Shown here in pieces: positions 1 to 64,000 of a stretch of 64,000 nt of DNA; positions within the stretch are counted from its first letter, which is position 1; each line of letters opens with the position of its first letter. The notes beneath the pieces were generated by a model. That model saw nothing but the letters and a program-made list of their open reading frames with translations, searched no databases and had not been told where the DNA came from. Source of the DNA: Dietzia sp. NCCP-2495 (GTDB lineage Bacteria > Actinomycetota > Actinomycetes > Mycobacteriales > Mycobacteriaceae). The position numbers and the translations under genes were made by a program. Location: assembly GCF_026011735.1 (NCBI RefSeq), contig NZ_BRVN01000016.1:1-64000 (forward strand), in the 5' to 3' direction.

Positions 1-2612
1 GACCGGATACACCGGAGCCCGCCGGCAGCAACTCCACTCCCGCACACGCCCCCGACGCACCGGCGGACCGCGCACCGGAGTCGCCCGTCGCCGACAAGAC
101 TCCCGAGGCTCCGGCGGATCGCTCTCCCGACGCCCCGGAGGCTCCGACGGATCGCTCTCCCGAGGCCCCGGAGTCGGCGAGGGACTCCTCACCTGCCGAT
201 CCGTACTCCTCGACCGAGCTCAACCTCCCTGACAACTCACCTGCACACACCCCTGAATCCCCCACTACCCCAGCGGACAAGACCCCCGACGCCACCGTGG
301 ACCGGAGCCCCGAAACCTCAGCGGAGCGCTCACCCGAAGCGCCGGCGGATCGCTCCCCCGAGGCCCCCATCTCGGACAAGGCACCCGAGACCGCTGCCGA
401 CCGTTCGCCGGAGGCGCCCGTCTCGGACAAGGCACCCGAGACGACTGCAGACCGCTCCCCCGAAACTCCCGTCGCCGACAAGGCGCCTGAGACTCCTGCC
501 GACCGATCCCCCGGTGCCCCCATTGCCGACAAGGCACCCGACACACCTGCGGGCCGCTCACCCGATGCCCCCGTCGCCGACAAGTCACCCGAGACGACTG
601 CGGACCGCTCCCCCGAGGCCCCCGTCGCCGACAAGTCACCCGACACACCTGCGGGCCGCTCACCCGATGCCCCCGTCGCCGACAAGTCACCCGAGACGAC
701 TGCGGACCGCTCCCCCGAGGCCCCCGTCGCCGACAAGTCACCCGACACACCTGTAGACCGTTCGCCGGATGCGCCCATCTCTGACAAATCCACCGCAGGG
801 CCGGTGACGGAGAGGTCTCCTGATGTTGCCGGGGACCGCTCACCGGACGCGCCGATCTCCGATAAGTCGCCCGACATTACGGAGGCGGATAGGTCTTCCG
901 ATACTCCGACGGCCAAGGATTCCGATGACGGTTTGACGGAATCGTCGCCGGTCATCACTCCTGCCTCCACGTCCGCTGTCACCCCGAGTGGGAGTTCACC
1001 CGGACCGGGATCTCCGGCTACAGGGACGCCAGGATCTCATGGGCCGGCATCTCCGATTTCGGGTCCTCCAGTGGCGCATGGAAGCGGGCCGTCCAGTACT
1101 GGGTCGCCGCCTGGTCCGTCGGGTTCGCGCCCACTCGATCGTGTCCCCGAAAGCCCTGACAACCGGCCGCCGTCGGCTACACCCGGGTCAAAGTCAAGTG
1201 GCACACCAAGCGTCGGTACGCCGTCGCGTCCGGGTCCTGTGGCGTCTGTTGATCACGATTCGGTCCCGGGGCCGGTCACCGAGCGTGCCCTGCACGCCCA
1301 TTCCGATCTGCGCACACCCGACGATCATGACCGACCCCAACTCGATCAGCCCCGGGGTGGCATGGGCTCCGATGCGCCTGGGAGCACGGTTCGCAGTGAC
1401 TGTGCCCACCAAGGGGTGGAGGTGCTGCGGGACCGCTACCCCGACCGGCCCTACGGGCGGCTACCCGCGGCGACGGATACCGGTATCCCTGCGCGGCACG
1501 TGTTCGAGTCCGTGGGCGGCCGGCCCGACTACGCCAGTTTCGACGACATCGCCGACGCGCTGCGCCGGGGTGGTCCGGGGTCGTCGTCGGTCATCACTCA
1601 CTCCTGGACCGACAACCGTGGCGGACACACCCTCATCGCCCACAACAACGATGGGCGCCTCGAACTCCACGATCCCGCCACCGGCCGCACCCACGGCTGG
1701 CCACCGGACGGCACCCACGTCAACGAGATTGTCGCCACCCACCTCGACCCCAACGGCCGACCAGTAGCGCCGCTGGGCGACAACCTCCGCCACCTCACAC
1801 CCAACCCCCACATCGGCGATGCCGACGATCCACTCGCCCCGGCGGACGACATCGGCAACGTCGCCGGACGACCCGACAACCTCGACAACTCGAACACCCA
1901 GCATTCCTCCGATGCTGTTCCGGACAGTGAACGGCCCATCCCCGACCGGGCCTCAGACCCCGACGGCTACCGGGCCCGCTTCGACGAACTCAAACAACAC
2001 CAGTTCCCCGACAAACCGGAACTGACCCAGCAGTACCATGACTACCTCGACCGCAAAGATGCCGCCGGCAAACCCATCCGCACCCCCGACGACTATGTCG
2101 AGGCCCGCAACTTCTTCGAACGCCTCCGCCAAGCCGGCCTCGAGTTCGAAGCCGAAATCGCCAAGAAGCTCGACCTCCGCACAAAAGACGGACAAATACC
2201 CGACCCCGAAAACCCACAACAAACCTACATCGATGCCAATGGGCAAGAATGGGAGGTCCGCAAGCGGACGCCATTGGAAGACGGCAGAATACGTGAAGCC
2301 GACTTGCTCGACCCCAACCATGACCGCTACGAGATGAAATCAGGCGGACCCCCTAGGGGGCCCAAGATATTGGAACAGCTACACAAAGATGAAGAATTCC
2401 TAGCGAACGACAGAAAGATTACATGGGTAGTGAAATCGCTACCCCATGATGACATTTTGACCAAAATGGAAGAGTTACATTTTCAGTACAAAATCATGAA
2501 GCAAGAAAAAGAAGAGAATCTGTTTAATCTACTGAATGCCGACGGCCAACCATACGACTTCGCGGCCGGTAGCTTTAAATTAAGCCACCCAGGCTGGGGC
2601 GTACCACCCTAA
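1..2612 (+). CDS. Polymorphic toxin, C-terminal part (Tox-PL-like plus PD-(D/E)XK-like nuclease)
   Basis: The reading frame is open from the first full codon (position 3), so the N-terminus lies outside the window; about 869 residues are visible. First comes a Pro/Ala/Asp-rich linker with 17-residue repeats. About 1399-1770 encodes a papain-like segment: Cys in SDCAHQG, His in GGHTLIAHN, Asp in LHDPATG, the order seen in Tox-PL domains. From about 2150 to the stop lies a second module with READLLDP followed by YEMKSGG, a D...ExK pattern typical of PD-(D/E)XK nucleases. Base composition falls sharply in AT-richer DNA after about 2340, as expected for a swapped toxin tip. The putative immunity gene follows 75 bp downstream. 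Export route and target are inferred; no enzymatic activity is proven by sequence. Confidence is high for a secreted polymorphic toxin and moderate for each domain. Confidence 0.8.
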   Translation, partial: PDTPEPAGSNSTPAHAPDAPADRAPESPVADKTPEAPADRSPDAPEAPTDRSPEAPESARDSSPADPYSSTELNLPDNSPAHTPESPTTPADKTPDATVDRSPETSAERSPEAPADRSPEAPISDKAPETAADRSPEAPVSDKAPETTADRSPETPVADKAPETPADRSPGAPIADKAPDTPAGRSPDAPVADKSPETTADRSPEAPVADKSPDTPAGRSPDAPVADKSPETTADRSPEAPVADKSPDTPVDRSPDAPISDKSTAGPVTERSPDVAGDRSPDAPISDKSPDITEADRSSDTPTAKDSDDGLTESSPVITPASTSAVTPSGSSPGPGSPATGTPGSHGPASPISGPPVAHGSGPSSTGSPPGPSGSRPLDRVPESPDNRPPSATPGSKSSGTPSVGTPSRPGPVASVDHDSVPGPVTERALHAHSDLRTPDDHDRPQLDQPRGGMGSDAPGSTVRSDCAHQGVEVLRDRYPDRPYGRLPAATDTGIPARHVFESVGGRPDYASFDDIADALRRGGPGSSSVITHSWTDNRGGHTLIAHNNDGRLELHDPATGRTHGWPPDGTHVNEIVATHLDPNGRPVAPLGDNLRHLTPNPHIGDADDPLAPADDIGNVAGRPDNLDNSNTQHSSDAVPDSERPIPDRASDPDGYRARFDELKQHQFPDKPELTQQYHDYLDRKDAAGKPIRTPDDYVEARNFFERLRQAGLEFEAEIAKKLDLRTKDGQIPDPENPQQTYIDANGQEWEVRKRTPLEDGRIREADLLDPNHDRYEMKSGGPPRGPKILEQLHKDEEFLANDRKITWVVKSLPHDDILTKMEELHFQYKIMKQEKEENLFNLLNADGQPYDFAAGSFKLSHPGWGVPP
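375..833 (+). repeat. 51-bp coding tandem repeats (9 units)
   Basis: GACAAG recurs exactly every 51 bp at 375, 426, 477, 528, 579, 630, 681, 732 and (as gacaaa) 783. Each unit encodes a 17-residue motif of the type DKxPETTADRSPEAPVA. Units alternate between two flavours (PETTAD and PDTPAG), giving a 102-bp higher-order period that is nearly identical at 579-680 and 681-782. The encoded linker is acidic, proline-rich and presumably extended or disordered. Less regular copies precede and follow this array. Confidence 0.9.
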
Positions 2613-2687
2613 ATCGCCGCCAGCAACATCGTTCAGTAAAATGACTAGCACGCATTGCAACAACAACCAATCGATGAGGATATCGCC

Positions 2688-3194
2688 ATGAGCGGCAAAA
2701 CATTCTTGCGAAAGATCGATAAAGCAACGGCCAAGCCCGAGTTTCAAGAATGGCTCGGGCAGATGGACGCCGAACTCGAGGCATTCTTCCAGGAAGACGC
2801 TCCTGACGGGTTCCCACACTCCGACCCGTACAGTGTCCAGGCAGCCACATTGGTGCATGAACATCTCGTTGACCAGTTTCCAACTTGGGAATCCTACTGG
2901 GATAACGCCGATCTCGCGCAATATCGAGATCGTCTTCTGCGCTACTTTGGCACTGCATGGATTCAACTATTAGAAGGCACATGGAGAAATGTGCCCGCCG
3001 TCGAAGAACGCACTCGCCCATGGGAGATGGGCCCAGCAATAGGTTTTCCGTTCTTCTCACTTTTCACCTTTCCGCACGACGACATTAGACTCGTATTGAA
3101 TCGAAAAGATCCTTCCTCCTTTGCTCGAATCTACAAAAACAAGCTAGGAAAATACGAAAAGTGGGTTGCCGACGGACGGCCTGAAAGAAAATAG
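2688..3194 (+). CDS. Putative immunity protein of the adjacent nuclease toxin
   Basis: A 168-residue, soluble, acidic protein. The ATG at 2688 is chosen because GAGG lies 9 nt upstream and because the second copy downstream starts with the same MSGK. I recognise no named family. Position directly after the toxin stop, the same low-GC composition and the existence of a second homologous copy support an immunity role by the usual toxin-immunity layout. A central block with HLVDQFPTW, DRLLRYFG and GTW is also found, diverged, in the protein encoded at 5558-7093, suggesting a recurring domain. No signal peptide or membrane segment is visible, so it should act in the cytoplasm. Function is inferred from context. 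Confidence 0.65.
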   Translation: MSGKTFLRKIDKATAKPEFQEWLGQMDAELEAFFQEDAPDGFPHSDPYSVQAATLVHEHLVDQFPTWESYWDNADLAQYRDRLLRYFGTAWIQLLEGTWRNVPAVEERTRPWEMGPAIGFPFFSLFTFPHDDIRLVLNRKDPSSFARIYKNKLGKYEKWVADGRPERK

Positions 3195-3270
3195 CACCAC
3201 TGGTGTTTCCAGGTCAAATATCATAGCCGCAAACTTGATGCTTCCCAATGAACGAATACGAGAGTGAATT

Positions 3271-3575
3271 ATGAGCGGCAAAGTGTGGATACGCAAGATC
3301 GCGAAGGCTACGGCCAAGCCCGAGTTTCACGAATAGCTCGGGCAGATGGACACCGAACTTGACAGCTTCTTCCGGGCCGATGTTCCCGAAAAGTTCTCCC
3401 ACTCCGCCCCTTACAGCATCGAAGCATTCACAATAGTAACCGATCATTTACTCGACCAGTTTCCGACATGGAAATCCTATTGGGAAAACCCTGATATCGC
3501 CCAATCCCGAGATAGACTGCTCCGCTACTATGGGACAATCGAAGTGGCACACTTCGAAGGCACATGGATCAAAGT
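3271..3575 (+). pseudogene. Second immunity-gene copy, broken by an amber stop and an IS
   Basis: Homologous to the gene at 2688-3194 from the start codon (MSGKVWIRKIAKATAKPEF) onward. The codon that is TGG (Trp) in the first copy is TAG here, at 3334-3336, in the same reading frame. Downstream the homology continues in frame (LGQMDTELDSFF, DQFPTWKSYW, DRLLRYYG, EGTW) until the inverted repeat of the ISL3-type element at 3576 replaces the 3' end. The frame runs to 3636 only because the IS end happens to be open. A downstream start at 3346 could still give a short fragment. I call this a decayed duplicate, not a functional gene. Confidence 0.85.
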
Positions 3576-3599
3576 GGCTCTTCCGGAATCAGAGTGCAT
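3576..3599. repeat. Left terminal inverted repeat of the ISL3-type element
   Basis: Begins GGCTCTTCCGGAATC and pairs with the right end at 5006-5029. It ends inside the last codons of the transposase, whose stop codon is at 3589-3591. Confidence 0.85.
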
Positions 3600-4901
3600 T
3601 GATCCGATCTTGAAGCCGGCCGGAGTGAATGAGTGACCGCAATATGTAGTGCTTGAAATTGCGGAAGCCCAGTGCGATTCCGCGGAGCTGCTCGAGGCGG
3701 CCGTTGATGGCTTCGACGGGCCCGTTGGAGGCGCCCACGTCGAAGTAGGCGAGGATCTCGCGGTGCCGTTTCCACAGTGAGCGGCCGAGCTGTGCGAGCT
3801 CGGGCAGCTCTTTTGGGACGCCGGTCCGGATCGATTTGAGGAGCTTGTACATCGCGATCTTGCCCTCGCGTCGTCCGGAGGCTTCGTAGGCGGCGATGAG
3901 GCGCTGGTAGACGCCGTAGGTGATTTCCACGGCTACGTGCGCATCGTGTGCGGTGAACGCTTTGAACAGGCGGGCTTTCTGCTTGTCGGTGAGCAGCTCA
4001 GCCCGGGTGTTCAACGTGCGGCGGATGCCGTACAGCGGGTCACCGGTGCGGCCCCGGTGCCCGGTGGTGGCCTGCTGGATCCGCTGGCGGCACACGGTGA
4101 GCTTGTCCGCGGCCAGGTGCACGACGTGGAACGGGTCCATCACCGTCCGCGCCTCGGGAACGGCCTTGGCCGGAGCGGTGTGGTAGCCGGCGAACCCGTC
4201 CATCGTGACAACCTTGACTCGGTCTCGAAACACCTGTTCACGGGCATCGACCACTCGGTGAGTACCTTCGCCCAACGCCCGGGGACCATGTCTAGCAGTC
4301 GCGACGGGCCGGTGCCGTCCACCACCGGAGTCAGGTCCAACAGGACAGTGACGAACGAGCTGCTGCCGTCACCGCGGACATGCTTCCACTTGTGCTCATC
4401 GACCCCGAGGACGCGGACGCCGTCGAAGTGGCCGGGCTGCTCGTAGACCATCGCGTGGGTCTCGGACAGTGCTAGGTCGTTGACCAAGTCCCAGCCCAAC
4501 CCGAGCGCCTTGGCGACCGCGGAGACGCTGGTGCGGTCGATCGCCAGGCGCTGCAAGATCCACCGGTTACAGCGTCGAGTGGTCTTGGCCCGCGGCTCGG
4601 CCAACGCGGGCATGCGTTGCTGGAAGATTCTCGTGCCGCACTCGGTGTTGTCGCAGGTGAAGCGCGGTACCCGCACGTGCAGTCTGGTGGGATGACCGAC
4701 GATCGGTAGATCCGTGACCTTCCGCTGGACGTGGTCCCGCAAACGGCCAGCCATCCCGCAGTCCGCGCAGGTCGAGTCGACTATGACCGGGGCGCAGAAC
4801 AGGTGCGTGAACTCGTCGGCCACGGCGGCGTCGGTGATCGTCACCCCGAGCTCAACGGTGCGACAGATGGTGCCGGCAAGCTGGCTGCCGGTAGCGTTCA
4901 A
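3589..4901 (-). pseudogene. ISL3-family transposase, frameshifted
   Basis: The N-terminal half (4901 down to about 4251) has the family's zinc-finger start (Cys residues in STCADCGMAG and RFTCDNTECG) and a DDE-type core beginning LGVDEHKWK. The C-terminal half (about 4275 down to 3589) continues in another frame with VTMDGFAGYH, MDPFHVVHLA and the conserved tail ending RDILAYFDVGASNGPVEAIN-type sequence. The break is near 4251, after LTEW. Joining the halves needs a one-base change (minus-1 shift), and the joined protein would have the usual length of about 430 residues. ISL3 elements normally use one ORF, so this is more likely a mutation or sequencing error than programmed frameshifting. 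Confidence 0.8.
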
Positions 4902-5005
4902 AGCGGGTCCTGGGGTGTTCGATGCGTGGCGTGAGAACCTGCATCTTCACACGCCCCATGACCCCTACATCTTGTGCCTCACCGCATCACCGGCGAACCC
5001 CAGTT

Positions 5006-5029
5006 ACGCACTCCGGATCCGGAAGGGCC
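5006..5029. repeat. Right terminal inverted repeat of the ISL3-type element
   Basis: Read on the minus strand it begins GGCCCTTCCGGATCC, the mirror of the left end, with a few mismatches. Confidence 0.85.
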
Positions 5030-5557
5030 GGTAAGGCATTATCAGTTCCTTACGGAATTGAAATCCTGATGATCCGGACGGTCGCGTTTCCGCTTGTGAT
5101 GGGGCTGCACGAATTCTAGGACCGTGCTACTCGCGGTTCCCATTGAAGCTGCTGCACACCATCGACCCTGCGCCAGTTCGTTGATCGGTGAGGCGAGCTA
5201 CTCACGTGTGTTCGGGGAGCACGCTTCTGCTCGTCGTCGTCACCCTCCTTTCGAACAGTCGCACCACATACCCGCCACAATCACACCTGACGCCCAGGCA
5301 GGATCCTCCCGCGGACCTGGTGACGGTCGTCGCCGCGTCCGGGACCAGCGGCGACTGTTGATCACAGTTCGGCCCCTGGCCCAACGTCCGAACCCGACCC
5401 GGAAGCTGGCCCAGGCGTCCACCGCACAACCGTCACCACGGCAGTGCCGCCCCAGGTTTCCGACACTCCACGGGGTGACGCCCGGCGCCACCCAGTGGCA
5501 GCCCGCAAGTCGGTACCGTGGCGTCGTCAGGCCACACCTCCAGAAAGGTCACGGTAC
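5030..5557. other. 528 bp without a supported gene
   Basis: Lies between the ISL3-type element and the next gene. Reading frames exist on both strands but show no family resemblance, no convincing ribosome binding site and no codon pattern like the neighbours. No convincing remainder of the interrupted immunity copy was found after the IS. The last 15 bases hold the ribosome binding site of the following gene. Confidence 0.5.
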
Positions 5558-7093
5558 GTGTTCGAATCTTCGCTGCTGGTCGACTCTGTCACCGGGCTCC
5601 TCGAGATGGAGTTGGTGGAAGATCGTGACTACACGGCACATTCACCGCTGCGCTATTCCGCACCGCACCCCGGCCCGCTTCCGGGTGGTCGCCGCATCGT
5701 CGACGTCAACCTCACCGACCTGGGCGATCGCGGCTGGATGCAGTGTCACTACTCCGTGGTCATAGACGTCACCTCGCTGGCAGACCAGATCCCCGAGCAT
5801 GTCGCCTCACCGTGGTTGACCGCCATCGGAGCAGGCGTCCCCGGGAGCTGGGCGCAGCTACTGGAGACCACTCCCTACGATGTCACCGAAACCGCTCCCA
5901 CCACCGCTGGCATCCCCGATTCCGAAGACGCCGAGGGCGATGCCGACGTCCATGTGATCGAACCTCTCGAGGCCGCCTTCGATCCGGACACCATCCCCAG
6001 TACGGCCTCCGAACTTGCCGCCCACGCCCTGACCGGTCCGAACGGCTACCGACTCGACAAGCGGAACTGGCGCACCACGTGTCTTCTCCTCGCCGCTGGC
6101 GGGCGCCGCGATCTGGCCGACCAGGTCATCAGCAGAGTCGCAGACTTCCCCCGCGCCTCCTCGGACACCGCGGACGCGATCGCCGAGTTCGCCCGCTGGC
6201 TCTCCGCCGCCGAGATTCCCCCCGGCCTCACCTGGTCCCCGGCCGACGAACCCGGCGAGCTCACCCTGCCCGCGCCCCCGACCCCCGGCGAGGTCCTCCC
6301 CTCCAGGGCCATCTGGCGTCGCACTCCGCGGCGCAGCACTCCGGAGCCCGTCGAGGTGCAGGAGCTCGACGTCTCCTTCGCGGGCGCATATGACCTCGAC
6401 ATGTGGCTCAGCGCGATGTCCATCCTCGAGCTCGAGTTTGACATCTACGACGTCCCCGGAGCCCCGGGCGACATCCTCGCTCCTGAGCAGGCTCCCTTCG
6501 TCGAGCGCCAGCTGCTCGACACCTTTCCCTCCTGGGGTCACGCCACGAACTATCGTCACCGCGATCTTCTCGACCGCTACCAGCGGCACCTCGGCGAGCT
6601 CATCCGCGCCCGGCACGACGCAACGTGGACAGCCCGCTACGCGGGGGAAGGGGACATCCTCGACCCGATCCTGACCCTCGCCGACGGCCGCACCGTCGAC
6701 CCGACTGAGGTCATCAAGCACGCCCTGACCGTCCGCACGGGGACGACGTACACCGAGCTGCTCGCCGAGCTGGCAGGACCAACCTCCGCCGGATCCGGGG
6801 CACCAGCGACCATCGACTCGGGTGACCGGGCGATCGAGGCTGTCCTCGGGTACATCGACGCGAACTCTCTCGACTACCCGCGCACCGGGCTCGAGGCCAC
6901 CCCGTTCTCCGCGGGCTGGTCGGTGTTCGCTCCGTTCGTCCCGGACCCGAACGACCCCATGTCGTTCCTCGACACCCCGGTCGGCCGGGCGGTGTTCTAC
7001 ATCGGCTTCGACGGGCGCATCGAGAAGTACTCCTCGTCACTGTCCGCCACCGAGTGCGAACGGCTCTTCCTCGAGGGCGGCGGCACCAATTAG
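5558..7093 (+). CDS. Large protein with an immunity-like domain
   Basis: A 511-residue protein of unknown function. The GTG at 5558 is chosen because GAAAGG sits 9 nt upstream; the frame is open further upstream but without family support. The first 300 residues are unrecognised. The middle (about 6390-6650) has LLDTFPSWGHATNYR, DLLDRYQRHLGE and DATW, which align with the core of the putative immunity protein at 2688-3194 (LVDQFPTW, RDRLLRYFG, GTW). The C-terminal 100 residues (GWSVFAPF, TPVGRAVFYIGFDGRIEKY) resemble small immunity-type domains that end in a GW...PV...DG pattern; that similarity is weak. No signal peptide or membrane segment. A multi-domain immunity protein is the likeliest reading, inferred from context and the shared block. 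Confidence 0.6.
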   Translation: MFESSLLVDSVTGLLEMELVEDRDYTAHSPLRYSAPHPGPLPGGRRIVDVNLTDLGDRGWMQCHYSVVIDVTSLADQIPEHVASPWLTAIGAGVPGSWAQLLETTPYDVTETAPTTAGIPDSEDAEGDADVHVIEPLEAAFDPDTIPSTASELAAHALTGPNGYRLDKRNWRTTCLLLAAGGRRDLADQVISRVADFPRASSDTADAIAEFARWLSAAEIPPGLTWSPADEPGELTLPAPPTPGEVLPSRAIWRRTPRRSTPEPVEVQELDVSFAGAYDLDMWLSAMSILELEFDIYDVPGAPGDILAPEQAPFVERQLLDTFPSWGHATNYRHRDLLDRYQRHLGELIRARHDATWTARYAGEGDILDPILTLADGRTVDPTEVIKHALTVRTGTTYTELLAELAGPTSAGSGAPATIDSGDRAIEAVLGYIDANSLDYPRTGLEATPFSAGWSVFAPFVPDPNDPMSFLDTPVGRAVFYIGFDGRIEKYSSSLSATECERLFLEGGGTN

Positions 7094-7105
7094 GACCCAC
7101 ACCCA

Positions 7106-7166
7106 GAATCCGCTACTCCACCTGCGGATTCGCTACCGCTAGATGTACTGACCGGGGACATTGATC
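7106..7166. repeat. Left inverted repeat of the IS481-type transposon
   Basis: Pairs with 9923-9986 over its whole length with only a few mismatches and small gaps. The inner 23 bases (TGTACTGACCGGGGACATTG and onward) are perfect. The outer half holds two direct copies of a motif of the form GAATCCGCTAC / GATTCGCTAC, probable transposase binding sites. Confidence 0.85.
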
Positions 7167-7176
7167 GAGGAAATAG

Positions 7177-7207
7177 TTGACCTTGTCGTAACGGCAATGT
7201 TTACGGT
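7177..7207 (+). promoter_or_regulatory. MerR-type promoter of the protease gene
   Basis: TTGACC (7177-7182), a 19-nt spacer and TACGGT (7202-7207). The overlong spacer contains an inverted repeat TTGTCG-taa-CGGCAA, the arrangement MerR-family activators use. Transcription would begin about at the ATG at 7216, giving a leaderless mRNA, which fits the absence of a ribosome binding site there. The likely regulator is the TipAS-type MerR protein encoded at 8154. Confidence 0.5.
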
Positions 7208-7215
7208 TGCTTGTC

Positions 7216-8124
7216 ATGACCATTTCAATGATTGACAGTGCCTCGGGCATGCGCCGAGTCCTGACTGCGGATGCGAAGGATCGCGACGACCTCATCCGTG
7301 ACATGTGGGCTCCCATGTCGGGGATGTACCACTTCATTCCCGGCGGTGTGGACATGGCCACCGTGCACCAGCAGAACTTTGGCTTCCGTCCAGACTCCGC
7401 GATCGAGCGGGTCCGCGAAGGTTTGGAGTCTCTTGTCGCGGCCGATGCGTGGACCCGCATCGAGAAGGCCCTCGAGGAGGGCGTGGAAGCGTTGGCGTCT
7501 GCCGATCCGGGTGTGACGATCCCCGACGTGAACGTGTTGCTCGTCCTGGGGGATCCGACGAGCCAGCACTTCGTCGACGAGGTGCAAGGGATGTCCGGAT
7601 TTGGCGGGATCAGTGGCTACATAGCCATCACCGTCTGGCCAACCTCGCGCGTCCTCGATCGCCTCGAGGCGATCGCGGTCCACGAACTACACCACAACGT
7701 GCGCTATTCACCCGGCGGGATCGTGTGGGATCCACAGACGGTGATGGTTGGCGAGCACGTTGTGTCTGAAGGGCTCGCGGATGTTTTCGCGTCCGAACTG
7801 TACGGCGACGCCGGCTACACCCACTTCGTGCGCGACGAAACCCGCTCCGACGACCAGGTCCTGGCGAAGGTCGCCAGCGGACTGGGCGTCACCGGAATGG
7901 CAGACTTCGCAGCCTGGGTGCTGGGCGACTCCAGCGCACAACTATTCGGTGCCGAGCCTGTCGGCCTGCCAACCGGGGCTGGCTATGCAGCCGGTGCTCG
8001 GCTTGTCCGCGCATACCTCGACGCCACGGGCACCACGGCCGCCCAAAACGTCAGCACTCCCGCGTCCGAGATCCTGCGCATTGCGCTGCCACGGCTGGGC
8101 CTGACCACAGACGGGGCACACTGA
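7216..8124 (+). CDS. DUF2268-like putative zinc-dependent protease
   Basis: A 302-residue protein with VHELHHNVRYSPGG at about residue 158, an HEXXH zinc motif, followed by SEGLADVFASELYG, the downstream acidic part expected in the DUF2268 family of predicted Zn proteases. No signal peptide or membrane segment, so probably cytoplasmic. The ATG at 7216 is preferred over the TTG at 7207 because it sits where transcription from the MerR-type promoter should start. The next gene, a MerR regulator, begins 29 bp downstream, so both are probably one operon inside the transposon. Substrate unknown. Confidence 0.75.
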   Translation: MTISMIDSASGMRRVLTADAKDRDDLIRDMWAPMSGMYHFIPGGVDMATVHQQNFGFRPDSAIERVREGLESLVAADAWTRIEKALEEGVEALASADPGVTIPDVNVLLVLGDPTSQHFVDEVQGMSGFGGISGYIAITVWPTSRVLDRLEAIAVHELHHNVRYSPGGIVWDPQTVMVGEHVVSEGLADVFASELYGDAGYTHFVRDETRSDDQVLAKVASGLGVTGMADFAAWVLGDSSAQLFGAEPVGLPTGAGYAAGARLVRAYLDATGTTAAQNVSTPASEILRIALPRLGLTTDGAH

Positions 8125-8153
8125 GCAGCAGGTCGAACGACAGGAGCCCGGTG

Positions 8154-8921
8154 ATGGAATGGACGGTGCACGAGCTCGCTGAACGCGCAGGCATCAGCGG
8201 CCGCACGCTGCGCCACTATCACCGCATCGGGCTGCTCGAGCCCGACCGCGTCGGGGCCAACGGCTACCGCTACTACGGTCCCGACGCGGTCGCTCGCCTG
8301 CAACGCATCCTCCTTCTCCGTGACACGGGTATGCCACTGGCCGACATCGCCGCAGTCCTCGACGCCCCCGAGACGCCCACCGCCGAGGTCGAAGCGCTCC
8401 AGGCCCACCTGACACAGCTGGCCGAGGACCGCGAGGCCATAGACCAGCGCATCAGCGCGGTCGAGCACACCCTGCAGATGCGCCGAGAGGGCCGTGAACC
8501 ACGCATGGACGTGATGCTCGAAGGCTTCAACGACCGCTACGAGGCCGAGGTCGTACGACGGTGGGGGCGCGAGGCCTTCGCCGCGTCGAACCGCTGGTGG
8601 CATGCCAAGTCCCTGGGACAGCAACGCGACTGGCAAACCAGCGCCCAGGCCCTGCTCACACGGTGGGCAGAAATCTACGAAACCGGGCAGACGCCCGACT
8701 CACCAGTTGCTCAATCCCACGCTGCCGACCACATGGCCTGGTTTGCTGACATCCCCGGAACACCCACCCACGCCGGCGATGCCGAACGATCCGCCGCAAT
8801 GGTGCAAGGCATGGCCGACCTCTACGAAACCAACCCCGACTTCCACCAGACCTTCGGCAGCCCAGAGGCCGCGCAGTTCGCCGCGAACGCATTGCGCATC
8901 CACGTGCAGCATCCGGCCTGA
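8154..8921 (+). CDS. MerR-family regulator with TipAS-like ligand domain
   Basis: A 255-residue protein. Residues 1-70 are a MerR helix-turn-helix (VHELAERAGISGRTLRHYHR, then GYRYYGPDAVARLQRI). A coiled dimer helix follows (about 75-115), then a C-terminal domain with features of TipAS (DGW-like region, WAEIYETGQ, HMAWF) as in thiopeptide-binding TipAL and relatives. The ATG at 8154 has AGGAG 7 nt upstream; the GTG at 8151 is too close. TipA-type proteins activate their own or neighbouring promoters on binding a compound; here the 19-nt-spacer promoter at 7177 is the natural target. The ligand is unknown. Confidence 0.85.
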   Translation: MEWTVHELAERAGISGRTLRHYHRIGLLEPDRVGANGYRYYGPDAVARLQRILLLRDTGMPLADIAAVLDAPETPTAEVEALQAHLTQLAEDREAIDQRISAVEHTLQMRREGREPRMDVMLEGFNDRYEAEVVRRWGREAFAASNRWWHAKSLGQQRDWQTSAQALLTRWAEIYETGQTPDSPVAQSHAADHMAWFADIPGTPTHAGDAERSAAMVQGMADLYETNPDFHQTFGSPEAAQFAANALRIHVQHPA

Positions 8922-8963
8922 CAGCGGCGTGTGCTGCGGCGCCGTCCCGGACCGAAAGATGAC

Positions 8964-9950
8964 ATGTCCCATCCCAACGCTGCCCTCACACCGCGTCACC
9001 GTCTGAAGGTTGCCCAACTCGTCGTCGAGGAGGGCTGGCCGATCAGTGAGGTCGCCGCGCGTTTCCAGGTCTCGTGGCCGACCGTGAAACGCTGGGTCGA
9101 CCGCTACCGCGCCGGCGAGCCCATGCACGACCGGTCCTCCCGCCCGAAGAGTTCGCCGAACAAGACAAGCACGCCCGTCACGAAACGGTGCATCAACCTG
9201 CGGATTAGGTTGCGGGAAGGTCCAGTTCAACTATCAGCAAGGCTCGGGATCGCGCCCTCCACAGTCCACCGCATCCTCACCGCCGCTCGATTGAATCGGC
9301 TATCGCACGTCGACCGGGCGACCGGCGAACCGATCCGTCGTTACGAGCACGCACACCCCGGGTCGCTGGTGCACGTGGACGTGAAGAAGCTGGGGAACAT
9401 CCCCGACGGCGGTGGCTGGCGCTATGTCGGCCGACGCCAAGGCGACCGCAACCGCGTCGGCACACCGGATAAGCCACGCAATCGGTACGGCGGACCCAAG
9501 CTGGGCTACGCCTACGTCCACACCGTGATCGACGACCACTCCCGCGTCGCGTACACCGAGGTCCACGACGACGAGACTGCTGTCACTGCCGTTGGCGTCC
9601 TGCATCGAGCTGCCGGCTGGTTCGCTGAGCGTGGGGTAACGATCGAGCGAGTACTGTCCGACAACGGCGGTGCCTACCGGTCGCATCTGTGGCGTGATAC
9701 CTGCGAGGCGTTGTCGATCCGACCGGGGTACACGCGCCCGTATCGACCCCAGACGAACGGGAAGGTCGAGCGCTTCCACCGCACAATGGCCGACGGGTGG
9801 GCTTACGCCCGCTGCTACCGCTCAGAGGCAGAACGACGCGATGCTCTCGAGTCATGGCTGCACCACTACAACCATCACCGACCCCACACGGCCTGCGCGA
9901 ACCAGCCACCCTTCACGCGATTGATCAATGTCCCCGGTCAGTACAGCTAG
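8964..9950 (+). CDS. IS481-family transposase
   Basis: A 328-residue DDE transposase starting MSHPNAALTPRHRLK, the usual IS481 N-terminus, which fixes the ATG at 8964. An N-terminal helix-turn-helix (ISEVAARFQVSWPTVKRW) is followed by an rve-type integrase core: HVDVKKLGNIPDGGG (first Asp), VLSDNGGAYRS (second Asp) and NGKVERFHRT (Glu). It appears intact. The last nine codons lie inside the right inverted repeat. Confidence 0.95.
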   Translation: MSHPNAALTPRHRLKVAQLVVEEGWPISEVAARFQVSWPTVKRWVDRYRAGEPMHDRSSRPKSSPNKTSTPVTKRCINLRIRLREGPVQLSARLGIAPSTVHRILTAARLNRLSHVDRATGEPIRRYEHAHPGSLVHVDVKKLGNIPDGGGWRYVGRRQGDRNRVGTPDKPRNRYGGPKLGYAYVHTVIDDHSRVAYTEVHDDETAVTAVGVLHRAAGWFAERGVTIERVLSDNGGAYRSHLWRDTCEALSIRPGYTRPYRPQTNGKVERFHRTMADGWAYARCYRSEAERRDALESWLHHYNHHRPHTACANQPPFTRLINVPGQYS

Positions 9951-9986
9951 AGGGGTAGCGGATATCGAGGCGGAGTAGCGGATTCG
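9923..9986. repeat. Right inverted repeat of the IS481-type transposon
   Basis: Mirror of 7106-7166. It contains the transposase stop codon (9948-9950) and two direct copies of GTAGCGGAT (9956 and 9975 region). Confidence 0.85.
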
Positions 9987-10037
9987 GGGGGGAGGGGGAG
10001 GGTGTGAGCGGGGTCGAGGGTAGCGGGGTCCGCGGCG

Positions 10038-10907
10038 TCAGCGGGGGCTGTCGCCGATTACCAGCGGCAGGTCCGGGTTGCCGGCCCAGGCAGTCATGGA
10101 TCCGTCGTAGACCGCCACGTCGTCGCGTCCAGCCAGCGCCAGCGCATGGGCCACGCCCGTCGCCGCGATCCCGCCACCGCAGTAGGTCACCACGCGCGTG
10201 CCCTCATCGAGCAATCCGGCCTTCTCGAACTCCTCGCGAAGTTCCTCGAGCGGGCGGAGAGTTCCGGTCTCCGGGTCACGCAGAGTGAACACCGGCAGGT
10301 TGATACTGCCCGGGATGTGGCCACGACGGGCGTAGGTGTCCACTTCGCCGCGATAGGTGGCCTCGTCGAGGACGTTGACCAGAATGGTCCCCTCGTCCTC
10401 GAGATTCGCAGCGATCTCCTCGGTCGACCGGATGAGCTCTGGGCGACGAGTGCCGGTGAAGGTGCGCGGCGTGGGCTCGGGGACCACGTCGGTCACCTCG
10501 AAACCCGCGGCCTTCCAGGCCGGGAGCCCGCCGTCGAGGATGGTGACGGAGTCGAAGCCCTCGTAGCGCAGGTGCCACCAGAACCGGGTGGCCCAGAAAC
10601 CGTCGTGCTGGTCGTACACCACCACCCGCGCGCCGTCGCCGATTCCCAGCGTGCCGGCTGCCGCGGCGAACCGTTCGTGGTCGGGCGCCGTCCACGGCTC
10701 GGCGGCGGCCGGATCGGCGAAGTCTCCGAGCAGATCGGCGAACAGTGCGCCCGGGATGTGCTCGGCACGGTAGGTCTGGGCGCCTGACTCGGGTACGTAC
10801 GGGCCGTCAGTGGGGACGGGGAGGTGGTTGGTGGCGTCGACGACGACGAGATCCTCGTCGGCCAGATGCTCGTTGAGCCACCGAACACTCACGCTGAGCG
10901 GTGCCAT
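10038..10907 (-). CDS. Thiosulfate/3-mercaptopyruvate sulfurtransferase
   Basis: A 289-residue protein with two tandem rhodanese domains. The N-terminal inactive domain (about 10-140) carries DGPYVPESGAQTYRAEHIPG. The C-terminal active domain (about 165-285) carries the active-site loop TYCGGGIAATG with the persulfide-forming Cys. It transfers sulfane sulfur from thiosulfate or mercaptopyruvate to cyanide or thiol acceptors. The ATG at 10907 is preferred (AAAGGA upstream); the frame opens earlier, across a palindromic operator, and that part is not coding-like. It lies alone between the IS481-type transposon and the ESX-4 locus. An 18-bp perfect palindrome 33 bp upstream suggests repressor control. 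Confidence 0.93.
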   Translation of the reverse strand: MAPLSVSVRWLNEHLADEDLVVVDATNHLPVPTDGPYVPESGAQTYRAEHIPGALFADLLGDFADPAAAEPWTAPDHERFAAAAGTLGIGDGARVVVYDQHDGFWATRFWWHLRYEGFDSVTILDGGLPAWKAAGFEVTDVVPEPTPRTFTGTRRPELIRSTEEIAANLEDEGTILVNVLDEATYRGEVDTYARRGHIPGSINLPVFTLRDPETGTLRPLEELREEFEKAGLLDEGTRVVTYCGGGIAATGVAHALALAGRDDVAVYDGSMTAWAGNPDLPLVIGDSPR

Positions 10908-10939
10908 GGGGGTTCCTTTCACGAGGGGACACCCCCACC

Positions 10940-10957
10940 ATAGACAGATCTGTCTAT
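10940..10957. promoter_or_regulatory. 18-bp perfect palindrome, probable repressor operator
   Basis: ATAGACAGATCTGTCTAT is identical to its reverse complement. It lies 33 bp upstream of the sulfurtransferase start and overlaps a possible -10 (TATGGT or TATAGA on the minus strand). Size and symmetry resemble TetR-family operators, but no regulator gene adjoins it. Confidence 0.6.
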
Positions 10958-11025
10958 ACGGGCGCGGCCGTGCCTCCCCGGTCGGGTGTGGCACCGGGCC
11001 ATGGCCGCTCCCCTCGGACACAGCT

Positions 11026-11070
11026 CAGGCCTCTCCCGCCGACTCGGTGGACGCCGGAGTGAGAGGCCTG
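11026..11070 (-). terminator. Hairpin after esxT
   Basis: CAGGCCTCTC (11026-11035) pairs perfectly with GAGAGGCCTG (11061-11070) across a 25-nt loop, just beyond the stop codon of esxT. There is no clear T-run. Confidence 0.6.
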
Positions 11071-11095
11071 CCTGGTGTGCGGTGCCCCGCGCGGA

Positions 11096-11389
11096 TCAGC
11101 CCCAGCCGTTCGCCGCCGTGCGATCGGCGTCGGCCATGCCCTGGTTGCCCCGGAGCGCGGCGTTCGAGATCTCGGTGAGCATCGCCTGGAGCGCAGCCGC
11201 GGCCTGGTCCCACTGCTGCTGGTGGACCTGGTAGGCCTCGGCGGCGCTACCCTGCCACTCGGCGACGAGCGGCTGGAGGTACTGCTTGAGGTCGTCCAGC
11301 CCGGTGCGCAACTGGACGGAGGCCTGGGACACCTCGCTGACGAGCGCGTCGATGGTGCCGTGGTTGTAGGTGATCTGCCCTGCGTTCAT
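11096..11389 (-). CDS. esxT: WXG100 secretion substrate, EsxT-like
   Basis: A 97-residue helical-hairpin protein with the WXG100 turn (EWQGSAAEAY, WQG at about residue 45). It is the last gene of the minus-strand ESX-4 arm. WXG100 proteins form antiparallel heterodimers and are exported by the EccC ATPase; the partner here is the protein encoded at 11506-11826. The family's YxxxD/E export signal is not clear at the C-terminus of either partner. Named by synteny with mycobacterial ESX-4 (esxT-esxU-Rv3446c-eccC4). Confidence 0.88.
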   Translation of the reverse strand: MNAGQITYNHGTIDALVSEVSQASVQLRTGLDDLKQYLQPLVAEWQGSAAEAYQVHQQQWDQAAAALQAMLTEISNAALRGNQGMADADRTAANGWG

Positions 11390-11401
11390 GTCGGTTCTCC
11401 C

Positions 11402-11503
11402 CGTGGGTCAGTGTGGCCGTGTGGCCGAGTGGCCGCTTGGCTGTGTGGCCGTGTGGCCGAGTGCCTGTGTTGCTGTGGGTCGGTGGGTCGGTGTGACCGT
11501 GTG
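11402..11503. repeat. Degenerate GTGTGGCC repeats between the two esx genes
   Basis: The 116-bp gap between esxU and esxT is built from imperfect copies of GTGTGGCCGTGTGGCCGAGTG and derivatives (about 8 bp period). It has no coding content. It leaves esxT 116 bp from esxU, more than usual for an obligate pair. Confidence 0.75.
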
Positions 11504-11505
11504 GA

Positions 11506-11826
11506 TCACATGTTCAGAGGCCCGGAGTTGCCCGCGCTGGTGATCATCGCCGCGGAGTCCTGGTCAGCGGCGTCGAAGCTCGCACTGTTGCTCCGCACGG
11601 TCTCGGAGATGCCGGCCAGGGCGTTGTTGAGTTTGCGGCTCTGCTCCTGCCACTCGGTCATGATCTGGGTGAACCGGGTCTGCGCGGATCCCTGCCAGAC
11701 CCCGGCGCCCAGTCCGGACACGGAACCCTGGACCCGGCTCAGCAACCGGGCGATCTCCGCATTCGTGTCATCGACCCGCTTGGCCGCGGTGTCCATGGTC
11801 TCGAGCTGGGTGTTGAAACCGTTCAT
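11506..11826 (-). CDS. esxU: WXG100 secretion substrate, EsxU-like
   Basis: A 106-residue protein of the WXG100 fold with GVWQGSAQTRF at about residue 43 and long flanking helices. Partner of the EsxT-like protein in the ESX-4 system. It lies between the Rv3446c-like gene (138 bp upstream) and esxT. Confidence 0.88.
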   Translation of the reverse strand: MNGFNTQLETMDTAAKRVDDTNAEIARLLSRVQGSVSGLGAGVWQGSAQTRFTQIMTEWQEQSRKLNNALAGISETVRSNSASFDAADQDSAAMITSAGNSGPLNM

Positions 11827-11964
11827 CTCGTCCTCCCCTTGTCAGTCCAGTCGTGCGGATTCCCTTTTTGGTCCGTCACAGTGTTCGACGCACCCGGGAG
11901 CCCATCTGGTTCCCCGGTTGGCGAAGTTTTTTCCGCGATCGTGCGTACGTGGGCCGCAGAACGT

Positions 11965-12801
11965 TCAGAGCGGGGCGTAGAGCCTGGTCGCAGCCTCTGC
12001 TGGCCCCACGGCGGGCACCACGTACGACAACAGCCGGGCCCGGTCGCACGCGTCGACGACCCGCTCCGCCAGCCGCCCGCGGACGAGCACCTCGGTCGAT
12101 CCCGACCCCGCCTCGCGATGCCTGTTCCGGACGGCTGTCACCGCGTCGAGGATCCGCGACACCTCGTCGTCGACCATCGTGTCGCGACGCGGGTCGCGGC
12201 GATGGACCACCGCCCGGTCGACCAACGTGAGGCCCGCCCGGGTCCGTTCGACGAGGCTCACCGTCGTGCGGGTCCGGGACGTCTCGACGCTCACCGCCCA
12301 GCGAAAGGACGACGACGGCAACGCCTCCGCAGTCGCGAGCGCCGCCCGCACCACACGTGCCTCGACACCGAGCTCCCGGACCGCCGCGGACAACCGTGAG
12401 GTCCGGACCAGTCCCCAGTCACTGGGTGCAAGCACCACGACCTCGTCGGCCGACCGGGTCCCGGCATCACCGATCCACCGCAGTGCACGGGTGACGGGCG
12501 CGGCGAGCAACTCGGGGACGGGCACCGACAGTCCGGCCACGTCCACGCGGTCCCGGTGGACGTACGCGACGGGATCGGAGAGACAGCGGTCCGGGAATCT
12601 CACGGCCGCCGCGTCGGAGCGGGCCGAACATTCGATACGGTCCCCGCCCGGTGGCAGGGAGGACCCGTCCATCCCCGCCAGCACCGACGCGGGCGCGACA
12701 ACCGGGCTCAACACCGCCGAGGCGGAGGAGGTCGAGACGGCGAGACCGGAGCACGACAGGTCCACCGCCACGACGGCGCCGATCGTCCTCACGCCGGTCA
12801 T
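11965..12801 (-). CDS. Type VII secretion-associated protein, Rv3446c-like
   Basis: A 278-residue protein with start codon ATG at 12801 overlapping the eccC stop in an ATGA junction, which fixes the start and indicates translational coupling. It begins MTGVRTIGAVVAVDLS and has an actin/ASKHA-like start (VVAVDLS) and VVVLAPSDWGLVR, similar to the Rv3446c family that always sits between eccC4 and esxU in ESX-4 loci. Shorter than the mycobacterial homologue (about 400 residues). Role in secretion is not established; assignment rests on position and weak similarity. Confidence 0.75.
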   Translation of the reverse strand: MTGVRTIGAVVAVDLSCSGLAVSTSSASAVLSPVVAPASVLAGMDGSSLPPGGDRIECSARSDAAAVRFPDRCLSDPVAYVHRDRVDVAGLSVPVPELLAAPVTRALRWIGDAGTRSADEVVVLAPSDWGLVRTSRLSAAVRELGVEARVVRAALATAEALPSSSFRWAVSVETSRTRTTVSLVERTRAGLTLVDRAVVHRRDPRRDTMVDDEVSRILDAVTAVRNRHREAGSGSTEVLVRGRLAERVVDACDRARLLSYVVPAVGPAEAATRLYAPL

Positions 12802-15800
12802 GAATGCTCGGCCAGCGCGGTCTGCACGAGCCGGACACCGGCGTCGCGCGTGACGAGCCTGCCCCGTCCGGCGGGAAGTGGCCCGGGCCGGACCCCGCCG
12901 AGCAACACGCCCTCCTCCCGACTGCCGGAGAGGACGAGGCCGGCTCCCCCGAGGTCCCGGATCCGCCCGACGAACTGGTCGAACAGCGCGCGCGAGGCCC
13001 CCGCACTGCGGCGGGCCAGAACGACGGACAGTCCGATGTCGCGCGCGTGCGGAAGGAACTCCGCCAGCGGCAGCAGCGGGTTCCCGGTGCTGGAGATGAC
13101 CAGGTCGAGGTCGTCGACGAGGAGGTAGATCCGGGGACCGCTCCACCACGACCGGGCGCGCAACTCCTCGGGTGTGACGTCTGGCCCGGGCATGCGCTCG
13201 GTGAGGATCGCCGCCAGGTGGGAGACCATCGGGACCAACGCGGTCTCGGTGGCCGCGTATCCCGCCAGGTGATCACCCTCGATCTCCCCGAGCATCGTCC
13301 GTCGGTAGTCCACCACGATGAGTTTGGCGTGCTCCGGACTGTTGCCGGTGACGAGGCCGCGCGCGAGCGCCCGGAGAACGGACGTCTTGCCGCTCTCGGC
13401 GTCACCGAACACGAGCATGAGCGGGTCCGCCTCGAGATCGGCGTAGACAACCGAGAGGTCGGCCTCGTCCACGCCGATCGGGAGCCTGGTCCGGCTCCCG
13501 TCCGGTCCCGGACGGGACAGGCTCGCCACCTGCGCGTAGGGCAGGACCTCCGGCAACAGTCGCACGGGGGCCGCCGCCACGTCGCCGACCAGGGCACGCC
13601 AGCGCGCGGCCAGGTGACGACTGGCCGCGGCGGTCGCGTCCGCGATCCCGTCGGCATCGGCCCGGCCGTCCAACCTGGGTTGGTACACGAGCATGTGCTG
13701 ACGGTCGCGGGTGAGCCCGCGGCCCGGTGCGGTGGGCACGGACATGGCCGTCCGCCGGTCGACCATCGAGTCCGTCGGGTCCCCCAGCCGCAGCTCGATC
13801 CGGGTGCCGAGGGAGTCACGTAGGGCGGGGCGCAGGTCAGCCCATCGGGACGCCGAGAGCACCACGTGGATTCCGTAGGACAGCCCGTCCGCGGCCAACC
13901 CCAGGACGAGCTGCTCGAGGTCCTCGAACTCGGTCCGGAACGCCTGCCATCCGTCGATCACGAGGAGAACGTCGGGATACTCCGCCACTGGTCGACCGTC
14001 CCTGTCCGTCGACCGTCGACGGGCCTGGTCGACGGAGGTGATCTCGTCCTTGCGGAACGCGGTCTCGCGGCGTCGGCGTTCGGTCTCCACCTCGGCGACG
14101 GTGCGGCGGATCTTCTCGTCCTCGCCGCGCCGTGCCACGCCGCCGACGTGAGGGAGCCCGGCGACGGAGTGCAGCAGACCGCCGCCCAGGTCGACGACGT
14201 AGGCCGAGAGCCGGTCGGGCGCCGTGGTGGCCGCAGCCGAGAGCAGGAGGGTGCCGAGCGTGGTGGACTTGCCGGCGCGGGTGCCTCCGACCACGGCAAC
14301 GTTGCCGTCGCCTCCGGACAGGTCCACCACCCATGTGTCGCGACGCTGTTCGAAGGGGAGGTCGACCTCGGCGATCGGGAACCGGAGCGAGGCGGGGAGC
14401 TCCTCCCCCGCGCCCGTGGGGTCGACGCCCACGGCGGAGTCGAGTGGCGCGCCCTCGCCGAGCGGCGGCAGCCAGACCTCGTGCGCGGGGCGACCGTGGC
14501 CCCTCAGCCGCCCGACCAGGACGCCGAGCAGGCTCTCGTCCTCCGCGGGAGCTGACGCCCCACTACCTGACGCCTCGCCGCCCGGCACCTCACCGCCCGG
14601 CGCCCGGACCTGATCCTCCGCCGGCAGGGGTTGCGGCGCCGGGACGGGGATGTACCAGGAGGTGAACGGCCGGACCGCCGCGCGGGCGGCGGGCGTGGTC
14701 ACCGAGGAACCGTCCAGCCGACGGTCGTCCCGGTAGGGGCCCGACACGTAGGCGGCGTCGAACCGCACGGGGTCGCCGGCGTCCACCTTGAGATACCCCG
14801 CGCCCGGCGCCGCCGGGAGGTGATAGGCGTCGGTCACGCCGAGCACCGTGCGCGATTCGGTGGCCGAGAACGTCTTGAGCGCGATCCGGTACGACAGGTG
14901 ACTGTCGAGCCCGCGCAGCCTTCCCTCCTCGAGCCGCTGCGACGCGAGCAGGAGGTGGATGTGCAGGCTCCGGCCCAGTCGACCGATGGTCAGGAACAGC
15001 TCGGCGAACTCCGGCTTCGAGCTGAGCAACTCCGAGAACTCGTCCACGACGATCACCAGCGCGGGCAGCGGCTCGAGCGGTGCGCCCTTGGCGCGGGCCG
15101 CCTCGTACTCGCCAACGTTGGCGTAGTTCCCGGCCGCGCGGAGGATCTCCTGACGCCGGGTGAGCTCCCCCTCGAGCGCGTCCCGCATCCGGTCGACCAT
15201 CGTGATCTCGGCCTGCAGGTTGGTGATCACCGCCGCGACGTGGGCCAACGGCTCGAGCCCGAGGAAGGTGGCGCCGCCCTTGAAGTCCACCAGGACCAGG
15301 TTCAACGAATCCGGGTCGTGGGTGGCCACCAGTCCCAGGACAAGGGTGCGCAGGAACTCCGACTTCCCCGAGCCCGTCGCCCCGATGCACAGCCCGTGCG
15401 GCCCCATGCCACCGTGCGCGGCCTCCTTGAGGTCGAGTTCGACGGGCGCGCCGTCCGGACTGACCCCGACCGGTACCCGCAGCCGGTCACGCTCCCCTCG
15501 GCGACGCCACGCCACCGCGGGGTCGACGCGGGAGGCCACGCCGATCCCGAGCAGATCCGGCAGCCCGGGCGCCCGCCGGGTCGAGGTGGAACCGTCGGCG
15601 AGGGTCACCGTGTCCGCCAGGCGATAGCGGGCCATCGCCATGGCCACCCGTTCCGCCTCGGGAAGACTCAGGTGATCGACCCGGGCGATCTCCTCGTCGC
15701 CGGAATCGGTCCGGATCGACGCGATGCCGTCGTCGTCGACCTGGATACACAGGCCTCGCCCCAGGGCGAGGTCGCGGAGCTGCCCCGCGCGGCTCCCGGA

Positions 15801-16838
15801 GACCTCGAGGACGGTGACCCCGTCCAGTCCGTTCTCGGCCAGGATCCGCTCGGCGCCGGTGACCCCCACGCCGTCGACGACGACGACGAGGTGCGCCCGT
15901 CCCGGGACGAGTGGCGCGGTCGGGGCGAAGGCGGACCGGTCCGAGATCTCGGCGCCGAGCATCGACTCCACGCCGGCCAGGGAGAACTCGGACAGGCGCA
16001 CCCGACCCCCGCCGTCGGTGAACTCCCGGTGTTCGTGGTGCGGCAGCCACTTGAGCCACTCCCACGCGCGCCGGGCCTGGCCCTCACTCGCGGCCACGGC
16101 GATCCGGACCCGGTCCGGACCGTGCGCCACGACCAGCCCGGCGAGCATCGCCCGGACCGCCGAGCGGACCACGTCTACGTCGCCGTCCAGGGACAGGGCC
16201 GCGAATGCGCGCAACTCCAGCGCGACCGGGAGCTCGTCGACCACGGAGTGCACGCGGACGAAGCGGCGCATGCTCACCACGGACACCGGCTCCAGGTCGT
16301 CGACCGGACCGGTGTCCGGCGCGCTCAGCGGCGTGGCCAGGGTCTGCCGACCGGGGCCCACGCGGATGGTCAGGTCGTCCCGCTCGCCCTCCCGGCGCTC
16401 CCACATCCGCGCCGTGCCGATCATCGCCGGAAGTTCCACCGGATCCGGGTGGCGCCACAACGCCGCGGCCCGCTGCGCCTCCGCCGTGGCGCGCACCTCG
16501 TCCCGTGTCTGCCCCAGGTACCGCAGGTAGTCCTTGCGGAGCTCGTCGGTCTCCGCCGTCTTGGCCCCGCCGCCGAGGTTGCCGGCGAGCATGCCGACCG
16601 CCGAGACCGCCATCATCAGCGGGAACATCATGAACATCGGATTGCGCATCATCCCGCCGCGCATCATCACCAGGACCATCCCGCCCACGGCCACGACCAT
16701 CACCAGCGGGAGGATGATCTGGATGATCGGGCGGGGCGTCGGACGTGGCAGCGAGGGGGGTGTCTGGAGGGAGACCTCTCCGCCCGGCACCGGGGGCGGG
16801 TCGAGTTTCTCGGGCCGGGAGAACACCACGTCACCCAT
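12798..16838 (-). CDS. eccC: ESX-4 secretion ATPase EccC
   Basis: A 1346-residue FtsK/SpoIIIE-type ATPase, the motor and substrate receptor of the type VII system. The N-terminus begins MGDVVFSRPEKLDPPP, typical of EccC, followed by two membrane segments (about 40-60 and 70-90). Three ATPase domains have Walker A motifs GATGSGKSEF (about residue 485), GGTRAGKST (about 865) and GDAESGKTS (about 1175). The first also has LVLVDFKGG and VVDEFSELL. A single polypeptide, unlike the split EccCa/EccCb of some ESX systems. ATG at 16838 chosen from the family N-terminus; 8 further in-frame codons upstream are possible. Divergent from eccD across a 337-bp repeat-containing region. Confidence 0.96.
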   Translation of the reverse strand: MGDVVFSRPEKLDPPPVPGGEVSLQTPPSLPRPTPRPIIQIILPLVMVVAVGGMVLVMMRGGMMRNPMFMMFPLMMAVSAVGMLAGNLGGGAKTAETDELRKDYLRYLGQTRDEVRATAEAQRAAALWRHPDPVELPAMIGTARMWERREGERDDLTIRVGPGRQTLATPLSAPDTGPVDDLEPVSVVSMRRFVRVHSVVDELPVALELRAFAALSLDGDVDVVRSAVRAMLAGLVVAHGPDRVRIAVAASEGQARRAWEWLKWLPHHEHREFTDGGGRVRLSEFSLAGVESMLGAEISDRSAFAPTAPLVPGRAHLVVVVDGVGVTGAERILAENGLDGVTVLEVSGSRAGQLRDLALGRGLCIQVDDDGIASIRTDSGDEEIARVDHLSLPEAERVAMAMARYRLADTVTLADGSTSTRRAPGLPDLLGIGVASRVDPAVAWRRRGERDRLRVPVGVSPDGAPVELDLKEAAHGGMGPHGLCIGATGSGKSEFLRTLVLGLVATHDPDSLNLVLVDFKGGATFLGLEPLAHVAAVITNLQAEITMVDRMRDALEGELTRRQEILRAAGNYANVGEYEAARAKGAPLEPLPALVIVVDEFSELLSSKPEFAELFLTIGRLGRSLHIHLLLASQRLEEGRLRGLDSHLSYRIALKTFSATESRTVLGVTDAYHLPAAPGAGYLKVDAGDPVRFDAAYVSGPYRDDRRLDGSSVTTPAARAAVRPFTSWYIPVPAPQPLPAEDQVRAPGGEVPGGEASGSGASAPAEDESLLGVLVGRLRGHGRPAHEVWLPPLGEGAPLDSAVGVDPTGAGEELPASLRFPIAEVDLPFEQRRDTWVVDLSGGDGNVAVVGGTRAGKSTTLGTLLLSAAATTAPDRLSAYVVDLGGGLLHSVAGLPHVGGVARRGEDEKIRRTVAEVETERRRRETAFRKDEITSVDQARRRSTDRDGRPVAEYPDVLLVIDGWQAFRTEFEDLEQLVLGLAADGLSYGIHVVLSASRWADLRPALRDSLGTRIELRLGDPTDSMVDRRTAMSVPTAPGRGLTRDRQHMLVYQPRLDGRADADGIADATAAASRHLAARWRALVGDVAAAPVRLLPEVLPYAQVASLSRPGPDGSRTRLPIGVDEADLSVVYADLEADPLMLVFGDAESGKTSVLRALARGLVTGNSPEHAKLIVVDYRRTMLGEIEGDHLAGYAATETALVPMVSHLAAILTERMPGPDVTPEELRARSWWSGPRIYLLVDDLDLVISSTGNPLLPLAEFLPHARDIGLSVVLARRSAGASRALFDQFVGRIRDLGGAGLVLSGSREEGVLLGGVRPGPLPAGRGRLVTRDAGVRLVQTALAEHS

Positions 16839-17175
16839 GCCAGGCCCCCTCGCGACCCGCACCGGGGCCCTCGCGTCCGCGTCGCCGGGGCACCCCCTGG
16901 GGAGATGACCTCCCCACGACCGCCCGCGGACACCGACAATGTCCGTTATCGGTAGGCGATGTTAGGACAGTTCACGTCCTGACGGGGTGCCTACAGTGCG
17001 CCGACGGGGTACAGGCGGGGCACCGGCCGGACAGCGGTCGGGCACCGGCCGGACAGCGGCCGGACGGCGGCCGGACGGCGGCCGGACAGCGGCCGGACAG
17101 CGGCCGGACAGCGGCCGGACGGCGATCGGCACCCACGGGACGCCGGCGGAGACCACGATGCGGGAGGACACAACA
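16839..17175. promoter_or_regulatory. Divergent eccC-eccD intergenic region
   Basis: 337 bp between the ESX-4 arms. It contains a short inverted repeat (AGGAC-N7-GTCCT near 16966-16983), then the 11-bp tandem array at 17025-17123 and the eccD ribosome binding site GGGAGG at 17162. Promoters for both arms must lie here; I could not place -10/-35 boxes with confidence. Confidence 0.5.
17025..17123. repeat. 11-bp tandem repeat, 9 units, upstream of eccD
   Basis: Unit GGCCGGACRGC. Seven clean units run from 17047 to 17123. Before them are one clean unit (17025-17035) and one degenerate unit (17036-17046). The 11-bp period is close to one helical turn, so the repeated faces are nearly in phase. 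Confidence 0.9.
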
Positions 17176-18759
17176 GTGGCGCGAGAGGACCAGACCCACG
17201 GGGGCGCGGCGGGCGTGGAGCCCCTGGATCAACGGCGGGTGTCCGTCGTGTGTCGGTCCACGCGCGTGGATCTGAGCCTGCCCGCCCACCTCGAGCTGGT
17301 GTCGGTGATCCCGGAGGTCGTCGACCTGGTGCGCGATCACGTCCGCGCCGCCGCGGGTCCGGGCTCCGAGGTCGACGTCAACTCCCTGATGGGCGGTGGC
17401 ACCGGCGGTTCGTGGCAGCTGTCCCGGCTCGCCGGTGGTCCGCTCGCCGTGTCGGAGACCCTCGCGCAGCAACGGGTCCACGACGGCGAGCTCCTCGTCC
17501 TCGACCACCGACCGGTGCCGACGCCGGCGCCCCTGTTCGACGACGTGCTGCAGGGACTCACCGACCCGGACGTCTCGCGCTCGCCCGCGTGGGGCCGCCG
17601 GGACGCGATCCTCGCCGCCACCGCGACCGTGGCCGTGTCCGCCGTGGCGGCGGCAGCCGCGCTCGGCAGCCAGTGGTCCTCCGGGGGCGGGCTGACCACG
17701 CCGCTGGTGTCCCTCGTGCTGGCGCTGCTCGGGCTGGCCGGGGTGCTCGGCTTCCGCGGCACCGCCGCACCGGGCCCGGCGCACATCGTCGCCGGGACCG
17801 CCACGATCGGGTTCACCATGCTCGCCGCGGCGACCGTGAGTGCACCGTCGGTGGGGACCGACAGTCCGCCGATCGGCGCCGGCGCGCTGCTCGGCGCGTT
17901 CACCGCCGGGGCCGTGGTCGCCACGGTCCTGCGGTGCACCGTCTTCCGGCCCGCCACCGCGACGTACGGGATGGCGGCCGGTTACCTGGCCGCGGCGGTG
18001 GCCCTGGGAACCGGCGCCGTGGGCGCACTGATCGACGCGGTCTCCGGCATCGCCGTGAGCGCGGTCGGCGCCGGGGCCGTTCTGGTCGGGTTGTTCCTGC
18101 TCACCTCGGCGCCGCGGATCTCCGTGTCCGCCGCCCGCATCCCCATCCCTCCGGTGCCCGCCCCCGGGGAGGACGTCGAGGACGGCGACCTCCTGGAGAT
18201 CGACCACGACCTGCGCGGCCGGTCGTCCGCGGGCCAGCTCACCGAGGACCGGTCGTCCTCGGGTCGGACCAACCCCGGTCCGCTGCCGACCCCCGACGTC
18301 CTGCGCCACCGCTTCCTCACGTCCAGGTCCTGGCTCACCGGACTCCTCATCGCCGCCGGGACCGTGTGCACGGTCGGCGCACTGACCGCCCTGTCCGGCG
18401 CCGGGTCGGGACGGTGGGCGGCGCCGCTCGCCCTCGTACTGGTCGTCGTCCTGGTGCTCCGCGGACTGGGCTACGCCGATCGCCTGCACACCACGGTGCT
18501 GCTGACCACCGCACTCGTGCTGACCACCGGCGTGCTGGTCGGAGCGGCCCTGGTCCTGGAGTCACCGGTGACGGTGGTGGTCCCGGCCGCGGTCGCCGTC
18601 GCCGTCGCCGTGGTGGTGGCGTCGACGGTGCTCGGCCACGTCGAGCTCTCTCCCGCCACGCTGCGGGCGGTGGGCATCATCGACGCGATCGCGATCTGCC
18701 TCGTCGTCCCTCTCGCGGTGGGCGCCATGGACGTCTACTCGCTCGTCCGCCAGCGATGA
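17176..18759 (+). CDS. eccD: ESX-4 membrane channel protein EccD
   Basis: A 527-residue protein. The GTG at 17176 is chosen because GGGAGG lies 8 nt upstream; an ATG at 17158 in frame lacks such a site. Residues 20-100 form the ubiquitin-like cytosolic domain (RVSVVCRSTRVDLSLPAH). From about 135 on come roughly 11 hydrophobic segments, with a hydrophilic loop around residues 315-375. EccD forms the central membrane vestibule of the type VII channel. Its stop overlaps the mycP start (ATGA at 18756-18759), so the two are translationally coupled. Confidence 0.94.
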   Translation: MAREDQTHGGAAGVEPLDQRRVSVVCRSTRVDLSLPAHLELVSVIPEVVDLVRDHVRAAAGPGSEVDVNSLMGGGTGGSWQLSRLAGGPLAVSETLAQQRVHDGELLVLDHRPVPTPAPLFDDVLQGLTDPDVSRSPAWGRRDAILAATATVAVSAVAAAAALGSQWSSGGGLTTPLVSLVLALLGLAGVLGFRGTAAPGPAHIVAGTATIGFTMLAAATVSAPSVGTDSPPIGAGALLGAFTAGAVVATVLRCTVFRPATATYGMAAGYLAAAVALGTGAVGALIDAVSGIAVSAVGAGAVLVGLFLLTSAPRISVSAARIPIPPVPAPGEDVEDGDLLEIDHDLRGRSSAGQLTEDRSSSGRTNPGPLPTPDVLRHRFLTSRSWLTGLLIAAGTVCTVGALTALSGAGSGRWAAPLALVLVVVLVLRGLGYADRLHTTVLLTTALVLTTGVLVGAALVLESPVTVVVPAAVAVAVAVVVASTVLGHVELSPATLRAVGIIDAIAICLVVPLAVGAMDVYSLVRQR

Positions 18760-20216
18760 GGCGCGGACCCCGACCCGCCTCGCGGACGGTCGCCGCCACC
18801 GGCACCGCAGTGGCGATCCTCGCCGGGCAGCTCGGCGGCGCCCCCACCGCGGCAGCGGTCGAACGGCCCGCGATCACCGGGCCGGTCCCGTCGGCTGACG
18901 GACTGGACGCCGGTCCCCTGCGCGTCGACGGTCCCTGCCGCACCACCGCCGCGATCCTCGATCCCTCGTCGGCGCCCGCGTCGGCGACCGCCTCGGAACT
19001 CCGCGAGGCGTGGGTCCACGGTCAGGGCGAGGGCCAGGTCGTGGCCGTGATCGACACCGGCGTCAACCCCGGCCCCCGACTCCCCCGTGTCCGGGGCGGG
19101 GGCGACGTGGCGCCCGGGGGCGACGGCACCGAGGACTGCGACGCCCACGGGACCCTCGTGGCCGGCGTACTCGCCGCCACGGAGGACGAGACCGGACACT
19201 CCGGGATCGCTCCCGGCGTCGAGCTGGTCTCCATCCGCCAGTCCAGCAGCATCCTGCGCGCCGAGCGCCGCGGGCAGGCCCCGGCCGACTCGGGCTCTGA
19301 CGCTGACTCCGGCGTTGACCCGGACCCCGGCGCCGACCCCAGCGCCGAGACGATGTCCGGGGTCGGCACCCTGTCCACCCTCGCCGCGGCGATCCGCGCG
19401 GCCGTCGACGCCGGCGCCACCGTGATCAACATCTCCGAGGTGGCCTGCGTCCCCGCCTCCACCCGACTGGCGGACGCCAGTCTCGGCGGCGCGATCCGCT
19501 ACGCCGCAGTGGACCACGACGTGGTGCTGGTGGCCGCCGCGGGGAACGTCGGCGACGCCTGCGGTGACCAGAACCCGGGCGGACCCGATCCGGCGGTCCC
19601 CGGAGACGACGGGTGGGACGACCTCCGGACGATCGCCTCCCCCGCCTGGTACGACGAACTCGTCCTGGCCGTGGGCGGGGTCGACTCCGAGGGCCGACCC
19701 GCCGACTTCTCCCTCCGCGGCCCCTGGATCGACGTCGCGGCCCCCGCCGTGGACCTCCGTTCGGTCGGGGCCGACGGCGACGGGGTGTCCGACCTCGTCG
19801 TGGCCGGCGACGGGTCGAGGACCTCCATCAGCGGAACGAGCTTCGCCGCCCCGTTCGCCGCGGGAACCGCCGCGCTGGTCCGCCAGGCCCATCCCGAGTT
19901 GACCGCCCGGCAGGTGATCGCGCGGCTCCAGGACACCGCGATCCCGTCGGCCGGCACCCACGATTTCGCGATCGGGCACGGTGTCGTGGACCCGGTGGCC
20001 GCGGTGACCGGCGTCCGCCGGACCGACCCGCCCGCACCGGCGACCACCACTCTTGCCGCCCCGCGTCCGGAATCGACGCGGCCGGGGACCGGCTCGGGAG
20101 GAATCGTGGCGGCGGGCGCGCTGGCCCTGGGCGCGGCGGCGCTCATCGTCGTCCTCCTCCTCAGCCCTCGGTCCGGTCCCCGTCCACCGACTCCAGATCA
20201 GTACCGTCGCGGCTGA
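18756..20216 (+). CDS. mycP: Mycosin serine protease MycP
   Basis: A 486-residue subtilisin-like protease. Signal peptide about residues 1-34 (ATGTAVAILAGQLGG). Catalytic Asp in VVAVIDTGV, His in DCDAHGTLVAG, Ser in ISGTSFAAPFAAG. A Gly/Asp/Pro-rich insertion (about 175-205) separates His and Ser parts. A single C-terminal membrane helix (GIVAAGALALGAAALIVVLLL) is followed by a short tail, as usual for mycosins. Located on the outer face of the membrane, required for ESX complex stability. ATG at 18756 fixed by the ATGA overlap with eccD. The open frame extends far upstream within eccD but is spurious. Its 3' end overlaps eccB by 56 bp, tail to tail. Confidence 0.95.
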   Translation: MRRGPRPASRTVAATGTAVAILAGQLGGAPTAAAVERPAITGPVPSADGLDAGPLRVDGPCRTTAAILDPSSAPASATASELREAWVHGQGEGQVVAVIDTGVNPGPRLPRVRGGGDVAPGGDGTEDCDAHGTLVAGVLAATEDETGHSGIAPGVELVSIRQSSSILRAERRGQAPADSGSDADSGVDPDPGADPSAETMSGVGTLSTLAAAIRAAVDAGATVINISEVACVPASTRLADASLGGAIRYAAVDHDVVLVAAAGNVGDACGDQNPGGPDPAVPGDDGWDDLRTIASPAWYDELVLAVGGVDSEGRPADFSLRGPWIDVAAPAVDLRSVGADGDGVSDLVVAGDGSRTSISGTSFAAPFAAGTAALVRQAHPELTARQVIARLQDTAIPSAGTHDFAIGHGVVDPVAAVTGVRRTDPPAPATTTLAAPRPESTRPGTGSGGIVAAGALALGAAALIVVLLLSPRSGPRPPTPDQYRRG

Positions 20217-21603
20217 CCAGCGCCGACGCGCGGTCCAACCGGGGCCCCACGGGTAGGCGGTCCAGGATCCCGCTATCCACCGGCACCGGGGTCCCCCCGA
20301 GGCCGAGCATCCCGGCGGTCTCGGCGTCGGGCACCTCGTACCGCACCCCGGTGTCGGAGACGATCGTCAGCACCGCGCCCCGGCTGGCGGTCCCCCGGCC
20401 CGTCGCGGTGACCACCAGCCCGCCCCCGGGCACGCCGACCGCGTCGACCGCAGGGCCACCTGCGTCCGCACCCGCCACCGGTCGCACGTCCTGCGGCCCC
20501 GACGCCGGCGCGCCGGCCACGATCTCCATCCGCCGCGCGCCCGCGTCCCCGGTCGGCGCCTCGCGCACGCACAGGACCGGTGAATCGAGGATCGTCAGCA
20601 CCGACGGACGGGTGAGCGGGAACGCCTCGGAATCCAGCGCCACCGAGCGGGGCACCGCCATCTGGTCCGGCTCCACGCGCGCGACCTCGCCGACCGTGGA
20701 CGTGGAGCGGATGACGTCCGCCAGTACCGGACCCACCTCCTGTACACCGTCGGCCAACGCGACATAGGTGCCGGTCCCGCTCGCGGTGTCCACGGTGAAG
20801 ACCTGCCCGATGCGCAGGCCCGGGAGCCCGTAGTCGACGGGCTCGCCGAGCAGGTCGATCTCCGGGCGTGCGACCGGCTCGACCTCGCGGAGGGGATCGA
20901 TGAGGGCAGCGGACACGGGACGCGGGGTGACCGCGACCAGTCCGAGAACCGCCAGGAGGTCGGTGTCCATCAGATCAATCCGGGCGCGGGTGCCGTCGCG
21001 CAGCAGCCACCCGGTGCCGTCCGCATCGGCGAGCACGATCTCGTCGGCGCCCGTCGTCCGCCCCGGCCCGTCGCCCTCCCGGGCCACGACATCCGTGCCC
21101 ACCACACGCGGGTGGCCGCGGTCGGCGTCGGCCACCTCGTCGCAGACGGTCCAGGTGACGACCTCCGCCTGCCGGACGTCCCGGTGGGCGGGCAGGGCCG
21201 ACGGGGCGCCCGGGATGCCGAGCAGGCCGCCGCGCTGCGTGCCGGCGAGGTCCTCCTCGCGCACGACCTCCGGCACGTCGGCCCGGCCCAGGACGAGCCG
21301 CGCCGAGGCCAGGTTCCGGACCGGATGGACCAGGTCGCCGACGCGCACATACATCTCGCCGGAGTCGCGCCCGACCATGATCGGGGTGCTGCCGACGTCC
21401 GGTGCGGGGTCGAGCAGCGCCAGCACGGCCGCGCCGGCGACGCCCACCACGGCGGCCACCACGCCGATCGTCAGGCCGGTGGACTGCCGCTTGAGCGGGT
21501 CGTGCAGCATTCGCACGTCGCGCGAGACCACCGCGTGACGGGCGCGACGCGTGAGGAAGCGGTGCCCGTCCACCTGCGCCTTGGTCGTGGGCCGTAGCGG
21601 CAT
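20161..21603 (-). CDS. eccB: ESX-4 core component EccB
   Basis: A 480-residue protein starting MPLRPTTKAQVDGHRFLTRR, the diagnostic EccB N-terminus, which fixes the ATG at 21603. One membrane helix at about residues 43-64 (TIGVVAAVVGVAGAAVLAL), then a large periplasmic part with repeat-like R domains (IMVGRDSGEMYVR, LVHPVRNLASARLVLG) and two Cys (WTVC and PVLC) that probably form the conserved disulfide. It overlaps the 3' end of mycP on the opposite strand and diverges from eccE across 143 bp. Confidence 0.95.
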   Translation of the reverse strand: MPLRPTTKAQVDGHRFLTRRARHAVVSRDVRMLHDPLKRQSTGLTIGVVAAVVGVAGAAVLALLDPAPDVGSTPIMVGRDSGEMYVRVGDLVHPVRNLASARLVLGRADVPEVVREEDLAGTQRGGLLGIPGAPSALPAHRDVRQAEVVTWTVCDEVADADRGHPRVVGTDVVAREGDGPGRTTGADEIVLADADGTGWLLRDGTRARIDLMDTDLLAVLGLVAVTPRPVSAALIDPLREVEPVARPEIDLLGEPVDYGLPGLRIGQVFTVDTASGTGTYVALADGVQEVGPVLADVIRSTSTVGEVARVEPDQMAVPRSVALDSEAFPLTRPSVLTILDSPVLCVREAPTGDAGARRMEIVAGAPASGPQDVRPVAGADAGGPAVDAVGVPGGGLVVTATGRGTASRGAVLTIVSDTGVRYEVPDAETAGMLGLGGTPVPVDSGILDRLPVGPRLDRASALVSRDGTDLESVDGDRTEG

Positions 21604-21746
21604 GCCCCCTCCTCCCCCCGATGTTGACGCCCCTCTGCAGGGCTCACCGGAGGTAGGGTACGCGACGTCCCGGCCCTGGTGGCCGGTCACCCGGGAGCCG
21701 CCGTGGGCGGCGGCCGGTCCCGTCCCGGCGCGAGGAGATCTGGCTC

Positions 21747-23362
21747 ATGAGTGGCGTGCCCTCACTTGTCGGACTGTGCGCCGCCGTCGCGGCCACGGTC
21801 CTGCTCACCGCTGTGGCCCCCGGTCCATGGCAGCCGTGGGTCCAGCTCGCGGCCGCCGCCGTGATCGCCGCGGTGGTCACCGCCCGCCGCCGGGGGCGTC
21901 CCCTGCTGTCCCGTGACCCCGCCCCCAGGCGCGCGTCCGTCGACGTGGTGGATCTCATCGCGCCCGACCGCTCCGCCGTGGGGTGTGTCGAGGGTGACCG
22001 GATCGTCACTACAGCCGTCGAGGTGTCCGCGGGGGCGTTCGTGACCACTGGGGCGCGAGGATCCCCCTCGCCGCGATCGCACGGCAGCTCGACCAGGGCG
22101 GGGTCGTGTTGGAGGGGATCGACGTGGTGGTGCGGGGCCGGCGCGCGGCACCGGGCGACGACGGCGAGGTGTACTCCCGCCTCGTGGGGCCGCTCTCCCT
22201 CGTCTCGCACCGGCGCGTCCACCTCCTCCTGCGATTCGACCTGGCCCGACTCACACTCCACGCGCCCGACGGCGCGGACACCCCGGTCAGCGAGGTGGTC
22301 GCCGTGGCCACCGAGCGGCTCAGGCGCGCACTCGTGCACCACGGCATGCCCTGCCGGGTCCTCGACGCCGCCGAACTGGCCGACTACTTCCTCGAGGCCG
22401 AGGCCTCCGCCGAGACACCGGCCGGGGACGGGATCGGACTCGTCGTACGGCCCGCCGGACGGCCCCGCGCTGTGGTCGACCGCCTCACCTCCGTCCGCGC
22501 CGCCGAACTCACCGAGGTCGTACGCCTGCGGCGGGTCGAGGGTCGCGCCGACGTGGTGGACGCGGTGACCTCCGTCGGGCTGACGGGAACCGGTCCGGCC
22601 GACCCCAACGCCACAATCGGGGCTGACGACGCACTAGCCGAACTCTCCTCCGCGGTCCATCTGCTCCCCGGCCCGGGGGTCCTCCCGGTGCCGGGCGAGA
22701 CGATGCCCACGACGGTGACGGGGTGCCTGGACCGGATCCCCGTCGCACTGCTCGACGGTGCGGCGCCGCCCGCCCACGGCGCCGGGCAGATCCTCGGCGC
22801 CACGCGCGACGGCGGCGCGGCCGCGATCCAGCTCGCCGGCCCGCACCTGCGCTCGGTGCTGCTCACGGCGCGGGCGGACGTATGCCGCCAGGTGGCGTTC
22901 CGGGCGGTGGCGGCCGGTTACCGCGTCGCCGTGGTGACCGACGTGCCGGACCGCTGGCGGCCCGTCCTCCGGATCGGCGACGAGTCCCGCTACCGGATCG
23001 TGGACCCAGCGTCCTCCGACGCGGGCGCCCCCGTCGACGCCGTGATCTGGGACGTGGACGGTCCGCTGAGCGAGGCCCGTATCGATGCCCTCGCCGGTCC
23101 CGGCGGTCCCGATGTCACGCCTCCCACCGTGGTCCGCGTCGACGCCGACTGGGAACTGCGCGGCGGCCGCGGCCTCCGGGCCGTGTCGCCCCCGGACCTC
23201 GTCCTCGATGGCCGGATCGACGGCTGGATCTCGGTCGAGCCCCGCACCGGCGACGCGTTCCGCGTCACGGTGGTCACCGGCCCCGGCGAGGAGCCGTTCG
23301 TCCGGTCCGCCCCGCTCACACCCGCAGGTGCTGGACCTTCCGCCACCCCGGGTCATCCGTGA
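21747..23362 (+). pseudogene. eccE: ESX-4 component EccE, frameshifted
   Basis: Starts ATG 21747 (GGAG upstream) with two membrane helices (SLVGLCAAVAATVLLTAVA, VQLAAAAVIAAVVT) and VDVVDLIAPDRSAVGCVEGD, the EccE beginning. At about 22043-22047 the frame breaks: AGAFVTT runs into nonsense, while the next frame gives HWGARIPLAAIARQLDQ and VLEGIDVVVRG, the expected continuation, open to 23362. Loss of one C in GTGACCACTGG would explain it; restoring it gives FVTHWGARIP. Total length would be about 538 residues, normal for EccE. It may be a true inactivating mutation or a sequencing error. The 3' end overlaps the next gene on the minus strand by 47 bp. Confidence 0.8.
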
Positions 23363-24401
23363 CCTCCAGGGTCACCTCGCCCTGGTCCCAGCCACACGTG
23401 GCGGCGCGGAGCTGCTCGTGGGCCGGGGTCGTGGAGTCCACGTAGAAGTGCATGAGCCGCGCGCCGGCGCAGCTCTCGGCGCCCACGCACTCGCCGTTGC
23501 CCTCGAGATGTTCCACCAGGTGGTCCTCGAGATCGCGGAGGCCCGGCAGCGATCCGACACCGGGGAGCCCACCCGCCTCAACCTCCGTATAGGGGACGTT
23601 CACGGCCACATGCCGGTCGAACTCGGGTGCCGACAGCGCGACCAAGGGAACCCGCACCACGGCGATGAGCGGGCCGGCGACGGTGTCCGCGTGCAGGATC
23701 TGCCACGCGGGTTCCCCCAACTCGTCCTGGTTGTCCGCCTCGAGTTCGGTGAGGATCCGCGGAAGATCGGCCAACGGCACCGCGTCGTCGCCCGGCGCCG
23801 TGGCGTTGGAGCGGATCACACCCACCCACGTCTCGACCTGCTCCTCGCCACAGACCGCGTCGAGCAACAGGTACGCCGCGATGCTCGCATCGGAACCACG
23901 CAGGGCCGCGAAACCCGGGTGGTGCACGGTCACATCGGCCCGCGACAGTCCCAGGTCCACCACGACCTCGGCCTCGTCGAACGCCAACCGGTGGTCCCGG
24001 AAGTACATCGCGCAGCCGCGGACCGGTTCCCGGAGGTCGGCGAACGACCACGACGCGTCACCCCGCGGCGCCTGCGCCAACCACCGCCTGGCGGCGCCGC
24101 GCAGTTCGGGCACGCCGGCCGCGGTGACCGTCAGACGATGCGGCAGACCGTCCTCTCCGGCGGTGAACTCCCACGCCAGTCCCGGATCGATGGCCTCGAC
24201 GTGCGAGGTGATCTCCGGTACCACCCGGCGCGTGTCGCCCGAGGCGAGTGCGGCACTCGAACGCGCCCGCCCGCTGTCGGCCCACCATCGCCAGAACGCG
24301 GACACGGCCCGGTCCGACCGCAGGCGCGCGGTCTCGACCCGGACGGAGGAGAAATCCAGAGAGCGGGAGAGTTGCCGGGGTCGCGCCGCTCGGATCGCCA
24401 T
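23316..24401 (-). CDS. Actinobacterial protein of unknown function
   Basis: A 361-residue soluble protein. ATG at 24401 chosen because GGGAGG lies about 7 nt upstream; an ATG at 24428 is possible but lacks a site. The N-terminal part has FWRWWADSGRARSSAA and LAWEFTAGEDGLPHRLTVT, a pattern I know from uncharacterised actinobacterial proteins (DUF695-like at best). The C-terminus has several Cys (CAMYFRD, CVGAESC, ATCGWD) and LMHFYVDSTTP. No membrane segments. It converges on eccE with a 47-bp overlap and diverges from the reductase-like gene at 24580. Function not assigned. Confidence 0.7.
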   Translation of the reverse strand: MAIRAARPRQLSRSLDFSSVRVETARLRSDRAVSAFWRWWADSGRARSSAALASGDTRRVVPEITSHVEAIDPGLAWEFTAGEDGLPHRLTVTAAGVPELRGAARRWLAQAPRGDASWSFADLREPVRGCAMYFRDHRLAFDEAEVVVDLGLSRADVTVHHPGFAALRGSDASIAAYLLLDAVCGEEQVETWVGVIRSNATAPGDDAVPLADLPRILTELEADNQDELGEPAWQILHADTVAGPLIAVVRVPLVALSAPEFDRHVAVNVPYTEVEAGGLPGVGSLPGLRDLEDHLVEHLEGNGECVGAESCAGARLMHFYVDSTTPAHEQLRAATCGWDQGEVTLEVTDDPGWRKVQHLRV

Positions 24402-24579
24402 CTGTTCTCCTCCCGTCACCGCGGTCATCCTGAACGTGTCTCCACCCCAGTATCCGGATAACCGGGCGATCGTGCCCGCGCCGACACACCCGCCGGGTGC
24501 TGAGATGGGTGCCGGCACCGCGCCCCGACGCGCGGTCCAGCGGGTGCGGCGAGGCGCCCACGCTGGCAAGGTCGTGGGT

Positions 24580-25722
24580 ATGACCACCCCACATGATCTG
24601 GCCCGGCTCTCCTCCGGTACGCCCGAGGACACGGAACCGGCGCAACGGCCCGGCCACGACGGCCGGAGCGGCCCGCGGGTGCTCGTGATCGGCGCGACCG
24701 GGTACATCGGGTCGCGTCTCGTTCCCCGGCTGCTCGCCGACGGCGCCGAGGTGTCCGTGCTGGCCCGAACGCCGAAGCGCCTCGACGACGTGCCGTGGCG
24801 CGACGACGTGACCATCCACTCCGGCGGCCTCGGGGACGCCGACGCACTGCGCTCCGCCCTGCGCGAGGTGGACGTCGCCTGTCACCTCGTGCACGCGATG
24901 GGTGACTCCAATGACTTCGAACGGGAGGAGCGCGAGACCACCGAGGCGTTCGTCCGGGCCGCCGAGGAGGCGGGCATCGAGCGCATCGTCCACCTGTCCG
25001 GCCTCCACCCGGAGGGCGAGGAAGACCTCTCCCCCCACCTGCGCTCCCGCGCCGAGGTCGCCCGGATCATGCTGGAGTCGGCCGTGCCGGCGCTGGTGAT
25101 CCAGGCCGGGGTGGTCATCGGCTCCGGCTCGGCCTCGTTCGAAATGATCCGTCACCTCACCACCCGGTTGCCCGCCATGGTCACGCCGAAGTGGGTGAGC
25201 AACCACATCCAACCCATCGCGATCCGTGACGTCATCCACTACCTCTCCGCGGCCGCCACGGTCCCCCTGGAGGGCGACCTGGCCGACGGTCGTGCCATCG
25301 ACGTGGGCGCACCGGACGTCCTCACCTACGGCGACATGATGCAGATCTACGCCGACGAGGCAGGCCTGCGACGCCGGATCATGGTCCCCGTCCCTGTGCT
25401 CACCCCCAAGCTGTCCTCCCACTGGCTGGGACTGGTCACCCCCCTCGAAACCGGCTTGGCCAAGCCGCTCGTGGAGTCCCTGCGCTCCGAGGCCGTCATC
25501 GCCAGGGACGACGCGGACGAGGTGCTCGGACCCCCGCCCGGTGGGCGGACCAGCTACCGGGACGCTCTGCGCGAGGCCCTACGGGTCCCCCACGGCCCGG
25601 CCCGACCATCACTGTGGGAGGGGGCCGACCCGCTGGACGATCCCGCGCGCCTGCTGCCTTCCGACGCCGACTGGGCCGGGGTCCGCCCGCCCACCATCGG
25701 GCGTGTGCGCGGCGGGCGATGA
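24580..25722 (+). CDS. NAD(P)-binding atypical SDR / NmrA-like protein
   Basis: A 380-residue protein with a Rossmann start VLVIGATGYIGSRLVPRLL (residues 35-53; GxxGxxG), then VLARTPKRL and HLVHAMGD, as in atypical short-chain dehydrogenases related to NmrA and complex-I assembly NDUFA9-type proteins. The canonical YxxxK pair is not clear (replaced by SRAEVARIML), so it may bind rather than turn over NAD(P). Residues 1-33 are a low-complexity leader. ATG at 24580; a GTG at 24574 is an alternative. Stop overlaps the next start (ATGA at 25719), suggesting a two-gene operon with the CPBP protease. Confidence 0.85.
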   Translation: MTTPHDLARLSSGTPEDTEPAQRPGHDGRSGPRVLVIGATGYIGSRLVPRLLADGAEVSVLARTPKRLDDVPWRDDVTIHSGGLGDADALRSALREVDVACHLVHAMGDSNDFEREERETTEAFVRAAEEAGIERIVHLSGLHPEGEEDLSPHLRSRAEVARIMLESAVPALVIQAGVVIGSGSASFEMIRHLTTRLPAMVTPKWVSNHIQPIAIRDVIHYLSAAATVPLEGDLADGRAIDVGAPDVLTYGDMMQIYADEAGLRRRIMVPVPVLTPKLSSHWLGLVTPLETGLAKPLVESLRSEAVIARDDADEVLGPPPGGRTSYRDALREALRVPHGPARPSLWEGADPLDDPARLLPSDADWAGVRPPTIGRVRGGR

Positions 25723-26438
25723 GCGACCAGCGAGAGGCGCCCGCCTCGCCCACCAACCGGTACCTGCGGGCGCTGCGATCGGGCGAGATGGACACCGCGC
25801 CCTCGCGGCCGGGTCGGAGGCGTGTCCTCGTCGTCGTCGTCACCCTCGTCGTCGGCGCGGCGGTCAACGCGTGGGCGCTACGGATACCCGCCGGCGACGC
25901 CATGTTCTACCCCGCCACCGCACTGCTCGCCGCGGTGTGGCTCGGCGGGGCGTTCGCCTCTGGGCCGATCCGGGTGGGCTGCGAACCGTACCGGCCCCGC
26001 CGGCCCGTCCTGTCGTCGGTGCTCACCGCGGCCGCGCTCGCCGTGGTGTTCTGCCTCGGCGGGCTCGTGGTGGCGAGGATCGAGCCGCTGCGCGACCCCG
26101 TCGACGCCCTGCTCGACCACGCCACCGTGGGCAACCTCGCCCTGGTGGCATTCCTCACCGCGGTCAACGGCGTCGCCGAGGAGTGCTTCCACCGCGGAGC
26201 CGTGTACTCGGCCGTCGCCAACCTGCGGCCGATCCTTACGACGACCGCGATCTACGCGACGGTCACGGCCACCGCGGGGATCCCTCTGCTCATGCTCGCC
26301 GCCGTCATCCTGGGGCTGGTCACCGCGATCCAGCGGCGGGTCACCGGCGGCGTGCTGGGCCCGGCGATCACCCACGTCGCGTGGTCGATGGTGATGCTGT
26401 TCGCACTGGGCCCGATTCTCGACGCGGCGCCGGTCTAG
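25719..26438 (+). CDS. CPBP-family intramembrane metalloprotease
   Basis: A 239-residue membrane protein with about six hydrophobic segments after a 40-residue cytosolic leader. Motif 1, [12 protein letters not shown], fits EExxxR; a conserved His comes in [10 protein letters not shown]. These are the metal ligands of Rce1/CPBP (Abi) proteases. Substrate unknown; in bacteria these are linked to prenyl-protein-like processing, bacteriocin immunity or scaffold roles. Start fixed by the ATGA overlap with the preceding gene. Ends 4 bp inside the 3' end of truA on the other strand. Confidence 0.9.
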
Positions 26439-27373
26439 TCCCCGCAGCAGCCCGCGCCGGAACCCGTCCCGGACGCCGCGCCCGGCCCGCCTCTGTCATC
26501 GGTGCCCGCCGCCCCGCCCGGCCCCGGCCGCACCTCGCGGGTGACGAGGTTTCGCGCCGCCAGGTCGGAGTCGGCCGGGTAGTCCACCCCCACCAGGGCC
26601 AGTCCGCACGCCGGCGCGACCGGAACCGCGGACGACCGCTCGGTCTCGGTGAGCAGCCCGCTGATCCAGTCGAGGCTGCGCCGCCCCTCCCCCACGGCCA
26701 TCACCGCACCGACCAGACTGCGCACCATCGACCAGCAGAACGCATCGGCGGTCACGCTCGCCGTCCACACCTCGGTCGCCCCCGGTGCCCCGGCCCCGCG
26801 CGAATCGGGTTCGGTCCGCCACGAGAACTGCTGCAGCTCACGGATGGTCGTGGCGCCCTCCCGCCGCCGACAGAACGCCGCGAAATCATGGAGCCCGAGG
26901 AGCCGCTCCGACGCCTGGCGGACCAGGTCCAGATCCGCCTGACGCTGCCACTCCGCCGTGTCGCGCGTCCGGGTCGGCTCGGCGCCCCACGGAGCCGTGG
27001 TGAGGCGGTACTCGTAGTGACGCCGCAGCGCGGAGAAACGGGCGTCGAACTCGTCCGGCACCCAGCGGGCGTCCATCACGGCGATGTCGCCCGGGAGCAG
27101 CCTCGCGAGCCTGCGGACCAACGCCTCGGGACGACCCTCGATCGACCGCTGGTCCAGCCACTCCGGGTCCACGTCGACGTGGCAGACCTGGGCACGCGCG
27201 TGGACACCGGCGTCGGTGCGACCGGCGACGGTGAGGGTCACGGGGCGGCGCAGGACCTTCTCGAGCTCGGTCTCGAGCGTCCCGCAGACCGTCCGCAGAC
27301 CGGGCTGGCGGGCCCAGCCGGAGAAATCGGTGCCGTCGTAGGCGACGTCCAGGCGGATCCGGCGAGTACTCAC
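26435..27373 (-). CDS. truA: tRNA pseudouridine(38-40) synthase
   Basis: A 312-residue TruA, converting uridines 38-40 of the tRNA anticodon arm to pseudouridine. Catalytic Asp in [14 protein letters not shown] (about residue 57); substrate-binding [15 protein letters not shown] near residue 220. GTG start at 27373 gives the family N-terminus [17 protein letters not shown]. The tail of about 35 residues is Gly/Arg/Asp-rich with a terminal CC, longer than in most bacteria. Position next to rplQ-rpoA is the standard actinobacterial order, here interrupted by the SGNH lipoprotein gene. Confidence 0.96.
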
Positions 27374-27498
27374 GGCCTACAGACGCTAGACCACCTCGCC
27401 ACCGCGCCGCCACACGGCGGGCTACCAGCCCCACCGTCGCCACACCATCGCGACACATCGCGGCTCCGGGCCCCGCGCGGCACGGGCAGGATGGTCGC

Positions 27499-28566
27499 AT
27501 GACACCGCGACCACACCGCCGCTCCCGACACGCCGCACTCCTCGCCGTGGGCACGGCCGTCGCCCTGGTCACAGGGGGGTGTGGCGTGGACGACGACAAC
27601 GACAACGGCCGCACCGACCCGGAACACGGCGTCACCGACAGAGGCGCACCGGTCCGGAGCGTCGACCGCTACGTCGCGTTGGGCGACTCGTTCGCGGCGT
27701 TCGGCCCCGTCGACGCGCCCACGTCCGGGCCACCGGCGTGCCTGCGGTCAACGTCCAACTACCCGGCGCTCGTCGCCGAGGCACTCGGCGGCCCGGTGGC
27801 GGGCGGCGGCCCCGAGTCGGCCGGCGGCCCCGAGTCGGCCGGCGGCCCGGTGTCGGGCGGCGGAGATCCCGGTTCCCGCTCCGGCGAGGACATGGTGTTC
27901 GTCGACGCCACGTGCGGCGGGGCTCAGACGACCGACCTGACCCGCGGGCAACTCGCCGGCATCCCACCGCAGTTCGACGCACTCACCGCGGACACCGATC
28001 TGGTGACGCTGTCGATCGGAGGCAACGACATCGGTTTCGGCGCGATCGCCGAGTGCGTCATGACCACCCGTGCGGACGCCACCGCCGACGGCTCAGCCTC
28101 CACTGGCGCCGTCGACGGTTCCACCTCCACTGGCGCCGTCGACCCGGGCCCATGCCGCGAGCGGCTTGCGCAGACCGTCACCGACGCTCTGGACGCCCTC
28201 CCCGAGCAGCTCGACCTTGTGTACGCCAGCATCCGAGAGCACTCACCGGACGCCCGCGTGGTGACCACCGGCTATCTGCCGCTCGTCCCCGCCGACGGCG
28301 GGTGCGCGTTCGTAGCCTCCATGAATCCGGGGGACGTCACCTGGACCCGCGACGTCACCCGACAGATCAACGAGGTGGTCGCCGAGGCGGCCGCGCGCGC
28401 CGGCGCGGATCTTGCGATGCCAGGCCAGGCCGAGCAGCACAGCGGGTGCGCCGCTCCCGCGGACAGGTACACGGACTTCACCGGATCAGAGACAGGCTCC
28501 CATCCGATGCATCCCACGGCCCTCGGGCAGGCAGCGATGGCGGAAGCGGTTGCGGCGGCCGTGTGA
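27499..28566 (+). CDS. SGNH/GDSL-hydrolase lipoprotein
   Basis: A 355-residue secreted esterase-like protein. Lipoprotein signal: basic start, hydrophobic stretch and lipobox LVTGGC with Cys28. Block I is VALGDSFAAFG (nucleophile Ser), block III is SIGGNDIGFG, and the catalytic His is in SHPMHPTALGQ near the C-terminus. Expected to hydrolyse acyl esters at the outer face of the membrane. Two insertions are built of short tandem repeats: GGPESA-type around 27800-27865 and a 27-bp unit (STGAVDGS) at about 28087-28146. Four Cys besides the lipobox (CL, TCGG, PC, GC) may form disulfides. Confidence 0.92.
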   Translation: MTPRPHRRSRHAALLAVGTAVALVTGGCGVDDDNDNGRTDPEHGVTDRGAPVRSVDRYVALGDSFAAFGPVDAPTSGPPACLRSTSNYPALVAEALGGPVAGGGPESAGGPESAGGPVSGGGDPGSRSGEDMVFVDATCGGAQTTDLTRGQLAGIPPQFDALTADTDLVTLSIGGNDIGFGAIAECVMTTRADATADGSASTGAVDGSTSTGAVDPGPCRERLAQTVTDALDALPEQLDLVYASIREHSPDARVVTTGYLPLVPADGGCAFVASMNPGDVTWTRDVTRQINEVVAEAAARAGADLAMPGQAEQHSGCAAPADRYTDFTGSETGSHPMHPTALGQAAMAEAVAAAV

Positions 28567-28612
28567 GACCGGACCAGGCGTGACCCCGAGCGCACACCCC
28601 GCCGAAACGACG

Positions 28613-28651
28613 GGAGACCCCCGCTCCGCACGTGGCGAAACGGGGGTCTCC
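28613..28651. terminator. Bidirectional terminator between the SGNH gene and rplQ
   Basis: GGAGACCCCCG (28613-28623) pairs perfectly with CGGGGGTCTCC (28641-28651) across a 17-nt loop. It lies between two convergent genes and so can serve both strands. Confidence 0.85.
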
Positions 28652-28701
28652 TGTGTCGAGGTGAGCACCTCAGCGGAACCGGATCACTCCGGTCCCGGAA
28701 C

Positions 28702-29436
28702 TCACTCGGCGTCGGCGTCGATGCGCTGCGACTTGGGCAGCTGGTAGCCGGCGGCCTTGGCGCTGTCCTCCGTGTCGAACCAGATCTCGGCGACGGTGCT
28801 CGAGTAGTGCGACGTGCCGGGCATGTGGTACAGCATCGACGAGGCGTTGCCCTTGATGGGGAAGCCCTCGGGCTCCGACCCGTCCTCGAGCGGCGCGTGC
28901 GAGCCGGCCGGGGCCTCGGCGTGGGACGCGTCCTCGGACACGGCGTCGGCCGTGGCGGTGGCGGCCTCGACGTCGGCCTCGTCAGCGGCCTCGACCTGGT
29001 CGGCGACCGGGCTGTTCGCCTCGGCGGCCTTCTTCGAGGCGGCGGCGCGGGTGGCGCGCGACGCCTCGTTCGAGACGAGGTCCTCGGTCACGAGCGCGAT
29101 CATCGCCATGGGCGCATTGTCGCCCTTGCGGTTCTCGAGCTTGATGATCCGGGTGTAACCACCGTTGCGGTCGGCGGCACGCGGGCCGATCTCCGCGAAC
29201 AGCTTGTGCAGGACATCCTTGTCGCGGATGACCTTGGCGGCCTCGCGACGGTCGGCCAGGGTGCCACGACGAGCCTTGGTGATCAGCTTCTCCGCGTAGG
29301 GGCGCAGCAGCTTGGCCTTGGTCTCGGTGGTACGGATGGCGTCGTGCTCGAACAGCTGGGTCGCCATGTTCGAGAGGATGAGCCGCTGGTGGGCGGCGGA
29401 TCCGCCGAGGCGGGCGCCCTTCTTGGGCTTGGGCAT
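28702..29436 (-). CDS. rplQ: Ribosomal protein bL17 with C-terminal extra domain
   Basis: A 244-residue protein. Residues 1-118 are a complete bL17 ([38 protein letters not shown]), located at the peptide exit tunnel. Then comes an Ala/Glu/Asp-rich linker (about 119-180) and a compact C-terminal module (about 185-238) with [32 protein letters not shown]. That module matches the pattern of the small sunset domain found on some actinobacterial proteins (ArfC-type). Twice the usual length of bL17. It is the last gene of the rpsM-rpsK-rpsD-rpoA-rplQ run. Confidence 0.95.
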
Positions 29437-29471
29437 CAGATTCTCCTAGGAATTTATGTGCCGAGCGCTCG

Positions 29472-30506
29472 TCAGAGCTGCTCGGTCTCGGCGTAGTCCT
29501 CGCCGCCCTCGTCGGTCCACGTCCCGGTCTCGGCGTCGTAGCCGGCAACCGAAGCGGGATCGAATCCGGGGGGCGCGTCCTTGAGCGAGAGGCCGAGCTC
29601 GACGAGCTTGACCTTGACCTCGTCGATCGACTTCTGACCGAAGTTGCGGATGTCGAGCAGGTCCGACTCGCTGCGGGCCACGAGCTCGCCCACAGTGTGG
29701 ACGCCCTCGCGCTTGAGGCAGTTGTAGGACCGGACCGACAGGTCCAGGTCGTCTATGGGCATGCCGTAGGCGGCGATGTGGTCGGCCTCGGCCGGGCTGG
29801 GCCCGATCTCGATGCCCTCCGCATCCTCGTTGAGCTCACGGGCCAGCCCGAACAGCTCGACGAGGGTCTTACCGGCAGACGCCAGGGCGTCACGTGCGGT
29901 CATCGAGTTCTTGGTCTCGACGTCCAGGACCAGACGGTCGAAGTCGGTGCGCTGGTGCACACGGGTGGCCTCGACCTTGTAGGTCACCTTGAGGACCGGC
30001 GAGTAGATCGAGTCGACCGGGATACGGCCGATCTCGTGACCTGCGTCCTTGTTGAGGCCGGCGGGAACGTAGCCGCGGCCACGCTCGACGACCAGCTCGA
30101 TCTCCAGGCGCCCCTTCTCGTTGAGGGTCGCGATGTGGAGGTCCGGATTGTGGACCTCGACACCGGCGGGCGGAACGATGTCACCAGCGGTGACGACGCC
30201 CGGGCCCTGCTTCTTCAGGTACATCGTGACCGGCTCGTCCTCCTCGGACGAGACGACGAGTCCCTTGAGGTTCAGGATGATGTCGGTGACATCCTCCTTC
30301 ACGCCCGGCACGGTGGTGAACTCGTGCAGGACACCCTCGATACGGATGCTGGTGACGGCCGCGCCCGGGATGGACGACAGCAGCGTGCGACGCAGCGAGT
30401 TTCCGATGGTGTAGCCGAAGCCCGGCTCGAGGGGCTCGAGCACGAAGCGCGAGCGGTTCTCGGCGATGACCTCTTCGGTCAGGGTGGGCCGCTGGGAGAT
30501 GAGCAT
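29472..30506 (-). CDS. rpoA: RNA polymerase alpha subunit
   Basis: A 344-residue alpha subunit. The N-terminal dimerisation domain spans about 1-232 ([20 protein letters not shown]). A linker leads to the C-terminal DNA/activator-binding domain (about 250-318; [32 protein letters not shown]), and the end is an acidic tail rich in Glu and Asp. Separated from rpsD by 106 bp that hold a very strong hairpin. Confidence 0.98.
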
Positions 30507-30555
30507 GCACTACCTCTTTCGATTCTCGACGCCCGCTATTTGACGCCGTGGGAAC

Positions 30556-30604
30556 CCACCGTCGCCGGGCGGGCTGCGCAGCGCAACCCGCCCGGCGACG
30601 GTGG
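30556..30604 (-). terminator. Very strong hairpin between rpsD and rpoA
   Basis: CCACCGTCGCCGGGCGGG (30556-30573) pairs perfectly over 18 bp with 30587-30604; the 13-nt loop also contains TGCGCA. No T-run follows. It sits inside an operon, so it may be an attenuator, an mRNA-processing site or a partial terminator setting rpoA-rplQ output. Confidence 0.7.
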
Positions 30605-30612
30605 AGGACAGA

Positions 30613-31218
30613 TCACTTCGAGTAGAGCTCGACGATCAGCTGCTCCTGGAGCGGCACCTCGATCTGGGCGCGCTCGGGGAGCTGGTGGACGAGGACGCGC
30701 AGGGTCGACGGAACGACCTGCAGCCACGCCGGGGTGGGACGCTCGCCGAGGGTCTCCTGGGCGATCTCGAACCAGTCCATCTTCGTGGACTTGGGACGGA
30801 CGTCGATGATGTCGTACTGCGAGACGCGGTAGCTCGGGATGGTGACCTTCTGGTCGTTGACCAGGAGGTGACCGTGGCTCACGAGCTGACGAGCCTGACG
30901 ACGCGTCTGCGCGAGACCCGCGCGGTAGACGACGTTGTCCAGACGCGACTCGAGAATCTGCAGGAGGTTCTCACCGGTCTTGCCGGCGCGACGGTTCGCC
31001 TCCTCGTAGTAGCGACGGAACTGCTTCTCCATCACGCCGTAGGTGAAGCGGGCCTTCTGCTTCTCCTGCAGCTGGAGGCGGTACTCGGACTCCTTGATCC
31101 GCGCACGGCCGTGGTGACCGGGCGGGAAGGGCCGACGCTCGAATGCGGTGTCTCCACCCACGAGGTCCACGCCGAGACGGCGGGACTTGCGGGTGACGGG
31201 GCCGGTGTAACGTGCCAT
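30613..31218 (-). CDS. rpsD: Ribosomal protein uS4
   Basis: A 201-residue uS4, a primary 16S-binding protein and, in many bacteria, a repressor of its own operon. N-terminal helical domain, then the S4 RNA-binding fold (about 91-155: RLDNVVYRAGLAQTRRQARQ, GHLLVNDQKVTIPSYRV). It has no cysteine, so it is the zinc-independent form. Confidence 0.98.
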   Translation of the reverse strand: MARYTGPVTRKSRRLGVDLVGGDTAFERRPFPPGHHGRARIKESEYRLQLQEKQKARFTYGVMEKQFRRYYEEANRRAGKTGENLLQILESRLDNVVYRAGLAQTRRQARQLVSHGHLLVNDQKVTIPSYRVSQYDIIDVRPKSTKMDWFEIAQETLGERPTPAWLQVVPSTLRVLVHQLPERAQIEVPLQEQLIVELYSK

Positions 31219-31240
31219 GGTTTTCTACGTTCCTTCCGGC

Positions 31241-31648
31241 TCAGACTCGACGCCGCTTGGGCGGACGGCAGCCGTTGTGGGGCTGGGGGGTGACATCGGA
31301 GATCGTGCCCACCTCGAGGCCGGCGGCCTGGAGCGAGCGGATCGCGGTCTCACGGCCCGAGCCGGGTCCCTTGACGAACACGTCGACCTTCTTCATGCCG
31401 TGCTCCTGCGCCTTGCGGGCCGCGTTCTCGGCGGCGAGCTGGGCGGCGAAGGGCGTCGACTTACGCGAGCCCTTGAAGCCGACGTGACCCGAGGACGCCC
31501 AGGAGAGGACGGCACCGGTGGGGTCGGTGATCGAGACGATGGTGTTGTTGAACGTGCTCTTGATGTGAGCCTGCCCGTGGGCGACGTTCTTCTTCTCCCT
31601 GCGACGACCCGACTTCTTGGGGCCCGCAGCGCGTGACTTGGGGGGCAT
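31241..31648 (-). CDS. rpsK: Ribosomal protein uS11
   Basis: A 135-residue uS11 with the conserved [16 protein letters not shown] and C-terminal [12 protein letters not shown]. It lines the mRNA exit channel. Start ATG 31648 shares one base with the stop of rpsM (TAATG). Confidence 0.98.
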
Positions 31649-32016
31649 TACTTCTTCTTTCCGGCGACGGTCTTCTTCGGGCCCTTACGGGTACGGGCGT
31701 TGGTCTTGGTGCGCTGACCACGGACGGGCAGGCCACGACGGTGGCGCAATCCCTGGTAGCTACCGATCTCGATCTTCCGGCGGATGTCGCCCTGGATCTC
31801 GCGGCGGAGGTCACCCTCCACCTTGTAGTTGCCCTCGATGTCGTCGCGGAGAACAGTGAGCTGCTCGTCCGTGATGTCCTTGGTGCGCAGGTCCGGGCTG
31901 ATGCCGGTCCGCTCCAGGATCTCGACCGCACGGGTGCGACCGATGCCGAAAATGTAGGTGAGCGCGATCTCCATGCGCTTGTCGCGTGGGAGATCAACGC
32001 CGGCAAGGCGTGCCAT
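31648..32016 (-). CDS. rpsM: Ribosomal protein uS13
   Basis: A 122-residue uS13 beginning [14 protein letters not shown], which fixes the ATG at 32016 (seven in-frame codons upstream are not part of the family). Carries the helix-two-turn-helix region [14 protein letters not shown] and the basic tail [14 protein letters not shown] that contacts tRNA. The gene usually preceding it, rpmJ, is absent from the 168 bp separating it from infA. Confidence 0.98.
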
Positions 32017-32054
32017 GTGGCGTTTCTCTTTCGTCATGCGGTAGGTCTGCTCCC

Positions 32055-32079
32055 TGACCGTCCCCGTCCCGGACGGTCA
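32055..32079 (-). promoter_or_regulatory. Hairpin in the infA-rpsM gap
   Basis: TGACCGTCC (32055-32063) pairs with GGACGGTCA (32071-32079) with a 7-nt loop, 39 bp upstream of rpsM. Possible leader or processing element of the rpsM operon. No T-run. Confidence 0.4.
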
Positions 32080-32184
32080 TCTCACGATGAGCGATCCGAT
32101 CGGGGCCCCGGCCTCCGCAACCGGGGGCGTGAACCCGCTGATCCACTGACGGGACCAGCGGCTGGTTCAGGGAGTTGAGCGTCT

Positions 32185-32406
32185 TTACTTGTAGCGGTAG
32201 ACGATCCGGCCGCGTGTCAGGTCGTAGGGCGAGAGCTCCACGACGACACGGTCCTCCGGAAGGATGCGGATGTAGTGCTGCCGCATCTTCCCGCTGATAT
32301 GGGCGAGGACCTTATGCCCGTTCTCCAGCTCGATGCGGAACATTGCGTTCGGCAACGGCTCGACAACTCGGCCCTCGACCTCGATGGCTCCGTCTTTCTT
32401 TGCCAT
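32185..32406 (-). CDS. infA: Translation initiation factor IF-1
   Basis: A 73-residue single OB-fold protein ([40 protein letters not shown]) that binds the A site of the 30S subunit. Standard length and sequence. Its upstream gap carries a plausible promoter. Confidence 0.98.
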
Positions 32407-32771
32407 GCTGGTTACGGTCCTCCACGATTCCCCGGGTGACGTCTACCGGATTGTGGTGCACTGGTGGGCACACCGACGTATCAGCCTACGTCAGTGACTC
32501 ACTCAGCGCCAATCGTGGCTCTGCCACCTCTCGCACATTCCCCTGTCGCGCCCCTGTCGCGCACGAGCCCGATCGCACATGTCTCCTGTCGCGCACGGTC
32601 CCGCAGGCCCGGAAATCGGAGCGACCGGAACGATCCACCGTCGTGGACGAGAGCAGGAAGGGACCAGAGAAGGGACGACGACGAGCGGGGCACCTGACAA
32701 GAACGGCCGGCTCCGGCGACGAGGGGTTCACTCTCAATGCCGGGACCGGCTGGTCCCCCCTGCGTGGCGGA
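32407..32771. other. 365-bp infA upstream region
   Basis: No gene seen. It contains the putative infA promoter at 32483-32512 and three copies of CCTGTCGCGC (32542, 32553, 32584; the first two 11 bp apart) of unknown meaning. The gap separates map from infA, so infA starts a new transcription unit. Confidence 0.5.
32483..32512 (-). promoter_or_regulatory. Putative infA promoter
   Basis: On the minus strand: TTGGCG (32512-32507), 18-nt spacer, TAGGCT (32488-32483). The spacer holds an 11-bp palindrome AGTGACTCACT, a possible operator. The same -10 and spacer length occur upstream of rpsL. Confidence 0.5.
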
Positions 32772-33578
32772 CTAGGCGCCCTCGGGACGAGGCGTGAGAA
32801 TCCTCGGTCCGTCCTCGGTCACCGCGACGGTGTGCTCCCAGTGCGACGCGACAGCGCCGTCGACCGTCACGACGGTCCAGTCGTCCGCCAGAGTCTCGGT
32901 GTCCGTCTCCCCGCCGAGGACGAGCATCGGCTCGATCGCGAGGACGGAGCCCACCTGCAGCTTCGGCCCCCGACCGGGCTTGCCCTCATTGGCGAGGAAC
33001 GGCCACTCGTGCATCTCCTGACCGATCCCGTGACCACCGAAGCCGTCGACGATGCCGAGAGACACGCCGTACTTTGCCTCGGCCCGACGGGTCGCCAGTT
33101 CCAACTCATGGGACACATCGGTGAGCCGGTGCCCCGGCCTCATGGCGAGCATGCCCTCGGCGAGAACCTCCCGCGTCGCAGCGTTGAGCGCCTCGACACC
33201 GGGATCGAGAACGCCGACACCGAACGACCACGCGGAATCCCCGTGCCACCCGTCGAGGATCGCGCCGCAGTCGACCGAGACGAGGTCGCCCTCCGAGAGG
33301 ACCGTGGTCGAGCCCGGGATCCCGTGGACGACGACCTCGTTGACCGAGGAGCAGATCGATCCGGGAAAGCCCTCGTATCCCTTGAAGGACGGAATGGCGC
33401 CCGAATCGCGGATCAGCTGCTCGACGAGCTCGTCGAGATCCGCCGTGGTGACGCCGGGCTTGGCGGCATCACGTGCGGCCACCAGCGCCCTGCCGACGAT
33501 GCGACCGGCGGCCTCCATCGCGTCGAGCTCACCGGGTGTGCGCGCGCCGACGACACCTTTGCGGGATCTACCGAACAT
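32772..33578 (-). CDS. map: Methionine aminopeptidase, type I
   Basis: A 268-residue cytosolic metalloprotease that removes the initiator Met from nascent proteins. Metal ligands are visible in order: Asp in [11 protein letters not shown] and GDSAWSF, His in GFGGHGIGQ, Glu in AIEPMLVL and WEHTVAV. Third gene of secY-adk-map; starts 8 nt after the adk stop. Confidence 0.97.
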
Positions 33579-33586
33579 GGTGGAGA

Positions 33587-34132
33587 TCAGCGACCGAGCG
33601 CTGCGAGGGCACGGGCGTTGATCTCCTCGATCTCGCCGACCGCGTCGATCGTCGTGACCTGCTCCGCGTAGTACTCGAGGAGCGGAGCGGTCTCGGAGTG
33701 GTACACCGCCATACGGTTACGGATGACCTCTTCTGTGTCGTCCGCACGGCCACGCGCGAGCATGCGAGCCACCACGGTGTCCTCGTCGACCCGGAACTCG
33801 AGGACGCCGTCCAGGGAGGTGCCGGCGTCCGACAGCATGACCTTCAGAGCGTCCGCCTGCTCGACGCTCCGCGGGTAGCCGTCGAGGAGGAACCCCTCGG
33901 TGGCATCCGGCTCGGCGATGCGGGCCTGGACCATTCTGTTCGTCACGTCGGCGGGAACGAGATTGCCCGCGTCGATGTACGACTTCGCTTCCTTACCGAG
34001 ATCGGTGTCCTGCGAGATGTTCGCGCGGAACAGATCGCCGGTGGAGATGTGGGGCACGCCGAGCTTTTCGGAAAGCAGAGCGGCCTGGGTTCCCTTGCCC
34101 GCGCCGGGAGGGCCGAGGAGGACGAGACGCAT
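33587..34132 (-). CDS. adk: Adenylate kinase
   Basis: A 181-residue short-form adenylate kinase (ATP + AMP = 2 ADP). P-loop [14 protein letters not shown] at residues 7-20; AMP-binding TGDLFRANI and [10 protein letters not shown]. The long zinc LID is absent, as in other actinobacteria. Lies between secY and map. Confidence 0.98.
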
Positions 34133-34181
34133 GATGATGACCAGCCTTTCTACGGTGTGTACTGCACAGTTCGCTGCGTGG

Positions 34182-35504
34182 CTACTTGAGGAATCCCTCG
34201 TAGTTGCGCTGCATCAGCTGCGCCTCGATCTGCTTCACGGTGTCGAGGCCCACGGAGACCATGATGAGCACGGCGGTACCGCCGAACGGCATGTTCTGGA
34301 GATCTCCACCCCCGCTGCCCATGTCCAGGAAGATGTTCGGGAGCACCGCGATCAGGCCGAGGTACAGCGAGCCGAACAGCAGGATGCGGTTGAGGACGTA
34401 GCCGAGGTACTCGGCGGTGGGCCGTCCCGGACGGATACCGGGGATGAAGCCGCCGTACTTCTTCATGTTCTCGGCCTGCTCCATCGGATCGAACTGGATC
34501 GCGACGTAGAAGTAGGAGAAGAAGATGATCAGGGCGAAGTACAGAACGATGTAGCCCCAGCTCGAGGGGTTCTGCAGGTACTGCATGACATAGCGCTGCC
34601 AGAATCCGTCACCAGTCCCCTCGGGCCCGGCGACCAGCTGGGTGATGAGGATCGGGACATACATCAACGACGAGGCGAAGATGACCGGGATGACGCCTGC
34701 CTGGTTGACCTTCAGGGGCAGGTAGGTGGAGGTGCCACCGTACTGGCGACGACCGACCATGCGCTTGGCGTACTGCACGGGAATCCGTCGCTGCCCCTGC
34801 TCCACGAACACGACGGCGACGACGATGAGGACAACCGCGAACATGACGGCGGCGAACTTCAGCGGCGACGAGTTCTGATAGATGTTCACGCCCTCGGCCG
34901 GGATCCGGGCGGAGATACCGGCGAAGATCAGCAGGGACATGCCGTTACCGACGCCCCGGTCCGTGATCAATTCGCCGAACCACATGACGAGCGCGGCGCC
35001 GGCGGTCATCACGAGCACGATGGTGATGAGGGTGAGGATCTCGTTGTCCATGAGGACCGACTGGCCGTTGCCGAGGAGCTGGCCCCGGTCGGCGAGGGCG
35101 ACGATGCCCGCGGACTGCAGAACAGCCAGTGCGATCGTGAGATAACGCGTGTACTGCGTCATCTTGGCCTGGCCCGACTGTCCCTCCTTCTTCAACTGCT
35201 CGAAGTGAGGGATGACCACGGTCAACAGCTGCACGATGATGCTCGCCGTGATGTACGGCATGATGCCGATCGCGAAGACCGACAGCTGGAGCAGTGCGCC
35301 GCCCGAGAAGAGGTTGACCAGCGAGTACAACTGCGCGTTCTCGCCTGTCATCGCCGAGTCGAGCAGACCACGCAGCTTGGGGTAGTCGACGCCCGGCGAC
35401 GGGATCTGTGCGCCGATCCGGTACAGGACGATGATCCCGAGAGTGAAGAGGATCTTCTTCCTCAGGTCACTGTCCTTGATCGCGGACGCGAGTGCGGAGA
35501 GCAC
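34182..35504 (-). CDS. secY: Protein translocase subunit SecY
   Basis: A 440-residue membrane channel with ten predicted helices and the plug region after helix 1. GTG start at 35504 with AGGAGG 4-5 nt upstream. First segment [20 protein letters not shown]; cytosolic loops carry [16 protein letters not shown] and [12 protein letters not shown]. Transcribed with adk and map after a terminator-like hairpin that separates it from rplO. Confidence 0.98.
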
Positions 35505-35626
35505 ATGTCCTCCTGGTCATGACGGCACGTGGCCGCCTGTCGTCGAGATCTGATGCGCTCGGACCCCCGGCGAGAAGTCGTCTGCCGGCACGAGAACGCA
35601 CAACGGGAAAACTCTATCAAGACAAA

Positions 35627-35667
35627 CGCAGGGGCCGGATTCGAGAGTCTCGAACCCAACCCCTGCG
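35627..35667 (-). terminator. Terminator-like hairpin between rplO and secY
   Basis: CGCAGGGG (35627-35634) pairs with CCCCTGCG (35660-35667); inside, TTCGAGA pairs with TCTCGAA. On the minus strand the stem is followed by the T-rich GTTTGTCTTGATAGAGTTTT. This would end the rplN-rplO transcripts fully or partly before secY. Confidence 0.75.
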
Positions 35668-35703
35668 CCCGTCAGTGGTCCTTCGACAGGACCGGTCGGG
35701 GAA

Positions 35704-36150
35704 TCAGGCCCCGGCCTCCGACACGCTTCCGCCGGCAGCCTCGATCTTGCTCTTGGCCGACGCGGACACCTTGTCGACGGACACGGTCACGGCCACGGAG
35801 ATCTCTCCGTTGCCGAGAACCTTGACCGGCTGGTTCTTTCGAACGGCACCGGCGGCGACGAGCTCGGCGACACCGACCTCTCCGCCCTTCGGGAAGAGCC
35901 GCTCGATATCGGCCACGTTGACGACCTGGAAGACGACCTTGTTGCGGTTCTTGAAGCCCTTGAGCTTCGGGAGCCGCATGTGGATCGGCATCTGCCCGCC
36001 CTCGAACCCGGCGGGGACGTTCTTTCGTGCCTTCGTACCCTTGGTACCGCGACCGGCGGTCTTACCCTTGGAAGCCTCACCGCGACCAACGCGGGTCTTC
36101 TCGGTGTGGGCGCCGGGTGCCGGGCGCAGGTGGTGCAACTTGATGGTCAT
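35704..36150 (-). CDS. rplO: Ribosomal protein uL15
   Basis: A 148-residue uL15 ([34 protein letters not shown]). ATG at 36150 chosen; a GTG at 36156 overlapping the rpmD stop is possible. Last gene before the rplO-secY hairpin. Confidence 0.97.
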
Positions 36151-36152
36151 GC

Positions 36153-36335
36153 TCACTCCGTCTCTTCGACCACGACGAGGTGGTTCACGACGTTGATGAG
36201 ACCCCGGGTCTGCGCATTGTCCTCACGCACAACCGACTTCCGGATGCCCTTCAGGCCGAGGGTGCGCAGGGAGTCCCGCTGGTTCTTCTTGGTCCCGACG
36301 GTCCCACGGACCTGGGTGATCTTGAGGTTAGCCAT
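36153..36335 (-). CDS. rpmD: Ribosomal protein uL30
   Basis: A 60-residue uL30 ([20 protein letters not shown], then [14 protein letters not shown]). ATG at 36335 fits the family length; the frame is open further upstream within rpsE but not coding. Lies 2 bp after the rpsE stop. Confidence 0.97.
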
Positions 36336-36337
36336 GA

Positions 36338-36994
36338 TCAGGCCCCCTGTCCGGCACGCGCGCGGAGCATGCCCGCGGGAGCGACGTCCTCGATGGGCAG
36401 GCCGCGACGAGCCGCGACCTCCTCCGGACGGTGCAGACCCTTGAGCGCGGCCACGGTCGCGTGAACGACGTTGATGGCGTTGTCCGAGCCCAGCGACTTG
36501 CAGAGGATGTCGCTGACGCCGGCGCACTCCAGCACCGCGCGAGCGGCACCGCCGGCGATCACACCGGTACCGGGCGAGGCCGGACGGAGCATGACGACAC
36601 CGGCGGCCTCCTCGCCCTGGATCGGGTGAGGAATCGTGGTACCGATCAGCGGAACGCGGAAGAAGTTCTTACGGGCCTCCTCGGCGCCCTTCTGGATCGC
36701 TGCGGGCACCTCCTTGGCCTTGCCGTAGCCGACGCCGACCAGACCGTTGCCGTCACCGAGGATCACGAGGGCGGTGAAGCTGAAGCGACGACCACCCTTC
36801 ACGACCTTGGAGACGCGGTTGATGGTGACGACGCGCTCGATGTACTGCGACTTCTCCTCGTCGCGGCCCCGACGGTCGTCGCGGCCTCGTCCACGGCCGC
36901 GGTCGTTGCCGCGCCCCTGGGCGTTGTCGTTGGTGTTCTTGTTGTCTGCGGCGGGCCCGTTGCTTCCGCCGTCACGACGCTGACGTCCCGGCAT
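36338..36994 (-). CDS. rpsE: Ribosomal protein uS5
   Basis: A 218-residue uS5 with an N-terminal extension of about 50 residues rich in Arg, Asp, Gly and Asn ([17 protein letters not shown]). Then the double-stranded-RNA-binding-like domain ([20 protein letters not shown]) and the C-terminal domain ([14 protein letters not shown]). Contributes to decoding fidelity. Confidence 0.97.
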
Positions 36995-37037
36995 CAGACG
37001 GTCCTTCCATTAGCGGTCAGTGCAGTGGTGTTGATCA

Positions 37038-37433
37038 TCAGAACTCCAGCCCACCCTCGCGGGCGGCGTCGGCGAGCGACGCGATCCGGCCGTGGTACTT
37101 GTTGCCACCACGGTCGAACACGACGGAGTCGATGCCAGCGGCCTTCGCACGCTCGGCGACCAGCTGGCCGACCTTGGCGCTGCGGTCCTTCTTGTCGCCC
37201 TCGAGGGCACGCACATCGGCCTCAATCGACGAGGCGGCGGCCAGCGTGTGGCCGCTCAGGTCGTCGATGATCTGGACGTGGATGTGGCGCGAGGACCGGT
37301 TGACGACCAGCCGCGGACGCTCCGGGGTCCCGGAGACCTTCTTGCGGAGGCGGTAATGGCGCCGGGCACGACCCTCGCGACGAGCGGTCGAGATATCGGT
37401 TCCCAGCGGGGAACGCTTCTTGGTGCTGCTCAT
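37038..37433 (-). CDS. rplR: Ribosomal protein uL18
   Basis: A 131-residue uL18 that binds 5S rRNA ([35 protein letters not shown]-type region). ATG at 37433 ([11 protein letters not shown]); an ATG two codons upstream overlaps the rplF stop. Followed by rpsE after 43 bp. Confidence 0.96.
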
Positions 37434-37435
37434 GA

Positions 37436-37972
37436 TCACTTACCCGTCTTTCCGACCTTGCGACGGACCTGCTCGCCGGCGTAGCGGATGCCCTTACCCT
37501 TGTACGGGTCGTGCTTCCGGAGACGCTTGATGTTGGCGGCGATCTGGCCCACCTGCTGCTTGTCGATACCGGAGATCGAGAACTTGGTGGCACCGTCGAC
37601 GGCGAACGTGATTCCGTCGGGCGCGGTGACCGGCACCGGGTGCGAGTAGCCGAGCGCGAACTCGAGGTCCTTGCCCTTGGCCACGACGCGGTAACCGACG
37701 CCGAAGATCTCCATGTCCTGCTTGTAGCCCTCGGTGACGCCGACGACCATGTTGTTGATCAGCGAACGCGAGAGGCCGTGCAGGGCACGGTTGTCGCGGT
37801 GATCATCGGGGCGCACGACAGTGAGGACGCCGTCCTCGATCGTCACCGAGATGTCGCCGGGAAGATCCTGGGAGAGCTCGCCCTTGGGACCCTTGACCGT
37901 GATGTTCTGGCCGTCGACCTTGATGTCGACGCCGGACGGGACGTTGATCGGAGCCTTGCCGATACGTGACAT
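37436..37972 (-). CDS. rplF: Ribosomal protein uL6
   Basis: A 178-residue uL6 with two homologous folds ([20 protein letters not shown] at the start, [20 protein letters not shown] and [20 protein letters not shown] at the end). Sits near the factor-binding site of 23S rRNA. Confidence 0.98.
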
Positions 37973-37983
37973 TTCTCGCCCCC

Positions 37984-38382
37984 TTACCAGACGTAGGCGA
38001 GGACTTCCCCGCCCACCTTCTTGTTGTTCGCCTGACGGTCCGTGAGCAGACCCTGGGAGGTCGAGATGATGGCGACACCCAGGCCACCGAGGACCTTGGG
38101 GAGCTCAGTCGACTTGGCGTACACGCGCAGACCCGGCTTGGAGACGCGCTTGATGCCCTGGATGCTCCGCTGGCGTGACGGGCCGTACTTCAGATCGATG
38201 GTGAGCTTCTTGCCCACCTCGGCATCGGCGACGGCGTAGTCGGCGATGTAACCCTCCTGCTTGAGGATCGCCGCGATGTTGCCCTTGAGCTTGGAATGCG
38301 GCATCGTCACTGACTCGTGGAACGCCGAATTGGCGTTACGCACACGCGTCAGCATGTCCGCGATGGGATCAGTCATCGACAT
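37984..38382 (-). CDS. rpsH: Ribosomal protein uS8
   Basis: A 132-residue uS8 ([21 protein letters not shown]-terminal [19 protein letters not shown]). ATG at 38382 (two residues longer) or at 38376 gives the family start. uS8 is the usual repressor of the spc operon. Here it follows a 263-bp structured gap where rpsN would normally be. Confidence 0.97.
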
Positions 38383-38435
38383 GGATAGACCATGTTCCTT
38401 TCTCGTAACGGTTCCCATGCAACACGTCGTACGCA

Positions 38436-38620
38436 CCGGCCTGTGGGCCGGCAGCTGACATCGTGGGCCTATCACGAAGAGTGCGATTGTTCGTTTGTCT
38501 GGGTCCCGGGCCCCCGTTGGGATCCCTGGTGTCCCGCCGCTACTGATACTCGGTGTATCAGCGGCGACCAGACGGCTGGGCCGTCTGCCCACCGTCATGG
38601 AACGTTACGTGCCATGACGG
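38436..38620. promoter_or_regulatory. Cluster of four hairpins between rplE and rpsH
   Basis: Hairpins: CCGGCC/GGCCGG at 38436-38451; CTGATAC/GTATCAG with outer CCGC/GCGG at 38537-38564; CAGACGG/CCGTCTG at 38569-38587; and CCGTCATGG/CCATGACGG at 38592-38620 (9 bp, 11-nt loop). The last lies 26 bp after the rplE stop and could terminate rplN-rplX-rplE. No rpsN coding sequence is present in either strand of the gap. Confidence 0.65.
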
Positions 38621-38645
38621 GGACGGCCGGTCCGGCCTGGAGGTG

Positions 38646-39218
38646 TCAGTCCTCCTTGAAGGGGAAGCCGAGCTGCTTCAGCAGAGCGCGGCCCTCTTCG
38701 TCGTTGGTCGCCGTGGTGACGACCGTGATGTCCATACCCCGCGGGCGGTCGACCTTGTCGACGTCGATCTCGTAGAACATGGTCTGCTCGTTGAGGCCGA
38801 ACGTGTAGTTGCCGTGACCGTCGAACTGCTTGCCCGAGAGTCCGCGGAAGTCGCGGATACGGGGCAGGGCGACGGTGGTCAGGCGGTCGAGGAACTCCCA
38901 CATGCGGTCGCCACGGAGGGTGACGCGCGCACCAATGGGCATGCCCTCACGAAGCTTGAACTGCGCGATCGACTTGCGGGCACGACGGACCTCGGGCTTC
39001 TGACCGGTGATCAGGGTGAGGTCGTTGATCGCACCGTTGATCAGCTTGGCATCGCGGGCGGCGTCGCCGACGCCCATGTTCACGACGACCTTGACGACAC
39101 CGGGGATCTGCATGACGTTCTCGTACTCGAACGTCTCGTTGAGAGCCGGCTTGATGTCGTTGCGGTACTTGGCCTTGAGGCGCGGGGTGTAACCAGCGGG
39201 AAGAGTGGTCTCAGTCAT
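38646..39218 (-). CDS. rplE: Ribosomal protein uL5
   Basis: A 190-residue uL5, part of the 5S rRNA complex ([40 protein letters not shown]). ATG at 39218 with GGAAGGA upstream; a GTG at 39224 overlapping the rplX stop is less likely. Last gene before the hairpin cluster. Confidence 0.97.
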
Positions 39219-39220
39219 GG

Positions 39221-39535
39221 TCACAGGTCCTTCCCGGTCTTGCGCGAGACACGGACGCGCTTGCCGTTCTCGTCGGTGCGGATCCCGACACGGGTCGGGT
39301 TGCCGTCAGCATCCACGACCATCACGTTGGACACGTCGATCGGAGCCTCCTGGGTGACGATGCCACCGGAGGAGGCGCCGCGCTCGGCAGCGGAGTTGGC
39401 GGTGTGCTTCTTGATGCGGTTGACGCCCTCGACGAGGACCTTGCCCTGCGCCGGGTAGGCCGTGATGACCTTGCCCTTGGCGCCCTTGTCCTTGCCCGAG
39501 ATGACGAGGACCGTGTCGCCCTTGTGAACCTTCAT
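39221..39535 (-). CDS. rplX: Ribosomal protein uL24
   Basis: A 104-residue uL24 with the KOW motif ([20 protein letters not shown]), an assembly initiator of the large subunit. The upstream open frame is not coding. Starts 1 bp after the rplN stop. Confidence 0.97.
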
Positions 39536-39536
39536 G

Positions 39537-39905
39537 TCAGAGCACCTCCGGAGCCAGCGAGACGATGCGCATGAACTTCTTGTCGCGCAGCTCGCGGCCG
39601 ACCGGCCCGAAGATGCGCGTGCCACGCGGATCGTTGTCGTTCTTGATGATGACGGCGGCGTTCTCGTCGAACTTGATGTACGACCCGTCCGGGCGACGGC
39701 GCTCCTTCTTGGTGCGCACGATGACGGCCTTGACGACCTCACCCTTCTTGACGTTGCCACCGGGGATGGCATCTTTCACGGTCGCGACGATGATGTCACC
39801 GACGCCCGCGTAGCGACGCTTCGATCCACCGAGAACGCGGATGCAGAGAATCTCCTTGGCACCCGTGTTGTCGGCGATCTTCAGTCGCGACTCCTGCTGG
39901 ATCAT
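39537..39905 (-). CDS. rplN: Ribosomal protein uL14
   Basis: A 122-residue uL14 ([40 protein letters not shown]), at the subunit interface. First gene of the rplN-rplX-rplE run; 142 bp separate it from the mycolyltransferase gene upstream. Confidence 0.98.
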
Positions 39906-40047
39906 GGTTCTCCTGACCAGGTCTGTTCAATGTGTGCCGGATACCGACCCGTCACACGCGGTCACGCCGCCGGGGCGAGACGGAGTCCGCGCGCACCAGG
40001 CAACTGGTCCAGTGTAGGGTGCTGGTCCCCGTCAGCCCAAATCCCGG

Positions 40048-41529
40048 CTAGCTACCAGACGAATCCGAGCCTGTCGCAGACGGCAGCCCGGCCGACCCGG
40101 ACGATCCGGCGGAGAGACCACTCCCCGACGACCCGGACGAACCGGCCGACCCCAGGGATCCATCAGCGACTGCTCCGTCACCCGCCAGGCGATTCCGGGC
40201 CACCTTCCCGTTCGGCACCGCCGGAGCCAGACCGGACAGGACATGCTCCATCGCAGGACGCATCTCGGGAACGAACACCGGCCAGTTGTGGATCCCGTGC
40301 GACACGTAGTTCAACCGGAGATCGACACCGGGCACGGTCGCGAGAGCGGCCTCGAGTCGCCGGGTGCTCTCGTAGGAGCCCTTCTCGAGCACGTGTCCGT
40401 CGACGAGGAGCATCGAGTCGCTGCCAAAGTACCCCAGTTCTGTAGAGCCGACGAGCCCGTTCGCCGCGCTCAGATACACGCTCTTTCCCGCCAGCCCGGA
40501 CGGATCGGCCGTCGTGTCGTGTTCGCGCCACTCCTGGGATCCGCGCGGGCCCCACATCTTCGTCACGTCACCGCCTCGAGCGTCCGTGGTCAACCGGGCG
40601 TACTGGTAACCGAGTTCATCGAGCGTGGAGTACGCGCCACTGATGCCGCCCGCGGCATCGAACATCTCGGGGTAGCGATTCGTCAGGTGCAGCGCCGATG
40701 CCGCACCCATCGACACTCCCATGACCCCCCAGCTGCCGTTGTGGTCCAGCGGTGCCCCGACCTCAGAGTGTCCCTCGTCCAACAGACCCGGGAGTTCGTC
40801 GGTGAGGAAGGTCTCCCACTTGTTCGGCCCGAGGACATCATCGTCCTCGACCCAGTCGGACCACATCGACGCCGGAGCACCGGTCGGGACGATCACGTTG
40901 ACGTTCTGCGATCTGAGCGCCGGGTCTCCCCACCCCATGCCAGTGCTCCACCCGGAGGGGCTCTCGCTTCCGACGCCATCGAGGAAGTAGACGTTCGGTG
41001 CATCGAATCCGACGGGTGCGCGGTACACCTCGACGCGCACTTCTCTCTGCATCGACTCGGAGGTGACAGTCCACACCTCTGCGCGCGCATCATCCGGGTT
41101 CGTCGAACCCGGGTGCAGGGGCTCGACGGAGACCACGGACGTCGACGTGATTCCGGGATCACGGGTCGCGATCGGCGAGGTCGGGCCTGACGAACTACCG
41201 GGACGCGCGAACTCTCCCGAGCCGGCCGCCGCGAGCGTGTTGAGCACCGAGGTCAACTGCACTGAACCGCCCAGCTGGGTCGCGGCCGCGACGCTGAGGG
41301 AAGGAATGCCGTAGAGGCTCCCGGGTGGGGTGGACGGGACGATCGATCCACCATTCATCGACCCCGATGTGGAACCGTTCGTCGCGCTTCCAGCGGATCC
41401 CTGTGCCGAAGCGCCGGGTGCCACCGCCACGGCAAACGCCATGACCGTCGCCGACGCCACAAGCGCCCGGACGGACCGACGCGGCAGCCTGCCGCCGATC
41501 CGCACGCCGGCGGGATTAAAAAACTTCAT
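40048..41529 (-). CDS. Antigen-85-like mycolyltransferase
   Basis: A 493-residue secreted alpha/beta-hydrolase that should transfer mycolic acids onto trehalose or arabinogalactan in the cell envelope. Signal peptide about 1-42 ending PGASA. Ag85 features: WSDWVEDD and PNKWETFLTDELPGLL, nucleophile Ser in GVSMGAASALHL, catalytic His in SHGIHNWPVF. N-terminal mature region has a Gly/Ser linker; the last 45 residues are almost pure Ser/Gly/Ala, a likely wall-spanning or disordered tail. ATG at 41529 with AGGAG 5 nt upstream. It sits between rplN and rpsQ, inside the ribosomal cluster and on the same strand, after a terminator. Confidence 0.95.
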   Translation of the reverse strand: MKFFNPAGVRIGGRLPRRSVRALVASATVMAFAVAVAPGASAQGSAGSATNGSTSGSMNGGSIVPSTPPGSLYGIPSLSVAAATQLGGSVQLTSVLNTLAAAGSGEFARPGSSSGPTSPIATRDPGITSTSVVSVEPLHPGSTNPDDARAEVWTVTSESMQREVRVEVYRAPVGFDAPNVYFLDGVGSESPSGWSTGMGWGDPALRSQNVNVIVPTGAPASMWSDWVEDDDVLGPNKWETFLTDELPGLLDEGHSEVGAPLDHNGSWGVMGVSMGAASALHLTNRYPEMFDAAGGISGAYSTLDELGYQYARLTTDARGGDVTKMWGPRGSQEWREHDTTADPSGLAGKSVYLSAANGLVGSTELGYFGSDSMLLVDGHVLEKGSYESTRRLEAALATVPGVDLRLNYVSHGIHNWPVFVPEMRPAMEHVLSGLAPAVPNGKVARNRLAGDGAVADGSLGSAGSSGSSGSGLSAGSSGSAGLPSATGSDSSGS

Positions 41530-41640
41530 TAGCACTCCTGTTGTGGTTTCCGCAGCCAAACGAGCCCAGAGTACTTCTACATCTGTCCAATTCGGCAATT
41601 CAGTTACTGCGCACCCGCGACGCGCCCGACCAGACGCAGG

Positions 41641-41676
41641 CCGGCCCGGTCCCGACGTGAATCGGGACCGGGCCGG
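41641..41676 (-). terminator. Terminator after rpsQ
   Basis: CCGGCCCGGTCCCGA (41641-41655) pairs perfectly over 15 bp with TCGGGACCGGGCCGG (41662-41676), 6-nt loop, with further outer pairs. It closes the rpsJ-rpsQ operon just before the mycolyltransferase gene. Confidence 0.85.
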
Positions 41677-41700
41677 TCTGTGTTATCTGATGGGACGGGC

Positions 41701-41997
41701 TTACTTCGCCCGCTCCAGCACCTCGACGAGGCGGTAACGCTTGCTGGCCGACAGCGGGCGGGTCTCCATGATCCGCACGCGGTCGCCGACGCCGGCGTCG
41801 TTCGACTCGTCATGGGCCTTGACACGCTCGGTGCGGCGCATGATCTTGCCGTAGAGGGAGTGCTTCACGCGGTCCTCGAGTTCGACGACGATGGTCTTCT
41901 CCATCTTGTCGGACACGACGTAACCGATGCGCACCTTACGGCTGTTGCGCTCCGTGTTCTCGCCTGACTCAGTCACAGCAGTTTCCTTGTCACTCAC
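41701..41997 (-). CDS. rpsQ: Ribosomal protein uS17
   Basis: A 98-residue uS17, OB-fold ([40 protein letters not shown]). GTG at 41997 overlaps the rpmC stop (GTGA). Last gene of the S10-type operon. Confidence 0.97.
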
Positions 41998-42224
41998 TTG
42001 GCATCACCCGGCGCCGCCGACAGCCCGAGCTCGCGCTCGCGGATGACGGTGTAGATGCGCGCGATGTCGTGACGAACGACCCGCAGGCGACGGTTGTTGG
42101 TCAGCTGACCGGTGGCCATCTGGAAGCGCAGGTTGAACAGCTCTTCCTTGGCCTCGCGAAGTCGCGCGGTCAGCGCATCGGCGTCGAGCTCGCGCAGCTC
42201 GGGGGCGGTGATTCCACTTGCCAT
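41994..42224 (-). CDS. rpmC: Ribosomal protein uL29
   Basis: A 76-residue helical hairpin protein at the exit tunnel ([39 protein letters not shown]). Its ATG shares a base with the rplP stop. Confidence 0.97.
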
Positions 42225-42640
42225 CAGAACTGCTCCTCCCGGGTGACGATGCGGGTCTTACACGGGAGCTTGTGCTGCGCGCGACGCAGGGCCTCGCGAG
42301 CGGTCTCCTCGTTCGGGTACGACATCTCGAAGAGGATGCGTCCCGGCTTGACGTTGGCGACCCACCACTCGACGGATCCCTTACCGGAACCCATTCGGAC
42401 CTCGGCGGGCTTCTTCGTCAGCGGACGGTCCGGGTAGATGTTGATCCAGACCTTGCCACCACGCTTGATGTGGCGGTTGATCGCGATACGAGCGGACTCG
42501 ATCTGACGGTTAGTGACGTAGGCCGGCTCGAGAGCCTGGATGCCGTAGTCACCAAACGTCACCTTGGTGCCGCCCTTCGCCCCGCCCTTACGACCGGGGT
42601 GGTGCTGCTTGCGGTGCTTGACGCGCTTGGGGATCAGCAC
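42224..42640 (-). CDS. rplP: Ribosomal protein uL16
   Basis: A 138-residue uL16 ([20 protein letters not shown]), organising the A-site tRNA region. GTG start at 42640, 2 bp after the rpsC stop. Confidence 0.98.
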
Positions 42641-42642
42641 GG

Positions 42643-43461
42643 TCAGGCCTCCTTGTTATCTGCGGGCGCCTCGGCCTGAGAAGTGGAGCCGGCGCGGCCG
42701 GTCTCCGTGCTCGTGGCCGTGGTGCCCTGGGCGCCGGAACGGCGCGGACGGCCGGCCCCACGCTCACGGCGCGGGCCACGGTCGCCACCACCGCGGTTGC
42801 TGGACTGGGCGTACTGGTCGGACTCGCGACGGCCGCCGACCACGTCACCCTTGTAGATCCACACCTTGACGCCGATGCGACCGAAGGTCGTCTTGGCCTC
42901 GTAGGTGCCGTAGTCGATCTCGGCACGCAGGGTGTGGAGCGGGACGCGTCCCTCGTGGTAGCGCTCGGAACGCGACATCTCGGCACCGCCGAGACGACCC
43001 GAGCAGACCACCTTGATGCCCTTGACCTGCGGCTGACGCATCGCCGACTGAATGCCCTTACGCATCGCGCGGCGGAACGCCACGCGGTTCGAGAGCTGCT
43101 CGGCGATACCCTGCGCGACGAGCTGGGCATCGGCCTCGGTGTTCTTGATCTCGAGGATGTTGAGGTGGACCTGCTTCCCGGTGAGCTTCTCCAGCTCGCC
43201 ACGAAGACGGTCGGCCTCGGCACCACGACGACCGATCACGATGCCCGGACGGGCGGTGTGGATGTCGACGTGGACCCGGTCACGGGTACGCGAGATATCC
43301 ACACCGGAGATCCCGGCGCGCTCCATGCCCTTCGACAGGAGCTGACGGATCTTGATGTCCTCGGCGACGTAGTCCGCGTACTGCTTGTCGGCATACCACT
43401 TGGACGTCCAGTCCGAGGTGATGCCGAGACGGAAGCCATGCGGCTGAATCTTCTGTCCCAT
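42643..43461 (-). CDS. rpsC: Ribosomal protein uS3
   Basis: A 272-residue uS3. KH domain (about 40-110; [20 protein letters not shown]) and the C-terminal uS3 domain ([20 protein letters not shown]). After residue 215 comes a long tail rich in Arg, Gly, Ser and Thr, longer than in Escherichia coli, as in related actinobacteria. Part of the mRNA entry helicase site. Confidence 0.97.
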
Positions 43462-43890
43462 TTAGCGGGCACCTCCCTGGTTACGACGTCCCCGGCCGGC
43501 TCCGGCCTTCTCTGGCACGCTGGTCACCTCGACGGTGATGTGGCTCGTGCGCTTGCGGATGCGGAACGCACGACCCTGGGCACGCGGCTGGAACCGCTTC
43601 AGGGTCGGGCCCTCATCGGCGTACGCCGTGGTCACGACCAGGGTCCGGGGATCGAGGTCGAGGTTGTTCTCGGCGTTCGCGATCGCGGAGGCCAGGACCT
43701 TCGCGACCGGCTCGCTGGCGGCCTGCGGGGCGAACCGCAGGATGTTCAGCGCGTCGGCAGCGTCCTTGCCGCGGATCAGGTCGATCACGCGACGCGCCTT
43801 CATGGGCGTGACGCGCACGAACTTGGCGGTGGCACGCGCGGAGAGCTTCTGCTCCGTGCCTGCGGCGTTCTTGTCAGTATCAGTGCTCAT
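43462..43890 (-). CDS. rplV: Ribosomal protein uL22
   Basis: A 142-residue uL22 ([40 protein letters not shown] loop reaching into the exit tunnel). ATG overlaps the rpsS stop (ATGA at 43887-43890) and its TAA is directly followed by the rpsC ATG. Arg/Gly-rich C-terminus. Confidence 0.97.
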
Positions 43891-44168
43891 CGACGCTTAC
43901 TCTTTCGGTCGTCCTTGATGTGCCCCTTGAACGTGCGCGTCGGCGCGAACTCGCCGAGCTTGTGACCCACCATCGAGTCGGACACAAACACGGGCACATG
44001 CTTCCGGCCGTCATGAACGGCGAAGGTGTGGCCGATGAAATCGGGCAGGATCGTCGAGCGACGCGACCAGGTCTTGATGACCTGATGGGTGCCCTTGTCG
44101 TTCTGCGCGTCCACCTTCGCGAGGAGGTGTTCGTCGACGAACGGACCCTTCTTGAGACTACGAGGCAT
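43887..44168 (-). CDS. rpsS: Ribosomal protein uS19
   Basis: A 93-residue uS19 ([37 protein letters not shown]) in the 30S head. 14 bp after the rplB stop. Confidence 0.98.
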
Positions 44169-44182
44169 CCTAGTTTCCCTCC

Positions 44183-45019
44183 TTAGCGCTTCTTACCGGT
44201 GCGACGGCGACGGACGATCATGCTGTCACTCGCCTTCTTGGGCTTACGGGTCCGGCCCTCGGGCTGGCCCCAGGGGCTGACGGGGTGACGTCCACCGGAC
44301 GTCTTGCCCTCGCCACCACCGTGCGGGTGGTCGATCGGGTTCATGACCACGCCACGGACGGTCGGGCGAACACCCTTCCACCGCATACGGCCGGCCTTAC
44401 CCCAGTTGATGTTGATCTGCTCGGCGTTGCCGACCTCGCCGATCGTCGCCCGGCAACGGACGTCGACGCGACGGATCTCGCCGGAGGGCATACGCAGGGT
44501 GGCGTAGGCGCCCTCCTTGCCGAGCAGCTGGATTCCGGCGCCGGCCGCACGGGCCATTTTGGCGCCGCCACCGGGCCGCAGCTCCACCGCGTGCACGACG
44601 GTGCCGGCGGGGATGTTGCGGAGCGGCAGGTTGTTGCCAACCTTGATGTCGGAGTTCGGGCCCGACTCGACCTTCATGCCCTGCTTGAGGTTGCGCGGGG
44701 CCAAGATGTACCGCTTCTCGCCGTCTGCGTAGTGGAGCAGCGCGATGTTGGCGGTGCGGTTCGGGTCGTACTCGATGTGAGCGACGGTGGCGAGCACGCC
44801 GTCCTTGTCATTGCGACGGAAGTCGATGACACGGTACTGACGCTTGTGTCCACCGCCCTTGTGGCGGGTGGTGATACGGCCGTGGCCGTTACGGCCGCCC
44901 GACTTGCTCAGCGGGCGGAGCAGCGACTTCTCGGGCGTCGAGCGGGTGATCTCGGCGAAGTCCGAGACGCTCGAGCCGCGACGACCGGGAGTCGTGGGCT
45001 TGTACTTGCGGATAGCCAT
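44183..45019 (-). CDS. rplB: Ribosomal protein uL2
   Basis: A 278-residue uL2, needed for subunit joining and peptidyl transfer. C-terminal region [20 protein letters not shown] contains the conserved His. Standard length. Confidence 0.98.
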
Positions 45020-45050
45020 GAGGTTCTCTCGTCCTTAACTCTTCCCGCCC

Positions 45051-45353
45051 TCAGGCGGTCAGACCCGGGATCTCGATGGGCTTGCTGTCGGCCGCGAGGG
45101 TCACGATGGCGCGCTTGGTGCTCTTGCGCTGTCCGAACCCGGTGCGGGTGCGCTTGCGCTTGCCCTTACGGTTAGCGGTGTTCACGGACTCGACCGTGAC
45201 GCCGAAGATCTCCTGGATGGCGATCTTGATCTGCGTCTTGTTGGAATCCGGAGCCACCAGGAACGTGTACACGCCCTGCTCGAGCAGGCCGTAGGCCTTC
45301 TCGGAGACGACCGGGGCGATGATCACGTCCCGGGGATCGGCGACTGTGCTCAC
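45051..45353 (-). CDS. rplW: Ribosomal protein uL23
   Basis: A 100-residue uL23, docking site for trigger factor and SRP ([20 protein letters not shown]). GTG at 45353 overlaps the rplD stop (GTGA), fixing the start; longer upstream frame is spurious. Confidence 0.97.
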
Positions 45354-46039
45354 TTGTCGGCCTCCTTCGCTGCCTTGCCGGCGAGGGAACGGCCCGCCTG
45401 CGCTACGAACGCGTCCAGGGTCTCGACGGTGAACACGACGTCGTCCGCATTGAGGACGTCGTAGGTGTTCAGCTGATCCGGAGCGATCGGGTGGACGTTG
45501 TCGAGGTTGGCAACCGAACGCCACGCGGCGACGTCCTCGCGGCCAACGACGACCAGGAACTTCTTGCGGTCCGACAGCGACGCGAGGAAGTCACGCACAC
45601 CGGAGGTCGACGGGGTCTGACCCTCGATGAACTCGGTGACGACGTGCAAGCGCTCGCTCGCGACCCGGTCGGAGAGGGCTCCCCGCAGCGCGGCGGCCTT
45701 CATCTTCTTGGGGGTGCGCTGCGAGTAGTCGCGCGGCTTCGGGCCGTGGACGGTGCCACCACCGGTGTAAGCGGGGGCGCGGGTCGAGCCCTGACGTGCA
45801 CGACCGGTGCCCTTCTGGCGGAACGGCTTACGGCCACCGCCGCTCACCTCGCCACGGGTCTTGGTCGAGTGGGTGCCCTGGCGCGCGGCGGCCAGCTGGG
45901 CCACGACGACCTGGTGCATCAGCGACAGATTGGGCTCGACGCCGAAGATCTCGGCGGGGAGCTCGACAGCGCCGTCGGTCTTGCCGGCCGGCGTACGGAC
46001 GTCGAGCTTGAGGTTCACGGTGTTCTCCGTGGTGGTCAT
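45350..46039 (-). CDS. rplD: Ribosomal protein uL4
   Basis: A 229-residue uL4. The extended loop [20 protein letters not shown] reaches the exit tunnel. In enterobacteria uL4 represses the S10 operon; whether it does here cannot be read from the sequence. ATGA overlap with rplC. Confidence 0.98.
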
Positions 46040-46701
46040 GCGCGCGCACCGCCCTTCACTGCGGAACGGACCATCACGAGGCCGCCGTTGCGACCGGGGA
46101 TGGCTCCCTTGATGAGGAGGACGCCGGCCTCGGCGTCGACCTTGTGGACCTTGAGATTCATGGTCGTGACGCGCTCGTTACCCATACGTCCGGCCATCTT
46201 CTTCCCACGGAAGACGCGACCCGGGGTGGACGCGCCACCGATCGAGCCGGGACGACGGTGCACGGCCTGGGTACCGTGCGAGGCGCCCTGACCGGCGAAG
46301 CCGTGGCGCTTCATGGTTCCCGCGAAGCCCTTGCCCTTGGAGGTGCCCGTGACGTCGACGAAAGCGCCGTCGGAGAACACGTCCGCGCCGATCTCCTGGC
46401 CGATCTCGAAGCCGGCAGCCTGCTCGGCGTTGTCGAGTCGGATCTCGGCGACGTGACGGCGGGGCGTGACCCCGGCCTTCTCGAACTGACCCGTGACCGG
46501 CTTGGTCACCTTGCGGGGGTCGATCGCGCCGAACGCGATCTGGACGGCGTTGTAGCCGTCGGTCTCTTCGGTACGGATCCCGGTGACAACGCACGGCCCG
46601 GCCTTGACGACGGTCACCGGGACCACCCGGTTGTTCTCGTCGAAGACCTGGGTCATGCCGAGCTTGGCGCCCAGGATTCCCTTGATCTCGGTGTTACTCA
46701 T
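46036..46701 (-). CDS. rplC: Ribosomal protein uL3
   Basis: A 221-residue uL3 ([40 protein letters not shown]). Binds near the peptidyl-transferase centre. Followed by rplD with a 4-bp overlap. Confidence 0.98.
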
Positions 46702-46753
46702 CTGTTTACTGTCTCCGCTGCACGTTGCTTGCTGACCGCTACGCGGTCGGAGG

Positions 46754-47059
46754 TCACTGGATGTTGACGTCGACGCTGGCAGGCAGGTCGATGCGCATGA
46801 GCGCGTCCACGGTCTTGGGCGTGGGGTCGAGGATGTCGATCAGCCGCTTGTGGGTACGCATCTCGAAGTGCTCGCGCGAATCCTTGTACTTGTGCGGCGA
46901 GCGGATGACGCAGTAGACGTTCTTCTCGGTGGGCAACGGCACCGGGCCGACGACGCGCGCGCCGGTACGGGTAACCGTCTCGACGATCTTGCGGGCCGAG
47001 GCGTCGATGGCCTCGTGGTCGTAGGCCTTGAGCCGGATGCGGATCTTTTGTCCCGCCAC
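46754..47059 (-). CDS. rpsJ: Ribosomal protein uS10
   Basis: A 101-residue uS10/NusE ([20 protein letters not shown]), a 30S protein and antitermination factor. GTG at 47059 with a GGAGGAG/GAGGA run just upstream gives the family start. First gene of the S10 operon. Confidence 0.98.
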
Positions 47060-47673
47060 TTCGTCCTCTTCTCCTCCCGCCCGTGAAGGCGGCTGTCGTG
47101 AGCGCCCTCGCCTGGCGGGGACACTGCTGTGTTCGCTTGTCATTCGTGACACCGTCCGACCGTCAACTACCCGGTCTCGTGCATCGGTGCCCGTCGTGGA
47201 GGACCCCGCTCGCGCGTCCGCAGACGTAACACAGTACGAAGACCCCAGAGGACGGAGTGCCTCACCTCGCCCGGGGCGATGGTGACGGCGGACCGATCCG
47301 CTGCCGCTGTTGATGTGTCACGATGCGTCCACGCGGTCGGGCGTGTCGCCCTCCCACTTTTCCAGCGGATGATTTCTCACCCGCTTCGATCGTGCTCGCC
47401 CGACCAACCCGACTCTTTGCACACGTACGATGTACACGTGTTCAAGCGCCGCCTTGTCCGGGCAACTCGACCAGTATGCCGGACGAGACCCGAGGAAGCA
47501 AAATCGACTGGATCACATCGCTCGCGCCGTCACAGTGGCATGAGCTCCGCTTGGGTAGCGGCGACTCAGATAGAAGGTGCGGTCGTGGCTTCCGGGTCGA
47601 CCGGAGTCCGGCCGGACCGGCAAGTGGCAGGCCCACGCCCCCGCCACGGACGAGAAAACGGAGGGCTTCACTG
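47060..47673. other. 614-bp region upstream of rpsJ
   Basis: Separates the divergent rpsJ operon and the small J-domain-like gene. It must hold the S10 operon promoter and leader. TTGACG at 47165-47160 (minus strand) is a possible -35, but no good -10 follows at the right distance. Reading frames across it look non-coding. No other gene or repeat was seen. Confidence 0.5.
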
Positions 47674-47946
47674 ATGAACAACCGGCGCGAACCGCGTGAC
47701 CCCGTCGCCTACAAGAAGGAACGCCGCCAAGCTGTGCTCCGCCATCACCCGGACGCGGGCGGGGATCCGGACGAGTTGTTGAAAGCCCTCGAGGAGGTCG
47801 ACCGCCGCCACGGCGTGCTCGGGCCCGATCGCGATGACAATCCGGTCTCGGCAGAGCAGGTCGCCGCCGTCGCCGTGACGGCACTCGCCGGCGCAGCGGC
47901 CATCGGACTGTCTGTTGCCATGAGCCTCTTCGGACGCCGGCGTTGA
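47674..47946 (+). CDS. Small J-domain-like membrane protein
   Basis: A 90-residue protein. ATG at 47674 with GGAGG upstream. Residues 12-47 resemble the end of a DnaJ J-domain (RHHPDAGGDPDELLKALEEV, with the HPD-type turn). A single C-terminal membrane helix follows (AVAVTALAGAAAIGLSVAMS) and a basic end GRRR. The J-domain is incomplete, so Hsp70 stimulation is uncertain. It is a plus-strand gene in a block of minus-strand translation genes. Confidence 0.6.
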   Translation: MNNRREPRDPVAYKKERRQAVLRHHPDAGGDPDELLKALEEVDRRHGVLGPDRDDNPVSAEQVAAVAVTALAGAAAIGLSVAMSLFGRRR

Positions 47947-48015
47947 CGCTGGCGCCGGCGTTGACGCTGGCGCCGGCGTTGACACAGACACTGGCACTGG
48001 CACTGGCACTGGCTC
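47941..48015. repeat. 18-bp and 6-bp tandem repeats
   Basis: CGTTGACGCTGGCGCCGG occurs twice in tandem (47941-47958, 47959-47976) plus a partial third copy, followed by about four copies of ACTGGC. The array starts at the stop codon of the J-domain-like gene. Confidence 0.85.
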
Positions 48016-48102
48016 TCACGGTGCCTTAAGCAGTCGTTCCCGGAGCCGCCACCTCAGTCCTCAGCGACGCCATGGCCGCTTCCAGCTTTCACACGGAAAC
48101 AC

Positions 48103-48141
48103 GAGAAGGGGCGTCCCACCTCGCGGTGGGACCCCCTTCTC
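48103..48141. terminator. Bidirectional terminator next to tuf
   Basis: GAGAAGGG pairs with CCCTTCTC and, inside, GTCCCACC pairs with GGTGGGAC around a TCGC loop, with one bulged base. It lies 46 bp after the tuf stop and also downstream of the plus-strand J-domain-like gene. Confidence 0.9.
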
Positions 48142-48186
48142 TCCTGGCCTGGCACAGTGTGCCGGACCGGTGAGGTCAGATCGCGA

Positions 48187-49377
48187 TCACTTGATGATCT
48201 TGGTGACCTGTCCGGCGCCGACGGTGCGGCCACCCTCGCGGATCGCGAAGCGGAGGCCCTCGTCCATGGCGACCGGCTGGATGAGCTCGACGCTCATCTC
48301 GGTGTTGTCGCCCGGCATGACCATCTCGGTGCCCTCGGGGAGGGTCACGACGCCGGTCACGTCCGTGGTACGGAAGTAGAACTGCGGACGGTAGTTGTTG
48401 AAGAACGGCGTGTGACGGCCGCCCTCGTCCTTGGACAGGATGTAGGCCTGGCCCTCGAACGAGGTGTGCGGGGTGTAGGCGCCCGGCTTGATGACGACCT
48501 GGCCGCGCTCGACGTCCTCACGCTTGAGGCCACGGACCAGCAGACCGACGTTGTCGCCGGCCTCGCCGTAGTCGAGGAGCTTACGGAACATCTCGATGCC
48601 CGTGACGGTGGTCTTGGTGGCCTTGTCCTTGATGCCGATGAGCTCGACATCCTCGTTGACGTTGATCTGGCCACGCTCGATACGACCGGTGACGACGGTG
48701 CCACGACCGGTGATCGTGAAGACGTCCTCGACCGGCATGAGGAACGGCTTGTCCGTCTCACGCTGCGGGTCCGGGATGGAGTCGTCACAGGCCTGCATGA
48801 GCTCCAGGACGGCGTCGACCCACTTCTGATCGCCCTCGAGGGCCTTCAGAGCGGAGATGTGGACGACGGGGGCGTCCTCGTCGAACTCCTGCGAGGCCAG
48901 CAGCTCGCGGACCTCCATCTCGACGAGCTCGAGGATCTCCTCGTCGTCGACCATGTCGCACTTGTTCAGGGCGACGAGGATGTAGGGGACGCCGACCTGA
49001 CGCGCGAGCAGAACGTGCTCACGGGTCTGCGGCATCGGGCCGTCGGTGGCCGCCACGACCAGGATCGCGCCGTCCATCTGGGCGGCACCGGTGATCATGT
49101 TCTTGATGTAGTCGGCGTGACCGGGGGCGTCGACGTGCGCGTAGTGACGCTTCTCGGTCTGGTACTCGACGTGGGAGATGTTGATCGTGATACCACGAGC
49201 CTTCTCCTCGGGCGCCTTGTCGATCTCGTCGAACGCGAACGAAGCGTTGATATCGGGGTAGGCGTCCGCCAGAACCTTGGTGATGGCCGCGGTCGTGGTG
49301 GTCTTGCCATGGTCGACGTGACCGATGGTGCCGATGTTTACGTGCGGCTTCGTCCGCTCGAACTTCGCCTTCGCCAC
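48187..49377 (-). CDS. tuf: Elongation factor Tu
   Basis: A 396-residue GTPase delivering aminoacyl-tRNA. G1 [11 protein letters not shown]3 DAPGHADY (DxxG), G4 NKCDMVDD, then domains 2 and 3. GTG start at 49377. It follows fusA after a gap with a strong palindromic hairpin; only one tuf gene is in the window. Confidence 0.99.
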
Positions 49378-49513
49378 TTGATGTCCTCCTGGACTGGTCT
49401 GTCCCCACGTCTGTCGTGGGCACTATTTGTGTGGGATCTGATCTTACTCATCGTGCCGTGAGGCACGAACCGGCGGCCACCCGGAGGTTCGACCGTGCGC
49501 CGCCGGCATCGGA

Positions 49514-49538
49514 CCCGTTCCACCCGGGGTGGAACGGG
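49514..49538 (-). terminator. Palindromic hairpin between fusA and tuf
   Basis: CCCGTTCCACCC (49514-49525) mirrors GGGTGGAACGGG (49527-49538), 12-bp arms. It lies 11 bp after the fusA stop. Possible partial terminator or mRNA-stabilising element inside the str operon. Confidence 0.65.
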
Positions 49539-49548
49539 ACCATACCGG

Positions 49549-51660
49549 TTACTCGCCGGTCGCCTTGGCGATGATCTCCTTCGACACACTCGCCGGGACC
49601 TCGGCGTAGTGGGAGAAGACCATCGAGTAGTTCGCCCGGCCCTGCGTCTTCGACCGGAGGTCGCCGACGTAGCCGAACATCTCGGACAGCGGGACGTGGG
49701 CCTTCACGACGCGGGCGCCGGAGCGCTCCTCCATCGCGCTGACCTGGCCACGCCGGGAGTTGAGGTCGCCGATCACGTCGCCCATGTAGTCCTCGGGCGT
49801 GGTGACCTCGACGGACATCAGCGGCTCGAGGATGACGGGCTGGCACTTGCGCGAGGCCTCCTTGAAGGCCATCGAGCCCGCGACCTTGAACGCCATTTCG
49901 GACGAGTCGACCTCGTGGTACGCACCGTCGACCAGGGTGGCCTTGACGTTCACCATCGGGTAGCCGGCGAGGATGCCGTACTGCATGGCGTCCTGGATGC
50001 CCGCGTCCACAGACGGGATGTACTCCTTGGGCACGCGGCCACCGGTGACCTCGTCGGAGAACATGTAGGTCTCGCCCTCTTCGATCGACGCGTCGTCGAG
50101 CGGCTCGAGGCGGATCTGCACCTTGGCGAACTGACCGGAACCACCGGTCTGCTTCTTGTGGGTGTAGTCGTACTTGTCGACCGAGCCCTTGATGGTCTCG
50201 CGGTACGCGACCTGCGGCTTGCCGACGTTGGCCTCGACCTTGAACTCGCGCTTCATGCGGTCGACGAGCACGTCGAGATGGAGCTCGCCCATGCCACCGA
50301 TGACGGTCTGCCCGGTCTCGTCGTCCAGACGGACGGTGAAGGTCGGGTCCTCTTCGGCGAGCTTCTGGATCGCGGTGCCCAGCTTCTCCTGGTCGGCCTT
50401 GGTCTTGGGCTCGATGGAAACGTCGATGACCGGGTCCGGGAACGTCATCGACTCGAGGACGACCTGGTCGTTCAGGTCACACAGGGTGTCACCGGTGGTG
50501 GTGTCCTTGAGGCCGATGAAGGCGTAAATGTTGCCCGCCACGGCCTCGTCGACCGGGTTCTCCTTGTTGGCGTGCATCTGGAAGAGCTTGCCGACGCGCT
50601 CCTTCTTGCCCTTGGTCGAGTTGGCGACCTGGGTGCCCGGCTCGACGCGACCCGAGTACACGCGGACGAAGGTGAGCTTGCCGAAGAACGGGTGGACGGC
50701 GATCTTGAACGCCAGCGCCGAGAACGGCTCGTCCTTGGCCGGCTTGCGCAGGATCTCGGTCTCCTCGTCGCCGACCTTGTGGCCGTGCACCTCGCCGATG
50801 TCCAGCGGGGTCGGGAGGTAGTCGATGACCGCGTTCAGCATGGGCTGGATGCCCTTGTTCTTGTACGCGGTGCCACAGAGCACGGGGTAGATCTCGGAGT
50901 TGACCGTCATCTTACGGATCGCGGCCTTGATCTCCTCGATGGTGAGCTCCTCACCACCGAAGTACTTCTCCATGAGCTCTTCGTCGGACTCGGCGACGGC
51001 CTCGAGGAGCTTCTCGCGGTACTCCTCGGCCTTCTCCTGCAGGTCGGCCGGGATCTCCTCGATGGAGGCCGCGGTGCCGATCTCGGTCTTGCCGCGCCAG
51101 AAGTGGGCCTTCATCTCGACCAGGTCGACGATGCCGTCGAAGGTGTCCTCGGCGCCGATCGGGAGCTGGAGGACCAACGGCTTCGCACCCAGACGGTCGA
51201 CGATCGTCGACACGGTGTAGTAGAAGTCCGCGCCCAGCTTGTCCATCTTGTTGACGAAGCAGATGCGGGGGACGTCGTACTTCTCGGCCTGGCGCCAGAC
51301 CTGCTCGGACTGGGGCTCCACGCCCTCCTTGCCGTCGAAGACCGCGACGGCGCCATCGAGCACGCGCAGCGAGCGCTCGACCTCGACCGTGAAGTCGACG
51401 TGGCCCGGGGTGTCGATGATGTTGATCTGGTTGCCCTCCCAGAAGCAGGTGACCGCGGCGGAGGTGATCGTGATGCCGCGCTCCTTCTCCTGCTCCATCC
51501 AGTCGGTGGTGGACGCACCGTCGTGCGTCTCGCCGGCCTTGCGGTTGACACCCGTGTAGAACAGGATGCGCTCGGTCGTGGTGGTCTTACCGGCGTCGAT
51601 GTGCGCCATGATGCCGATGTTGCGGACCTTGTTCAGGTCGGTCAGCACGTCCTGTGCCAC
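49549..51660 (-). CDS. fusA: Elongation factor G
   Basis: A 703-residue translocase GTPase. G1 [14 protein letters not shown]3 DTPGHVDF, G4 NKMDKLGAD; domains II-V follow with [22 protein letters not shown] start at 51660. Standard rpsL-rpsG-fusA-tuf order. Confidence 0.99.
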
Positions 51661-51857
51661 GGAATCTCCCCGATCGTGTGAGTCGTCGGTGGCCCGTGCG
51701 GTCGGGATGGACCGTTACGAACCGTGTTAAGTGGGTGCCGGCTACGCGCTCTGCTCGAGGCGAGACGGGGCTTGGTCAATAATGCCACCTCTAGGGCGGC
51801 GGCGGGACCCTGGACGGGGGGTGAATCTGCTCCGCTCCCCGCCCAGGACCCGCGAGA

Positions 51858-52328
51858 TCACCAGCGGTAGTGCGCGAAGGCGCGGTTCGCCTCGGCCATT
51901 TTGTGGGTGTCCTCGCGGCGCTTGACCGCGGCACCGAGACCGTTGGAGGCGTCGAGGATCTCGTTGGCGAGACGCTCGATCATGGTGTTCTCGCGACGCT
52001 GACGGGAGAACGTCACCAGCCAGCGCATGGCCAGTGTGGTGGAGCGGCCGGGACGGACCTCGACCGGCACCTGGTACGTTGCGCCACCGACACGGCGGGA
52101 GCGGACCTCGAGGGCCGGGCGGACGTTGTCCAGGGCCTTCTTGAGGGTGATGACCGGGTCGGTACCGGTCTTCTCACGGCAGATCTCCAGGGCCGAGTAG
52201 ACGATGCGCTCGGCGGTCGTCTTCTTGCCGTCCAGGAGGATCTTGTTGACGAGCTGCGTGACCAGCGGCGAACCGTAGACCGGATCGCTGATCAGCTGAC
52301 GCTTCGGGGCGGGACCCTTACGAGGCAT
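51858..52328 (-). CDS. rpsG: Ribosomal protein uS7
   Basis: A 156-residue uS7 ([40 protein letters not shown]-type C-terminus), a head-assembly initiator. ATG shares its last base region with the rpsL stop (TAATG). Confidence 0.98.
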
Positions 52329-52699
52329 TACTTCTCCTTCTTGGCGCCGTAGCGGGAGCGGGCCTGCTTGCGGTCCTTCACGCCCTGCGTGTCGAGCGAG
52401 CCACGGATGATCTTGTAGCGGACACCCGGGAGGTCCTTCACACGACCGCCGCGGACGAGGACCATCGAGTGCTCCTGGAGGTTGTGGCCCTCACCGGGGA
52501 TGTAGGCCGAGACCTCGACACCCGAGGTCAGACGCACACGGGCGACCTTACGAAGCGCCGAGTTCGGCTTCTTGGGGGTGGTGGTGTACACGCGGGTGCA
52601 CACGCCGCGACGCTGCGGCGAGCCCTTGAGGGCAGCCGTCGACGTCGCCGACTTCTTGTCCTGGCGGCCCTTGCGGACCAGCTGGTTGATGGTTGGCAT
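52328..52699 (-). CDS. rpsL: Ribosomal protein uS12
   Basis: A 123-residue uS12 of the decoding centre ([20 protein letters not shown]). Lys in [12 protein letters not shown] and in the later loop are the classical streptomycin-resistance positions and are wild-type Lys here at the first. First gene of the str operon; promoter about 175 bp upstream. Confidence 0.99.
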
Positions 52700-52873
52700 G
52701 AACCGACTTTCTCTAGCTGGGGACCTCCGCGTGGAAGGCCATCAGTCACTTGGACATTGCTCGAAACTGGACTCTCGCATCACCTGTTGCCGCGCACGGG
52801 CGACCTCGTCAGCCGCTCTCGCTGGCCTACAGGGTTCGATCCTCCAGCTCGCATACTGCGAGCACGATGGTCA

Positions 52874-52903
52874 AGCCTAACCGGCTCGACGAGGCCCGGT
52901 CAA
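52874..52903 (-). promoter_or_regulatory. rpsL: Putative rpsL (str operon) promoter
   Basis: On the minus strand: TTGACC (52903-52898), 18-nt spacer, TAGGCT (52879-52874), overlapping the end of the TetR gene. The predicted leader of about 165 nt contains a small hairpin CTCGCA/TGCGAG at 52849-52863 near its 5' end. Confidence 0.65.
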
Positions 52904-53550
52904 AGCGGAGTGCCGCCGACCGCTCCCTCGTGGGGTTTTCCGGTCCCGATGAGCACCTCGTCCATCGACTGCGCCCAGAAGCGGATGATCTTGTCCCGGC
53001 GCTCCGCGTCGTCGGAGAGGACGTCCGCGAGACCGAGCCCGCGCGCGAGGTCGAGGGTGGTCTGGATGGCCCGTCGGACCCGGGCGTCGGCGGGGTCCCG
53101 CTCGAGCGCCTCTGCGGCGATCGTGAGGACCTCGCGGGACATCGCGGTCTCCAGCGGCAGCACGCGGGCGGCGAGCGCGGGGTCACTCGCGGCCGCCGTC
53201 CAGACCTGGAGGGCGGCCTTGAACAGATCGGAGGTGTAGTGCTCGACGATGTGTCGGACGACCGCGACCGTGCGGTCCGGGCCCTCCTCCGGCACGTCCA
53301 GTCCGACCACGCGGACGCTCTGGATCCGTTGCTCGATCATGTGGGTGAGCGCGGCGGTGATGAGGTCCTCCCGGGTCGGGAAGTGGTGTTGCGCGGCGCC
53401 CCGTGAGACGCCGGCGGCGGCGGCCACCGCTCCCACGGTGGTCGCCGCCCAGCCCTGTGAGGCGAGGAGATCGATGGAAGCACCGAGCAACCGTTCCCGC
53501 GTGACGCGGCTCCGGTCCTGTTTGGGGGCGCGTTGCTCAGGTGCCGTCAT
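52900..53550 (-). CDS. TetR-family regulator
   Basis: A 216-residue repressor-type protein. N-terminal helix-turn-helix (RERLLGASIDLLASQGW, VAAAAGVSRGAAQHHFPTRE), then a helical ligand domain with TLDLARGLGLADVL. It lies 12 bp after the alcohol dehydrogenase gene on the same strand, so both are probably one transcript. Same position as Rv0681 beside rpsL in Mycobacterium tuberculosis. The palindrome at 54750-54769, upstream of the pair, is its likely operator (inference). Confidence 0.93.
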   Translation of the reverse strand: MTAPEQRAPKQDRSRVTRERLLGASIDLLASQGWAATTVGAVAAAAGVSRGAAQHHFPTREDLITAALTHMIEQRIQSVRVVGLDVPEEGPDRTVAVVRHIVEHYTSDLFKAALQVWTAAASDPALAARVLPLETAMSREVLTIAAEALERDPADARVRRAIQTTLDLARGLGLADVLSDDAERRDKIIRFWAQSMDEVLIGTGKPHEGAVGGTPL

Positions 53551-53562
53551 GGGTCCTCCTTC

Positions 53563-54699
53563 TCACCAGTCCTGCTCGTCGTAGATGATCACACCGCGCA
53601 GATTCTTGCCGTCGCGCATGTCCTGGTAGCCCTGGTTGATGTCCTCGAGTCGGTAGGTCTTGGTGACCAGTTCGTCGAGCTTGAGGTTGCCGGCGCGGTA
53701 CTGGTGTAGCAGGTGCGGGATCTGCTTGCGCGGTCCGGTACCGCCGAAGATGGCGCCCTGGAGGGTCTTCTGCTGCATGGCCAGGTCGAGGATGGAGATC
53801 TGGGCGTCCACGGCGTTCATGTCACCGAGTCCCACCACGACGCAGCGGCGCCCCTTGCCGGTGAGCAGGAGGCCGGGCAGCAGGTCCTTGCCCTCGACGA
53901 CGCCCATCGTCAGGACCACGAGGTCGGCCATGCGTCCCCAGCTGAGTTCCCCGACGAGGGCCATCGCCTCGTCCATTGAAGCGCATGTGTGCGTGGCACC
54001 GAACTCCAGCGCCTTCTCGCGCTTGAACTCGACGGGGTCCACCGCGACGACGATCCGGGCGCCGGCCGCCGCCGCGCCCTGGACCGAGTTGATGCCGATA
54101 CCGCCGATCCCGACGACGACGACCACGTCACCTTCGGACGCCCCGCCGATCTCCGTGGCCGAGCCCCATCCCGTGGCCACTCCGCAGCCGAGCAGCGCAG
54201 CCTTGTCCAGCGGGATGTCCTTCTCGATCTTGACCACCGAGGACTGGTGGACGGTCACGTACGGGGAGAACGTGCCGAGGACGCACATGGAGGCGACGGG
54301 TTCGCCGTCGGTGGTGTGGACACGGTAGGTGTCGTCACTGATGGCGCGGCCACTGAGCAGCCCGGCGCCGTTGTCGCACAGGTTCTGCAGGCCCTCGGCG
54401 CACGGCGGGCAGGTCCCGCAGGCGGGGATGAACGCCAGGACGACGTGGTCCCCCTCCTCGAGGCCGATCACTCCCTCGCCGACCTTGGTCACCACGCCGG
54501 CGCCCTCGTGGCCGCCGATGATGGGGTAGGTCTCGAACTGCAGGTCGCCGGTGAGCAGGTGCTCGTCCGAGTGGCAGAGGCCGGAGGCGGCGAGCTTGAC
54601 CTGGACCTCGCCCACCCGGGGATCCGTCAGGTCGACCTCGACGACCTCCCACCCGTTCTCCTGGTTGGGCTCGCGGATGATGGCGGCCTTGGTGCGCAT
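53563..54699 (-). CDS. NDMA-type Zn-dependent alcohol dehydrogenase
   Basis: A 378-residue medium-chain dehydrogenase. Catalytic zinc ligands GLCHSDEHL and GGHEGAG; structural zinc loop ACGTCPPCAEGLQNLC; nucleotide-binding GIGGIGINSVQGAAAAG. Start MRTKAAIIREPNQ and length match the N,N-dimethyl-4-nitrosoaniline-dependent group, which keeps its nicotinamide cofactor bound and in actinobacteria usually relies on mycofactocin. ATG at 54699 with GAGGAG upstream; a longer upstream frame crosses the operator. Co-directional with the TetR gene. Confidence 0.9.
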   Translation of the reverse strand: MRTKAAIIREPNQENGWEVVEVDLTDPRVGEVQVKLAASGLCHSDEHLLTGDLQFETYPIIGGHEGAGVVTKVGEGVIGLEEGDHVVLAFIPACGTCPPCAEGLQNLCDNGAGLLSGRAISDDTYRVHTTDGEPVASMCVLGTFSPYVTVHQSSVVKIEKDIPLDKAALLGCGVATGWGSATEIGGASEGDVVVVVGIGGIGINSVQGAAAAGARIVVAVDPVEFKREKALEFGATHTCASMDEAMALVGELSWGRMADLVVLTMGVVEGKDLLPGLLLTGKGRRCVVVGLGDMNAVDAQISILDLAMQQKTLQGAIFGGTGPRKQIPHLLHQYRAGNLKLDELVTKTYRLEDINQGYQDMRDGKNLRGVIIYDEQDW

Positions 54700-54749
54700 G
54701 TGTTCTCCTCGCGATGAGAATGTCCGGGGATCCCCGGCTGACGGAGCGG

Positions 54750-54769
54750 CACTGGTCAACTGACCAGTG
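54750..54769. promoter_or_regulatory. 20-bp palindrome, probable TetR operator
   Basis: CACTGGTCA and TGACCAGTG are perfect 9-bp arms around a 2-bp centre, 51 bp upstream of the alcohol dehydrogenase start. The minus strand has TTGACC inside the palindrome, a possible -35. Likely autoregulatory site of the TetR protein encoded two genes on. Confidence 0.7.
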
Positions 54770-54778
54770 TGATCTACG

Positions 54779-55594
54779 TTACTCTATGGCGGTCGCCCAG
54801 GAGGGCTTCCTCTTCTCCAGGAACGCGGTCATCCCCTCGGTCACCTCGGGGGTGCCGAACAGCCGTGCCGTGATCCCGGCGAGCTCCTCGCCCCGGGCGT
54901 CGAGTTCCGCCAGGAGCGGGGTCGCGAGCAGGGCCTTGTTCTCTGCGAGCCCCTGCGGTGAGCAGGGCCGGAAGGAGGCCACCAGCTCGTCGACAGCGGA
55001 GTCGACGTCGTCCACGGCCTCGGTGACGAGCCCGATCTCACGGGCGTGCGCGGGGTCGAACTTCTCCCCCGTGAGGACCGCCCTCGTGAGGTCACGCGAG
55101 CGGACGCGCGCGGCGAGGGGCACGGAGATCATCGCGATCGCCAGCCCGAGCCTCACCTCGGTGAGTGCGAAGGTGGACGACGGCCCGGCCACGACGAGGT
55201 CGCACGCCGCGATCAGTCCCATGCCGCCTGCGCGCACGTGCCCGTCGACGGCCCCGATAACCGGCTTGGGGTGGGAGATGATCGCCGTGAGCAGGTCGAG
55301 GAACACCCGTGTCCGGGCCGCTGCGGCGGCAGTGGGGTCCTCCCGGTCGGCCGAGGCCTCCGACAGGTCGGCGCCGGCGCAGAAGGTGCCGCCGGTGTGT
55401 CCGAGCACCACCACGCGGGCGGTGGTGTCGGCCGCGGCCCGCTCGAGCGCGGCGAGGAGTTGGTCGACGAGTGCGCCGGAGATGGCGTTGCGGTTGTGCG
55501 GCGAGTCCAGGTCGATGCGCGCGGCGCCGCCGCGCACCTCGTACCGGACGAGCGCCGCAGTGTCGCTGCCCGCGGGGCTGCTGATATCAGTCAT
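54779..55594 (-). CDS. Enoyl-CoA hydratase/isomerase family protein
   Basis: A 271-residue crotonase-fold protein. Oxyanion-hole segments: GGTFCAGADLSEAS and DGHVRAGGMGLIAACD. The usual catalytic Glu of the second segment is not obvious (AGGMGLIAACDLVVAG), so the exact reaction is uncertain. It would hydrate an unsaturated CoA ester made by the upstream enzymes, comparable in context to AtuE/LiuC. Last gene of the catabolic operon, 12 bp after the acyl-CoA dehydrogenase stop. ATG at 55594 preferred over the adjacent GTG. Confidence 0.92.
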   Translation of the reverse strand: MTDISSPAGSDTAALVRYEVRGGAARIDLDSPHNRNAISGALVDQLLAALERAAADTTARVVVLGHTGGTFCAGADLSEASADREDPTAAAAARTRVFLDLLTAIISHPKPVIGAVDGHVRAGGMGLIAACDLVVAGPSSTFALTEVRLGLAIAMISVPLAARVRSRDLTRAVLTGEKFDPAHAREIGLVTEAVDDVDSAVDELVASFRPCSPQGLAENKALLATPLLAELDARGEELAGITARLFGTPEVTEGMTAFLEKRKPSWATAIE

Positions 55595-55606
55595 CACGCG
55601 CCGCCC

Positions 55607-56788
55607 TCAGTAGCTCTTCGGCAGCCCGAGCGAGTGCTGGGCGACGTAGTTGAGGATCATCTCCCGGCTGACGGGCGCGATCCGGGGCAGCCGGGACGCG
55701 GCGAGCATCCCCGCCAGGCCGTACTCGACCGACAGTCCGTTGCCGCCGAGGGTCTGGATGGCCTGGTCGACCGAGCGGGCCGAGACCTCGCCGGAGGCGT
55801 ACTTGGCCATGTTCGCGGCCTCTCCGGCGAGGTCGTCGCGGCCGGCGTCGACCAGGGCGGCTGCCTTGCGCATCATCAGCCGCGCGAGTTCGAGCTCGAT
55901 CTTGCACTGCGCGAGCGGGTGGGCGACGCCCTGGTGCGCGCCGATGGGGGTCTTCCACACCGCGCGCTCGTTGGCGTACTTCGTGGCCCGGTCCAGGGCG
56001 AAGCGAGCGGTGCCGCACGCCATGCCGGAGGCCATGATGCGCTCGGGGTTGAGGCCCGCGAACAGCATGAGCAGGGCGGTGTCGCCGTCGCCGATGAGCG
56101 CCTCGGCGGGTACGCGGACGTCGTCGAAGTACAGCTGGAACTGCCTCTCGGGCGTGCGGACCTCGGTGGGGATGTGGGTTCGCTCGAGGCCGGGCGCGTC
56201 GGTGGGCACCATGAACAGCGCCGGCTCGAGTCGGCCCGAGTCCGAGCCCTCGAGGCGCGCCACGACGAGGATCGCGTCGGCCTGGTCGACGCCGGAAATG
56301 TACGTCTTCTGGCCCGAGATGAGGAAGTCCGAGCCGTCGCGGCGGGCGGTGGTGGTGATGGCGTGCGAGTTGGAGCCGGCGTCGGGTTCGGTGATCGCGA
56401 ACGACGTGATGGTATCGCCCGACGCGATGCCCGGCAGCCAGCGCTTTTTCTGCTCCTCGGTGCCGAACCGCGAGATGATCGTGCCGTTGATCGCCGGGGA
56501 GACGACCATCATGAGCAGCCCGGTGCCGGCGGCGGAGAGTTCCTCCTCGACGATCGCCAGCTCGGTCATGCCCGCGCCGCCGCCACCGTATTCCTCGGGG
56601 ATGTTCACGCCGAGCAGCCCGAGCTTGCCCGCTTCGGTCCACAGTTCGTCAGTGGTCTCGCCGGCGTCGGACTTGGCCCGCATGTAGTCGAGGCCGTACC
56701 GCGAGCCGAGGTCGTAGGCGACCTTGCGGAGCTGGGCCTGCTCTTCGGTGTCGATCACGGGGTTGGGGATCGTGGTCAGATCGGTCAT
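55607..56788 (-). CDS. Acyl-CoA dehydrogenase (second copy)
   Basis: A 393-residue FAD enzyme oxidising a CoA thioester to its 2,3-enoyl form. Flavin/substrate motifs FAITEPDAGSNSHAITTTA and GQKTYISGVDQAD; C-terminal IQTLGGNGLSVEYGLAGML. N-terminal helical, middle beta and C-terminal helical domains are all present. ATG overlaps the stop of the carboxylase alpha gene (ATGA at 56785-56788), so coupled. Confidence 0.95.
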   Translation of the reverse strand: MTDLTTIPNPVIDTEEQAQLRKVAYDLGSRYGLDYMRAKSDAGETTDELWTEAGKLGLLGVNIPEEYGGGGAGMTELAIVEEELSAAGTGLLMMVVSPAINGTIISRFGTEEQKKRWLPGIASGDTITSFAITEPDAGSNSHAITTTARRDGSDFLISGQKTYISGVDQADAILVVARLEGSDSGRLEPALFMVPTDAPGLERTHIPTEVRTPERQFQLYFDDVRVPAEALIGDGDTALLMLFAGLNPERIMASGMACGTARFALDRATKYANERAVWKTPIGAHQGVAHPLAQCKIELELARLMMRKAAALVDAGRDDLAGEAANMAKYASGEVSARSVDQAIQTLGGNGLSVEYGLAGMLAASRLPRIAPVSREMILNYVAQHSLGLPKSY

Positions 56789-59079
56789 CGTGCTCGCTCC
56801 TGTTCGGTGGCGGAGTCAGTTGTGGTGGCGTCCTGGGTGGTGGAGTCCTGGGTGGTGGAGTCCGGGGTGGTGAAGTCCGGGGTGGTGGTGGATGTGGTGG
56901 TGTCACCGGAGGTGGGATCGGTGTCGGGGTCGACGACGACGGCGAGGATCGTCCCGGATTCGACCTGGGTTCCGACCTCCACCGGGAGCTCCGAGACGAT
57001 CCCGTCGACGGCGGCGGCGATGGTGTGTTCCATCTTCATCGCCTCCATCCACAGCAGCGGCTGGCCGGCGGTGACGGTGTCGCCGACGGAGACCGCGACG
57101 CGGATGACCGAGCCCGGCATCGGGGCGAGCAGCGATCCCGCCGCGACCTCCGCCGACGGATCGGTGTAGCGCGGCGGTTCGATCAGGGACACCGGCCCGA
57201 GCGGGGAGTCAACCTCGACGCGGGTCTCGCCACCGTGGGTCTCGTACCGGGCGACGGAGAGTGTGCGGCGCACCCCGCGCACCTCCAGCGCGAGCGAGTC
57301 GGCGGCGACACGAGCGGTTGAGGCGGCACGCTCGGCGGCGGCCGGTCGGGCGTCGGGTGACAGGCCGGCGTCGGGTGAGGCGTCGGCGACAACGGTCACG
57401 ACCTCCGCGAGGTCGGCGAGTGGCCCCGCGGGACGCACGCCGGAATCGCCGGCACCGGCGCGCCCCCGGGAGTAGGCCACCTCGAGGTCGGCACCACCGA
57501 ACCGGTAGGTGCGTGCCTGCACCGAGCGGCCGACATTGCGGAAACCGGCCGGGGCCAGCGCGACCGGGCCGGCGGCGTGGTCGGCATCGCCGGTGACGAT
57601 CGCGGCGGCGAGTGCGGAGATGCGGACCGCCTCGTCGTCGGCGAGTGGGGAGGCGAGCTCGGCCGCACCGTGGTCGTCGAGGAACGCCGTCGACAGGTTG
57701 CCGGCGAGGAACTCGGGGTGCCGCAGGACCCGGACCAGTTGGGCACGGTTGGTGGTCAGGCCGTGGACCTTCGCGCGGGCCAGCGCACCGGCGAGCGAGG
57801 TGCAGGCCTCGAGGCGGGTGCGACCGTAGGAGATGACCTTGGCCAGCATCGGGTCGTAGTGGACGCCGATCTCCGCGCCGCCGGGGCCGGGCTCGACGCC
57901 GCTGTCCAGGCGGATGCCGGGGCGGTGTGGCCCGTCAAACCGCGAGGTCACCCCGGGCACCTCGAGCGCCCACAGGGTGCCGGAACCAGGCGTGTAGTCG
58001 TTCGCCGGATCCTCGGCGTACAGCCGGGCCTCGACCGACCAGCCGTGTGCGGCGGGCGGTTCGGGGGCGGGCAGGGGCAGGCCCGCCGCGACGTCGAACT
58101 GCAGCGCGACCAGGTCCAGGCCGGTGGTGGCCTCGGTGACGGGGTGCTCCACCTGCAGGCGGGTGTTCATCTCGAGGAAGAAGAACTCGCCGTCATCGGT
58201 GGCCAGGAACTCGACCGTTCCGGCCCCGGTGTAGCCGATCGCGGCGGCCGCGTCGCGGGCCGCCGTGTAGAGCTTCTCCCGCATCCCCGGCGTGCGCTCG
58301 ACGAGCGGGCTGGGAGCCTCCTCGATGACCTTCTGATGCCGGCGCTGGATAGAACACTCACGCTCCCCCACCGCCCACACCGTGCCGTGCGCGTCGGCCA
58401 TGATCTGGACCTCGATGTGTCGCCCGCGCTCGAGGTAGCGCTCGCAGAACACCGCGTCGTCGCCGAACGCCGACTTGGCTTCGCGGCGGGCGGCCGCGAT
58501 CTCCTCATGCAGGGTGTCGAGGGTGCGCACGATGCGCATGCCACGACCACCGCCGCCGGCGGAGGCCTTGACCAGCACCGGCAGCTGGGCCTGGGTGACC
58601 TCGTCGGGCTCGAGGTCGCTGAGCATCGGCACGCCCGCCGCGGCCATCATCTTCTTGGCCTCGATCTTGGAGCCCATCGCCTCGATGGCCTCCGGCGGCG
58701 GTCCGACCCAGGTCAGGTCGGCGTCGATCACCGCGCGGGCAAAATCCGCGTTCTCGGACAGGAACCCGTAGCCGGGGTGGATCGCGTCGGCACCGGCCGC
58801 CCGGGCGGCGGCGATCACCGCATCGCCCCGCAGATAGGTCTCCGCCGGAGTGTTGCCGGGCAGGCGCACCGCGGCGTCGGCCTCGAGGGCGTGCGGAGCG
58901 GACGCGTCCGCGTCGGAATACACGGCCACCGCCGACATCCCGAGTGCCCGGGCCGTGTGATGGACGCGCCTGGCGATCTCGCCGCGATTGGCCACCAGGA
59001 CGGATGTGATCGGCTTCGTCGATGTCGTCGTCGCCGCCGTTGTCGTCGTCGGATCTATGGTCTTCGAAGGCTGGTTCAT
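56785..59079 (-). CDS. Acyl-CoA carboxylase alpha subunit (biotin carboxylase + BCCP)
   Basis: A 764-residue protein. Biotin carboxylase part (about 22-470): SVLVANRGEIARRV, HPGYGFLSENADFA, ATP-grasp KASAGGGGRGMRIV, EMNTRLQVEHPVTE. C-terminal biotinyl domain with EAMKMEHT at about residue 668. The region between (about 480-640) is the variable BT-like part. Unusually the protein does not end after the BCCP: about 45 extra residues, mostly Thr, Asp and Ser in short repeats (TTPDSTTQD), follow. The N-terminus also has a Thr-rich leader. Partner is the carboxyltransferase encoded just upstream. Geranyl-CoA or methylcrotonyl-CoA carboxylase-like, substrate unproven. Confidence 0.94.
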   Translation of the reverse strand: MNQPSKTIDPTTTTAATTTSTKPITSVLVANRGEIARRVHHTARALGMSAVAVYSDADASAPHALEADAAVRLPGNTPAETYLRGDAVIAAARAAGADAIHPGYGFLSENADFARAVIDADLTWVGPPPEAIEAMGSKIEAKKMMAAAGVPMLSDLEPDEVTQAQLPVLVKASAGGGGRGMRIVRTLDTLHEEIAAARREAKSAFGDDAVFCERYLERGRHIEVQIMADAHGTVWAVGERECSIQRRHQKVIEEAPSPLVERTPGMREKLYTAARDAAAAIGYTGAGTVEFLATDDGEFFFLEMNTRLQVEHPVTEATTGLDLVALQFDVAAGLPLPAPEPPAAHGWSVEARLYAEDPANDYTPGSGTLWALEVPGVTSRFDGPHRPGIRLDSGVEPGPGGAEIGVHYDPMLAKVISYGRTRLEACTSLAGALARAKVHGLTTNRAQLVRVLRHPEFLAGNLSTAFLDDHGAAELASPLADDEAVRISALAAAIVTGDADHAAGPVALAPAGFRNVGRSVQARTYRFGGADLEVAYSRGRAGAGDSGVRPAGPLADLAEVVTVVADASPDAGLSPDARPAAAERAASTARVAADSLALEVRGVRRTLSVARYETHGGETRVEVDSPLGPVSLIEPPRYTDPSAEVAAGSLLAPMPGSVIRVAVSVGDTVTAGQPLLWMEAMKMEHTIAAAVDGIVSELPVEVGTQVESGTILAVVVDPDTDPTSGDTTTSTTTPDFTTPDSTTQDSTTQDATTTDSATEQERAR

Positions 59080-59090
59080 GATCTCGTTCC

Positions 59091-60689
59091 TCACATCCGG
59101 AAGACGCCGAAGCGGCTCGTACCGGCCACTTCGCCGGAATGGATCGCGGACAGGCTCAGGCCCAGCACCGTCCGGGTGTCTCGGGGGTCGATCACGCCGT
59201 CGTCGTAGAGCATCCCCGACAGGAACGCCGGCAGTGACTCCTTCTCGATCTGATCGGCGATCGCCGTCCTGAGGCCGTTGACGGTCTCGGGGTCCATCTC
59301 CTCCCCACGCGCGGCGGAGGCGGCGGCGGCCACCGACGTCACCACGTCGGCGAGCTGCGCGGCCCCCATCACGGCGGACTTGGCGCTGGGCCAGGTGAAC
59401 AGGAACCGCGGATCGAACGCGCGCCCGCACATCCCGTAGTGCCCGGCGCCGTACGAGGCCGCGGTGATGAGCGACAGGTGCGGGACCTCCGAGTTGGACA
59501 CGGCGTTGATCATCATCGAGCCGTGCTTGATCATCCCGCCGCGCTCGTACTCCGAACCGACCATGTAGCCGGTGGTGTTGTGCATGAACAGCAGCGGCGT
59601 GTCATAGCGGTTGGCCAGCTCGATGAACTGCGTGGCCTTCTGCGCCTCCTCGCTGAACAGCACGCCGCGGACGTTGGCGATGATGCCGACCGGGTAGCCG
59701 TGGATCTCGGCCCAGCCGGTGGCGAGGCTCGCGCCGTAGAGGGGCTTGAACTCGTCGAAGTCCGAGCCGTCCACGATGCGGGCGATGATCTCGCGCGGAT
59801 CGAAGGGGACCTTGAGGTCCTCGGGGACGATGCCGAGCAGGTCCTCCGTGGAGTACATCGGCTCGGCGACCTGAGCGCGCGGCGTCCGACCGGACTTGGT
59901 CCAGTTCAGCCGGCGCACGATGCCGCGGGTGATCCGGGCGGCGTCGGACTCGTCCACCGCCAGGTAGTCGGCGAGGCCGGACACGCGCGCGTGCATGTCG
60001 GCGCCGCCGAGGGTCTCCTCGTCCGAGATCTCGCCGGTGGCCGCCTTGACCAGCGGCGGACCAGCAAGGAACACCTTGGAGCGTTCCTCGATCATCACCA
60101 CGTGGTCGCTCATGCCGGGCACGTAGGCGCCGCCGGCCGTGGAGTTGCCGTAGACCACCGCGATGGTGGGGATGCCCGCCTTGGACAGGCGTGTCAGGTC
60201 GCGGAAGAGCCCGCCGCCGGGGATGAACACCTCCTTCTGCGTGGGCAGGTCAGCGCCCCCGGACTCGACCAGGCTGATCACCGGCAGGCGGTTCTTCATG
60301 GCCACGTCGTTGAGCCGCAGGATCTTGCGCAGCGTCCACGGGTTGGAGGTGCCGCCCTTGACCGTGGGATCGTTGGCGATGAGCAGGCACTCGACGCCGG
60401 AGACCACGCCGATGCCGGCCACCACGGAGGCGCCGGTCTGGAAATCCGAGCCCCACGCGGCGAGCGCGCACAACTCGAGGAACGGGGATTCAGGGTCCAG
60501 GACCATGTCGATGCGCTCGCGGGCGGTGAACTTGCCGCGCTCGCGATGGCGGGCGACGCTGCGTTCGCTTCCGCCAGCAAGCGCCGGGGCGAGGTCGTCA
60601 GCGAGTTGGTCGAGCTTGCCCTCCATCGCGGATTTGGCGGCGAGGAATTCCGGTGCGTCGGTGTCGAGTGTGGAGCGGAGAATGGTCAT
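59091..60689 (-). CDS. Acyl-CoA carboxylase beta subunit (carboxyltransferase)
   Basis: A 532-residue carboxyltransferase with N and C crotonase-like halves (SVARHRERGKFTARERIDMV; VYGNSTAGGAYVPGMSDH; NTTGYMVGSEYERGGMIKHG; ITAASYGAGHYGMCGRAFDP). The overall pattern is that of methylcrotonyl/geranyl-CoA carboxylase beta rather than acetyl-CoA carboxylase. ATG at 60689 overlaps the dehydrogenase stop (ATGA). Alpha subunit gene starts 11 bp downstream. Confidence 0.95.
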   Translation of the reverse strand: MTILRSTLDTDAPEFLAAKSAMEGKLDQLADDLAPALAGGSERSVARHRERGKFTARERIDMVLDPESPFLELCALAAWGSDFQTGASVVAGIGVVSGVECLLIANDPTVKGGTSNPWTLRKILRLNDVAMKNRLPVISLVESGGADLPTQKEVFIPGGGLFRDLTRLSKAGIPTIAVVYGNSTAGGAYVPGMSDHVVMIEERSKVFLAGPPLVKAATGEISDEETLGGADMHARVSGLADYLAVDESDAARITRGIVRRLNWTKSGRTPRAQVAEPMYSTEDLLGIVPEDLKVPFDPREIIARIVDGSDFDEFKPLYGASLATGWAEIHGYPVGIIANVRGVLFSEEAQKATQFIELANRYDTPLLFMHNTTGYMVGSEYERGGMIKHGSMMINAVSNSEVPHLSLITAASYGAGHYGMCGRAFDPRFLFTWPSAKSAVMGAAQLADVVTSVAAAASAARGEEMDPETVNGLRTAIADQIEKESLPAFLSGMLYDDGVIDPRDTRTVLGLSLSAIHSGEVAGTSRFGVFRM

Positions 60690-61894
60690 GCGGAGTACCC
60701 CCGGATCTTTCCTGCCAGCGTCGTGAGGATTTCGGTGGTGCCGCCGCCGATGCCCAGGAGGCGGACGTCGCGGTACTGGCGGCTCACCTCGGACTCGCCC
60801 ATGAAGCCGAGCCCGCCGTGCAACTGAAGCGCCTGGTTGGCCACCCACTCGGCCGTCTCGACCGCGGTGTTCTTGGCGAAGCAGACCTCGGCGATCGCGT
60901 CGTGTCCGGACACCGCGAGGTTCACGCAGTGATGGGTGTAGGTGCGGGCGATGTCGATGCGGCGGGCCATTTCGGTGACCGTGTTCTGCACCGCCTGACG
61001 CGACAGCAGCGGGCGGCCGAACGTCTCGCGCTCGCGGACCCAGTCCAGGGTCAGGTCGAGGCAGCGCTGAGCGTGCGAGTAGCCCTGGCAGGCCAACGCC
61101 GCGCGCTCGGAGACGAAGCCGGTCGCGATCTGGGCGAACCCGCTGTTCTCCTCGCCCACGAGGTTCTCGACCGGCACGCGGCAGTCCTCGAAGGTGAGCT
61201 CGGCGGTGTCCGAGGCGCGCCACCCGAGCTTGTCGAGCGGGGCGGACCGGTGGAATCCCGGGGTGTCGGTGGGGATGACCAGCAGGCTCACGCCGGCCGC
61301 ACCCTTGAGTTCCTCACCGCCGCTGCGCACCGCGGTTACCACGAAGTCGGCGCGGACGCCGGAGGTGATGTAGGTCTTGGCGCCGTTGACGATGAAGTGG
61401 TCACCATCCCGGCGGGCGGTGGTGGTGAGGTGCCCGACGTCGGACCCGCCACCGGGCTCGGTGATGGCCAGTGAGCCGATCAGCTCGCCGGCGAGCGTGG
61501 GCCTGACCCAGCGCTCGATCTGGTCGGGGCGCCCGGACTGTGCGAGGTGCGGGACCGCGATGCCGCAGGTGAACAGCGAGGCGAACACGCCACCGGAGAC
61601 CCCCGCCTCGTGGAGGGCCTCGCACACGACGAGCGAGTCGATCATGTCGCCGCCACCGCCACCGACCTCCTCGGGGAACGGGACGCCGAGCAGGCCGAGC
61701 TCGCCGGCCGTGAGGTGTAGCTCGCGTGGGATCAGGCCGGTGGCCTCCCACTCGTCGAGGTACGGCAGGATCTCCCGCTCGGCGAAGCGTGTGGTGGTCT
61801 CGCGAAGGGCGAGGCGCTCCTCGCTGTACCAGGGGTCGCCGGGAACGTGCGGCGGCACCTTGACGGATGTAGAGATAGTGCTCGTCACTGGCAT
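60686..61894 (-). CDS. Acyl-CoA dehydrogenase (first copy)
   Basis: A 402-residue acyl-CoA dehydrogenase: SLAITEPGGGSDVGHLTTTA, NGAKTYITSG, C-terminal LQLHGGLGFMGESEVSRQYR and LGIGGGTTEILTT. In context comparable to AtuD/citronellyl-CoA or isovaleryl-CoA dehydrogenase. ATG at 61894 has AAGGAG very close; a GTG at 61888 is better spaced and may be the real start. Stop overlaps the carboxyltransferase start. Confidence 0.95.
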   Translation of the reverse strand: MPVTSTISTSVKVPPHVPGDPWYSEERLALRETTTRFAEREILPYLDEWEATGLIPRELHLTAGELGLLGVPFPEEVGGGGGDMIDSLVVCEALHEAGVSGGVFASLFTCGIAVPHLAQSGRPDQIERWVRPTLAGELIGSLAITEPGGGSDVGHLTTTARRDGDHFIVNGAKTYITSGVRADFVVTAVRSGGEELKGAAGVSLLVIPTDTPGFHRSAPLDKLGWRASDTAELTFEDCRVPVENLVGEENSGFAQIATGFVSERAALACQGYSHAQRCLDLTLDWVRERETFGRPLLSRQAVQNTVTEMARRIDIARTYTHHCVNLAVSGHDAIAEVCFAKNTAVETAEWVANQALQLHGGLGFMGESEVSRQYRDVRLLGIGGGTTEILTTLAGKIRGYSA

Positions 61895-61949
61895 CTCTCC
61901 TTGAAGGATCTGGCGATTCGCGGGCCGCGTCGGGCTGCGAACTGTGAGG

Positions 61950-63749
61950 TCAGGCGGTGCCCGGCGCCGGCACCGGCGCCAGAACGGAATCGGGGACGTC
62001 CACGACGCGCGAGCGCAGCCACTCGGCCAGCCCCTTGGCCTGGGGGTCCCAGCGGTAGCCGTGCGCAACACCCTTGCCGAGCAGGCCGTCGATCACGAAG
62101 TTCACCGCGTGCAGTCGCGGTAGCTCGTAGCGTTCGATCGGGAGATCGGCGGCCTCGGGCAGGAGCCGGCGGACCTCGTCGACGGTGAGGGTGTCGAGCA
62201 TCCAGCGGTAGGCGTGGTCGTCTGCGGCCCACAGGCCGATGTTGGCGGTGCCGCCCTTGTCGCCGGATCGCGCGCCCAGCACGTCGCCGAGCGGACGTCG
62301 GGTCGTGGGACCGGTCACCGGGGCGGCGATAAGGGGCTCCCCGTCGGCGCCGAGTCCGTCGGAGGCATGGCCGTAGACCATCTCGACGGTCTCGGCCGGC
62401 GGCTCGATCGCGACCTCCGTGCCGTCTGGCAGCACCGCGAAGTGCGGAACCGCGGCCTGGTCGAGGTAGGCCGGGATGTAGACGCCGTACGGTCCGCCGC
62501 GGCCGGGCGGGCCGCTCGGGGTGGCGCCGGGGTAGCTGGCCAGGGCCATGGCGACGGCGGCGTCGGTGAACGCGCGACCCACCACGTCGGCGTCCGGGTC
62601 CCACCCGACAATGGTGAGCATCGCGGTGGCGGCGGCCTGGGTGTCGGCATCGGGATGATCGGTGCGGTGGAGGCGGAACTGCAGCTCGGCTGGCTCGCGC
62701 TCGAGCCCGGCACGGAACTGGCGCTCGACCAGCGCGGCCTTGTCGTCGATGTCCAGTCCAGTGAGCAGGAAGGTGATCTCATTGCGGTGACCGCCGAGGC
62801 AGGTCACGGATACCTTCGTGGTGGGCGGGGCGGTCTCGCCGCGGACCCCGGTGATCCGGACCCGGTCCGGCCCCTCCTGTTCGAGCCGGGCGGTGTCGAG
62901 GCGGGTCACCACGTCGGGGCCGCCGTAGCGGGCGCCGGTGACCTCGTACAGCAGTTGGGACACGACGGTTCCGACGGTGACGGCGCCGCCGGTTCCGGCA
63001 TGCTTGGTGATGACGGACGTGCCGTCGGCGGCGATCTCGGCGATCGGGAATCCCGGTGCAACGGGGTCTGAGATCTCGCCGCGATTGAAGAAGGCGTAGT
63101 TGCCGCCGGTGGCCTGGGTGCCGCACTCGATGACGTGCCCGGCCGCGGTGGCGCCGGCCAGGGCGTCCAGGTCGTCGCGGCCCCAGCCGAAGTGGGAGAT
63201 TGCGGGACCGACGATGACGGAGGCGTCGGTGACGCGTCCGGTGACGACGACGTCGGCGCCGGCATCGAGACACCGGGCGATGCCGAACGCTCCGAGATAC
63301 GCATTCGCAGTCACCGGATGGCCGGCGTCGGACGGGATGCTCAGCTCTCCGACACGGTCGATGAGGTCGTCACCGTGAACGTAGGCGATCTTCGGCTCGA
63401 GACCGAGCCGCGCACCGAGCTCACCGATCGCCGCGGCCAGCCCGGCCGGGTTGAGGCCGCCGGCGTTGGCGACGATCTTGACCTTCTTCTCCAGCGCGAG
63501 CGCGAGGCAGTCCTCGAGCTGGCGCAGGAACGTCTTGGCGTAGCCGAGATCGGCGCTTTTCATCCTGTCGCGGCCGAGGATGAGCATGGTCAGCTCGGCG
63601 AGATAGTCGCCGGTAAGAACGTCGAGTTCGCCGCCCTCGAGCATCTCGCGCATCGCCGAGATCCGGTCGCCGTAGAACCCGGACATGTTGCCCACACGGA
63701 GGGCGGGCATTGCCGACGCGGTTCCGGGGTTCTGTTCAGTCGCGGTCAT
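61950..63749 (-). CDS. AtuA-like (DUF1446) acyclic-terpene-utilisation protein
   Basis: A 599-residue cytosolic protein. N-terminal part (VGNMSGFYGDRISAMREML, IVANAGGLNPAGLA, DVVVTGRVTDASVIVGPA) matches the DUF1446/AtuA family; the C-terminal 110 residues (LGARSGDKGGTANIGLWA, ELPRLHAVNFVI) match the AtuA C-terminal module, fused as in other actinobacteria. AtuA is essential for citronellol/geraniol growth in pseudomonads but its reaction is unknown. ATG at 63749 fixed by the ATGA overlap with the preceding gene. Confidence 0.92.
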   Translation of the reverse strand: MTATEQNPGTASAMPALRVGNMSGFYGDRISAMREMLEGGELDVLTGDYLAELTMLILGRDRMKSADLGYAKTFLRQLEDCLALALEKKVKIVANAGGLNPAGLAAAIGELGARLGLEPKIAYVHGDDLIDRVGELSIPSDAGHPVTANAYLGAFGIARCLDAGADVVVTGRVTDASVIVGPAISHFGWGRDDLDALAGATAAGHVIECGTQATGGNYAFFNRGEISDPVAPGFPIAEIAADGTSVITKHAGTGGAVTVGTVVSQLLYEVTGARYGGPDVVTRLDTARLEQEGPDRVRITGVRGETAPPTTKVSVTCLGGHRNEITFLLTGLDIDDKAALVERQFRAGLEREPAELQFRLHRTDHPDADTQAAATAMLTIVGWDPDADVVGRAFTDAAVAMALASYPGATPSGPPGRGGPYGVYIPAYLDQAAVPHFAVLPDGTEVAIEPPAETVEMVYGHASDGLGADGEPLIAAPVTGPTTRRPLGDVLGARSGDKGGTANIGLWAADDHAYRWMLDTLTVDEVRRLLPEAADLPIERYELPRLHAVNFVIDGLLGKGVAHGYRWDPQAKGLAEWLRSRVVDVPDSVLAPVPAPGTA

Positions 63750-64000
63750 GATCGTGTTCCCTTCTCCCGGCCACCGCCGGGCAGTCCGGCGAAGGCCTGC
63801 GCGATCCGCAGCCACTCCGCAGCGTCGTCCCCCAGCGTCTCCAGGTCGGTGTCGTCCAGGTGAACTCGCTGGGTGACCAGCAGGCAGAAGTCGAGGAGCG
63901 GGCCGCTCACCCGCTGGTCGGCCTCCGCGGTGCCGAACTCGACGGCGGTTCCGTCGGGGTGCGTGAGGGCCACGTGAATCTCGGAGGTCGGTGCCTCGAG
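63746..64000 (-). CDS. TIGR03084-like protein, C-terminal part
   Basis: The frame is open to the window edge, so the N-terminus is missing; about 84 residues are visible. GPLLDFCLLVTQRVHLDDTD and AAEWLRIAQAFAGLPG match the C-terminus of the TIGR03084 family, actinobacterial proteins with a DinB/mycothiol-maleylpyruvate-isomerase-like metal-binding fold. Known to sit in front of AtuA-type genes in related genomes (recalled, not checked). Stop overlaps the AtuA-like start. Confidence 0.8.
   Translation of the reverse strand, partial: LEAPTSEIHVALTHPDGTAVEFGTAEADQRVSGPLLDFCLLVTQRVHLDDTDLETLGDDAAEWLRIAQAFAGLPGGGREKGTRS

Follow-up and report, generated by a model that had tools for sequence, protein, structure and literature searches.

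An IS481-family element carrying genes for a DUF2268 zinc protease and a TipAS-type MerR regulator in Dietzia sp. NCCP-2495

The window, meaning the whole stretch of 64,000 nucleotides of Dietzia sp. NCCP-2495 DNA that was analysed, holds an IS481-family element of 2,802 bp at positions 7144-9945, with two passenger genes between its left end and its transposase gene (Table 1). Its terminal inverted repeats are perfect over 23 bp and start TGTACTGACC..., thus beginning with TGT as in other IS481 elements, and a 6-bp direct repeat, GCTAGA, flanks the element at 7138-7143 and 9946-9951. The contents proposed by an earlier note made from the letters alone, namely a DUF2268-like protease, a TipAS-like MerR protein and an intact IS481 transposase, were borne out by open frames, by Pfam and NCBIfam matches and by the catalytic residues of the transposase.

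Table 1. Features of the element and its flanks (window positions)
Feature	Positions	Strand	Details
Host dispersed palindrome, left half (target)	7102..7143	.	Ends in the left GCTAGA duplication (7138-7143)
Left terminal inverted repeat, TGTACTGACCGGGGACATTGATC	7144..7166	+	Perfect complement of 9923-9945; boundary same in other copies
MerR-type promoter	7177..7207	+	TTGACC 7177-7182, 19-bp spacer with dyad, TACGGT 7202-7207
DUF2268 zinc protease, 302 aa	7216..8124	+	HELHH residues 156-160, E185; Pfam PF10026
MerR-family regulator with TipAS domain, 255 aa	8154..8921	+	Pfam MerR_1 and TipAS above cut-off
IS481 transposase, 328 aa	8964..9950	+	TAG stop 9948-9950 in target duplication, outside the element
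Right terminal inverted repeat	9923..9945	-	Overlaps 3' end of transposase gene; complement of 7144-7166
Host palindrome, right half	9946..9989	.	Starts with the right GCTAGA duplication (9946-9951)

The earlier note had drawn the limits of the unit at 7106 and 9986, bounded by inverted repeats of 61-64 bp. Repeats do lie at both ends, but only their inner 23 bp belong to the element, and the limits had to be moved to the edges of the GCTAGA duplications. The outer ~40 bp were rejected as transposon ends because they are the two arms of a host palindrome that the element has split. This outer pair (7102-7140 and 9951-9989) is 79% complementary and lies outside the GCTAGA repeats, and the flanks, when joined without the element, have a predicted fold of -57.8 kcal/mol (z -11.0). 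Matches to the joined flanks also occur at 30 further sites of this genome, and at 28 of these they cover at least 69 of 80 nt; the palindrome copy at locus L182 is identical to the joined flanks over a stretch of about 20 nt that spans the point of insertion. The CTAG target lay at the loop of this palindrome. An orthologous empty site, which the earlier note proposed to look for, was not found among the five same-genus loci listed, where the gene facing the sulfurtransferase differs from that of the window.

The unit is single-copy within its own genome. In the search of other genomes that the same note had suggested, full-length, end-to-end DNA matches occur in four of 301 family genomes, its own included, with a fifth match cut by a contig end, and comparison of relatives reveals copies at different sites. 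Among the 11 DUF2268-MerR elements with both ends readable, perfect NCTAGN duplications flank seven, from several genera and including the window element, and the duplications are unequal in the remaining four. Sequence comparison thereby shows that the genes for the protease, the regulator and the transposase have travelled together: all the DNA between both 23-bp ends entered NCTAGN targets and duplicated 6 bp. A composite transposon was ruled out, as the sole transposase gene lies at the right end and the cargo is not flanked by an IS copy on each side.

The transposase scores 347 bits against NCBIfam NF033577 (cut-off 224) and keeps the catalytic residues D139, D233 and E269. The last two are separated by 35 residues, the spacing of the IS481 DDE triad. 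A transposase tree was built from 37 rows drawn from DNA hits, a class search, plasmid hits and DUF2268 loci, and it places the window transposase in a clade (support 99/95) of 28 members. Of these, 24 have passengers, generally a regulator-effector pair, and the remaining four are unreadable. Besides DUF2268, about ten other cargo kinds are present in this clade. The 11 DUF2268 rows were found via the whole element or its cargo. Similarity of transposase or DNA led to the 13 rows with other cargo, L069 alone having entered through a DUF2268 gene beside its element. The element belongs to this passenger-carrying IS481 clade, whose cargo, mostly a regulator paired with an effector, sits in the same slot, inward of the left end and ahead of the transposase. 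In several relatives, terminator-like hairpins were noticed between cargo and transposase (by eye in the leaders).

AU tests rejected the idea that DUF2268 and IS481 became associated only once (p 1.6e-9 for the transposases; 1.2e-5 and 1.5e-4 for the proteases); for these tests the groups were named after the trees had been seen, and the trees were unrooted or midpoint-rooted, except for one protease tree, which comprised 39 of 81 rows. In all groups seen, the left end lies 71-74 nt upstream of the protease start codon. With a spacing so constant, repeated capture and a transfer of left end plus cargo from one transposase backbone to another are equally likely. Cargo and transposase have recombined within the clade, a lineage that seems to swap regulator-effector pairs.

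The first passenger gene matches Pfam PF10026 with 109 bits (cut-off 23.6), and the HExxH residues H156, E157 and H160, as well as E185, are invariant across 44 sequences. Its structure model (pLDDT 94.4) best matches gluzincin peptidases, as ranked by VIA-align, which re-ranks Foldseek's own candidates; identity to these metallopeptidases (M1, M4, M30 and M36 structures) is just 7-14% in the 50 rows listed, and a sequence search for solved relatives yielded none at E < 0.1. Profile, motif and model together point to a zinc protease of gluzincin fold. No signal sequence was seen by eye, and the protein is probably cytosolic. Two Staphylococcus phage records contain a protein 26% identical to it. 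In all pairs compared, involving nine proteases, seven MerR proteins and four transposases, dN/dS is below 1, ranging from 0.09 to 0.31 save for the near-identical pair L025-L026 (0.44 for the protease, 0.48 for the transposase).

The second passenger is assigned to the TipAS group of the MerR family by scores of 67.4 bits for MerR_1 (cut-off 21.6) and 65.3 for TipAS (cut-off 23.8). Its structure model reaches a pLDDT of 86.5 and a pTM of 0.51, and its nearest solved full-length relatives are SkgA (7cla) and 3qao. The protein has no cysteine, which rules out the covalent capture of thiostrepton known from TipA.

Target promoters with a 19-bp spacer are a feature of the MerR class, and such a promoter precedes the protease gene. 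When the window and 77 related loci were searched for TTGACC-19 bp-TANNNT with at most one mismatch (L029, L075 and L081 were left out, their match falling short of the start), the pair was present in 66 of the 78 stretches, against a mean of 0.245 in shuffled sequence, and absent from 12. In 63 of the 66, the promoter ends 7-8 nt upstream of the protease start codon. Given that the start codon in the window lies 8 nt past the -10 hexamer, the protease message is probably leaderless, and its control by a MerR-type regulator is well supported by the conservation of this promoter.

The distribution of the cargo extends well beyond IS481 elements. Related loci were collected with two short peptide patterns, and among the best 80 of 169 relatives, a MerR gene lies downstream of the protease at 51, and at 29, some of them cut by contig ends, no MerR match was found there. 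At 32 of these 80 loci, the protease and MerR genes were found with neither left end nor transposase; the left-end label is lenient (at most three mismatches in 12), and L058 and L090 are doubtful. Among 22 stretches in which neither a left end nor MerR was found, 12 have the promoter, and these together with the 29 loci suggest that the protease may not need a MerR gene next to it. Similarly, an adjacent MerR/TipAS gene is absent from four of five plasmid neighbourhoods read, and on a Clavibacter plasmid the MerR gene is convergent with that of the protease. The plasmid records taken were 11 of 20 from one listing (H1-H10, H19) and five of 18 from another (H23, H25, H32, H34, H38). The protease rides two further kinds of mobile unit: a transposon bearing Erm(51), and units that carry the protease-MerR pair and whose insertion site is the 3' end of ychF.

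Overall, the best explanation, and one that we consider probable, treats 7144-9945 as a transposon of the IS481 family whose two passengers are a zinc protease and the MerR regulator that probably induces it. The MerR/TipAS protein would bind the dyad within the 19-bp spacer of the promoter, which lies immediately inward of the left end; once its effector domain is loaded, the protein would activate the operon, including its own gene, with the apparently leaderless and probably cytosolic protease first. This much has good support. More weakly, the signal might be a hydrophobic or peptide-like inhibitor, which the protease might cleave, unless it acts on damaged or target proteins instead; the outcome would be an inducible protective response that selection has spread on several kinds of mobile unit. 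Our best guess, unproven, is that the module is an inducible defence against peptide-like inhibitors. A bolder version is tentative and rather doubtful: that the IS481 lineage is a dedicated shuttle for modules of one regulator and one effector, swapped between transposase backbones, and that DUF2268-TipAS is an unrecognised form of inducible resistance in which a cytosolic gluzincin destroys peptide-like antibiotics. The earlier description of the unit as mobile and drug-inducible consequently holds for mobility and, through the promoter, for the basis of MerR-type induction, whereas the drug is something we infer.

Among the alternatives, a role in general stress or regulatory proteolysis, such as turnover of cytosolic regulators under oxidative or cell-envelope stress rather than a response to peptide inhibitors, is a serious contender, though its chances are well below even. 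SkgA is a stress and catalase regulator of Caulobacter, the protease has no visible signal sequence, and its nearest folds (M1, M4) are general peptidases, all of which agree with such a role; the occurrence of the protease on three kinds of mobile unit, including one that bears an Erm(51) gene, is circumstantially more typical of niche-specific protection. It is improbable that the passengers serve the transposon and not the host, for instance by tuning transposition or stabilising the element in the cell. They share the reading direction of the transposase, and the terminator-like hairpins before it suggest that read-through matters, but protease and MerR genes occur together at many loci where no IS481 was found, and the same transposase clade carries its other cargo kinds. 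Furthermore, the derivatives L010 and L030 have lost the transposase and all or most of the MerR gene, yet retain an intact protease with pairwise dN/dS of 0.09-0.28. Still less credible is a house-keeping operon, itself immobile, near which an IS481 fell, the left repeat being a relic or solo end: the pair is indeed often free of IS481, but 2.8-kb units with identical NCTAGN duplications exist, those of the window unit refute the idea there, and that unit splits the host palindrome exactly. An anti-phage role was rejected: in PADLOC the regulator matched only a MerR-like model (mad1), the transposase had a weak match and the protease had none, and PHROGs had no match for the protease either.

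Two observations that the earlier note would have counted against a mobile unit, transposases bounded by closer ends and protease-MerR pairs free of the repeats, were both made in other lineages, the former as passenger-free relatives of 1.1 kb; the window unit withstands them, as whole copies with duplications exist elsewhere. With exact ends, target and probable regulation now given for a mobile protease module, its function can be tested directly, with a short, conserved promoter whose message appears to be leaderless. The comparison further indicates that small response operons are carried by an entire IS481 clade, and if the protease is truly a defence against peptide antibiotics, a nameless type of resistance would gain recognition.

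Among the papers searched, none combines IS481 with TipAS, and none of those that mention DUF2268, judged by title, concerns this module. New, at least to us, is the DUF2268-MerR/TipAS cargo, along with the passenger-carrying transposase clade; the type of element was already known. The regulator resembles TipA/TipAS and AlbA, MerR-type sensors of peptide-like antibiotics, in joining a MerR domain to a TipAS-type domain, and differs in its lack of cysteine. The endopeptidase AlbD can inactivate albicidin, a peptide-like drug, and the sensor-protease operon of the window has no counterpart in the available part of the TipA/AlbA/AlbD account (PMC6078987). That simple IS481 elements are about 1 kb and free of passengers, as the earlier note held, is true of the short relatives and of ISLxc2 from Leifsonia xyli, which shares the NCTAGN target and the stop codon within it but has 1,105 bp, a single transposase gene and no passenger mentioned in the accessible text (PMC2516522). 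It is not a general rule, as IS481 elements with passengers have been published (PMC6305408; PMC6794481), and a regulator with an effector between the same kind of ends and target has been described. ISKrh1-3, all of the IS481 family, may include further relatives, judging from the accessible part of their description (PMC12500396). TnRErm46 of Rhodococcus equi is likewise a cargo unit with one transposase, NCTAGN duplications and a CTAG target that supplies the transposase stop, and it differs in its 6.9 kb, its seven ORFs with erm(46) and its end sequence, TGTTGCGGGTCATGACGTTG, according to the available text (PMC6794481). ISArsp12, whose transposase falls in the same passenger clade and is 78% identical to that of the window, is an IS481-family element of 2,615 bp with the end TGTACTGACCGG..., a 6-bp duplication (CCTAGA) and, as in the window, a regulator and an effector between left end and transposase; ISPfr21 is said to be 86% identical to it. 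As far as the accessible text describes them (PMC6305408), the passengers of ISArsp12 are an ArsR regulator and a permease, in place of the DUF2268 protease and MerR/TipAS regulator of the window element.

Comparison across genomes shows the element, with these ends, this target and this cargo, to be a transposon. Identical 6-bp duplications flank seven of the 11 elements that carry DUF2268 protease, MerR and transposase genes and have both ends readable: GCTAGA in the window, GCTAGC in Dietzia cercidiphylli, Rhodococcus sp. HNM0563 and one genome of another genus, TCTAGG in Prauserella rugosa, CCTAGA in a Microbacterium MAG and CCTAGG in Kocuria salsicia. These seven elements are 2,782-2,803 bp long. 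The identical duplications show that the three genes have moved together, and the mobile unit proposed in the earlier note is upheld. Duplications are unequal in the other four (loci L049, L059, L060 and L061); L059 and L060 share flanks and thus represent one insertion, and their two duplication copies differ by one base.

Features of the element and its surroundings in the window
Feature	Position	Strand	Basis or remark
Left neighbour gene	5444-7093	+	no Pfam or NCBIfam match
Host palindrome, left half	7102-7143		
GCTAGA, left copy	7138-7143		
Perfect 23-bp inverted repeat, left	7144-7166		
DUF2268 protease	7216-8124	+	Pfam/NCBIfam searches
MerR protein with TipAS domain	8154-8921	+	Pfam/NCBIfam searches
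IS481 transposase	8964-9950	+	Pfam/NCBIfam searches
Perfect 23-bp inverted repeat, right	9923-9945		
GCTAGA, right copy	9946-9951		
Host palindrome, right half	9946-9989		
Right neighbour gene	10038-11021	-	rhodanese-like sulfurtransferase, by eye

The transposase scores 347 bits against an NCBIfam profile cut-off of 224 and retains its triad (D139, D233 and E269, with 35 residues from D233 to E269). The element is single-copy in its own genome. End-to-end DNA matches (94-100% identity), obtained with a query beginning three bases inside the left end, occur in four of 301 family genomes, own included, and a fifth match is truncated by a contig end; in the flanks as read, homology among copies begins at TGT. 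Searches of the order detected the protease in 22 of 298 genomes (E <=1e-60), and a 44-row profile detected it in 3 of 296 genomes from the phylum; the transposase was detected in 5 of 246 genomes from the class (E <=1e-130). The own genome is included each time. Just downstream (11096-16862), WXG100-like small proteins and a large FtsK/EccC-like ATPase, read by eye, look like a type VII secretion-like cluster.

Inverted repeats of 61-64 bp had been assigned to the element from its sequence. The inner 23 bp stand, and the outer part belongs to a host palindrome: the joined flanks, with the element removed, match 30 other places in the same genome, and 28 of these matches cover 69 nt or more of the 80 and contain no insert. 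This dispersed palindrome is about 75 nt long with a very stable fold; the folding energy of the joined flanks is -57.8 kcal/mol (z -11.0). The element is inserted into the palindrome loop. One copy in the same genome (L182) matches the joined flanks exactly for about 20 nt across the insertion point. CTAG is present in five of nine distinct copies read, in the loop in four of these, and the palindrome reads as a ready landing site for IS481-type elements. At L160, a locus of the same genus without the element, a palindrome adjoins the same gene by eye, but it is flanked by a different gene on its far side, so this is not a strict empty site.

Control of the protease operon by a MerR-type regulator is well supported by promoter architecture. 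MerR-activated promoters are marked by a 19-bp spacer, and TTGACC, a 19-bp spacer and TANNNT (at most one mismatch) occur in 66 of 78 upstream stretches, drawn from the window and 77 of the best 80 of 169 relatives picked out by two short peptide patterns, against a mean of 0.245 stretches after 2-mer block shuffling. Spacers of 14-23 other than 19 were found in 0-2 stretches each, and a spacer of 24 in 24. The 19-bp spacer contains a dyad (TTGNCG...CGNCAA). The protease message is probably leaderless, since only 7-8 nt separate the end of the -10 hexamer from the start codon in 63 of these 66 stretches. Every one of the 23 loci with a left-end label has the promoter, as do 29 of 31 that have MerR but neither left end nor transposase, and 12 of 22 that lack all three. 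Because MerR lies 3' of the protease at 51 of the best 80 loci, and the two genes are convergent on a Clavibacter plasmid, their partnership survives rearrangement. Against this, no downstream MerR match was found at the other 29, some of which end at a contig edge. Four of the five plasmids whose neighbourhoods were read (in Priestia, Clostridioides, Tsukamurella and Deinococcus) likewise show no adjacent MerR, although two of these have a MerR gene some 2 kb beyond.

Pairwise dN/dS values of 0.09-0.31, the exception being the near-identical pair L025-L026 (0.44), place the protease under purifying selection. Two derivatives, L030 (Oerskovia) and L010, retain an intact protease and a right end, and their left end is degenerate; the transposase is gone, and MerR wholly or mostly so. 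Their proteases give 0.09-0.28, values that, being pairwise, do not isolate selection on the post-deletion branches. A distant copy on Kocuria rhizophila plasmid CP124834.1 has the same three-gene layout with genes split over several frames, perhaps through sequencing errors or decay.

The more general result is a clade of IS481 elements that carry passengers and swap cargo. In a tree of 37 transposases, 28 form a group (support 99/95), of which 24 carry a passenger in the stretch from left end to transposase and the other four are not readable. All seven passenger-free elements (1,093-1,113 bp where both ends are covered) fall outside. Cargo kinds, assigned by Pfam or record annotation, are DUF2268+MerR; WYL with RidA (L134 and L139, and L141 by sequence likeness only), VOC or alpha/beta hydrolase; TetR with SDR or an ABC transporter; ABC ATPase+permease without a recognised regulator; LysR+EamA; AraC+VOC, with an IS3-like gene pair inside by eye; ArsR+permease, which is ISArsp12; and Rrf2+NAD(P)H-binding. 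Duplications are perfect in 11 of 13 elements with other cargo, one of which (L069) has ATTAGA, not NCTAGN. In three passenger-free elements (L150, L130 and L138), a strong hairpin (z -4.8 to -7.0) immediately precedes or covers the start codon of the transposase; passenger-carrying relatives have cargo at that spot instead, several with terminator-like hairpins by eye.

DUF2268 cargo is found on two transposase branches that are well separated. With groups defined after inspection of the trees, AU tests reject a single clade of DUF2268-bearing transposases (p-AU 1.6e-9) and likewise a single clade for the proteases (1.2e-5 for a quick 81-row tree, 1.5e-4 for a careful 39-row tree); therefore, cargo and transposase have recombined. 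In all groups the distance from the left end to the protease start codon downstream is 71-74 nt, so left end and cargo may have passed between transposase backbones, as an alternative to repeated capture. At L070 (~2924-2930; same contig as L148), WYL+VOC and DUF2268+MerR elements meet at their left ends, separated by only one TCTAGG, which may offer a way for cargo to be exchanged.

The protease also travels on other vehicles. On pCmarinum2 (L023), it lies without MerR on an element that has a Mu-C transposase, an AAA-ATPase and an Erm(51) gene. Similar elements occur in Flaviflexus and in a Propionibacterium MAG, with 99.9% identity across 7.2 kb, and also, for the 3.1 kb covered, in Corynebacterium lemuris, where the protease frame is broken; by eye, the first 70 residues of all three proteases match those of the pCmarinum2 protease. 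The Mu-C element (L055 2862-10108, L054, L057 and L023) encodes an rRNA methyltransferase, the protease and a beta-lactamase-family hydrolase, and the copies at L055, L054 and L057, from three genera, are >99.9% identical where covered. Protease-MerR units of 93-97% identity occur in Microbacterium, Brevibacterium, Agilicoccus and Thermocrispum. In the latter two, the unit adjoins the 3' end of a gene reading as ychF, and near-repeats lie on both sides in Agilicoccus. Repeats like GAAAATCTAAACTCCAC edge such units at L040 (196-2060) and at L043, L045, L039 and L056 (each 6737-6760). At L040 and L043 the unit adjoins the ychF-like 3' end (...GKDYVMADGDVVEFRF); further DNA intervenes at L045 and L039, and at L039 the adjoining minus-strand frame ends VEFRFNV. 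These arrangements look like site-specific insertion, perhaps in tandem.

Tentatively, the module would respond to peptide-like inhibitors by inducing a cytosolic peptidase; a general stress protease is about as likely. TipA and AlbA are described as TipAS-type sensors of such drugs and AlbD as a peptidase that destroys one; sensor and peptidase precedents thus come separately (PMC6078987). IS481 together with TipAS was not found in the literature searched, and a search on DUF2268 returned nothing on such an element, judged by title. The element is filed as a known sort of passenger-bearing IS481 with new cargo, alongside ISArsp12 and ISPfr21 (PMC6305408) and TnRErm46 (PMC6794481). Its transposase gene has no stop codon of its own, and the target supplies TAG; a target-supplied stop codon has been reported likewise in TnRErm46 (PMC6794481) and in ISLxc2 (PMC2516522).
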